In this document: one piece after another, positions 1 to 30,180 of the stretch
Numbering within the stretch: the first letter of the stretch is position 1
Layout of the letters: each line of letters begins with the position of its first letter
IMG/VR virus record: IMGVR_UViG_3300042507_005051
Coordinates: 1 to 30,180 of that record
From: a virus
Length of the DNA stretch: 30,180 nt
Reading direction: 5' to 3' (one strand)
Notes under the pieces: generated by a model
What the model was told of the DNA's origin: nothing
Database searches by the model: none
What the model saw: only the letters and a program-made list of their open reading frames with translations
Position numbers and translations under genes: made by a program

Positions 1-100
1 CTTTTTCCTGACCGCAAGAGCATCTAATGCCTGGAAGGGACCCAAAGCCGCCGGGGGGGGTAGCCTGCCAGCCTGTCGCTCTATCGCGTCTGATCTTCAT
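1..100 (-). CDS. Possible start of a gene running off the left edge
   Basis: An ATG at 98-100 opens a reading frame with no stop up to the window edge (33 codons, beginning MKIRRDRATGWQ and ending with a CSCG motif). It overlaps the end of the fibre-type gene at 81 by 20 bases, which fits the tight packing of this genome. A GGGG run lies about 12 bases upstream and there is no good Shine-Dalgarno site. The CSCG pair hints at a zinc-binding protein, but the fragment is too short to assign. It could also be a chance open frame. Confidence 0.4.
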   Translation of the reverse strand, partial: MKIRRDRATGWQATPPGGFGSLPGIRCSCGQEK

Positions 101-1322
101 TTATGTAAACAACCCCAATTGCAATCGTCTTAATGCTGCCTGATTTCGTTAACTGAACGTCGTATTTACCTTGCCAAACGCCAGGGCATCCCGTAAACGG
201 CGACACTGTCGGCACCACGATCGGCACCGATACGCTAGTCGCTGAATCAACCGTACCGGTGTTAGTATATACAACCGCATCATCCTTGTCCCTGATCGTC
301 AGCCGTACAGCCCAACCGTCCGTATAGTTGGTCGATACGGTCCATGTCGCTTTGGCGTTTCCGCTTGCCGCTCCGTCGTAGGTGTCGCCTTGCGTCAATA
401 CTAGATTGCCGTTGACGTTCGGCGTCGCCACGGTCAGTACTTCGCTACCCTGGATAAGCGAGATGATCTGATCCTGCTTGGCTTCGGTCGCATCGCCCCC
501 GGTGCTACTTGGTGCCTGACTCAGCGCCGTCGCCTTCCACCGCCACACACCGGTGACCAATTCGAGCATCTGCGAGAATGCGTACATGATCAGCCCCATC
601 GTGCCGGTCGCGGCCGAATAGGCACTCGACGCAGCCGACCAGATTCCCGCCGCAATGTCCGCAATCGCATGAACATGGCTTGTCGGGTCGATCAACACTG
701 TATCGCCCGCGACGGGTGCCGTCGTCAACGCCTCTTCGAGCGTGATTGTTAGCGTTCCGTCGCCGTTGTTGACCGTCGTTAGTATCGGGCTATTTTGCTC
801 TGCCGAAGTGCCCGTGCTCATCCACAAAACCGAATGCTCTAGCGCTCCCGTAGGGTAATTTGCTCCACTAATTTTGAAAACAGTCGTCGTTGGCGTCGGG
901 CTAGATAGAATCGTGCCTTCGATTACGTTGTTCGACTTTCGCAAAATGTCCATGAGCTTGCCAAACGTGCCTGCGGTTGTGTGGCCGCTGTAGGCTTCGT
1001 CCCATACCGCGTCCGCAATTGCCCCTGCGGTTGGCGGCGTCGTGATTAGCTCGGCTTTTGCATAGGCAAAAAACGTTGCCGTGGTCAGTGTCAGCGTCAC
1101 AAAACCGCTTGCGACTGGAATTATCGGGCTCGTGCCGATGGTCGCGATCAGTTGATATTCGCCGGCTGCGATCGAACTGAATACCGCGGTGTAAGTGCCT
1201 TTTCGGTTAGTCGCTTCTGTCGCTGATGCCGAAGCGACTTGCGTATCGCTGCCCTGCACAAATAGCCGTAGCGTAACCGTCTGGCTTGGAGGGCTGCGAA
1301 ACTCGATTGTTTGTGTTGCCAT
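81..1322 (-). CDS. Tail fibre / surface-exposed structural protein (413 aa)
   Basis: The protein is rich in Thr, Ser, Ala and Val, with no long hydrophobic segment and no enzyme motif, as in phage fibre or adaptor proteins. Residues 1-85 look like a beta-sandwich with the pattern GTYTAVF-AAGEYQL. At about residues 103-124 lies IADAVWDEAYSGHTTAGTFG, a module I associate with phage tail/fibre proteins, and a related IADIAAGIWSA occurs near residue 220. Residues 270-285 (GGDATEAKQDQI) also recur in such proteins. The C-terminal 110 residues look like another beta-domain. It follows the YadA-like fibre gene after 13 bases, so the two are probably co-transcribed and work together at the tail tip. 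The role in host recognition is inferred from composition and context. Confidence 0.6.
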   Translation of the reverse strand: MATQTIEFRSPPSQTVTLRLFVQGSDTQVASASATEATNRKGTYTAVFSSIAAGEYQLIATIGTSPIIPVASGFVTLTLTTATFFAYAKAELITTPPTAGAIADAVWDEAYSGHTTAGTFGKLMDILRKSNNVIEGTILSSPTPTTTVFKISGANYPTGALEHSVLWMSTGTSAEQNSPILTTVNNGDGTLTITLEEALTTAPVAGDTVLIDPTSHVHAIADIAAGIWSAASSAYSAATGTMGLIMYAFSQMLELVTGVWRWKATALSQAPSSTGGDATEAKQDQIISLIQGSEVLTVATPNVNGNLVLTQGDTYDGAASGNAKATWTVSTNYTDGWAVRLTIRDKDDAVVYTNTGTVDSATSVSVPIVVPTVSPFTGCPGVWQGKYDVQLTKSGSIKTIAIGVVYINEDQTR

Positions 1323-1335
1323 TCAGTTGCATCCG

Positions 1336-2232
1336 TTAGTAGGTCATTGTTTTTAGGACGCCTGAGAAAACCGCCGCCCACGCCCACGTTTCTCCATCAA
1401 TTCCAGCCGCCTCTACCTTTAGCGACTCATTGACATCATCTGCTGTAACTGCTATTGACGTTCCCGCAGCTTGGTCTACTCCGACCGTCTCGACGCTTCC
1501 AATCAGTTGTGTTGTGGCACCAGTTCTGCGAATCGAAACCTGTCTTGTGTACTTTGCAAATGCGGTCCCATCGCTCTTGGTTCCGAGTATTTGCAGCAAC
1601 CCGAGCATGGCGGTATTTGTCGGCAAAACAAATCGCTCGGCAGACAGCGACACACGCAATTCAGTCAGTGAATTTGTTGTGGTTTTTGCCGTGAAGCAAA
1701 CGTTTACTTTTTGTACGCCCGACGCAAAGCCATGTGATCTCATGCCAGCTACATTAGCCGACGAAGACATTCCGCTCGCAAACGAACCGATTCCAGAAGC
1801 AACGGCCGTAACCCCGATTCCGACCGCACCTTGGTTTACTGCTTGCGAAGTAATGCCATACGCAAACCCGTACTGCCCAGAAGCAGTGTTGGCAAGTCCA
1901 CCAGCAAAAGCATATGTCCCGCTGGCTGTATTTTGCTCGCCGTTGACTACGCATGAAGCAGCCCCGGAAGCAACCTGACTCGCCCCATTTCGCTGCCTTT
2001 GCAAATCGACGGCATACGCCCCCCTTGCATTACCTCCCGCCGTAGTGCCCGTGGGCACCTGTGCTGATATGTACCCGGTCCCTTTCGGGCTCAACGCAAG
2101 CCCGATATTTGTGCCGCTACCTTTCGCCGCAATTTCCACGACGTTGATTGTGTTGTTGGGCGAAGCGGTGTAGACAGCTTGGTCGAAATTAGCATCTACA
2201 ATCTGTTGAAAAATCAGGGCTTCAACGTTCAC
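1336..2232 (-). CDS. Fibre protein with YadA-like head repeats (298 aa)
   Basis: Residues about 66-170 carry repeated short units of the type A-x-G-x-x-(s/t)-A-x-G (NTASGTYAFAGG, NTASGQYGFAYG, AVASGIGSFASG). This is the signature of the left-handed beta-roll of trimeric YadA-type adhesins, also used in phage fibres. An N-terminal segment of about 60 residues may attach it to the virion. The C-terminal 110 residues are beta-rich and may cap or bind. It starts with GTG at 2232, overlapping the TGA of the 170-aa gene as GTGA. Trimerisation and receptor binding are inferred from the family; the repeat is visible directly. Confidence 0.72.
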   Translation of the reverse strand: MNVEALIFQQIVDANFDQAVYTASPNNTINVVEIAAKGSGTNIGLALSPKGTGYISAQVPTGTTAGGNARGAYAVDLQRQRNGASQVASGAASCVVNGEQNTASGTYAFAGGLANTASGQYGFAYGITSQAVNQGAVGIGVTAVASGIGSFASGMSSSANVAGMRSHGFASGVQKVNVCFTAKTTTNSLTELRVSLSAERFVLPTNTAMLGLLQILGTKSDGTAFAKYTRQVSIRRTGATTQLIGSVETVGVDQAAGTSIAVTADDVNESLKVEAAGIDGETWAWAAVFSGVLKTMTY

Positions 2233-2741
2233 AGCGTGCTCCAGATTTGTGCCATAACTACGGCCGCATCGCCGTCAATTGGCATTTGATCGCCAAATCG
2301 AACGCCCGCAACTTTTGCTTTTTGCCTGTGTACCGATTCGGCCTCTGTGGCCTTGCGTTGCTCAATGCCCTCGACGCTCGGCTGACTTGCAAATCCCTCC
2401 AGCGTCCATCGGGGTCGCCTATCGACGCCCCATGATTTTAATATTTCAACCCGCTCCGGCGTAAACGTGTCGGGCTCGATTGTGCCAAGTTGCGTAATCA
2501 TTCCCTGCACTTGCGGGTCGCCAAAATCAAGCCCGCTCACCATCTGATCGGCCACGTCGCTGTATCCGATTTGCTTCAGTTTTGCCAACATCCCGCCCCA
2601 ACCAGCCGCACCCGCACCGAAGTCCCGCAAGCCTCTTGCACCCGTCGCCCACGCCTCGCTTAGCGGCAGCCGTCTTTCGACGATTGCTAGTAGCTCTTGC
2701 AAAATGTCGGCCGCGGGTTTAGTCCAGTCGATTGGGTTCAT
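2229..2741 (-). CDS. Hypothetical protein of the fibre region (170 aa)
   Basis: I do not recognise this family. The protein is mostly helical and soluble, with no membrane segment and no cysteine. A glycine-rich stretch (GARGLRDFGAGAAGWGGML) lies at residues 34-52. It sits directly before the YadA-like fibre gene with a GTGA overlap, so a fibre-attachment or assembly role is possible but only by position. No clear SD precedes the ATG at 2741, and 31 bases separate it from the preceding small membrane protein. Confidence 0.55.
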   Translation of the reverse strand: MNPIDWTKPAADILQELLAIVERRLPLSEAWATGARGLRDFGAGAAGWGGMLAKLKQIGYSDVADQMVSGLDFGDPQVQGMITQLGTIEPDTFTPERVEILKSWGVDRRPRWTLEGFASQPSVEGIEQRKATEAESVHRQKAKVAGVRFGDQMPIDGDAAVVMAQIWSTL

Positions 2742-2772
2742 GATGGCAGGTGGGTAGGTTGGTAGGCGGGAT

Positions 2773-2955
2773 TTACTGGCGGGTGATTCGGTCGGTCAGC
2801 ACCTCGGCAAAGCGAGACGCTTTTAAAATCATTTCAATGACGTGCTTATCGCGTTCGCGTTGTTTGCGTAGTTGCCAAGATAGCCAAAACGACTGCCAAG
2901 CGATTAAAAACGATGCGGCGACAAACAGCAAGAAAACAGTTAAGTGGTTGTTCAT
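2773..2955 (-). CDS. Small membrane protein, one TM helix (60 aa)
   Basis: The ATG at 2955 gives MNNHLTVFLLFVAASFLIAW, a hydrophobic helix at about residues 5-25, followed by a basic stretch (QLRKQRERDK) and an amphipathic tail. A TTG ten codons upstream would also be in frame, but the ATG gives a conventional membrane protein. By size, topology and position among other single-helix proteins it could be a holin-like or spanin-like lysis component. No family can be named. Confidence 0.5.
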   Translation of the reverse strand: MNNHLTVFLLFVAASFLIAWQSFWLSWQLRKQRERDKHVIEMILKASRFAEVLTDRITRQ

Positions 2956-2994
2956 GGTTCGCGCGGGGGTTGTCCGAAAATCCAACGAACGTAA

Positions 2995-3195
2995 TCATCG
3001 ATCGTGTTGAATATATCCATTGGGTCCGGTCCTGTAATGATCGGCTCGAAAATTACTTGACCGAATCGGTATATCGCTTCCAACAGTTCCATCTTGCAAA
3101 CCCCCGTGCCCAGCAATCACCGATTGCGAATACATCGCAACAATGACCGCCGCGACCATTCCTGAGATACAACACAACATCCAAACTTCCATCAT
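2995..3195 (-). CDS. Small protein with N-terminal hydrophobic segment (66 aa)
   Basis: The start ATG at 3195 overlaps the stop of the preceding gene as ATGA; a second ATG follows immediately. Residues 4-24 (VWMLCCISGMVAAVIVAMYS) are hydrophobic and could be a signal anchor. The twin cysteine is at residues 8-9, too early and without enough context to call a lipoprotein. The rest is polar with no motif. It lies between two other short membrane proteins, so a spanin or other lysis accessory is possible by position only. Confidence 0.5.
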   Translation of the reverse strand: MMEVWMLCCISGMVAAVIVAMYSQSVIAGHGGLQDGTVGSDIPIRSSNFRADHYRTGPNGYIQHDR

Positions 3196-3494
3196 CGGGC
3201 CTCGGCGGGTTTAGGCAGGGCGGGAATGTGCGTTCGCATAATTTCAACAAAGACTCTTCGGTCCTCTGAATGGCTTTCGATAAGTTGCTGCAAAACCTTA
3301 TCGTGGCCTGCTGAAATCGCTTCAAACTTAGTCGTTAAATCTTCGGTTCGTTTCTTGTCAATTTCTGGGATTAAATAAATGACGGCATAGGCCAAAAAAA
3401 CCATCACGCAAAGCAGCATAAAAGCAGGAAAACCCTGCTGAAAGGCAAGGTGAACAAACCACTTTTTTGTATCGTCATCAAGTGGGAAGTTCAC
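3192..3494 (-). CDS. Membrane protein with coiled coil, holin/spanin-like (100 aa)
   Basis: I place the start at GTG 3494 rather than the far upstream ATG at 3617. The GTG overlaps the previous TGA as GTGA and has GGAGG at 3503-3507, eight bases upstream, whereas the ATG would create a 127-base overlap. The protein has one TM helix (FPAFMLLCVMVFLAYAVIYL) at about residues 20-40, then a charged helical region (EIDKKRTEDLTTKFEAISAGH) that looks like a coiled coil. This layout suits an inner-membrane spanin-like or holin-like protein, or a regulator of one. Function is inferred from topology and context. Confidence 0.6.
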   Translation of the reverse strand: MNFPLDDDTKKWFVHLAFQQGFPAFMLLCVMVFLAYAVIYLIPEIDKKRTEDLTTKFEAISAGHDKVLQQLIESHSEDRRVFVEIMRTHIPALPKPAEAR

Positions 3495-3964
3495 TCCGAC
3501 GCCCTCCGCGGTGCCACGGACGGAAGCGGCCCTGTCGGCTGCGATTGTGTGGCCGTCGTCCGTGACACCAGAGCGGAAAGGCTCGATAGACTGAGATGCC
3601 CGTTGTGCGTCATCCATGCACCACCCGCAAAAACAAAAAACTTTGGATCTTCCATGCCGCTAAGGTCAACCGTTTTGATCTGCCATCCTTTCGATTCGCA
3701 CTGTGCCGCTTCGTTCGCAAGCCATCGCCGACCGTATTCGCTAGACGCATCTCCGACAAAGACGATCGTCGATATCGATCGGGTAACGCTTAGCGTGTTC
3801 GATTCGCGTTCTGCTTGCTCCTCGACTGCTTGCTGCACTTGCTGGTCAGCGATTTGGACGGTTTCGTCTGTTACTGGAATTTTTCCGATTATCGCCGCAA
3901 ACAGCAATGCGACAAAAGACGATATCGCCATCAACCGAAGCAGCGGTGGTACCGGCTCGCTCAT
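3491..3964 (-). CDS. Membrane-anchored protein with thioredoxin-like fold, no CxxC (157 aa)
   Basis: The ATG at 3964 overlaps the stop of the 95-aa gene as ATGA; a longer frame upstream is rejected because it overlaps that gene. Residues 8-28 form a TM helix (LRLMAISSFVALLFAAIIG), followed by a Gln/Glu-rich helix. From about residue 65 the pattern is a beta strand (STIVFVGDASS), a helix, a strand (GWQIKTVDL), then KFFVFAGGAW and a final helix. This resembles the beta-alpha-beta plus beta-beta-alpha order of thioredoxin folds, but the redox CxxC is absent. It is the third protein of that type in this cluster. The fold call is by eye and moderate at best. Confidence 0.5.
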   Translation of the reverse strand: MSEPVPPLLRLMAISSFVALLFAAIIGKIPVTDETVQIADQQVQQAVEEQAERESNTLSVTRSISTIVFVGDASSEYGRRWLANEAAQCESKGWQIKTVDLSGMEDPKFFVFAGGAWMTHNGHLSLSSLSALVSRTTATQSQPTGPLPSVAPRRASE

Positions 3965-4248
3965 TCTGTCGCCCCAAGTATCGGCACGCCATCCGGCCCT
4001 TTGTCGCCCGTCAACTCCGCTTCGGCTTGCATCAAGTGGGCAATCGCCTTCGCCGCCTTGGGATCGGCAAACGGCCCACCTTTTTGCTCTGACTCCATTC
4101 TGCGGCGGGTAACGCCGATTACCTCCAGCGGTGTCACTCCGTTTTCGCCTCGCCAATAAATTGACAACACCTGTTCGCCGTTGGCAACTGCGGTGGTTTT
4201 TCCGCTGCCGTCTTCGCGGCTTATGCCTTCGAAGGTTACGCCTTTCAT
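3961..4248 (-). CDS. Hypothetical soluble protein (95 aa)
   Basis: No known family is recognised. The first half looks like a small beta-domain (MKGVTFEGISREDGSGKTT), the second half is helical and charged. There is no membrane segment or cysteine. It is joined by ATGA overlaps to the papain-like protease upstream and to the membrane-anchored thioredoxin-like protein downstream. The tight coupling to the protease allows a chaperone or inhibitor role, which is speculative. Confidence 0.5.
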   Translation of the reverse strand: MKGVTFEGISREDGSGKTTAVANGEQVLSIYWRGENGVTPLEVIGVTRRRMESEQKGGPFADPKAAKAIAHLMQAEAELTGDKGPDGVPILGATE

Positions 4249-5078
4249 GCTGCTAACACCAATGGGGAAACGCGTTGAATTGCGATCTGCTCCGATGCGA
4301 TCGCTTTAGATTCCGTCAACCACGCGGTGCCCTTTTCGCCCCACGTCTCTTTCCAACTGTTCACGATTTTAACTAAGAACTTGCCGTCTTTCCAACCGGC
4401 TCGAACGGCGTAGATCAGGTGGCCCCACCAGTCATAACCGACCGTCACCGGACGCGGGTTTATCGGATCGGTAAGAACGGAAACAAGAGCCAAGATATCG
4501 CGCCGCGGAAGCTCAAGCGACTCTGTGACCTTGTGCAAAGCCGCGTTGGCTCTGACCTCTTGGCGGTCCCAGTTCGACATCTTGGCTTCGAGCCCTGGCC
4601 ATAGCGACTCTTCGACGACGCCGTATTGCTCGATGCCACGCAACGCCTCTTCGCCCCAGCCGCCTTCATTGCGACCATTTTTGATGCGGTACGCGGTCGG
4701 GAATGCGTTTAGGTGAGGAACCACGCCGCCGGTCATGGCGTAGCAGGTCATCATCGCACCGGTCGGGCCAAAAAACCAACAATATCCCCATTGGCCTTGA
4801 TTTAGAATTGGCACTCCGGCCGCTCGCCGCCAATCATCGGGAGTCGTCTTGTTTTCATCCGCTCTTTGAATCCGGTCACGAAGCTTTCCGCGGTCGCTCT
4901 CGAACGTGTATTGAAATAACTTCGACGGCTTGTTCGCCGATCCAAACGGTGCAGAATTGTAATCTCGCGACATCCCACCAAATGTAAGTCCTTCTTGCCG
5001 CCACTGATCGACTAGCTTCAATGCGTTGCCGTCGTCGATGATCAACGGGTTTGACCCGAGGTCCGATTGATACGTCAT
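4245..5078 (-). CDS. Papain-type (C1) cysteine protease (277 aa)
   Basis: All four papain active-site elements are in order. Gln94 and Cys100 lie in NQGQWGYCWFF (compare QGxCGSCWAF), His220 in DWWGHLIYAV and Asn240 in IVNSWKETWGEKG. Residues 1-85 could be a pro-region or an N-terminal domain, and there is no signal peptide. C1 peptidases are common in eukaryotes and scattered in bacteria, and unusual in phages. It is linked by ATGA overlaps to a membrane-anchored thioredoxin-like protein upstream and a small protein downstream, within a run of holin-like membrane proteins. No muramidase or amidase gene is visible, so it may act on the host envelope at lysis; head or fibre maturation is the alternative. 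Confidence 0.85.
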   Translation of the reverse strand: MTYQSDLGSNPLIIDDGNALKLVDQWRQEGLTFGGMSRDYNSAPFGSANKPSKLFQYTFESDRGKLRDRIQRADENKTTPDDWRRAAGVPILNQGQWGYCWFFGPTGAMMTCYAMTGGVVPHLNAFPTAYRIKNGRNEGGWGEEALRGIEQYGVVEESLWPGLEAKMSNWDRQEVRANAALHKVTESLELPRRDILALVSVLTDPINPRPVTVGYDWWGHLIYAVRAGWKDGKFLVKIVNSWKETWGEKGTAWLTESKAIASEQIAIQRVSPLVLAA

Positions 5079-5407
5079 CGATCACCCCACCGAAAAAAGC
5101 CCGACCGTTGACGCCACTCGCGGCCGTTCCAGATTCTCGTGGTTGGGTAGCGTTCGGCCTTGCGTTCGATCGTCCAAATTGCGTAGCCATTGTCCATGGC
5201 TTTCGGCAACGTCTCACGCTTCATCTGCTCGCACGGCGCACATCCTTCTTTGGTGATCATGATCACGGTCGGCCTATCGACTTCAATGCCAGTAACCGGA
5301 TCTTTTACCGGATCGTGCCTTCCGTCGCCGCTGTTGAGAAAAAACGCCGCTGTCAAAACTGCCACCCATAGCATAATCACGACTCCTATTCGTTCGGCGA
5401 GGTTCAT
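5075..5407 (-). CDS. Membrane-anchored thioredoxin-like protein with CAPC motif (110 aa)
   Basis: A hydrophobic N-terminus (residues 7-24, IGVVIMLWVAVLTAAFFL) acts as signal or anchor. A short thioredoxin-type domain follows, with the strand RPTVIMITKEG and redox motif Cys56-Ala-Pro-Cys59. YPTTRIWNG carries the proline expected at the cis-Pro position. At 110 aa it is minimal for the family. It probably faces the periplasm and reduces or exchanges disulfides. Its stop overlaps the start of the cysteine protease (ATGA), suggesting redox control or activation of that enzyme. The redox motif is visible; the partner is inferred. Confidence 0.72.
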   Translation of the reverse strand: MNLAERIGVVIMLWVAVLTAAFFLNSGDGRHDPVKDPVTGIEVDRPTVIMITKEGCAPCEQMKRETLPKAMDNGYAIWTIERKAERYPTTRIWNGREWRQRSGFFRWGDR

Positions 5408-5778
5408 TTGATCAACCCTATCGCCGCATCGACCGATTCCGGGATCTTATTTACGACGATCCGCCCACCGCTTGAAACCACAATCGCCGGCGGCTTTTCA
5501 ACCGCCTTTTTCAATTCGCCCCAGTAGCCAAGTTGCGAAAAGTCATCCCGCCAATCTTGCGAAAGATACTTACCACCATTCGCGTCAACCGCCTCTTTCA
5601 ACCGCAGCGAATTGGCGACGACGCCTTGGCTCTCGGTTAGCTCTTGCGGCTTGCTGCCATCCTTCACCACCAACACCCACAGACCGCCTTCGCCGCCCGA
5701 TCCTCCAGCCGATCCGCGAAACCAAATGGCAGCGGCCAAGAGCAATAGGGCAAAGCCGATTCGCGTTGTTTGGCTCAC
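5404..5778 (-). CDS. Membrane-anchored thioredoxin-fold-like protein without CxxC (124 aa)
   Basis: Starts with GTG at 5778 in a GTGA overlap. Residues 7-22 (IGFALLLLAAAIWFRG) form a TM anchor, followed by a Gly/Ser linker. The body has a strand (GLWVLVVKDG), a helix, and at the end PPAIVVSSGGRIVVNKIPES with a final helix. This matches the cis-Pro strand, turn, strand and last helix of thioredoxin folds. No cysteine exists, so it cannot be redox active and may instead bind a partner. It directly precedes the CAPC thioredoxin-like gene (ATGA). The fold is inferred from the secondary-structure pattern. Confidence 0.5.
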   Translation of the reverse strand: MSQTTRIGFALLLLAAAIWFRGSAGGSGGEGGLWVLVVKDGSKPQELTESQGVVANSLRLKEAVDANGGKYLSQDWRDDFSQLGYWGELKKAVEKPPAIVVSSGGRIVVNKIPESVDAAIGLIK

Positions 5779-6038
5779 GCCTTTGGCTCCGGCTTGTCGG
5801 CTTCAAATAAAAGGGCTGCGGCCCTCCTGGCCGCCTCTAGTCCTTCCGAGTTGCCCGTGCTCTCGAAATGCTCGATCAGACTACGTGACGCCACGACCAA
5901 AGACAAGAATTTCTTCTCGCCGCTGGCCGTGGCTCCACGCCCCCAAGCGTTGCCAACAACGGCACGCAATTTGTCGCCGAACAACACCACCGCCGCACCC
6001 GCGGCCAATGCTGCAGGTATGTACTTTTCCCAGCTCAT
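5775..6038 (-). CDS. Small membrane-associated protein (87 aa)
   Basis: A short hydrophobic segment lies at residues 7-21 (IPAALAAGAAVVLFG). A charged helical C-terminal half follows (GEKKFLSLVVASRSLIEHF). It is coupled by ATGA to the holin-like gene upstream. No family is recognised. A holin-associated or antiholin role is possible by position only. Confidence 0.5.
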   Translation of the reverse strand: MSWEKYIPAALAAGAAVVLFGDKLRAVVGNAWGRGATASGEKKFLSLVVASRSLIEHFESTGNSEGLEAARRAAALLFEADKPEPKA

Positions 6039-6226
6039 GCCGATGGCTCTTTTTGCTCAAGTGCCTTTCGCGCGATGTTGATCGCAACCGACGCGAAAGC
6101 GGCCACCATCAACAGCGTAGCGTTTCCGCTTGCCTGCATCGCGGGGATAAGTACCGTCGCTGCAAAGGTCAAAGCAGCCCCGCCGATCGCTATTGCCGCA
6201 CCGCGGCCGATTGATGCCCAATCCAT
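6035..6226 (-). CDS. Holin-like protein, two TM helices (63 aa)
   Basis: The start is ATG 6226, which overlaps the TAA of the previous gene as TAATG; the longer upstream frame lies inside that gene and is rejected. Two hydrophobic helices are evident, residues about 8-28 (GAAIAIGGAALTFAATVLI) and 36-52 (ATLLMVAAFASVAINIA), with a short turn and a charged C-terminus. This is the size and topology of class II holins, which open the inner membrane at lysis. No sequence family is recognised, so the call rests on topology and on the nearby protease. Confidence 0.6.
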   Translation of the reverse strand: MDWASIGRGAAIAIGGAALTFAATVLIPAMQASGNATLLMVAAFASVAINIARKALEQKEPSA

Positions 6227-6573
6227 TACTTGCCCTCGATAAGTTCGCGAATGTCTGCCACGCTTCCGAACGGGTTGCCGTCGCTCAACAGCCCGTTTTC
6301 TTTGGCCCACTGGTAAGCTTTGTAGACCAAAATAATCAACTGGACCAAAAGATAAATGGTCGCCGGATCGAGATTGTATCGACCCGCGACTTTTTCCTGG
6401 AGGCTTGATTGAAGCTGCTCGACGCCAAAAAACTCACCGATGGCAATGGTCTCGGCGGCCAACTGATAAGCAAAATTGACTTGCTCTTGCGTCAATCCCT
6501 CTCGGGCGCATTCGTTACGCTTTCGGCGAACGTTGGCAAATTCTATAGATTTTCGAATGCGCTGAAACAGCAT
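6226..6573 (-). CDS. Hypothetical protein, first gene after a strong promoter (115 aa)
   Basis: The ATG at 6573 is preceded by CGGAG seven bases upstream. The N-terminus is basic (MLFQRIRKSIEFANVRRKR). A hydrophobic helix of about 15 residues (TIYLLVQLIILVYKAYQW) lies at residues 71-90 and could be membrane-associated. The C-terminus is acidic. It is the first gene of the transcript expected from the promoter at 6607-6634 and is coupled by TAATG to the holin-like gene. No family is recognised. Confidence 0.55.
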   Translation of the reverse strand: MLFQRIRKSIEFANVRRKRNECAREGLTQEQVNFAYQLAAETIAIGEFFGVEQLQSSLQEKVAGRYNLDPATIYLLVQLIILVYKAYQWAKENGLLSDGNPFGSVADIRELIEGK

Positions 6574-6606
6574 CGGCGACTCCGTGAAGAAAAGAGAGTA
6601 CGCCGG

Positions 6607-6634
6607 ATTCTAGCTAATTGGCAAGCTTTGTCAA
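6607..6634 (-). promoter_or_regulatory. Strong sigma70-type promoter for the lysis-type module
   Basis: On the minus strand a perfect -35 TTGACA (6629-6634) is followed after 16 bases by -10 TAGAAT (6607-6612). Transcription would begin near 6600, 25-30 bases before the ATG at 6573. The leader contains CGGCG and CGCCG either side of the SD, which could pair and place the SD in the loop. This is the best consensus promoter in the window and would drive 6573 leftwards through the holin-like, thioredoxin-like and protease genes. Confidence 0.7.
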
Positions 6635-6657
6635 GCGGTTAGCTTTTCGACCGCTTG
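6632..6657. promoter_or_regulatory. Perfect 8-bp inverted repeat overlapping the -35 box
   Basis: CAAGCGGT (6632-6639) and ACCGCTTG (6650-6657) are perfect inverted repeats separated by 10 bases. One arm overlaps the TTGACA of the 6607-6634 promoter and the stop codon of the 83/80-aa gene. It lacks a following T-run on the minus strand, so it looks more like an operator, or an RNA hairpin at the end of the upstream transcript, than a simple terminator. Confidence 0.45.
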
Positions 6658-6881
6658 TTTAGCAGGTCGATTTCAGCCCGGAACGTCTTTACCGCCTCGA
6701 CGTGCTCCATCGCTACCGCCGAAGCATTGCAAAGCTCAACACGCAAATGCCGGATCGTCGCTTCCTGCTCTTCAAGCCGACCGGCGACCGCAACGAGCAG
6801 CTTATGCAATTCTCCGCCGGAAACTCCGATCACGGCTTCGACCGCGTCGATCAGCGTTGCCGTGTCAGTTCGTTGTGTCAT
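6639..6881 (-). CDS. Coiled-coil hypothetical protein (80 aa)
   Basis: Start chosen at ATG 6881. It forms an ATGA overlap with the upstream stop and has GAGAGG nine bases upstream; an ATG at 6890 would have no spacing from that SD. The protein is helical with heptad-like hydrophobics (LHKLLVAVAGRLEEQEATI) and no other motif. Its N-terminus MTQRTDT nearly repeats the MTQPTDT start of the gene before it, suggesting tandem duplication. Confidence 0.6.
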   Translation of the reverse strand: MTQRTDTATLIDAVEAVIGVSGGELHKLLVAVAGRLEEQEATIRHLRVELCNASAVAMEHVEAVKTFRAEIDLLNKRSKS

Positions 6882-7144
6882 TGCTTCCATCCTCTCAGTT
6901 TTGCGTTTTCAGCTTCAAGCTTTTTAAGCTCTTCGGCGGCTTGATAAAAATGCTTTTCGGCGTTTTTGAATTGTCTATTTTTTTCCTCCCATCTATCGGC
7001 GAGATGCAAAATGGCAGCAACGAGTTCATCGATCCTGTCAGCCGCCAATGTGACAAGTTTATCGGCGTCGCCGTAGTTGCCACCTTCAAGATCGACTGCA
7101 AGCTTCCGAAGGTTTTCGACAAGCGTGTCGGTTGGTTGTGTCAT
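6878..7144 (-). CDS. Coiled-coil hypothetical protein (88 aa)
   Basis: The ATG at 7144 overlaps the previous stop as ATGA. The sequence is almost all helix, with a strongly charged C-terminal coiled coil (AAEELKKLEAENAKLRG). It has the same start (MTQPTDT) and comparable length and character to the next gene, so the two may be paralogues. No function can be assigned. Confidence 0.6.
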   Translation of the reverse strand: MTQPTDTLVENLRKLAVDLEGGNYGDADKLVTLAADRIDELVAAILHLADRWEEKNRQFKNAEKHFYQAAEELKKLEAENAKLRGWKQ

Positions 7145-7536
7145 CGTTCGGCCCTCATTGAAACGCGACCCGACTCAACAATGGGAATGTTCGCTTCGGT
7201 GGGCACGTAAATAATTTGCTCGACTTCGCCCGATTTGATCGCATCGGCAAACGCTCCGATAAATTCCTGTGTTCGATATTCAGGATACTTTTGCGACATT
7301 TCGCCGACGATCTGAATAGCCTCCGCGCGAAGCTTAGCCGATTCTAACTCTGCCTTAGCTTGCTCAACTTGGATTTGCTTTTCTTGCTCCGCCTGCATCA
7401 ACGCCGCTTTGCCGCTTAGCCCGGCACGCCAAACGCCATACGTCGGAACCGCCCATAGCAAAAAACCAAGAAACGTCGCCGCGATTGACAAGCAGAACAC
7501 CAACGCAATTATCGGCTCTTTGTATTCTTTCCACAT
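7141..7536 (-). CDS. Small SPFH-like membrane protein (131 aa)
   Basis: The start is ATG 7536 because GGAG lies eight bases upstream (AAAGGAGATAAAAAAATG); a TTG/GTG 12 codons earlier lacks this. One TM helix (PIIALVFCLSIAATFLGFLL) covers residues 8-28. A long Gln/Glu/Ala helix follows (KQIQVEQAKAELESAKLRAE). Near the C-terminus is IIYVPTEANIPIVESGR, close to the YIPTEANLPILEAGR tail I associate with short SPFH/stomatin-related membrane proteins found in phages and bacteria. Function in phages is unknown; membrane scaffolding or holin modulation is possible. Confidence 0.65.
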   Translation of the reverse strand: MWKEYKEPIIALVFCLSIAATFLGFLLWAVPTYGVWRAGLSGKAALMQAEQEKQIQVEQAKAELESAKLRAEAIQIVGEMSQKYPEYRTQEFIGAFADAIKSGEVEQIIYVPTEANIPIVESGRVSMRAER

Positions 7537-7691
7537 TTTTTTATCTCCTTTAGTTGCTTTTGTTCGTACCACAACAGCCCTTCAACCGCCCACGCCGTGA
7601 ACGGCACGCCAGCCCGGGCGGCCGCGGCTTTGAGTTGTGCCCACATTGCGTCCGGCACGCGGCCAAGTTGTCGGCAAGGATCGTAGGTCAT
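7509..7691 (-). CDS. Small helical, possibly DNA-binding protein (60 aa)
   Basis: ATG 7691 forms an ATGA overlap with the preceding stop; the upstream extension is rejected. The central part RVPDAMWAQLKAAAARAGVP followed by FTAWAVEGLLWYEQK resembles ribbon-helix-helix-like or CopG-type small proteins. The C-terminus is basic (KKCGKNTKSR). It overlaps the next start at 7536 by 28 bases. The DNA-binding suggestion is weak. Confidence 0.5.
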   Translation of the reverse strand: MTYDPCRQLGRVPDAMWAQLKAAAARAGVPFTAWAVEGLLWYEQKQLKEIKKCGKNTKSR

Positions 7692-8038
7692 TTCGGGGCC
7701 TCTGCGGAAAAATTTACATGCAGACAAAGCTCTAGACTTTTTGTGATCGCGTCCTCTGCGACAAACGGATAACTGCGATCGCAAATTCCTCGAAAGATTC
7801 CACGCCTCCAGTCCCAACGTCCGTTATCGACGTCCCAAAGAGCATACCAACACTCATCACCCACCCTGTCGGGCCGGCTTGCTTGGGTGGTGTTGTATCG
7901 TTGCATTTCGTTAATGGCGTACAGCAAATCGTCTAACGCTCCTGCTATCTCCTTTTTGCCGCTTGCCCTGTACCGGTCGGCTGACTGGCTAATTGCTCCG
8001 GTTAAATTTCTGACATCCGCCGCCGTTAGTCCGTTCAT
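7688..8038 (-). CDS. Hypothetical protein (116 aa)
   Basis: ATG 8038 overlaps the previous TGA as ATGA and is preceded by CAGGTGACAGC, the recurring start cassette. The N-terminal half is helical (DVRNLTGAISQSADRYRASG). The C-terminal half has many aromatics (ECWYALWDVDNGRWDWRRG). No family is recognised. Confidence 0.55.
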   Translation of the reverse strand: MNGLTAADVRNLTGAISQSADRYRASGKKEIAGALDDLLYAINEMQRYNTTQASRPDRVGDECWYALWDVDNGRWDWRRGIFRGICDRSYPFVAEDAITKSLELCLHVNFSAEAPK

Positions 8039-8202
8039 GCTGTCACCTGCGTTGCTTTCCATCCGTTTTTGGTTTTTTCAACTTTTCCTTCGCTGTGCAA
8101 AGCTTTTATTGCTTTGGCAAATCCTGAACCAAAAGCGTATGACAAAACGCTTGTTGGTTGACTGCCAATCGTTCGTAATGCGTTTAAGATTTCGTTTTTC
8201 AT
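8035..8202 (-). CDS. Small winged-helix-like protein (55 aa)
   Basis: Start placed at ATG 8202, preceded by AGGTGACAACG; an upstream in-frame ATG at 8286 has no SD and would run through the R3 control region. The protein MKNEILNALRTIGSQPTSVL...LHSEGKVEKTKNGWKA has the order helix, helix, wing of a tiny winged-helix domain. It is the first gene after the R3 operator region. The fold is suggested, not proven. Confidence 0.5.
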   Translation of the reverse strand: MKNEILNALRTIGSQPTSVLSYAFGSGFAKAIKALHSEGKVEKTKNGWKATQVTA

Positions 8203-8298
8203 CGTTGTCACCTGTTCGCGTTGATTACTGCCTGCCCCATAGTTGTATCGACAATCGGCAATCGTTGCAATAGCCCGATCTGGCATTTTTTTTTGGAA
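8203..8298. promoter_or_regulatory. R3 control region: palindrome plus hairpin with T-run
   Basis: The gap holds TTGTATCGACAA (8243-8254), CATAGT (8238-8243, plus strand) and the short hairpin GCC-CGATCT-GGC (8273-8284) followed by A and nine T (8286-8294) on the plus strand. The same order recurs at 21296-21341 and 24304-24362. On the minus strand a promoter TTGCAA-17-TACAAC could serve the 55-aa gene, with the palindrome covering spacer and -10. I read the palindrome as a repressor site and the hairpin as a plus-strand terminator. Confidence 0.5.
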
Positions 8299-8682
8299 TT
8301 ATTCCTCTAGAGGCCAAATCGATACGACGATTCGGTCGCTGTCGCCCCAGTGCTTTTTTGCGTGTAAATCTGCGACCTGTCGGTCGTCAGCCCACGCGAC
8401 GCGGTTTAGGCCGTCCTCGATCGCTTTTACGACGTTGCTGGCGTCGCCTGGATTTGTGTGCCAATAGCCCTTCGCAACCGTCTTCGGCCGCCGAAACTGA
8501 ATATCGACGAACATACCAACCGGCCCTGTAAAAAGCTCATGGAACGGATGTTGTGCGCGAAACTCCGCCGCAACCGTCAACTCAAAGTTGACTGTTCGCG
8601 GAGGCGTTCGCCGCTTGTTGCCGCGTATCAGATACGGCCGCTCCTTCGGCTGCGGACGGGCCTTAATTTGAAATTTAATCAC
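8299..8682 (-). CDS. rusA: RusA-family Holliday junction resolvase (127 aa)
   Basis: Residues 78-112 give PGDASNVVKAIEDGLNRVAW followed by ADDRQVADLHAKKHW. This is the conserved RusA core with acidic residues Asp80, Asp90, Asp99 and Asp100 and the lysine of VVKAI. RusA enzymes are small homodimeric endonucleases that cut four-way junctions, here during phage recombination or replication. Length is typical (about 120-130 aa). Start is GTG 8682 in a GTGA overlap, with GAGGTG nine bases upstream encoded in the end of the preceding gene (FFEVPT). Confidence 0.88.
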   Translation of the reverse strand: MIKFQIKARPQPKERPYLIRGNKRRTPPRTVNFELTVAAEFRAQHPFHELFTGPVGMFVDIQFRRPKTVAKGYWHTNPGDASNVVKAIEDGLNRVAWADDRQVADLHAKKHWGDSDRIVVSIWPLEE

Positions 8683-9395
8683 GTCGGCACCTCAAAAAAC
8701 TTAACCTCGGAACCGCTCACGGAAAAAAACGCCGGCACAACTTCGCCCGATCGCTTGTTTCGAAATCGGCGGCCTAGCGCGTAGGCTTGCGGCCTGGGCT
8801 TCACAACCGGCTCGGCCGCTTGCTCTCTTGCTTTTCTAGCCTCATAGACGCTTGTCATGGTCCGCTTTGGCGGTGCCTTGCGCTTGAGCACTCTGACCGG
8901 CAGACCGCGTGCTAGTTTCCAATTTGTAATCGTGTCCCAGCTACATCCGACAAGATAACGCAAATCTTCGCGCAGCAAATTGTCGTCGCCCCTTTCTGCA
9001 CGGATCGCATCCAACTTAGCAAACTGCATTTCGTTATGCCGTATCGCTTTAATCCGGCAGATGTCAGTTGGCAAATTGTGACGCGATATTGCCTCATTCC
9101 TGTGCCGTCGCGACAACGTCCAGCCCAAGCCGAATTTCTTTCCGATCGCGTCCGCCGACATCGGCCAGTTCTTAACAACGTGCTCGATAATTTGTTCGTC
9201 TATCTCGACTCTTTTCGCCCCGATCTTTAGTTTGGGCGGATCTTCGCCGCGGCTGCTTGCGATCGAGTCGCGTATACGTGTCGCCGTGCGTTCGTCACAA
9301 TCGCAAATACTCGCAATTTGTGACGCGGCTACCGGCCAAGCGGCCTCGACTTTCTCGACCCATTGCTGCCAAACTGTTTTCGATCGTGAGTTCAT
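8679..9395 (-). CDS. Helix-turn-helix DNA-binding protein, possible regulator (238 aa)
   Basis: ATG 9395 overlaps the upstream TGA (ATGA) and has GAGGTG nine bases before it; the longer frame inside the DUF3310 gene is rejected. Residues about 20-50 (VAASQIASICDCDERTATRI) look like an HTH. A second helical unit is at 65-105 (VVKNWPMSADAIGKKFGLG) and a third at 140-165 (LREDLRYLVGCSWDTITNW). Several HTH units suggest a DNA-binding regulator or replication accessory. The end is basic, with a short beta region. It could be the repressor for the TTGTnnnnACAA sites, but nothing in the sequence ties them. Confidence 0.55.
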   Translation of the reverse strand: MNSRSKTVWQQWVEKVEAAWPVAASQIASICDCDERTATRIRDSIASSRGEDPPKLKIGAKRVEIDEQIIEHVVKNWPMSADAIGKKFGLGWTLSRRHRNEAISRHNLPTDICRIKAIRHNEMQFAKLDAIRAERGDDNLLREDLRYLVGCSWDTITNWKLARGLPVRVLKRKAPPKRTMTSVYEARKAREQAAEPVVKPRPQAYALGRRFRNKRSGEVVPAFFSVSGSEVKFFEVPT

Positions 9396-9628
9396 GTTGC
9401 CACCTCTCGCTGCTTTTCTAGTCGTGCGATCTCTCGATTGATGTACCAAGCGGCTTTTTTCAGGTCTTGGATTTCGTCGTCTTTTTCTCCGCGTCGCCAA
9501 ATGTACTTGACGGCGTTGCCGAGACAGAAGTTTAGATGCTCGGTGATCTGAATACACTCGACGCCGCTTGGATGCTGCGTGTAATGCGGTGGATGATTTA
9601 CCAAGTCTGGTTTGCTGTCGTCGCTCAT
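9392..9628 (-). CDS. DUF3310 (SaV-like) nucleotide kinase-type protein (78 aa)
   Basis: After a short acidic start, VNHPPHYTQHPSGVECIQIT and LGNAVKYIWRRGEKDDEIQD follow. This is the conserved core of DUF3310, a small family common in phages and often labelled SaV-like or nucleotide kinase. It ends DLKKAAWYINREI. Its biochemical role is not established to my knowledge. Start ATG 9628 has GAGGTG nine bases upstream in the end of the previous gene (GEVPT), and its own end (REVAT) supplies the SD of the next. Confidence 0.85.
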   Translation of the reverse strand: MSDDSKPDLVNHPPHYTQHPSGVECIQITEHLNFCLGNAVKYIWRRGEKDDEIQDLKKAAWYINREIARLEKQREVAT

Positions 9629-9912
9629 GTCGGCACCTCGCCACGCTTGCAAGCTTCAAAGACATAAAGACACTCGCCGCTTGTGCACGCTATGTACCGC
9701 ATTGTGTTGAGACGACAAAATTTCGGATAAACACTAAGTGGGTGACAACGTACGCCGGTTACGCTGCACCTTAAAAATCCATCCGATCCCACCTTTAGCA
9801 AAGTAGCCGGATACCAGCTTGATCGATTGGATAGCCACAAGTCGATAACGTCCTGCTTGCATCCGTCAAAAATAAAATCGGTTTGCAACCGCTGCTCAAA
9901 TTCGTCGGTCAT
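9625..9912 (-). CDS. Hypothetical protein (95 aa)
   Basis: ATG 9912 overlaps the previous TGA and is preceded by AAGGTG in the cassette form. The protein contains ten-odd aromatics and five cysteines (Cys18, then CSVTGVRC, C of KFCRLN and others). GFLRCSVTGVRCHPLS may bind metal. No family is recognised. It sits between the initiator-associated protein and DUF3310, so a replication-related role is possible by position. Confidence 0.55.
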   Translation of the reverse strand: MTDEFEQRLQTDFIFDGCKQDVIDLWLSNRSSWYPATLLKVGSDGFLRCSVTGVRCHPLSVYPKFCRLNTMRYIACTSGECLYVFEACKRGEVPT

Positions 9913-10604
9913 GTCGGCACCTTGCGGAAAGTTACTGGGATTCGTTCGCGCCACGCCGGGCCCGTTGTGGGATGGGCGGTTATCGATTCGGCCATCGCGG
10001 GGGGGGTGATTGGTGCCGTTATCGGCCTGTACTCAATCGCGGTTCGCCGCTCCGGGCTATCGCATTCGATCCGCACAACCGGGTCGACCATCTTGCCAGC
10101 GACGCAAGTTTTCTCGCCAAGCCCAATCAGCGGTCGGCACGACTCGGGCGATAGCCTGTCGCCAACGGTTAGGTAGGCTTTGAGAAAATTATGCCGTGCC
10201 CACTTTTCGGATTCGGCATCGTTGAACGACTCCAAAAAGTTAGGCCAGCCGCCCATGCTGCGAATAGTCGCGTTGATGCGTTGGTCGCCAAAGTCGATCC
10301 ACTTGTACGGCCCGATGGCAACCGCCCGCTGCACGTCGCTCCAAGCCTCAACGGCTCGCGTATCTTCGGCCACGTTGGCGCCGGCCAACTCACGAAGCTC
10401 GGCAGGTCTCGGCATTCGCGGAAGTTCGCGGATGGCCCTCAAGACCGCCGTTTGCATCTGTTCCGGCGTCAGGTCAGCCAGGGCCAAGAAGTAAACCTGT
10501 AGCATCGCCTCGCTCGCCTCCACTTGGTGGGACTGTAGAAGCCCCATTAACAGCGTCGAAAATAGCTTTGAGCTGTCCAGATTCTTCGAATCGTCTGAAT
10601 ACAT
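9909..10604 (-). CDS. Replication-associated protein, possible helicase loader (231 aa)
   Basis: The helical N-terminal 90 residues contain LADLTPEQMQTAVLRAIREL followed by PRMPRPAELRELAG. That motif occurs in phage proteins encoded next to replication initiators (lambda P / DUF6475-like). The middle part (VQRAVAIGPYKWIDFGDQRI) is less familiar. By position after an initiator it could load the host or phage helicase. Start ATG 10604 has GGGAGG about 12 bases upstream and gives a 131-base overlap with the initiator gene, unusually long here; later ATGs exist at 10547 and 10505. Confidence 0.55.
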   Translation of the reverse strand: MYSDDSKNLDSSKLFSTLLMGLLQSHQVEASEAMLQVYFLALADLTPEQMQTAVLRAIRELPRMPRPAELRELAGANVAEDTRAVEAWSDVQRAVAIGPYKWIDFGDQRINATIRSMGGWPNFLESFNDAESEKWARHNFLKAYLTVGDRLSPESCRPLIGLGEKTCVAGKMVDPVVRIECDSPERRTAIEYRPITAPITPPAMAESITAHPTTGPAWRERIPVTFRKVPT

Positions 10605-11559
10605 CTTTGGTATTTTCCTCCCGGATCTGTGCAAACGTTTTCGGCTGCGACGGCTTACGCTCCGCCGCTGTTCGGTCGCTGTTCAGCCAATCGGCTTGGA
10701 AGCCCTCCCATTGCCGTTCCGCCGCAGTCCGGATCGCCTCATCGGCAGACATGCCAGCCTTGGCCGCTTCGCGTCGGATTCGCACCAGGACGGATTCCGT
10801 AACCGGCTTGCGTCGGCACGCCGTCCAGTCTCGCCAGTGGTGTTCGGAAATGTCTTCGGGTCGATCAATTGCAACCGATGGACGCCGTGTTCGCTTTTGA
10901 GAGACAGAGGCTAGCGGCTCTGCCGCGTATGTATTTTTAGGATCAGGATCAGGGCTAGGGTTAGGGCTAGGGATAGGATCAGGAACAGGACTAGGGTAGA
11001 TGGTTCCCCCTGTTTGTCCCCCGATCGTACCCCCGTTTATCCCCTGATCGTATCCCTGTTTATCCCCCGGTCGTACCCCCGATTGTCCCCCGATCGTACC
11101 CCCATTTATCCCCTCGATTATCCCACGATCGTACCCCTCTTTATATCCCACTTTATACCCCTCTTTATATCCAGCCTTAGGGGATAGTGAGTCGATCGAT
11201 TCTTCAATCGGCAAGTCGTCCATGTCGTCTAGGTCAGCAGGAACCGTGACCCAGTAGAGGCCAGCGGTTCGCTTGCCGCATCCTCGATACTGAAGCCAAC
11301 CAGAGTCGATAGCTCGCTTCCTAGCTTTGTCAAACGTCTCCCATTTGGCGAAGCCAAGCGTCTCCATCAGTTGCGAGTTAAAGAACCGAACCGGCCCTCG
11401 GTAGCGTGCCGCGTCTTCGGTGTGTAGCACGACGGCGACCAAGCAAAAAGCATCCCGCCCCATGTCCGCCGCCGCACTCGATTTGTGCATCTTGCGGAAG
11501 GCTTTGTGGGCGAAAAACTTATCCCGCTTTGGGTAGTCGATCTTAGGAGGATCGGTCAT
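10474..11559 (-). CDS. Replication initiator with internal repeat region (361 aa)
   Basis: Residues about 10-110 (KRDKFFAHKAFRKMHKSSAA ... FNSQLMETLGFAKWETFDKA) form a winged-helix domain as in phage replication initiators. Residues 130-180 have Gly every fourth position (GYKEGYKVGYKEGYDRGIIE), followed by a Pro-rich linker (PSPVPDPIPSPNPSPDPDP). The C-terminal part from about 225 is helical (EHHWRDWTACRRKPVTESVL). The linker is encoded by 12-bp and 6-bp repeats, recalling lambda O, where origin iterons lie inside the gene. Start ATG 11559 directly follows the pseudoknot leader; the longer upstream frame would read through it. Initiator function is inferred from architecture and neighbours. 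Confidence 0.68.
   Translation of the reverse strand: MTDPPKIDYPKRDKFFAHKAFRKMHKSSAAADMGRDAFCLVAVVLHTEDAARYRGPVRFFNSQLMETLGFAKWETFDKARKRAIDSGWLQYRGCGKRTAGLYWVTVPADLDDMDDLPIEESIDSLSPKAGYKEGYKVGYKEGYDRGIIEGINGGTIGGQSGVRPGDKQGYDQGINGGTIGGQTGGTIYPSPVPDPIPSPNPSPDPDPKNTYAAEPLASVSQKRTRRPSVAIDRPEDISEHHWRDWTACRRKPVTESVLVRIRREAAKAGMSADEAIRTAAERQWEGFQADWLNSDRTAAERKPSQPKTFAQIREENTKDVFRRFEESGQLKAIFDAVNGASTVPPSGGERGDATGLLLGPG
10929..10996. repeat. Degenerate 6-bp tandem repeat encoding a Pro-rich linker
   Basis: About eleven units of AGGATC/AGGGCT/AGGGTT/AGGAAC/AGGACT run in tandem. On the minus strand they encode alternating Pro and Ser/Asp/Asn residues within the initiator. Unit variation is mostly at positions 4-6, which alternate codons and keep a proline every second residue. 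Confidence 0.75.
11022..11137. repeat. Five iterons (CGATCGTACCCC type), candidate replication origin
   Basis: Exact CGATCGTACCCC is found at 11022-11033, 11091-11102 and 11126-11137. One- or two-base variants lie at 11045-11056 (TGATCGTATCCC) and 11068-11079 (CGGTCGTACCCC). Spacings are 23, 23, 23 and 35 bp. The iteron falls in all three reading frames of the initiator gene (read as GYDRG, GGTIG and GVRPG), so the DNA rather than the peptide is repeated. An AT-richer stretch (11138-11171, with TTTATATCC repeated) borders one side and could be the unwinding region. Initiator-gene origins are established for lambda O; their use here is inferred. Confidence 0.62.
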
Positions 11560-11577
11560 TGCTTTACCAAAAAAACA

Positions 11578-11656
11578 CCGCTGCCCGGATGCTTGACCGG
11601 CAATCGCAGAACGCGAATGAATCCGGGCAGCGGCTTGGTTTGTAGGCCGGTCAAGC
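11578..11656 (-). ncRNA. Pseudoknotted 5' leader of the replication initiator (class I)
   Basis: Two perfect inverted repeats are interleaved. CCGCTGCCCGGAT (11578-11590) pairs with 11621-11633 (13 bp), and GCTTGACCGGC (11591-11601) pairs with 11646-11656 (11 bp). Between them a small hairpin TCGC-agaac-GCGA (11604-11616) fits. In transcript order the layout is S1, 12 nt, S2, 19 nt with hairpin, S1', 0 nt, S2', then a U7-GGU stretch and the ATG at 11559. The -10 box ends at 11668, so the RNA would begin about five bases before S1. Same topology as 14116-14197, with different stem sequences. Confidence 0.72.
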
Positions 11657-11667
11657 CTATTTCGTAC

Positions 11668-11696
11668 ACTATAACAATCTGTCAACCTGTTCGCAA
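11668..11696 (-). promoter_or_regulatory. Promoter of the replication initiator with operator-like palindrome
   Basis: On the minus strand -35 TTGCGA (11691-11696), 17-base spacer, -10 TATAGT (11668-11673). Inside the spacer and -35 is an imperfect palindrome, TGTCAAC-CT-GTTCGCA (11680-11695, plus strand). It matches the perfect palindrome TGTCAAC-C-GTTGACA at 14219-14233 upstream of the helicase. The -35 directly abuts the stop codon of the methyltransferase gene. Confidence 0.6.
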
Positions 11697-12701
11697 CTAA
11701 AAAACGTCGTCGGCTTCGATCGCGTCATCGAACGGCAGCATCGGGACGTTTTTCTTTTCCTCTTGCGATCGCAGGAAATTGCATCCGTGTTGCCAGTAGG
11801 ATTCTTTCAATTCAACGCCCACAAACTTTCGGCCGCACCTAAGCGACCCTACGCCCTCGCTACCGACGCCACCGAATGGCGAAAACACGACGTCGCCTGG
11901 AAGCGTCCATAAGTCAACCGCTCTTTCGATCAACCCAAGCTGTAGCGGGCAGATATGCTTCTCATCGTTTTCCGTTGTCGCTAGTTTGAAGTTTAGCACG
12001 TCGGTTTGGTTGACGTCCCACCAAACCGGTTCAGCGTATCGCCGCCAAATATCGATCGACGGATCTGCCGCGTTTTTCTTCCGTGAAAACGGCGATGGGT
12101 GGCTATCGTTTGAGCTTCCCGCTTCGCCGATGTACCGCAAAAATCCTTTTGTCCTCACGATAGGCTTGTCGCTCATCAAGCCGCTTCCTTCGCTGGGCGG
12201 CTTGCGAAAGACGATCAGATAATCCGCCATTCCTTGCCGCACTTGTGACGTATCACGCCTGACGGTCTTGTGGAGTAGTCCGTTATTGTTGGTCCGCTCC
12301 CGCTCTGTGACGGGGCATTTCCATATCGTTACCCGCGAATGAAAGACCCATCCAGCGGCCTCAAATTCCTGAATGCAAGCCCCAGGAAAGTCAATAAGTC
12401 CCGTCGTGCCGTAGACGTTCGCATATCGCGGCAAGTCCTTGCAATGGACCGCGCAAAGGCGGCCCGGAACCGTCAATCGATAAAGCTCTTTGATCGCAAA
12501 AGCGTAGTGGCGAAAGAACTCTTCATCGTTCGCAGCGTTGCCCATGTCGTTTTCCGAATCGCTGTAGATGTACAGCGAAGAAAACGGCGGCGAGTGAATG
12601 CAAAAGTCGATCGAGCTATCCGGCAAGTCCCGCATAAGCTCGACGCAATCGCCGTTGTAAAATGTCCAGTCCGTTCCGTGCTGCTCGTTCATGCAACCCA
12701 T
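11697..12701 (-). CDS. Beta-class DNA N4/N6 methyltransferase (334 aa)
   Basis: Catalytic motif IV is SPPF at residues 37-40, preceded by NGDCVELMRDLPDSSIDF. The SAM-binding motif comes late, in DVVFSPFGGVGSEGVGSLRC. This order is that of beta-class amino-methyltransferases (N6_N4_Mtase, PF01555). SPP(F/Y) is usual for N4-cytosine enzymes, but N6-adenine cannot be excluded. ATG 12701 is preferred over GTG 12710 because AGGTG lies six bases upstream. The gene follows the helicase with a 1-base gap. No endonuclease is adjacent, so it probably protects phage DNA or marks origins rather than forming a restriction system. Confidence 0.85.
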   Translation of the reverse strand: MGCMNEQHGTDWTFYNGDCVELMRDLPDSSIDFCIHSPPFSSLYIYSDSENDMGNAANDEEFFRHYAFAIKELYRLTVPGRLCAVHCKDLPRYANVYGTTGLIDFPGACIQEFEAAGWVFHSRVTIWKCPVTERERTNNNGLLHKTVRRDTSQVRQGMADYLIVFRKPPSEGSGLMSDKPIVRTKGFLRYIGEAGSSNDSHPSPFSRKKNAADPSIDIWRRYAEPVWWDVNQTDVLNFKLATTENDEKHICPLQLGLIERAVDLWTLPGDVVFSPFGGVGSEGVGSLRCGRKFVGVELKESYWQHGCNFLRSQEEKKNVPMLPFDDAIEADDVF

Positions 12702-12702
12702 T

Positions 12703-14100
12703 TCATACACCTGCCTTTGATTTTAAGAAACTAGGAATCGTCGGAACCGCCGACGCCGATAAACCGACCCGCATCAACTCGGCTTGATTTCCCAAGCCAA
12801 ACTGCCTCACAACTTCCGCCATCGAGGCTTGCATCAAACCGTGATCGGCACCCTTTCGAGCGATGCTCTTTTCGATGTTCGCGTCTGCATCGCTGCCGAT
12901 GATGTGAACCTTCACGGGCCGCGTTTGACCAAATCTCCAAGACCTTCGAACGGCCTGATAATACTCTTCAAACGAAAACGAAAGCGACGCGAATACTTGC
13001 GTATTGCAAACCTGAAAGTTTAGCCCGACGCCAGCAATCGACGGCTTAGTCACAAGCACCGGAAACTGCCCTTCAGCAAAGCCCAAAAGTAGATCCTGCT
13101 TTTTCTTCTCCGGCATCGATCCGCGAACCTCAACAGCCCCGTCGACATGCTTCATCAACTCCGAAGATTCGTAATCGGTGTAGCACCAAACAATCGCCGG
13201 CCTCTCTGACTCACGGACAATCTCCGCAACTCGCTTAGCTCGTTCGGTGTTTGTCCGCCGCTTTTCTTCGTGGATGTTTGTCGCCGAAATCCCTTCGACG
13301 TCAAATAGAAAGCCATCGGCAACGCCATCATAGGCAACGCTCACAATGTGCCGCTCAACGGTCAGCGGTGGCAATATATAGCCGTCGTCACTTCCGCCAA
13401 GATCAGACGGACGCGACAAACAAACGGCCCACGAGGTTACCCATCGCCAAAAGTCCTTTTGAGCGTGCTTCTTTAGCCGGTAGCCACCTGCCTTCATGGT
13501 GTCGTTGATAAACCAACGCGACAGCATTTCGTTTGATGGCATGACTCCCAAGAAATCGGCGTGGTTACCCAGTTCTTTGTGGTCGTTGGGTGCCGGTGTT
13601 GCGGTACATGCCAATCGGTAGGGCGTTTCGCGATATGAGTCGATCAACTCTTGCTTGATCTTCCCGGTGAAATTTTTAAGTATCTGCGATTCGTCAAGCA
13701 CTACACCTGACCAAATCGAAGCGTCAAACTTGTGAAGCTTTTCGTAATTGACCAGGTTAATCCCGTCGACAATTTCGGCCCGCTCATCGACCACAGCAAT
13801 TGGCGTCTCGATGCCAAATTTTTCGGCCTCTCGTTTTGTTTGGGCCCGAATGCCAACTGGCGTATGAATGACAACCGGCCGCCGCGATCGTTTGCAAACC
13901 GCGTCCGCCCAGGCTAGTTGCTGTATCGTCTTACCTAGGCCGGTATCCTCAAACAAAGCCGCTCGGCCACGCTGTAGCGACCACTGTACGCATTTGGCTT
14001 GCCAGCCCTTGAGAGCTTTCGGAAGCTCGCTAACCGCAACCTCAAAGCCTAACGGCCTTGCCGATCGCACCTTCGATCGGATGAACTGTTCGTAATCCAT
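12703..14100 (-). CDS. SNF2-type DEAD/DEAH-box helicase (465 aa)
   Basis: Superfamily 2 motifs are in order. Motif I is DTGLGKT (residues 52-58), motif II DES at 136-138 (an SNF2-like DExx variant), motif III TATPAPND at 166-173. Motif V lies in TKPSIAGVGLNFQ (351-363) and motif VI is QAVRRSWRFGQ at 382-392. An N-terminal Q-like region (LKGWQAKCVQWSLQRGRAAL) precedes motif I. The enzyme translocates on dsDNA and is common in phages beside a methyltransferase, as here. ATG 14100 follows a pseudoknotted leader with only a weak GGTG as SD, so translation may depend on leader structure. Confidence 0.9.
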   Translation of the reverse strand: MDYEQFIRSKVRSARPLGFEVAVSELPKALKGWQAKCVQWSLQRGRAALFEDTGLGKTIQQLAWADAVCKRSRRPVVIHTPVGIRAQTKREAEKFGIETPIAVVDERAEIVDGINLVNYEKLHKFDASIWSGVVLDESQILKNFTGKIKQELIDSYRETPYRLACTATPAPNDHKELGNHADFLGVMPSNEMLSRWFINDTMKAGGYRLKKHAQKDFWRWVTSWAVCLSRPSDLGGSDDGYILPPLTVERHIVSVAYDGVADGFLFDVEGISATNIHEEKRRTNTERAKRVAEIVRESERPAIVWCYTDYESSELMKHVDGAVEVRGSMPEKKKQDLLLGFAEGQFPVLVTKPSIAGVGLNFQVCNTQVFASLSFSFEEYYQAVRRSWRFGQTRPVKVHIIGSDADANIEKSIARKGADHGLMQASMAEVVRQFGLGNQAELMRVGLSASAVPTIPSFLKSKAGV

Positions 14101-14115
14101 GAAAACACCAAAAAG

Positions 14116-14197
14116 CCACCGGCGGCGCGGCGTAGCGGGCCAGCCTAGATAGGCACGAAGGCACCGCCGGTGGTTGTGTTGTTGGTAGCCCGCTACG
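14116..14197 (-). ncRNA. Pseudoknotted 5' leader of the helicase-methyltransferase operon (class I)
   Basis: CCACCGGCGG (14116-14125) pairs with CCGCCGGTGG (14164-14173), and CGTAGCGGGC (14131-14140) with GCCCGCTACG (14188-14197). Both are perfect 10-bp stems, interleaved A-B-A'-B'. A hairpin GCCT-agat-AGGC (about 14143-14154) lies between B and A'. In RNA order: S1, 14 nt (ACCAACAACACAA-like), S2, 23 nt with hairpin, S1', 5 nt, S2', then CUUUUUGGUGUUUUC and the ATG at 14100. The proposed promoter places the RNA start within a few bases of S1. Confidence 0.72.
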
Positions 14198-14206
14198 GCT
14201 TCTAAA

Positions 14207-14234
14207 ATGTTACCGCACTGTCAACCGTTGACAA
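14207..14234 (-). promoter_or_regulatory. Promoter of the helicase operon with a perfect palindromic operator
   Basis: On the minus strand -35 TTGTCA (14229-14234), 16-base spacer, -10 TAACAT (14207-14212). The plus-strand palindrome TGTCAAC-C-GTTGACA (14219-14233) covers the -35 and spacer with perfect 7-base half-sites. The stop codon of the 60-aa gene (14221) lies inside it. A related palindrome is placed similarly at 11680-11695. Confidence 0.55.
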
Positions 14235-14403
14235 TGCCTCTCGTCTCCCTCATCTGCCTGTCGATCTCGTCCGTCAAGCGGCCGAACTCTTCCCGCGTCG
14301 CCCGTGCCGCTTGATACTCCGCGACCCGCCGCGACAAGCCGCCGTCGTGCTCGGCAATGGCCGCACGCTCGGCGAAGTGCTCGGTGATGTCGTCATCGGA
14401 CAT
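14221..14403 (-). CDS. Small helical protein (60 aa)
   Basis: ATG 14403 is chosen over the upstream TTG/GTG because GAGG lies six bases before it. The protein is acidic at the start (MSDDDITEHFAERAAIAEHD) and then basic and helical (RRVAEYQAARATREEFGRL). It may form a coiled coil. No family is recognised. Confidence 0.5.
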   Translation of the reverse strand: MSDDDITEHFAERAAIAEHDGGLSRRVAEYQAARATREEFGRLTDEIDRQMRETRGIVNG

Positions 14404-14794
14404 TGGCGGCCTCGATCTCTTCTGGGGTGGCAAGGCGGCAGAAGTTCCATTTCCGCACTTCGTGATCGTCGTTTGGATCTTCAGCCGAAAACCTATACTT
14501 GCTCCCTGCTGGCTTCACGTAAACAAGCCTTACAACAAAAGAGGACCAACTTGTTTCTTCGTAGTCTTTAACCTTGACCCACGGCCGCCGCAGCGCGTCT
14601 TCGTCGGTTAGTTCCGGCTCGACCCACGGCTTCCCGTCGGTTGTGCCGTGGTTGGCTTTGTTTTGAATGCGATTATATATATCTTCCCAAAAATCATGCC
14701 CCTCTGAGGTCAGCTTCCAATTAACATTTATCAAAGCGTCTTTCGCTGCTCGCAATCTCCGGATTAGACCATCGTCCAATTTTCGCTGTGTCAT
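14393..14794 (-). CDS. Hypothetical protein, paralogue of the 129-aa gene at 23539 (133 aa)
   Basis: ATG 14794 overlaps the previous TGA as ATGA with GAGGG seven bases upstream. The core DGKPWVEPELTDEDALRRPW then VKVKDYEE and the end WNFCRLATPEEIEAANV closely match DGLPYVEPPLTDEDARQRPW, VMVRDCED and WTQCRRATPAEIAAAGL in the protein at 23539-23928. The C-terminal part is likely a small beta-barrel-like domain. I recall similar proteins in planctomycete-type genomes but no function. A C-terminal Cys-Arg pair is conserved in both copies. Confidence 0.62.
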   Translation of the reverse strand: MTQRKLDDGLIRRLRAAKDALINVNWKLTSEGHDFWEDIYNRIQNKANHGTTDGKPWVEPELTDEDALRRPWVKVKDYEETSWSSFVVRLVYVKPAGSKYRFSAEDPNDDHEVRKWNFCRLATPEEIEAANVR

Positions 14795-15075
14795 TTGATT
14801 TCCCTCTTTGTTGGTCCGTTGTTTTGTAAAATCTTCGCCCGTGCTTTTAGTAGCCCGATCGTTCGTTCGCCGCGTTCTCTCGCTCGCTCTGGTTCGCACC
14901 AGCGGCAGAGCCATTCACCGGTTAGCGTCTCGGTGGTCTTGTACGATCCGCAATTGCAAAGCGGTATCGCGTCCATCTGTTCCGGCCCTATGGTGAAGAA
15001 CCGGAAGCCCGGCGGCGGCGTCATCGGCTTGATGATCACCGCCGCTGGCTTGTCGGCTGGTTGCTTAGGTCGCAT
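14791..15075 (-). CDS. Small zinc-ribbon-like protein (94 aa)
   Basis: Starts at ATG 15075, sharing one base with the previous stop (TGATG). A Pro/Lys-rich start precedes FRFFTIGPEQMDAIPLCNCG. CNCG at residues 40-43 and CRWC at 57-60 could bind one zinc. The C-terminus is basic (RARERGERTIGLLKARAK). It follows the ssDNA-binding-type protein and may bind nucleic acid. Confidence 0.55.
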   Translation of the reverse strand: MRPKQPADKPAAVIIKPMTPPPGFRFFTIGPEQMDAIPLCNCGSYKTTETLTGEWLCRWCEPERARERGERTIGLLKARAKILQNNGPTKREIK

Positions 15076-15686
15076 CAGAATGGCGTGTCCGCAATCATGT
15101 TGACCGGCTTACCGTCAGCATCGACGGCCGATGCTAGTTCGCGAAACTCTGGCGACTGCCGGATCTCTTCCTTCATCCTGTCCGGAAGCGACTCAAAAAC
15201 CAGCGGATCAAACTCATCTGGCGATAAGCTAAAAAACAAGTGCGGCTCGCTTGTCGCTGGTGCTTTCATGCCCTTCGGAAGCCTCGCGATGTTCTGCACG
15301 TTGGCATAAGTTTTTCCGTTTGGCGATTCCGCATGTATCACATTCAGCATACAGCCTACCGAAAGGATCCTTCGCACTTCCCAGGTGCCAAGCTCTTCAT
15401 CGGTAAACTTCTGGCCTCGCCAGCTTTCGAGGTCGCGGCGGAAAGTCGCCTTTTCGTTCGTCGAAAGATTGTAGGTCTTTCCCATCTTGAACGGCTTTCC
15501 GTCGCTTTGCTTTTCTTCTGCAATCTCCCAAACAATGCGAATCTTGCGGCGAAAAACCTCCGGCTTTCCTTCGTAGCTCTCAGCCTGCGTTCCGAGGTCG
15601 ATCACGGCACAACATACCGCGACGTGATTGCCTTCCGGGCATCGTTCGTAATTCGACGATTCGTTTTTCGGTACAACTAGGGGCAT
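15075..15686 (-). CDS. NGO0469-family phage ssDNA-binding-type protein (203 aa)
   Basis: The order GNHVAVCCAVIDLGTQ, FRRKIRIVWEIAEEKQSDG, NEKATFRRDLESWRGQKFT and GCMLNVIHAESPNGKTYANV is that of the phage NGO0469 (DUF669-related) family, thought to act as OB-fold ssDNA-binding replication proteins. The C-terminus is acidic and ends VNMIADTPF, reminiscent of the acidic tip ending in Phe in single-stranded DNA-binding proteins. It is preceded by its own pseudoknotted leader (15712-15775) with AGAAGG before the ATG. A self-regulating RNA-binding role is possible, as for T4 gp32, but is inference. Confidence 0.75.
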   Translation of the reverse strand: MPLVVPKNESSNYERCPEGNHVAVCCAVIDLGTQAESYEGKPEVFRRKIRIVWEIAEEKQSDGKPFKMGKTYNLSTNEKATFRRDLESWRGQKFTDEELGTWEVRRILSVGCMLNVIHAESPNGKTYANVQNIARLPKGMKAPATSEPHLFFSLSPDEFDPLVFESLPDRMKEEIRQSPEFRELASAVDADGKPVNMIADTPF

Positions 15687-15711
15687 CTGTAAACCTTCTG
15701 TAAAGTGTTGA

Positions 15712-15775
15712 AATAACGCCGCTGCATTGGCGGCAAAGGCCGTGCGGGACTCGCACCCGCGACGCTATTCGGCCT
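15712..15775 (-). ncRNA. Pseudoknotted leader of the ssDNA-binding-type gene (class II)
   Basis: In transcript order AGGCCG (15770-15775) pairs with CGGCCT (15737-15742). Directly after the first strand, AATAGCGTCGC (15759-15769) pairs with GCGGCGTTATT (15712-15722), 11 bp with two G-U pairs. The strands are interleaved. A GGG/CCC hairpin with a 7-base loop fits between. UCAACAC follows the last stem, then AGAAGG and the ATG at 15686. The first stem overlaps the TAG stop of the upstream gene. The 15744-15760 part looks like a tRNA T-arm, but no tRNA can be built. Confidence 0.6.
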
Positions 15776-16082
15776 ATCGGTTTTCCTGGTAGTGCTTTGC
15801 CATGTTTCTCGCGTCGTGCTGGTTGCTGCAACTGCTGAACAACTCCCAGCGGCCCGTTCCGTCGATGTCGATTAGCACGTCTCGGCCGCTGTCTTGAAAT
15901 TGTGCCAACTGGTAACTAAGAACAATCCAGCCTTTGTGCACTTCGTCAAAAACCTCTGTCCACGTTAGTCCCGCGATGTAATCGGCTTCGCGGTCCGCTT
16001 GTGCAGCGGTCGTGTATTCGTCGGAATAAATTACGCTGTTGCTGTCTAGTCGGCTTGCAACTCGATAACGTCGCGGCTTCAT
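15774..16082 (-). CDS. Hypothetical protein (102 aa)
   Basis: ATG 16082 overlaps the previous TGA. The sequence YRVASRLDSNSVIYSDEYTT then ADREADYIAG and GWIVLSYQLAQFQDSGRDVL suggests a small alpha-beta protein. There is no membrane segment, and two cysteines only (Cys84 region). No family is recognised. Confidence 0.5.
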   Translation of the reverse strand: MKPRRYRVASRLDSNSVIYSDEYTTAAQADREADYIAGLTWTEVFDEVHKGWIVLSYQLAQFQDSGRDVLIDIDGTGRWELFSSCSNQHDARNMAKHYQENR

Positions 16083-16312
16083 TTTTTCACCCTCCTCGGG
16101 TCTGTCGGCAACTTCCGCCGCGGCTCTGTTGTTTTTTCAAGTTCGTCTATCGCGCCTAAAACGCAACCGTAGGCAATTTTTCCGTTGGGATTGTCTGCCT
16201 GCGACTTCCAGTCCGCAACAATCTTCCGAAGCGTCTCCCACCGCCGCTCAAGCGGTGCCGTCGCTTCCGCTACTTTGTGGTCGATCAGCTTTTGTAATTG
16301 TTCGTCAGTCAT
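16079..16312 (-). CDS. Hypothetical helical protein (77 aa)
   Basis: ATG 16312 has GAGGTGAAAA immediately upstream, a form of the recurring start cassette. The sequence is helical and charged (MTDEQLQKLIDHKVAEATAP) with a basic end (RRKLPTDPRRVKK). No motif is recognised. Confidence 0.5.
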   Translation of the reverse strand: MTDEQLQKLIDHKVAEATAPLERRWETLRKIVADWKSQADNPNGKIAYGCVLGAIDELEKTTEPRRKLPTDPRRVKK

Positions 16313-16571
16313 TTTTCACCTCGATCTTTTCGGCCTGCCGTTCGGCTTGCTCTGCGTACTCTACCAGAGACGCCGCAAGTGCCGTTGCCTCTAGCGGGGT
16401 CATGCAAACGCGAAAATCTGATACCGCGTCGACTCTGACAATCTTGTTCGAAAGCATTCTTGACTTTGTTTCTGAAAAAACGACGACAAGCTCGATCACG
16501 GTTTTGATGTCCTTTTCGTCTTCGGTAAATCCGTGTCGAATGTTGTGCGATGTGCCTTGTAGCCATTTCAT
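16305..16571 (-). CDS. Hypothetical protein (88 aa)
   Basis: ATG 16571 overlaps the previous stop (ATGA) with GAGGTG nine bases upstream. The sequence looks alpha-beta, with beta strands (TVIELVVVFSETKS) and a C-terminal helix (EATALAASLVEYAEQAERQ). Its end (IEVKND) contains the SD of the next gene in another frame. No family is recognised. Confidence 0.5.
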   Translation of the reverse strand: MKWLQGTSHNIRHGFTEDEKDIKTVIELVVVFSETKSRMLSNKIVRVDAVSDFRVCMTPLEATALAASLVEYAEQAERQAEKIEVKND

Positions 16572-16888
16572 TCTGCCACCTCTTTGACAAACTGCCCATC
16601 GATCATTCGGCCCTTGCGGTCTTTGATTTCGTCAAATGCCGTTGACATGCAATGCCGCAAAGACAAATCAAGCTTTTCGCAAATGACCGTCAGCACGACG
16701 ACCATATCGCCGATCGCGTCTTGAGTTTCCTTGCTGTCGTGCTTTGCGATCGCGTCGCGCAGCTCTTGCATCTCTTCGGCAAGCTTGCCTAGTTGCCCAT
16801 CGATTGTAGATCCGTCGATTAGGTTGCGTTCCGTCGCCCAACCCCATATGGCGTCTTGCCATAGCTCGATTGAATCAAATTGCCTCAT
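16568..16888 (-). CDS. MazG-like nucleotide pyrophosphohydrolase (106 aa)
   Basis: The metal-binding pattern EE-x2-E (KLAEEMQELRDAI) and later ETQDAIGDMVVVLTVI match the MazG / all-alpha NTP pyrophosphohydrolase family (EExxE and ExxD). These enzymes hydrolyse NTPs or dNTPs to the monophosphate; phage versions are thought to adjust nucleotide pools or ppGpp. It is a single-domain form of about 106 aa. ATG 16888 is preferred over ATG 16891 because GAGG is then six bases away. Its end (KEVAE) carries the SD for the next gene. Confidence 0.72.
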   Translation of the reverse strand: MRQFDSIELWQDAIWGWATERNLIDGSTIDGQLGKLAEEMQELRDAIAKHDSKETQDAIGDMVVVLTVICEKLDLSLRHCMSTAFDEIKDRKGRMIDGQFVKEVAE

Positions 16889-17510
16889 CATTTACCTCAA
16901 TTGTTCTTGGTCGTTTTTGGTACGTAGAAACATCCTGTCCATCCGCAAAGTAGATTCCGTTCTGTCGCTTAATATCTCCTTGCTTAACGAGGTGACAAAG
17001 TCTGGCGGAAACGAAAGTTGCGTTTACAAAATCCGCTGGCTTGGCTGGCCCATTGTTTAGTATCTCGTTAAGCATCATCCGAATTACGGATTTTCCTCGC
17101 CTTCCTGAAGGCAAGAGTTTGGGTAGTTGTTTATCTAAGTCGCTCGTACCGTAGGCCCGATAAATCGCATCGCGTGCGATGTACATTCTGTCAATTGCCC
17201 TGCGGCCGTGGCGTGTTGTGTACGGAAGAAACTTTGCAATTTGCTCGATCGCATATACCGTTTCGCATGGCGTATTGTCTTCAAGCCAAAGCCGCCCCGC
17301 TACAATCCATTTGCCAGCTAAAGCGAGCTCAGAATACTTGCAATCCTTTGTAGCCTTAATTTTAAATCGGCCAACTCTTCGCCCCTCACCCCTGTCTCTA
17401 ACAAGCTCTTGTTTAGATTCACCCAACTTTCCATCATCGATACAGCCCTCATCAGGCTTAGCTTTTCTTTGGTCTCGATTGAAAACTTCTTGCGTACTGG
17501 CGTCTCGCAT
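16875..17510 (-). CDS. Hypothetical DNA-associated protein after ParB (211 aa)
   Basis: From about residue 70 the protein reads RLWLEDNTPCETVYAIEQIA, then HGRRAIDRMYIARDAIYRAY and RGKSVIRMMLNEILNNGPAK. Its C-terminal part (PADFVNATFVSARLCHLVKQ) looks like a winged-helix unit. Start ATG 17510 has AAGGA 9-10 bases upstream but forces a 193-base overlap with the ParB-like gene in another frame. The first 64 residues look atypical (RDQRKAKPDEGCIDDGK), so the true start may be later, at an unusual codon. Function unknown; position suggests partition or replication. Confidence 0.5.
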   Translation of the reverse strand: MRDASTQEVFNRDQRKAKPDEGCIDDGKLGESKQELVRDRGEGRRVGRFKIKATKDCKYSELALAGKWIVAGRLWLEDNTPCETVYAIEQIAKFLPYTTRHGRRAIDRMYIARDAIYRAYGTSDLDKQLPKLLPSGRRGKSVIRMMLNEILNNGPAKPADFVNATFVSARLCHLVKQGDIKRQNGIYFADGQDVSTYQKRPRTIEVNDEAI

Positions 17511-18238
17511 TTTTCTATTTCCTTTTCAATTGCCTGAACGATTGCATCTTCTGTTGGAGAATCTAACGCTTGTTTAATTGTCGATCGAAAATCCTTAGCA
17601 CTAATTTTCGTCGATAACTCAACCGCTTTTCCAAAAGCTTTGTCGGATTGAATTTCCGACAATGCAAAAAGAGTGTCTTCCGGAAGCTTTATTGCTTTTG
17701 CCAGCCCAACTCTAGCGGCAACCTTTTCGCGTGCGGCAATCATTCTTCGCACTCGATTAACTGTAGATTTCGGCACTGAAAACATTTCGGCGGCTTGCTT
17801 TTCCGTGACGCTTCCGCTGATTACGGCCTGTGCAGCTTGCTTTGCTCTTAGCTCGTGACTCGCACCCATGCCGACAGTCGTGTTGAGCATTTGGCAAAGC
17901 ACGATAAATTCCGCGTCGCTGCACTCGACAACGTAAACTGGTATCGCGTCGATGCCGTTGATTCGGCAAGCTTCCGCCCTATGATTTCCGCCGCAAATGA
18001 CATGCTTAGCACGTCCAGAAAATTCGCGAACAACGATCTTCGGTATCGACCTGCCAAGCCGCTGCGCCATGGCGATAGATTCGGCGTGATCTTTGTTTAG
18101 CCGTTCTTCCCTTGCGTTGTTCTTTTGGCTTTCCTTGAAATCGATATGATCAATCCTGATCACCGCTTTTTTGCATGCTATGCCAAGATCGTCCATGACG
18201 TCCAACGCTCCAAAATCTTCACACCAATTATCGTTCAT
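17318..18238 (-). CDS. ParB-like nuclease/DNA-binding protein (306 aa)
   Basis: The N-terminal ParB/Srx-type domain shows HVICGGNHRAEACRINGIDA (residues 79-98), then IPVYVVECSDAEFIVLCQML. An HTH follows at about 143-166 (SVTEKQAAEMFSVPKSTVNR). The C-terminal half is helical and may dimerise. Phage ParB-like proteins serve in partition, in regulation, or as DNA nicking/CTPase switches; none can be chosen here. ATG 18238 has GAGAGG five bases upstream. It is the first gene after a hairpin/terminator-like pseudoknot (18277-18309), so it likely opens the replication transcript. Confidence 0.75.
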   Translation of the reverse strand: MNDNWCEDFGALDVMDDLGIACKKAVIRIDHIDFKESQKNNAREERLNKDHAESIAMAQRLGRSIPKIVVREFSGRAKHVICGGNHRAEACRINGIDAIPVYVVECSDAEFIVLCQMLNTTVGMGASHELRAKQAAQAVISGSVTEKQAAEMFSVPKSTVNRVRRMIAAREKVAARVGLAKAIKLPEDTLFALSEIQSDKAFGKAVELSTKISAKDFRSTIKQALDSPTEDAIVQAIEKEIEKCETPVRKKFSIETKEKLSLMRAVSMMESWVNLNKSLLETGVRGEELADLKLRLQRIASILSSL

Positions 18239-18272
18239 ACTTGCCTCTCGATTAAAAAACTAACGTAAGTTG

Positions 18273-18309
18273 AAAACCCGGCGAGCGGATGGTCCCGCCG
18301 GGACGCCGC
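18273..18309 (-). ncRNA. Leader pseudoknot or terminator before the ParB-like gene (class II)
   Basis: CCCGGCG and CGCCGGG (18277-18283 with 18296-18302) form a 7-bp stem followed on the minus strand by TTTTCAAC. GCGG (18306-18309 on the minus strand) can pair with CCGC (18285-18288), interleaved with it and one base from the second strand. Read simply it is a weak terminator (stem plus TTTT). Read with its relatives it is a pseudoknot with the UUUUCAAC tail. An alternative hairpin GUCCC-ggc-GGGAC competes. The 35 bases from here to the ParB-like ATG show only an SD. Confidence 0.5.
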
Positions 18310-18334
18310 GACAACGAGCCGCGACGGTGGTTGA

Positions 18335-18565
18335 TCACTCGTTTAAAACGTAGCCAATTCCTTCTACGTACCGGTTAACGTAAACGCCGTCGCATTTTTC
18401 CCGCATACGAAACCAATCACAAAGCTCTCGTACCTCTCTGCGATTGTACGCAAATTGCTTTGACGTCCGTCCGCCAAACCATGTAGCGACAACCTCAAAC
18501 GGCGGATTGCATTCGCAGTTCCTTTGCGACCTTCGGCATATTTGACACTCTTGACCATCGCCCAT
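18335..18565 (-). CDS. Small zinc-ribbon-like protein (76 aa)
   Basis: ATG 18565 is preceded by GGGGG five bases upstream. CQIC (residues 7-10) and CEC (17-19) near the N-terminus suggest metal binding. The rest reads WFGGRTSKQFAYNRREVREL and YVEGIGYVLNE. No family is recognised. It lies last before the ParB leader. Confidence 0.5.
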   Translation of the reverse strand: MGDGQECQICRRSQRNCECNPPFEVVATWFGGRTSKQFAYNRREVRELCDWFRMREKCDGVYVNRYVEGIGYVLNE

Positions 18566-18577
18566 TTTTGCCCCCTT

Positions 18578-18676
18578 TCACTGCCCCAACGCCTGCGGAA
18601 CGTACCGCCAAAGCGTAAACACGAACACGGCCAGCCAAAAGCCGGCCACGATAATAAAGTCGGCTTGTTGTCTCAT
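18578..18676 (-). CDS. Tiny membrane protein (32 aa)
   Basis: ATG 18676 overlaps the stop of the 92-aa gene as ATGA. The frame encodes MRQQADFIIVAGFWLAVFVF followed by TLWRYVPQALGQ and a TGA at 18578-18580. Residues 8-24 form a single hydrophobic helix. The next gene's SD follows within a few bases. The exact fit between neighbours argues that it is a real gene despite its size. Function unknown. Confidence 0.55.
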   Translation of the reverse strand: MRQQADFIIVAGFWLAVFVFTLWRYVPQALGQ

Positions 18677-18951
18677 GATTGCCCCCAAAATGCGTCAGGC
18701 CCGAACACCAGCCACTTATTAAGCACTCCGTATAGCGAAAGCATGTCGCAATGCTTCCACTCGCTCCGACGGTCTCCGCAGTTTGGCAATCGTATAAAAA
18801 TCAGCGGCGGCCCGTTCGTTTTTATGCCTGTCGTTTGCATTGGATCGCTGTATCGCGTCTGCAAAATCTCACAATCGGCATCAGACCATAGACTAGGCAT
18901 GTCTGTTACGTCTCGGCACTCGCGATCGTAGCGTCGGATTGTGCGGCTCAT
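18673..18951 (-). CDS. Hypothetical protein (92 aa)
   Basis: ATG 18951 overlaps the previous TGA and has GGAGGTGGAAGC upstream. The sequence starts basic (MSRTIRRYDRECRDVTDMPS) and has four cysteines spread without a clear zinc motif. The middle part (PPLIFIRLPNCGDRRSEWKH) is beta-like. No family is recognised. Confidence 0.5.
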   Translation of the reverse strand: MSRTIRRYDRECRDVTDMPSLWSDADCEILQTRYSDPMQTTGIKTNGPPLIFIRLPNCGDRRSEWKHCDMLSLYGVLNKWLVFGPDAFWGQS

Positions 18952-19376
18952 GCTTCCACCTCCGTCGACTCAATTGCGTATGTAAACGTTTTATGCTTGC
19001 CGCCATAAGCCGCAACGCATCGAAAGCCAACGGCGTGAGCGAATTGCATTTGTTCCTGTGTCTGCCCTGGCAGGTGCATAAGCAGGAATTTCCGGTCTGC
19101 CCTCAACCTTTGCCGACACCACGCCACAGCCGCCCGGCCGATGCCCCGCCGACGAAACGCCGGATCGATCACCAGCCGGATGATTCTTGCGTCCTTGTTG
19201 CTCAGTTGCACGATTAGCAGCCCGACCGTGTGGCCGTCCAGGTCAATTGCTTTGCAGTGTCGACCCGAGACTGCGGTTAGCTTCTTAAGCCCCATCGGAG
19301 TAATCGGGTCAAACGATTCGTGGATCGCGCACAATCGTCGCAGGTCGTCGTTAGTTGCTGTTCGAATGTTGATCAC
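18948..19376 (-). CDS. GNAT-family N-acetyltransferase (142 aa)
   Basis: Start GTG 19376 lies in a GTGA overlap with GAGGTG nine bases before it; the longer frame inside the preceding gene is rejected. Motif A is clear, LVIDPAFRRRGIGRAAVAW (residues 69-87) with the R-x-x-G-x-G acetyl-CoA loop. The strand before it (GHTVGLLIVQLSNKDARII) and the end VGFRCVAAYGGKHKTFTYAI complete a short GNAT fold. It acetylates an unknown amine. In phages such genes can modify host proteins or DNA bases, which cannot be decided here. Confidence 0.75.
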   Translation of the reverse strand: MINIRTATNDDLRRLCAIHESFDPITPMGLKKLTAVSGRHCKAIDLDGHTVGLLIVQLSNKDARIIRLVIDPAFRRRGIGRAAVAWCRQRLRADRKFLLMHLPGQTQEQMQFAHAVGFRCVAAYGGKHKTFTYAIESTEVEA

Positions 19377-20086
19377 TTTGCCACCTCTACTTTTTGAAAC
19401 TCGATCACCCACACCCAAGGATTTGCGTCCCATGATTCCGGGCCGTTTATTGATTCCCAAAGAGACTCATAACTATTTGTTGGCAACAACGACCACTGAT
19501 CATGCTTGTAGAGCGATCCGTAGTAACGATATTCGCATGCGGTTGGTAGCCAAGATATAGGACGGCTCTCAATGCCCTCCGCAATCGCGTCCGCTTCGCT
19601 GATGTCCTGCAATTGCTCAACGCGAACGGCGGTAATCTCAAGCCGCGTTGGCCTTGAAAACGCCGGCGGCAAGTGAACGCCGCGAAGATGCCCTGTCTTG
19701 TAGCCTTTTATTTTTTCTGTCAATTCAAAGTCGCAAGGCCGTTCCAGGTACAAACCATCAGCAACAAAATTAACACCGAACCAATCTTCAAAAATAGAGC
19801 TTACCTTAACCTCTTCGCTAATTCTCAATTTGTCTCCAGCCTCTCCATACGGGCACCGTATTTCGTTGCGAAGGTAATCATCTACGTCGATTTGAACATC
19901 AAGCCAATGTTTTCCGTTTTCGTCTGTGTGGCAACCCGACAAATCCCATTCCATGATGCTCCTTCCTCCGTGAAGCCAATTCGGAACATTTTTGACCAGT
20001 CGCCGCGTCTGCGTCTTCCGTCCGTCGATGATCGCACGGACCATCGGCCCGCTAAACAGAATCGGCCGTTCTTTTGGTTGACTCAC
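19373..20086 (-). CDS. Phage ASCH-like conserved protein (237 aa)
   Basis: The opening KERPILFSGPMVRAIIDGRK followed by TQTRRLV is the hallmark of a conserved phage family with an ASCH/PUA-like fold, thought to bind RNA or nucleotides. The middle GEAGDKLRISEEVKV and the end SYESLWESINGPESWDANPW then VWVIEFQKV agree with that family. GTG 20086 has GGAGGTGGCAAG directly before it, inside a short remnant of a duplicated gene end (20083-20127). Specific function unknown. Confidence 0.72.
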   Translation of the reverse strand: MSQPKERPILFSGPMVRAIIDGRKTQTRRLVKNVPNWLHGGRSIMEWDLSGCHTDENGKHWLDVQIDVDDYLRNEIRCPYGEAGDKLRISEEVKVSSIFEDWFGVNFVADGLYLERPCDFELTEKIKGYKTGHLRGVHLPPAFSRPTRLEITAVRVEQLQDISEADAIAEGIESRPISWLPTACEYRYYGSLYKHDQWSLLPTNSYESLWESINGPESWDANPWVWVIEFQKVEVAK

Positions 20087-20127
20087 CTTGCCACCTCCAC
20101 TTCGTCCAGTAAAAACCGTACCGCACA
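20083..20127 (-). pseudogene. Remnant of a duplicated gene end (CAVRFLLDEVEVAR)
   Basis: In frame it reads CAVRFLLDEVEVAR and stop, nearly the same as the C-terminus CAVQFLVDEVEVAK of the intact 67-aa gene at 20392. It has no start and sits between the 88-aa gene and the ASCH-like gene. It now only supplies the SD and GTG overlap for the latter. The DNA repeat covers 20088-20138. Confidence 0.7.
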
Positions 20128-20138
20128 ACTAATCCGCC
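20088..20138. repeat. Direct repeat copy 1 flanking the 88-aa gene
   Basis: TTGCCACCTCCACTTC is identical to the second copy near 20397, and CGTACCGCACAACT versus TGTACCGCACAACT continues the match. Six bases are missing relative to copy 2. Together the copies bracket the 88-aa gene. Confidence 0.75.
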
Positions 20139-20395
20139 ATGCTTAAGACAGTCTCAAACTCTTGAATCAATCTTTTGACGCCTTCTGGCGACACGTCCAG
20201 CGTTACGACGCTAAGTCCGTCCGTGATCTTGATTCGTGCCCGACCAAACACCGAAAGCACCTCTATTGATGGATTGAAATCCGTCGGCGTCCTGGCCAGA
20301 ACAAAATCGAGCGACTCTATCAGTGCCTCTTCAATCACTGGGCATTGCCCGCCATTTGCGTTAATTGCGGCTGCGATCTTTTTCGTTAAATTCAT
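20129..20395 (-). CDS. Hypothetical protein, possibly an inserted cassette (88 aa)
   Basis: ATG 20395 overlaps the stop of the 67-aa gene with GAGGTG nine bases before it. The N-terminus is helical (MNLTKKIAAAINANGGQCPV). The C-terminal half is beta-like (LSVFGRARIKITDGLSVVTL). It is flanked by direct repeats of the end of the 67-aa gene, so it probably entered by recombination or by duplication of the gene end. No family is recognised. Confidence 0.55.
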   Translation of the reverse strand: MNLTKKIAAAINANGGQCPVIEEALIESLDFVLARTPTDFNPSIEVLSVFGRARIKITDGLSVVTLDVSPEGVKRLIQEFETVLSMAD

Positions 20396-20595
20396 TTTGC
20401 CACCTCCACTTCATCGACTAGAAACTGTACCGCACAACTGATTTCATCCGCCGTAACGCGATCGACACCGACCCGACACAGCATCCGCCACAGCCGCGAA
20501 GGAGTTGTGGCGTGATACACTCGCCCGCGCGCCTCGTATTCAACCCAGCCGCGTCCGGCCCGGATGATGCCGTTTCTAATTACTTTTGATTTCAC
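20392..20595 (-). CDS. Hypothetical protein (67 aa)
   Basis: GTG 20595 has GAGG about nine bases upstream and lies inside the end of the 45-aa zinc-finger gene. The sequence is basic (MKSKVIRNGIIRAGRGWVEY) with a short helix and the end VQFLVDEVEVAK. The same end is found as a remnant at 20083-20127. Function unknown. Confidence 0.5.
   Translation of the reverse strand: MKSKVIRNGIIRAGRGWVEYEARGRVYHATTPSRLWRMLCRVGVDRVTADEISCAVQFLVDEVEVAK
20396..20452. repeat. Direct repeat copy 2 (end of the 67-aa gene)
   Basis: This is the intact version of the repeat at 20088-20138. It encodes the last residues of the 67-aa gene together with the start cassette GGAGGTGGCAAAATGA. Confidence 0.75.
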
Positions 20596-20713
20596 GCTTC
20601 GCGTCCTCAGCTCGTTTAGATACTTGCCGCTCGTAGCTTGATCGGCAATCGTCGCACACGTGGTGGCCGCCTGCGGTTTTGGTGGCCGCGTCGCGGCAGT
20701 AGTAGCAAGTCAT
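20576..20713 (-). CDS. Small zinc-finger protein (45 aa)
   Basis: ATG 20713 overlaps the TAA of the 68-aa gene as TAATG. The frame encodes MTCYYCRDAATKTAGGHHVC, DDCRSSYERQVSKRAEDAKR and ends with TAG at 20576-20578. The two CxxC pairs (residues 3-6 and 20-23), with HH at 18-19, fit a treble-clef or zinc-ribbon fold; a basic helix follows. It probably binds nucleic acid or protein. The fit between neighbours supports it being real. Confidence 0.62.
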   Translation of the reverse strand: MTCYYCRDAATKTAGGHHVCDDCRSSYERQVSKRAEDAKREIKSN

Positions 20714-20919
20714 TAGCAGTTCACCCCGCCATCGATGTAAACCGACCAGCCGCTTTCCGATAGCCGCGGATTACAGCCGGCGTAATGCGTGTTGGCTTGT
20801 CGCATTGCGTCCTGCTGAGCTTCGGCAAGCGTCTTGCCGCGACCGACGCCACAACGAGCGCCGACCGTTTGCACGTTGATAATTTCGACCGCGTACTGTT
20901 GGATTTTCGTTTTTGTCAT
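20713..20919 (-). CDS. Hypothetical protein (68 aa)
   Basis: ATG 20919 has AGGAA eight bases upstream. The protein MTKTKIQQYAVEIINVQTVG then GRGKTLAEAQQDAMRQANTH looks like a small alpha-beta domain, double-stranded-RNA-binding-like in outline only. It has a pseudoknot-type leader with an (AC)n stretch. Function unknown. Confidence 0.5.
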   Translation of the reverse strand: MTKTKIQQYAVEIINVQTVGARCGVGRGKTLAEAQQDAMRQANTHYAGCNPRLSESGWSVYIDGGVNC

Positions 20920-20952
20920 CGTCGTGTTCCTGTGTTGTGTGTGTGTGTTGAA

Positions 20953-20979
20953 AATCCGGAGCCCATCCCGGATTAGGGC
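20953..20979 (-). ncRNA. Leader pseudoknot before the 68-aa gene (class II)
   Basis: AATCCGG and CCGGATT (20953-20959 with 20968-20974) give a 7-bp stem. GCCC (minus strand of 20976-20979) pairs with GGGC (20961-20964), interleaved and one base from the second strand. The RNA continues UUUUCAACACACACACACAA to the SD. As a plain hairpin with four T it could also be a weak terminator. Confidence 0.5.
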
Positions 20980-20988
20980 GGGGGTGTG

Positions 20989-21246
20989 TCATGAATTGAT
21001 GTAAGTCTTTCCATCGCTAACCCATTTTCTGTTTTTAATCGTCAAAAAATCTCCTGATTTTGTTAAAACAGAAAAGGTTCCATCTTGATCTTGGCGAACA
21101 ATTACCCAAAAAGCCCAAAAGCGGTTCGCCGCTTGTGTAATGTACGACAAGTGTGGAAGGTTGAATTTTTTTGCAAGCTTTTTAGTTTGAAAAGTTAAAA
21201 TGTTTTTATCGCCAAGATTGATAGAACGTAGGTCCAAATGGCTCAT
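20989..21246 (-). CDS. Hypothetical protein (85 aa)
   Basis: ATG 21246 is the first codon after the R1 control region; GTGAG lies upstream with wide spacing. The sequence MSHLDLRSINLGDKNILTFQ, then basic (KKLAKKFNLPHLSY) and beta-like (RFWAFWVIVRQDQDGTFSVL), suggests a small alpha-beta protein. This stretch is more AT-rich than its neighbours (many TTT/AAA codons), perhaps a recent arrival. No family is recognised. Confidence 0.5.
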   Translation of the reverse strand: MSHLDLRSINLGDKNILTFQTKKLAKKFNLPHLSYITQAANRFWAFWVIVRQDQDGTFSVLTKSGDFLTIKNRKWVSDGKTYINS

Positions 21247-21379
21247 CTTTGTTTCTCACTTGTTGGGTGTTGTTATCGTTGTCCGACTCCAAGATCATAA
21301 TCTTTGTATCGACAAAGTAAAAGCCCAACTTGGCAATTTTTCGAGAATTATTTCCGCCCCGTAAATTCGTTGGCGAAAC
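21247..21379. promoter_or_regulatory. R1 control region: palindrome, hairpin with T-run, promoter boxes
   Basis: CTTTGTATCGACAAAG (21302-21317) is a 6+6 palindrome around a 4-base centre. CATAAT (21296-21301) precedes it and the hairpin GCC-CAACTT-GGC (21323-21334) with T5 follows on the plus strand. On the minus strand TATGAT could be a -10 for the 85-aa gene. The sequence GTCCGACTCCAAGATCATAATC matches GTCTGACTCCCAAACTATAATC in R2, so the two regions share ancestry. The leader to the ATG is CA-rich and unstructured. Confidence 0.55.
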
Positions 21380-21568
21380 TCACTTTTTCGGCCGCCCTGG
21401 TCGCGAATTAACCGCCGCCGCTGCTTTTGCCGCTTCCGATCTGGTGATCAGGATTGCTTGCCCGCAACGCTCGCCAGCGATGCCAGCGACGCGGAGACCA
21501 CGCCATAGCGTCTTTGCGTGGAGCCCGAGGCGGCGGGCGTGGGCGGAAATTGATGCTTTGGTGCTCAT
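21380..21568 (-). CDS. Small helix-turn-helix protein (62 aa)
   Basis: ATG 21568 overlaps the previous TGA and has GAGG seven bases upstream. The sequence SISAHARRLGLHAKTLWRGL has the shape of an AlpA/MerR-type or resolvase-type HTH. The end is Pro/Lys-rich (NSRPGRPKK). It is a candidate small DNA-binding regulator. It lies just before the R1 palindrome, so autoregulation is possible but untested. Confidence 0.55.
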   Translation of the reverse strand: MSTKASISAHARRLGLHAKTLWRGLRVAGIAGERCGQAILITRSEAAKAAAAVNSRPGRPKK

Positions 21569-21984
21569 CTCACCGCCTCGATTTTTCCCTGTCGTACCAA
21601 CGATTCGTAGAGTGCGATATGCCAATGTGCCAACCGATCGCGGCTGATCTTGCCGTTGTACGCTACAACCGGATAATCCTGAAGCTCACTAAAGCAAGCG
21701 ACGAACCGCCCGTACTTGTCTCGCTCGTCTCCGGCCTTCGTCTTGTAACTGCTGTAGCTATAAACCTTGCCGACTTCGAGCTTCGCGGCCAGCCATTCCC
21801 GCTGATACTTCGCGAGCGCTCTTAGCCGCGGGTCGGGGTCGTTCGTTTCGGCCGCGTCAATTCCGCGAAGCCGAAGCGGCTCACCGACTTGCCAAAGCCC
21901 GTAGCCTAAATCGATGTCAACGACGATCGTGTCGCCATCGACGATTCGAACGATGCGACAAGTGTATTCGCGAATTTCAAGCAT
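21565..21984 (-). CDS. Thermonuclease (SNase)-like nuclease (139 aa)
   Basis: The SNase signature is complete. VDGDTIVV lies at residues 15-22, LRLRGIDAAET at 37-47 (catalytic Arg40 and Glu46) and DKYGRFVA at 89-96 (Arg93). Asp16 and Asp43 would hold calcium. These nucleases cut DNA and RNA near the surface of an OB fold. There is no signal peptide, so it acts inside the cell, perhaps in host DNA breakdown. ATG 21984 follows a structured leader with CAGGGACAAC as SD region. Confidence 0.85.
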   Translation of the reverse strand: MLEIREYTCRIVRIVDGDTIVVDIDLGYGLWQVGEPLRLRGIDAAETNDPDPRLRALAKYQREWLAAKLEVGKVYSYSSYKTKAGDERDKYGRFVACFSELQDYPVVAYNGKISRDRLAHWHIALYESLVRQGKIEAVR

Positions 21985-22003
21985 GTTGTCCCTGTGTTGA
22001 AAA

Positions 22004-22082
22004 GCCGCCGCCGAATCACACGGAAGATCCCGATTTTTGCCGACGACGAATCGCCGGTATAGGATTCGGCTAGCGGCCTATC
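22004..22082 (-). ncRNA. Structured leader of the SNase-like gene (class II)
   Basis: The long-range stem GCCGC-UA-GCCGAAUC / GAUUCGGC-G-GCGGC (22063-22077 with 22004-22017) has 13 pairs and a small internal loop. It is followed by UUUUCAACAC and the SD. Between its strands is a 7-bp hairpin capped by UUCG (22040-22057). A 4-bp stem AUAG/CUAU (22078-22081 with 22059-22062) would make it a pseudoknot; that part is weak. The RNA start expected from the promoter lies at the first strand. Confidence 0.55.
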
Positions 22083-22083
22083 A

Positions 22084-22111
22084 ACCATAGCACAATCGCC
22101 CGGCATGTCAA
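22084..22111 (-). promoter_or_regulatory. Promoter of the SNase-like gene
   Basis: On the minus strand a perfect TTGACA (22106-22111) is followed after 16 bases by TATGGT (22084-22089). It overlaps the stop of the SprT-like gene at 22108. Transcription would begin near 22077, at the first stem of the leader. Confidence 0.6.
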
Positions 22112-22404
22112 TTGTCCGGCCACCTAACGCCAAGCCGATCGAGAACGTCGGCAAGCTCTGTCGATGTCTGATCGATCCACGCTTCGGCCGCAAAATGGAT
22201 TTCGGATAGAGCGTGTTGGCATTCGTGAATGAGCGTGTCGACGATGTCTTTGGGCGATTGGTCGTATCGCACCAAGATCAGCCGCTTGTCCCAATAGCAC
22301 GCCCCACAATGCTTTGGCAGCCTCCTTCGCGTCACAAATTCAATCCGCCACTCACGGCCGCCGAGGGTGCAATCAATCGGCAGCGGCTTGCGTCGCTTTA
22401 CCAT
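22108..22404 (-). CDS. SprT-like zinc metalloprotein (98 aa)
   Basis: The zinc motif HECQH is at residues 60-64 within DIVDTLIHECQHALSEIHF, followed by a long helix (AEAWIDQTSTELADVLDRLG). The N-terminal half is beta-like (GREWRIEFVTRR) with CGAC at 33-36. This matches the small SprT-like / minimal gluzincin proteins of phages. Protease activity is plausible but unproven. ATG 22404 lies inside the end of the phosphoesterase gene and has GAGGG seven bases upstream. Confidence 0.72.
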   Translation of the reverse strand: MVKRRKPLPIDCTLGGREWRIEFVTRRRLPKHCGACYWDKRLILVRYDQSPKDIVDTLIHECQHALSEIHFAAEAWIDQTSTELADVLDRLGVRWPDN

Positions 22405-23366
22405 ATTTTGCCCTCGTGGATGCGGATGTTTTGTTCTTTCCAATGGCCTCTGCTGTCGAGGTCTAAAATCGCGAAGCCCTGGCTCCACTGATTAACAAGT
22501 GCGTAAGCCGGTGCCATGTCGCAAAGGCAGCCCGTCGAAAAACAAACCCACGTTTTCCGCTTGTCGCCCGATGTTTCGATGTGGGTCGAAGCTTGATGAA
22601 AGTGTCCCGCCATGGATGTCTGCCGCGTCCGCAACCACAGCCCACGGGCCGGATTGACCGCCGCGACAAGTCCCTTCGGCAGCTCGTGCCCGTGGTAGCA
22701 GTTGAGCGTGCCGAGCGTGTAGAGTTGCTTCGACGCGATCATCTGCCAAGATGAATCCAATCCCAACTGATCGGCAAGCACTTTGCACAAGTCCCATTTC
22801 GACATGCCGATCATCTGCGGCGCGTTTTCGAATAGGTAGCTTTCGATCCGATCTTCGTGGTTGCCAATTTTGTAATAACAATCGCCTTTGAAAAACGGGC
22901 GAATGTCTTTCAACCAACCCGCCAGCGTCTTGATCTCTTCGTCGATGCTTCGAGCGTTTGGATCGCGCACAAAACGGCTCTGCTGGTAGGCGTCCAGCAT
23001 GTCGCCATTTAGGACTAGGTGGTCGCATTGCTCCTCGATGCCGTGCCGGACTGCTTCGTCAATCGCCGCCGGGCAATGATAAGGAAAATGGGCGTCGCTC
23101 AAAATCAGATAACGCCCCGGCTTTCGGATCGCAATTGTAGGTCGCGTCTTTCGCTTGGCTTTTGGGGCCCGAGGTATGACAGTGTTTTCGTCGGCTCGTT
23201 TTTTGTTCGCGTACGTTTCGCCGCGATGGTAGCGGATTAAATCGCGGGTCGACTCAAATGCCGTGAAGAGTGCAGGGTATCGCGCGACAAGAAACTTCGC
23301 GATCTCCCGCGTCGGTCGGTCAGGTGCCTCTGCTAGAGCGGCCCTGACTATATCGGCCTTTCGCAT
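22398..23366 (-). CDS. Calcineurin-like metallophosphoesterase (322 aa)
   Basis: The five metal-binding motifs are in order: D91-x-H93 (ILSDAHFPYH), GD121-122 (LVLNGDMLD), GNHE168-171, GHE225-227 (NCYHGHELPKG) and GHFH254-257. The first 60 residues look like a helical DNA-binding domain (RPTREIAKFLVARYPALFTA), as in phage forms of this family. Substrates may be DNA ends, cyclic nucleotides or phosphoproteins. ATG 23366 has GGAGG 6-7 bases upstream, after a promoter with TATAAT and a compact pseudoknot. Confidence 0.85.
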   Translation of the reverse strand: MRKADIVRAALAEAPDRPTREIAKFLVARYPALFTAFESTRDLIRYHRGETYANKKRADENTVIPRAPKAKRKTRPTIAIRKPGRYLILSDAHFPYHCPAAIDEAVRHGIEEQCDHLVLNGDMLDAYQQSRFVRDPNARSIDEEIKTLAGWLKDIRPFFKGDCYYKIGNHEDRIESYLFENAPQMIGMSKWDLCKVLADQLGLDSSWQMIASKQLYTLGTLNCYHGHELPKGLVAAVNPARGLWLRTRQTSMAGHFHQASTHIETSGDKRKTWVCFSTGCLCDMAPAYALVNQWSQGFAILDLDSRGHWKEQNIRIHEGKIW

Positions 23367-23381
23367 TCATGCCTCCGGTGT

Positions 23382-23421
23382 TGTAGATAAGACCGGCCTA
23401 CATGCCGGTGTAATCATTATA
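23382..23421 (-). ncRNA. Compact H-type pseudoknot at the transcript start before the phosphoesterase
   Basis: The minus-strand -10 TATAAT is perfect (23416-23421); the -35 is poor. About seven bases later the RNA would start with ACCGGC (23404-23409), which pairs with GCCGGU (23392-23397). The loop UGUAG (23398-23402) pairs with CUACA (23382-23386). Loop lengths are 1, 0 and 5, ideal for an H-type pseudoknot with stacked stems. ACACCGGAGG and the ATG follow. Confidence 0.58.
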
Positions 23422-23451
23422 GCCGGACGGATAAGCGGACCGCCACCCAAT

Positions 23452-23484
23452 AAAAAACCCGGCAGGTTTACAACGCCTGCCGGG
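23452..23484 (-). terminator. Strong Rho-independent terminator
   Basis: CCCGGCAGG and CCTGCCGGG (23458-23466 with 23476-23484) form a perfect 9-bp GC-rich stem with a 9-base loop, followed by six T on the minus strand. It lies 54 bases after the 129-aa gene and before the TATAAT at 23416. It separates the tail transcript from the next one. Confidence 0.9.
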
Positions 23485-23538
23485 CTTCGGGATCCCATTG
23501 CAAAGGGAAAATCATGCTACCAGATTCGCCGCGGGAAA

Positions 23539-23928
23539 TCAAGCGTCTGGGGTGTCCAGCCCTGCCGCGGCGATCTCGGCCGGCGTGGCACGGCGACATT
23601 GCGTCCAAGTCGTAATGGTTTTGCCATCGTTGGACAAAATGTAATAGCACTTTCTTGTTGCTTGCGGTGTAACAGCCGCAAGTTTTCGCGGCCCTGACCA
23701 TTCGTGGTCTTCGCAATCTCGCACCATCACCCACGGCCTCTGCCGTGCATCCTCGTCCGTGAGCGGAGGCTCGACGTATGGCAGGCCGTCCGTGGTGTTG
23801 TGGGTAATCATTGCCAAAAGTTTTTCTGTTAATTCTGCGCGACCAGAAACATAAACATCCAATCTATATAGGGCATAATGGGCTCGCCGAGCTTGCTTCC
23901 TTTGGTCATCTGTCAATCGTCTCTGCAT
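23539..23928 (-). CDS. Hypothetical protein, paralogue of the 133-aa gene at 14393 (129 aa)
   Basis: It shares the core DGLPYVEPPLTDEDARQRPW, VMVRDCED and the end CRRATPAEIAAAGL with the protein at 14393-14794; the N-terminal helix differs. The middle part (KCYYILSNDGKTITTWTQ) is beta-like. ATG 23928 has GAGG five bases upstream after an interleaved repeat region. It is the last gene before the 23452-23484 terminator. Function unknown. Confidence 0.62.
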   Translation of the reverse strand: MQRRLTDDQRKQARRAHYALYRLDVYVSGRAELTEKLLAMITHNTTDGLPYVEPPLTDEDARQRPWVMVRDCEDHEWSGPRKLAAVTPQATRKCYYILSNDGKTITTWTQCRRATPAEIAAAGLDTPDA

Positions 23929-23946
23929 GCTGTCCTCGGGGGTTGT

Positions 23947-23988
23947 GCCGGAGCCTAGCCCGGCGGGGGCGGGGGGGGCGATTAGGCT
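23947..23988 (-). ncRNA. Intercistronic pseudoknot overlapping a stop codon
   Basis: In transcript order AGCCTA (23983-23988) pairs with TAGGCT (23952-23957), and GCCGG (23960-23964) with CCGGC (23947-23951). The strands are interleaved with 0 bases between the two 3' strands. A C-rich loop (C8-G-C5) lies in loop 1. The first strand overlaps the TAG of the 91-aa gene, so ribosomes finishing that gene would open it. It precedes the 129-aa gene. Confidence 0.5.
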
Positions 23989-24262
23989 AGTTGATCATCG
24001 CCATTACTTTGCCAACATTTCCAGCCGCAACAGGTTGCTCTCTGCCGTCGTCGGCAACTGCGAAAACCGATGCCGTCGCATTGCTTGCAATCCTGGCAAT
24101 CAGCGTGCAATTCATTCCGTTTGGCGACTTGCCTTTAGCAAGCGTCACAACTCCGCCGACGGTTGCTATTTGGTCTTGTTGATCCTTAGCCAGCTTTCCG
24201 ATTGCTACGGCGACTTCTGGCTGCTGCGTGTGGATGATTGCGATTGCTGCGTCTGTCGTCAT
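23987..24262 (-). CDS. Hypothetical protein (91 aa)
   Basis: ATG 24262 is the first codon after control region R2; GGAACGCAGA lies upstream. The N-terminal helix (TTDAAIAIIHTQQPEVAVAI) precedes a beta-rich part (GMNCTLIARIASNATASVFA). The small alpha-beta fold is unrecognised. Despite lying in the tail-to-accessory junction it has its own promoter region. Confidence 0.55.
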   Translation of the reverse strand: MTTDAAIAIIHTQQPEVAVAIGKLAKDQQDQIATVGGVVTLAKGKSPNGMNCTLIARIASNATASVFAVADDGREQPVAAGNVGKVMAMIN

Positions 24263-24413
24263 TTCTGCGTTCCGTTGTTTGTGTTGCTGTCTGACTCCCA
24301 AACTATAATCGACGCCTTGGCCCGTTGTCGATACAAGAAATGCCCCATCGGGCAATTATTTTGGAAGTTTTTTAGATCGCTTGTCTACCAATTTGCGGTC
24401 GCTCGCGAAATGG
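24263..24413. promoter_or_regulatory. R2 control region: promoter, palindrome and T-run hairpin
   Basis: TATAAT (24304-24309, plus strand), TTGTCGATACAA (24325-24336) and the hairpin TGCCC-CATC-GGGCA (24341-24354) with ATTATTTT follow in the same order as in R1 and R3. On the minus strand TCGACA-18-TATAGT could drive the 91-aa gene, with the palindrome across the -35. About 50 bases further right (24363-24413) show nothing I can name. Confidence 0.55.
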
Positions 24414-24764
24414 CTAGCCGTCGTCGCGGTCGCTGCAAGTTTCGCAGAATCGGCCGGTGAACGTCGATTGTGGTAACTGGCGAATCATGCATTCGCCGCC
24501 GATGCCGCAAGCATAGACCCGCCTGTTACCGTCACACCCGCAATCGGACATGCGGACCACTTCGCCGCGATTTGTGCATGGGTACTTCGCGGCGGCTCGC
24601 TTGTCGCCAACAGGAACGGCTTTTTCGTCTTTCGGTCGCGGGTTCTTTAGCGTCCGCTTGCCTAGTTGCGTTCCGTCTTCGCGGATCCGATTAGTGCAGC
24701 AGCAATGGATCGGCCAAACTGATACGGGCGGATATTCGCGGCCGCATTCGTTGCACGTGATCAT
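24414..24764 (-). CDS. Cysteine-rich zinc-binding protein of the tail region (116 aa)
   Basis: ATG 24764 overlaps the previous stop. Cysteines are arranged as CNECG at residues 4-8, HCCC at 20-23, then CTNRGEVV, CGCDGNRR, YACGIGGEC and FCETCSD. These would form two or more zinc ribbons. I recall similar proteins at the end of tail modules in planctomycete-type phages, but no function. It closes the structural run. Confidence 0.6.
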   Translation of the reverse strand: MITCNECGREYPPVSVWPIHCCCTNRIREDGTQLGKRTLKNPRPKDEKAVPVGDKRAAAKYPCTNRGEVVRMSDCGCDGNRRVYACGIGGECMIRQLPQSTFTGRFCETCSDRDDG

Positions 24765-25489
24765 GCCAAAAGCTCTACGCTGATTGTTCCGGCCTCAATG
24801 TATGAAGCTCCCTCAAATTCGTAATCACCGCAAGCGAACGGATCGCCACTTTCGACACCCGCAATCTTTACGGGTGCAAGCCAAATTTTTCCGTTGCTGC
24901 AATACTGCGAAGATGTTGCCGGTCCGTTAGGTAAATTGTTTGTCGGTATCGGGCTGAATGAACCATTCTGCGTTGGGTCGAAATCGTTTTCGCACGCTAC
25001 CGCTTGGCAGCCAGCCATCAAGCCGCCAAAGCTATTGGAAGATGCTATGCTCGCCAAAAAATAACTTGCCTGGAGTTTGCCTACACCGATTAGCACCGTC
25101 ATTATTTCGCTGCCAGTTGTGGTGCTTGCGTTGGGGTTGCTGCAATCGGTGAGGTAAGTTTCTTCGGTCTCCCAATCGTTGTAGATTTCAAATTCCTGAT
25201 TCACTGGCGACTGTGTCGGGTTTTCGGGATCGTCGTAAATGCAATTTTCTTCGGTGTGATCAATGTCGAAAAAATAGCTTCCGTTTAGATCGTCCGCACC
25301 GGTTACAGACCCTCTAACTCTGCCGATGACTCCAGGTATTCCCACGTCAACTTCAATCAGCCAATTGTAAGTAGCCTGGAGTCCGCTTATCACAACTTTG
25401 ATTCGCGTGAACTTTGGATAGAGCGTGCCGTTGTCGCATTCGCATTGACAACACGGGCAGCCAGGCTTGTTCTTCGCATTGATCGGCAT
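24761..25489 (-). CDS. Structural protein with Cys-rich N-terminus (242 aa)
   Basis: ATG 25489 overlaps the TAA of the previous gene (TAATG), favouring it over a start three codons earlier. CPCCQCECDNG at about residues 11-21 may bind zinc. A beta-rich body follows with many aromatic and Asn/Ser residues (FTRIKVVISGLQATYNWLIE; FEGASYIEAGTISVELLA). It is probably a virion or tail-tip protein because it lies in the structural run. No family can be named. Confidence 0.55.
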   Translation of the reverse strand: MPINAKNKPGCPCCQCECDNGTLYPKFTRIKVVISGLQATYNWLIEVDVGIPGVIGRVRGSVTGADDLNGSYFFDIDHTEENCIYDDPENPTQSPVNQEFEIYNDWETEETYLTDCSNPNASTTTGSEIMTVLIGVGKLQASYFLASIASSNSFGGLMAGCQAVACENDFDPTQNGSFSPIPTNNLPNGPATSSQYCSNGKIWLAPVKIAGVESGDPFACGDYEFEGASYIEAGTISVELLA

Positions 25490-26241
25490 TACGAGCAATC
25501 CTCAAAGTCTATGACCCACTTGCCGGTCGCGTATTCCTTTTTGGCTAGGCCGTACTTGCTTCCGCCTACTGAACTGATCGAAATGTTAAAGACGTCGATA
25601 TTGTTGCCAGTGTCGGTTAGCGTCGTGCCAACAATTGAAAACACATCGCACGATGCGGATGATACGGTCGTTCCTGATCGTGCTGCAATGCCTCCGGCTG
25701 GCGTCTTGATGATGACTCCGTGTTCGCCACCGCCGCCACCGCCGCCGCCGATCACGCCCCGCACAACGTCAGCCGCTATGTCATCATCGCCGACAATCGT
25801 AAATAGCTCTCCGCCTAGTTCGATATACCACTGGTTGACAACCGGCCTTGCCTTGTCGCCGCTGGTCATCGCGGTCCCGTTGGTCAGCATCCGGCACAAT
25901 GGCCCGTCGTGGGCGATGCCGTATCTTTGATCGCCGGTTGCCGCGATTTCCGCAAACCCGTTGAAGATGAACGGCCCCGCATCGCCTGTCGTGTCCGCTG
26001 GTTGGTCGATCGTGATGTAGTTTTGCCCGCCCACCTCGACCGTTCCCGTAGCCTGCAAGCACGCAAACGGCGGCACAGCGACGCCTGAGTCGTTACGTAC
26101 GTAGATGGGAGTCGTCTGCTCAATGTTCCGCACGCCCTTTAACGGCGTCGAAATAATGAATCCCGACGAACGAAGATAGCGAACAACCTCAACGATTGTC
26201 CGCATCATCTCCGGGCTCGTTACGCCGATCCTTTGTGCCAC
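25489..26241 (-). CDS. Tail/virion structural protein with poly-Gly hinge (250 aa)
   Basis: GTG 26241 has GAGGG eight bases upstream. A helical start (TSPEMMRTIVEVVRYLRSSG) leads to beta-rich domains. Eight glycines at residues 165-172 form a hinge encoded by CCG/CCA repeats. After it comes IIKTPAGGIAARSGTTVSSA, a short domain I associate with planctomycete phage structural proteins. It is likely a tail or baseplate component. Confidence 0.6.
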   Translation of the reverse strand: MAQRIGVTSPEMMRTIVEVVRYLRSSGFIISTPLKGVRNIEQTTPIYVRNDSGVAVPPFACLQATGTVEVGGQNYITIDQPADTTGDAGPFIFNGFAEIAATGDQRYGIAHDGPLCRMLTNGTAMTSGDKARPVVNQWYIELGGELFTIVGDDDIAADVVRGVIGGGGGGGGEHGVIIKTPAGGIAARSGTTVSSASCDVFSIVGTTLTDTGNNIDVFNISISSVGGSKYGLAKKEYATGKWVIDFEDCS

Positions 26242-26244
26242 GTA

Positions 26245-26673
26245 TTACGCCCTCGCTACGGTCGCAACAGTCACGACAAAATCAAGCACGCTCGCCGTTG
26301 TCGCTGTCCCGATGGTCGTTACGAACTCGGTTGATGCGGCATCGGTAATTGGCCGAATCCCTCCGGCTGTCGTAGATATGGCGTACTGCATACCGACGCT
26401 AAGCGTAGCACCAATAATAATCGGAGACTGTCCCGGCGATGATCCCGGCAGCATGACAATGCCGAATCCGTCCGACGCTCCTGGCGTCAAGACAATGCCA
26501 TCACAAACGGCCCTGGTTGCCGTGTTGTTCGCATCGCACTTGTACCACTTGCCGTCAGTCGCTCGATAAACCGGCTGCCCTTGCGTTACGCTCTCGCCGT
26601 ATTGAACGGGGCGCGTCGGAACGGTTAAAGATCCGATAGCGACGTTCGCCGCTGTGATTGATAGATCGGCCAT
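26245..26673 (-). CDS. Decoration-type structural protein (142 aa)
   Basis: The sequence GQPVYRATDGKWYKCDANNT, DGIVLTPGASDGFGIVMLPG and GMQYAISTTAGGIRPITDAA has the Gly/Thr-rich beta layout of phage capsid or tail decoration proteins (DUF2190-like). It is placed after the tape measure, so a tail-surface role is as likely as capsid. The N-terminus MADLSITAANV lacks a signal peptide. Confidence 0.6.
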   Translation of the reverse strand: MADLSITAANVAIGSLTVPTRPVQYGESVTQGQPVYRATDGKWYKCDANNTATRAVCDGIVLTPGASDGFGIVMLPGSSPGQSPIIIGATLSVGMQYAISTTAGGIRPITDAASTEFVTTIGTATTASVLDFVVTVATVARA

Positions 26674-27542
26674 TAGTTCGTTAGCCCCAAAGCGGAATAA
26701 GGTAGTTCCAGTGTAGTTTCAAATTCCAACCAATGAGCGTTTTCGGCGTCCGTCTCTTGCGTGCCATCTTCTTTCAGCAACACCGGACGCGACGCTATCG
26801 ACTTAGTTGTCTCATCCCACGCCGGACGAATTGGTCCGCCCGCAGTATCGCGGACTAGGTAGCCTTCGTGCCTCACCCGCTTATACCAAGCCTTGTCCGG
26901 AGTCGTGTTGTACGGCTCGCGAAATTGAATCGTTGCCGACACTTTCCAAAATCCCGCTTGTCCGTTTGTGAATACGTTCCGTGCGGAGTATTCCATGAGG
27001 CGGGCCGAACCGGCGGGCCACCCTAAAAACTCATCGGAACTACGCGACTTCAAGTAAGCGGAGATTGCGGGAATGTTGATCGTTTCGAAATTCCGTTCGA
27101 TCGTCGCGACCATGTCGGGGATGCGTTCGGTCAGCCCGTCGATCGGCTCATTATTCGCGGTAACGATCGGCTTGCCGTGGATATCCTGATCGATTGCTTC
27201 ATCGGTAATCGCCCCGGACCACGTGATTATCACCTCGTTATCGACTGGTGAACTGCTTTCGTCGCCCGGTCCAATTTCGCCAGAATACTCCGCGGTTATA
27301 AGTGCCAGCGTCGGTGCGATTCTCAATATGGGCAGCTTGCGGCAAAAAACATAACTGGTTCCAGGGTAAGGCGAATTTACAAGCGGAAGCCCAGCGGCAC
27401 GATAGGCTACTTCGACCGGATCGGCAGCGTCGATCGTGACGGTAAATCCTCGAGTTTTTCCGATGATACGGGTTCGGCCGTCGGCACTTTCTGCCGTTAC
27501 CGTTTCTTTGCTCCACATTTCAATCGCTGGACCGGCTGCCAT
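26673..27542 (-). CDS. Tail-associated protein after the tape measure (289 aa)
   Basis: ATG 27542 overlaps the TAA of the tape measure gene (TAATG). The protein is beta-rich, with TRIIGKTRGFTVTIDAADPV, an Asp/Glu-rich middle and GFWKVSATIQFREPYNTTPD. By position it could be a distal tail or tail-completion protein. No family is recognised with confidence. Confidence 0.55.
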   Translation of the reverse strand: MAAGPAIEMWSKETVTAESADGRTRIIGKTRGFTVTIDAADPVEVAYRAAGLPLVNSPYPGTSYVFCRKLPILRIAPTLALITAEYSGEIGPGDESSSPVDNEVIITWSGAITDEAIDQDIHGKPIVTANNEPIDGLTERIPDMVATIERNFETINIPAISAYLKSRSSDEFLGWPAGSARLMEYSARNVFTNGQAGFWKVSATIQFREPYNTTPDKAWYKRVRHEGYLVRDTAGGPIRPAWDETTKSIASRPVLLKEDGTQETDAENAHWLEFETTLELPYSALGLTN

Positions 27543-29068
27543 TATGCAATAAACTCCAGTACCGGCCCGGATGTCGATCCGGCCTGCGGTTGCAATTGTG
27601 TCAAGATCTGAGCAAGTAGCCCGTTTGACTTCTCGCTCTCTTTAGCAATCTTGTCGATGCCCTTGCTTTCCGGCCCCCTGGTCAACAACCTCGATTCCGT
27701 TGCGCTCGTGCCGGCCTCGAACGATGAAATCTTCGCCGCCTTGTCTTCGGCTTCCTTTATCGACTGCTCAGCCTCTTGTGCGGCTTTCTTCGCGATTTCG
27801 TCTTCGGTTTGTGCTCGCTCCTTCGCTAACTGGTTGCTTTCTTCCTGTAGGTCAAGTTGCTTTTGAAGTGCGGCGATCCGCTCACGCTCGGCATCGGTTG
27901 CCGCCGTCGCCAATTGTTCTTCTCGCTCAACCGCCTCGGCCCCTCTTGTTGCAATCGCCAACTTTTTCTCAAGTGCCTCAACGGTCTTCTCTGCCTCGCT
28001 TGTTTTCGCTTGGTCGGTCTTAAGCGACTCTTGATCGCTAGCCACCTCGGCCGCTTTTATCGCTGCGATTTTTTGAGCGTTTGCGGCCGCTTCTTTGGCC
28101 GCCCGATTTCGTGCCTCTTGAACCTTTAGGAGAAGCTGTGCGGCGGTCCCTTCGTCGCCAACCGCGTTAGCCGCCGTTTTCATCGCTCCAGTAAAATCGA
28201 GCGTTACGACCTTGTACATCGCGTTGTAAAAATCGACACCGAAACCAACCAAAGCCGCCGCCGAATCGACAATGGTCGGTAGCCACTGGTTGGCAATCTC
28301 AAGCACTGGCGGAAGCCATCCGGCTATCGTTGTTGCAATCGTCTCAACAAGCGGAGCGACTGCGGACGCTACTGTATTTGCCATTCCCTCAAAGCCTAGC
28401 GAAACCCGGCCAACAGCGTCATTCATTGCTGCTATCCCCGCCGCGCCTTCCTCGCTGACCACCGCTCCGAGGTCGGCGGCTGCCTGCATGGACGCTTCGA
28501 ACTCGCCAGACTGAGCAAGCAGGGCCGGGGCCAAATCAGCGGCGGCCTTTCCGAAAATCTGTTGAGCGGTCGCCGCTCGTTCTGAAACGTTTTCGATTTT
28601 GCTTAACGCGACTCGCACCGCCTCGAACTGCTGAACAGGTCCCGCCGTCGATAGCTTGGCCGCATCAAGTCCTAGCTTTTGAAAAACTTCACCCGCCTTA
28701 GCGTTGCCGCCCGTTGCGATTTCGCCGACCGCCTTTTGCAATTTCTGTAGCGACTGGATCGACTTTTCGGCACTAACGTTGCCAGCCTCACCCATTGCGA
28801 ATTGGAACGCTTGTAGATCGCCAACCGTGGCTCCTAATCCGGCCGCTGTGTCTGTCAGTGCGTCGATTCGGTTAGCTGCCTCGGATACCGCTCCGATCGA
28901 TTTGCCAACGGCTAGAAAGCCAGCCGCCGCACCCGCAAGGCTAACGGTCAGCGGGTTGATAAACTTGGTGATCGTCGCGCCGACGCTGCCGACTTGCCCG
29001 GCTACCGAATTGATAACCGCTGAGGCTTTGTCCTGTGCTCCAACTACGATGTCGATATCACCGGCCAC
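27542..29068 (-). CDS. Tape measure protein (508 aa)
   Basis: Residues 1-300 alternate Ala/Gly-rich helices with hydrophobic segments (FINPLTVSLAGAAAGFLAVG; VETIATTIAGWLPPVLEIAN). The region ALTDTAAGLGATVGDLQAFQ is typical of phage tape measures. Residues about 325-455 form a long charged coiled coil (EKTVEALEKKLAIATRG). It sets tail length and helps DNA passage; at 508 aa the tail would be short (tens of nm). GTG 29068 has GAGAGG about seven bases upstream. Confidence 0.82.
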   Translation of the reverse strand: MAGDIDIVVGAQDKASAVINSVAGQVGSVGATITKFINPLTVSLAGAAAGFLAVGKSIGAVSEAANRIDALTDTAAGLGATVGDLQAFQFAMGEAGNVSAEKSIQSLQKLQKAVGEIATGGNAKAGEVFQKLGLDAAKLSTAGPVQQFEAVRVALSKIENVSERAATAQQIFGKAAADLAPALLAQSGEFEASMQAAADLGAVVSEEGAAGIAAMNDAVGRVSLGFEGMANTVASAVAPLVETIATTIAGWLPPVLEIANQWLPTIVDSAAALVGFGVDFYNAMYKVVTLDFTGAMKTAANAVGDEGTAAQLLLKVQEARNRAAKEAAANAQKIAAIKAAEVASDQESLKTDQAKTSEAEKTVEALEKKLAIATRGAEAVEREEQLATAATDAERERIAALQKQLDLQEESNQLAKERAQTEDEIAKKAAQEAEQSIKEAEDKAAKISSFEAGTSATESRLLTRGPESKGIDKIAKESEKSNGLLAQILTQLQPQAGSTSGPVLEFIA

Positions 29069-29384
29069 GGCTTGCCCTCTCTATGCGTTCCGCGTCGATG
29101 CGGTTCTGCTCGCCTTGAAACATGGTCAGCAAGTCTAAGAACCACGCCGACTGATCAAGCAATCCGCCAGCCGACGGCAAGTGTCGATCTGCCAGAGACG
29201 CTAGGTTGATTGCTTTAATAATTTCGCCGCCCACGTACTTATGACCGCAAGTAGTTAGCCTAAAGTTGCCGCCTTCGCATTCCTTGCACCCAACGCCACC
29301 ACAGCACGGGCACTCAACTTCGACATACTCCGTTTCGCTTATTTGCTCAAAACAATTTCCGGATCGGCAACTTCGGCAGAGCAA
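29058..29384 (-). CDS. Zinc-ribbon protein before the tape measure (108 aa)
   Basis: CRSC (residues 3-6), C11, CPCCGG (25-30) and CKEC (33-36) suggest a zinc ribbon in the first 40 residues. LPSAGGLLDQSAWFLDLLTM and a charged helix follow. The only visible start is TTG 29384, inside the preceding gene, needed to include the first CxxC. Its place directly before the tape measure gene is where tail assembly chaperones usually lie; that role is inferred. Confidence 0.55.
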   Translation of the reverse strand: MLCRSCRSGNCFEQISETEYVEVECPCCGGVGCKECEGGNFRLTTCGHKYVGGEIIKAINLASLADRHLPSAGGLLDQSAWFLDLLTMFQGEQNRIDAERIERASRGR

Positions 29385-29746
29385 TCCGTTTCGGATCGCG
29401 ACGGCAACACGTACTTTTTTCTCTGCTCTGCCGTCAGCGACGCCCCCTCTGTTGCTGCGTTGATCAGTTCCCAGGATTCCAGCGACGTTAAGTTTTTTGT
29501 AAGCGAATCGACCGACCAGCCCGCTATATGGCAGCCGCTAACGGAAATTGACAAGGCTCGCGACAAAAGCTCTGCTCGCTTCGCTGGCTGCCCGGTTGCC
29601 GCGATGTACTCTGCTCGGATTGACGCGATTTCACCGTCATCAAATGCACTAAGCACTTGAATCGAAAACTGCGGATCTGGCCCGTCGCCGCGATCCGCTT
29701 CGAGAATGTACGGGAATGTCCCGCCTGCTTTTAATCTGCTTGGCAT
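29339..29746 (-). CDS. Tail-region protein (135 aa)
   Basis: ATG 29746 overlaps the previous TAA (TAATG); the longer frame is rejected. The start MPSRLKAGGTFPYILEADRG then FSIQVLSAFDDGEIASIRAE suggests a small adaptor. The C-terminal half is helical (ESWELINAATEGASLTAEQR). By position it could be a tail assembly chaperone. Unrecognised otherwise. Confidence 0.55.
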   Translation of the reverse strand: MPSRLKAGGTFPYILEADRGDGPDPQFSIQVLSAFDDGEIASIRAEYIAATGQPAKRAELLSRALSISVSGCHIAGWSVDSLTKNLTSLESWELINAATEGASLTAEQRKKYVLPSRSETDCSAEVADPEIVLSK

Positions 29747-30180
29747 TACGTTGACGCTGTAAAGGTTATTGATAGTTCTTGGTCGTGAGTTCCGCCGTTT
29801 TTGTTGCATTGAAACTCAATGTCGTCTGTCACCATGCCGTTTCGGTCGGCCTCTTGGTTGTTGATGATTTGGGCTTTTGGTGCATCGAAGCTTAGAACCG
29901 AATTGCTTGGCCCGTCGACGTCTAGTTCCAAGGCCTGCTCGGTGCTTGCAAGCCATGCTGACCAACGGTTCTGTGCGGCAATCGTCGCCGCCTCCGGATT
30001 GATGCTGATCGTCGGCACTCGGTTGGTGATGAATGCAGAAATGTAGCCCGCGACCGTAGTCGGGCATTCCCGCATGATTACCTCGTTGCCGCTGTTGATC
30101 GTCGCCGACTCGATGCACAAATTGACGTCGTTCCATTCGGCCAGCCCGCCCGCAAATCGAAGCGGCAAAGCCGTCGGGTA
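29746..30180 (-). CDS. Tail tube-like protein, N-terminus outside the window (partial)
   Basis: The frame is open to the right edge, so the first residues are missing. A TTG at 30168 could be mistaken for the start, but the codons upstream (YPTA) continue without a stop. The sequence EWNDVNLCIESATINSGNEV, IMRECPTTVAGYISAF and FDAPKAQIINNQEADRNGMV, ending LSITFTAST, is beta-rich like major tail proteins. Its place upstream of the tape measure supports this. Confidence 0.6.
   Translation of the reverse strand, partial: YPTALPLRFAGGLAEWNDVNLCIESATINSGNEVIMRECPTTVAGYISAFITNRVPTISINPEAATIAAQNRWSAWLASTEQALELDVDGPSNSVLSFDAPKAQIINNQEADRNGMVTDDIEFQCNKNGGTHDQELSITFTAST

Follow-up and report, generated by a model that had tools for sequence, protein, structure and literature searches.

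The window, the whole stretch of DNA analyzed here, is a 30,180-base phage record in IMG/VR with most of its genes on the minus strand. One of these genes encodes a metallophosphoesterase and is preceded by a short leader, named here for its predicted start at position 23409. The features of this locus, read in the direction of transcription, are as follows.

23452-23542, minus strand: unit upstream of the 23409 leader, with promoter TTGATT-17-TAGCAT, a hairpin (23507-23494), a terminator stem (23484-23476/23466-23458) and T6
23441-23447, minus strand: GGTGGCG block, a -35-like or activator site, identical in all 11 aligned rows while its flanks differ
23416-23421, minus strand (read 23421-23416): TATAAT -10 box within TCCGGCTATAAT, invariant in all relatives
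23392-23409, minus strand: 5'-terminal hairpin, stem ACCGGC/GCCGGU (23409-23404 with 23397-23392), loop AUGUAG
23382-23386, minus strand: CUACA, claimed as the 3' strand of a second stem and unsupported as such, being absent or unmatched in L003, L004, L010, L011 and L012
23371-23381, minus strand: Shine-Dalgarno region ACACCGGAGGC, invariant in relatives, with a 5-bp alternative pairing to the 3' arm of the hairpin
22398-23366, minus strand: metallophosphoesterase gene (Pfam PF00149, E 1.5e-5; phrog_221, E 5e-31)

The metallophosphoesterase gene is present, whole or nearly so, on eleven other contigs at 93-100% identity, and a twelfth contig carries a fragment. No DNA match for the 23409 region was found in GenBank phage records, and a leader of this type is absent from distant phosphoesterase relatives. 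A pattern search with CCGGCTATAAT plus ACCG was too unspecific as a query, and the recognizable leaders among the matches listed belong to the same phage group. Rfam returned sub-threshold matches only, none reaching the gathering score in the window or in five relative loci. The closest cellular relative of the phage helicase is found in a Planctomyces metagenome-assembled genome (MAG) at 54% identity, and on that basis a planctomycete host would be no more than a guess.

The 23409 leader has its own promoter and is placed behind the upstream terminator unit. The GGTGGCG block lies at a fixed distance of 19 nt upstream of the -10 box, and a start 7 nt past TATAAT would fall on A23409, where stem 1 begins. 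In all relatives the stem begins 5-6 nt past the invariant TATAAT. All six pairs are retained in nine distinct sequences, whose loops are 4, 5 or 6 nt long, and pairing is 100% over an alignment of eight distinct rows. Three kinds of hairpin occur: ACCGGC-AUGUA(G/A)-GCCGGU, ACCGGC-CGGA-GCCGGU and ACCGAC-AGGCC-GUCGGU. The last of these carries the one compensatory change, from G-C to A-U, which may be a single event spread via recombination. By itself stem 1 is worth -8 to -10 kcal/mol, and it shares with ompA-type 5' termini a stable hairpin with few unpaired 5' nucleotides, lying 0-2 nt from the predicted start. Hairpins with six perfect pairs start at 0.19% of window positions (58 per strand). 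This strand has two exact TATAAT boxes, and the chance of such a hairpin starting 5-7 nt past one of them is about 1%. The stem 1 hairpin was thus confirmed to be beyond chance.

The original prediction placed a pseudoknot exactly at this start. Its elements can all be read in the sequence: the -10 box at 23421-23416, the six-pair stem from A23409, the loop AUGUAG, and a loop segment UGUAG (23402-23398) complementary to CUACA (23386-23382), giving loop lengths of 1-0-5. The geometry is feasible and the second-stem pairs exist in the window, L006, L007 and L008. They are weakened in L009; L003 has CUACA without UGUAG, L011 has UGUAG without CUACA, and L004, L010 and L012 have neither, so that only 66% of cells pair across the relatives. 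An H-type pseudoknot has both helices conserved, and across relatives the 23409 leader conserves only the first. Additionally, exactly one of the 58 6-bp hairpins on each strand has such a 5-bp loop partner, which puts the second stem at chance level genome-wide. Because the second stem fails across relatives, the pseudoknot is unsupported, and we regard a functional one at the 5' end of this leader as very improbable. Judged from the alignments, the structure at 23409 is best read as a conserved 5'-terminal hairpin at the predicted start and not as a pseudoknot. The leader pseudoknot of phage T4 gene 32 is of the type originally described, a small phage leader pseudoknot; the 23409 leader differs from it in having no conserved second stem and no autoregulatory protein linked to it.

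The broader proposal of a structured 5' end fared better than its pseudoknot part, since the hairpin is kept 5-6 nt from the -10 box while its loop changes. Pyrophosphate removal and 5'-end-dependent nucleases act poorly on a 5' end that is base-paired. The phosphoesterase transcript would open directly with a hairpin of six pairs and have no functional pseudoknot; this hairpin most likely caps the mRNA against 5'-end-dependent decay. Shielding of this kind fits the conservation of the hairpin through changes of loop and the fixed distance from the -10 box. With its 3' arm held in the hairpin, the RNA would be unable to pair that arm with the Shine-Dalgarno sequence, leaving the ribosome site free. 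Such 5'-end protection of the phosphoesterase mRNA is plausible.

This is an already known kind of device. Stem-loops at the 5' terminus that stabilize mRNA are established for ompA, papA and aprE (Emory 1992; Bouvet 1992; Bricker 1999; Hambraeus 2002; all cited in PMC3997798), and PMC7509114 is a further source for the parallel. The likeness lies in a hairpin at the 5' end or a few nucleotides from it, with an accessible Shine-Dalgarno sequence downstream. The 23409 leader differs in being a short phage leader of about 45 nt with an unrelated sequence. It offers a clean natural test of 5'-end protection, in which relatives swap the loop and keep the hairpin.

Two other readings of the same bases were weighed against 5'-end protection. 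The leader could be a translational switch, in which the 3' arm has two alternative partners: the 5' arm, leaving the ribosome site free, and ACCGGAGG, hiding it. Copies of ACACCGG lie at the 5' arm and at the Shine-Dalgarno sequence, the Shine-Dalgarno block is invariant, and the five-pair alternative occurs in all variants; for the GUCGGU lineages, an extended helix sequestering the Shine-Dalgarno sequence is predicted as the fold of lowest energy. Set against this, the hairpin is favored by about 4 kcal/mol in the other six variants, and the helix between the 3' arm and the Shine-Dalgarno sequence has no covariation and is reduced to a G-U pair in the GUCGGU lineages. We therefore rate the switch as unlikely. 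Less probable still is that ACCGGC-N-GCCGGT acts as DNA, as a repressor-binding operator located at the start site. The dyad is perfect, occupies +1 to +18, a classical repressor position, and is intact in relatives too, but its spacer varies among 4, 5 and 6 bp and its half-sites change, which a dimeric repressor would rarely tolerate. The variation in loop length disfavors an operator, and 5'-end protection is our preferred reading.

The unit at 23452-23542 is found in the window and most relatives; L006, L007 and L010 have an unrelated terminator instead. This unit could either insulate the 23409 leader or yield a short RNA. It has a kept promoter and would specify an RNA of about 65 nt with a T6 end (23542-23452). 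Complementarity between its two hairpin loops, UUUGCAA and UUGUAAA, makes it a possible kissing-loop small RNA.

The original prediction extended the same arrangement, and the same idea of end protection, to leaders at 11578, 14116 and 22004, designated leaders A, B and C here.

11679-11696, minus strand: operator-like dyad over the -35 region of the replication-gene promoter, TTGTCAAC-N2-GTTGACAA in relatives
11557-11673, minus strand: leader A, with -10 box TATAGT (11673-11668), a (11656-11646), b (11634-11621), hairpin c, a' (11601-11591) and b' (11590-11577)
11557-11575, minus strand: 3' end of leader A, with U7 (11575-11569) and ATG (11559-11557), before the replication gene
14098-14234, minus strand: leader B, with operator dyad (14234-14218), -10 box TAACAT (14212-14207), a (14197-14186), b (14173-14161) and hairpin c
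14098-14142, minus strand: 3' part of leader B, with a' (14142-14131), b' (14128-14116), U5 (14114-14110) and ATG (14100-14098), before the helicase
21982-22111, minus strand: leader C, with promoter TTGACA-16-TATGGT, a long outer stem (22077-22063/22017-22004) around two hairpins, U4 and an endonuclease start

Stems do begin about 0-5 nt past the predicted starts in these leaders, but they are of a different kind, large and ended by U-tracts. End protection is a weak explanation for them: the U-tracts lie just before the start codons and point to termination or attenuation. In leader C, 97% of cells are paired in six sequences with little covariation, and the six-sequence comparison revealed no pseudoknot. 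By its sequence, leader C is a branched terminator that pairs well and varies too little for proof.

Leaders A and B share an a-b-a'-b' layout whose second helix leads into a U-tract shortly ahead of the start codon; as in attenuators, promoter and start codon are thus separated by a GC-rich hairpin with a U-tract behind it. The scan for this architecture looked for a hairpin b/b' ended by a U-tract, with a' inside its loop and a, the partner strand, upstream. Leaders A and B scored 43 and 44, while the maximum of 15 dinucleotide shuffles was 34. Over 0.98 Mb of mostly related loci, scores above 38 were found only in relatives of A and B, and a score of 38 in L137 looks incidental. In a further 1.3 Mb including many unrelated contigs, only A and B relatives reached 36.

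Leader A satisfies comparison at both helices, each being conserved with covariation as in an H-type pseudoknot. Its alignment has 24 pairs, with 97.5% of cells paired (23-43% in slid controls), and 12 of the 24 have changes on both sides (4 of 11 in helix a, 8 of 13 in helix b). Relatives fall into three lineages of stem sequence, each keeping the U-tract at U5-U7. In leader B the a and b stems never vary, so covariation is silent on them, and the inner hairpin c varies with compensation. Both helices are strong on their own, a/a' at -26 to -31 kcal/mol and b/b' at -33 to -36 kcal/mol, and the gap from a' to b' is 0-2 nt. Additionally, an N1 version of the TTGTCAAC/GTTGACAA dyad lies at 14234-14218, over the -35 region of leader B. 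The dyads at A and B have zero to three mismatches, versus mostly four in the background.

These features suggest an order of events. Directly past a promoter with the common operator-like dyad, the RNA would form helix a/a'. The U-tract-ended helix b/b' would form next, and the two would make a pseudoknot beside the start codon, a proposal whose helices rest on covariation in the leader that begins at 11656. Helix a/a' would be complete before b' is transcribed; closure of the terminator would then force a single-stranded linker of 11-15 nt to span the length of both helices. Strain in this linker may weaken or delay the pairs nearest the U-tract and so set readthrough; a/a' and b/b' could also be alternatives in time rather than simultaneous. 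For leaders A and B, transcription attenuation is the most likely role, a/a' holding back or straining helix b/b' of the terminator; structures that end in U-tracts just before the start codon point this way. As a joint account, a hairpin that caps the mRNA at 23409 and attenuators at A and B form the best explanation we have, held with about even confidence.

The known rep attenuators of pT181 and pIP501 are similar in having a replication-gene leader with a terminator just before the start codon, and the pIP501 promoter is also under a repressor, CopR (PMC5703833). They differ in the pairing scheme: strand a of leaders A and B finds its partner a' within the loop of the terminator and not in the terminator's own arm. 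Additionally, no antisense promoter was recognized by eye in either leader. HK022 put RNA and the lambda pR'/6S leader are likewise structured RNAs at phage transcript starts near terminators, with a different layout. A scan of 30 proteins revealed no antitermination gene. Leaders A and B are well-supported terminator leaders with a pseudoknot layout, and would be a new form of attenuation should transcription assays agree. We suggest tentatively, and well short of even confidence, that they belong to an attenuator class not described before. In it, an upstream helix would knot the hairpin of the terminator: a/a' would fold first, the linker of 11-15 nt would restrict closure of the basal terminator pairs, and readthrough into phage replication genes under a common operator would thereby be tuned.

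Leader A behaves as a module, because different proteins follow it in different relatives (L018, L062 and L161 versus L014); the start of the downstream gene appears to have been exchanged behind a kept leader. This would also suit a main role for leaders A and B as small, stable regulatory RNAs terminated at the U-tract, with downstream expression as incidental readthrough: promoter, compact structure and terminator amount to a complete RNA gene of about 95 nt. Yet the module stands directly before a same-strand start codon in every relative examined, the downstream gene is replication-type or a helicase where it can be named, and no other promoter was seen between them, which makes a primarily short-RNA role rather unlikely compared with attenuation. 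If attenuation holds, RNA folding order would be tied directly to how phage replication genes are expressed, and the three lineages with different stem sequences are ready-made comparisons. The putative pseudoknotted attenuators are a more interesting part of the window than the 23409 hairpin.

Several other sites were observed. Inside the O-like replication gene, 11007-11149 (plus coordinates) contains iteron-like tandem repeats of 23 nt and 12 nt of the CCCCCGATCGTACCCCCGTTTATCC type, which suggests, by analogy with lambda O, an origin within the gene. A T-arm-like GCGGGTGCGAGTCCCGC lies near a gene end at 15670-15800; ARAGORN finds no tRNA in the window or relatives, and this is possibly a tRNA remnant or an attachment-site relic. 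At 6634-6575, a promoter (TTGACA-16-TAGAAT) is accompanied by CCGGCGTACTC...GAGTCGCC pairing across the Shine-Dalgarno sequence, nearly unchanged in relatives. Lastly, promoters at 24331-24290 and 21321-21280 have a common box past the -10, GGAGTC-G/A-GACA, and A/C-rich leaders; these leaders look unstructured and the promoters look like a different class.
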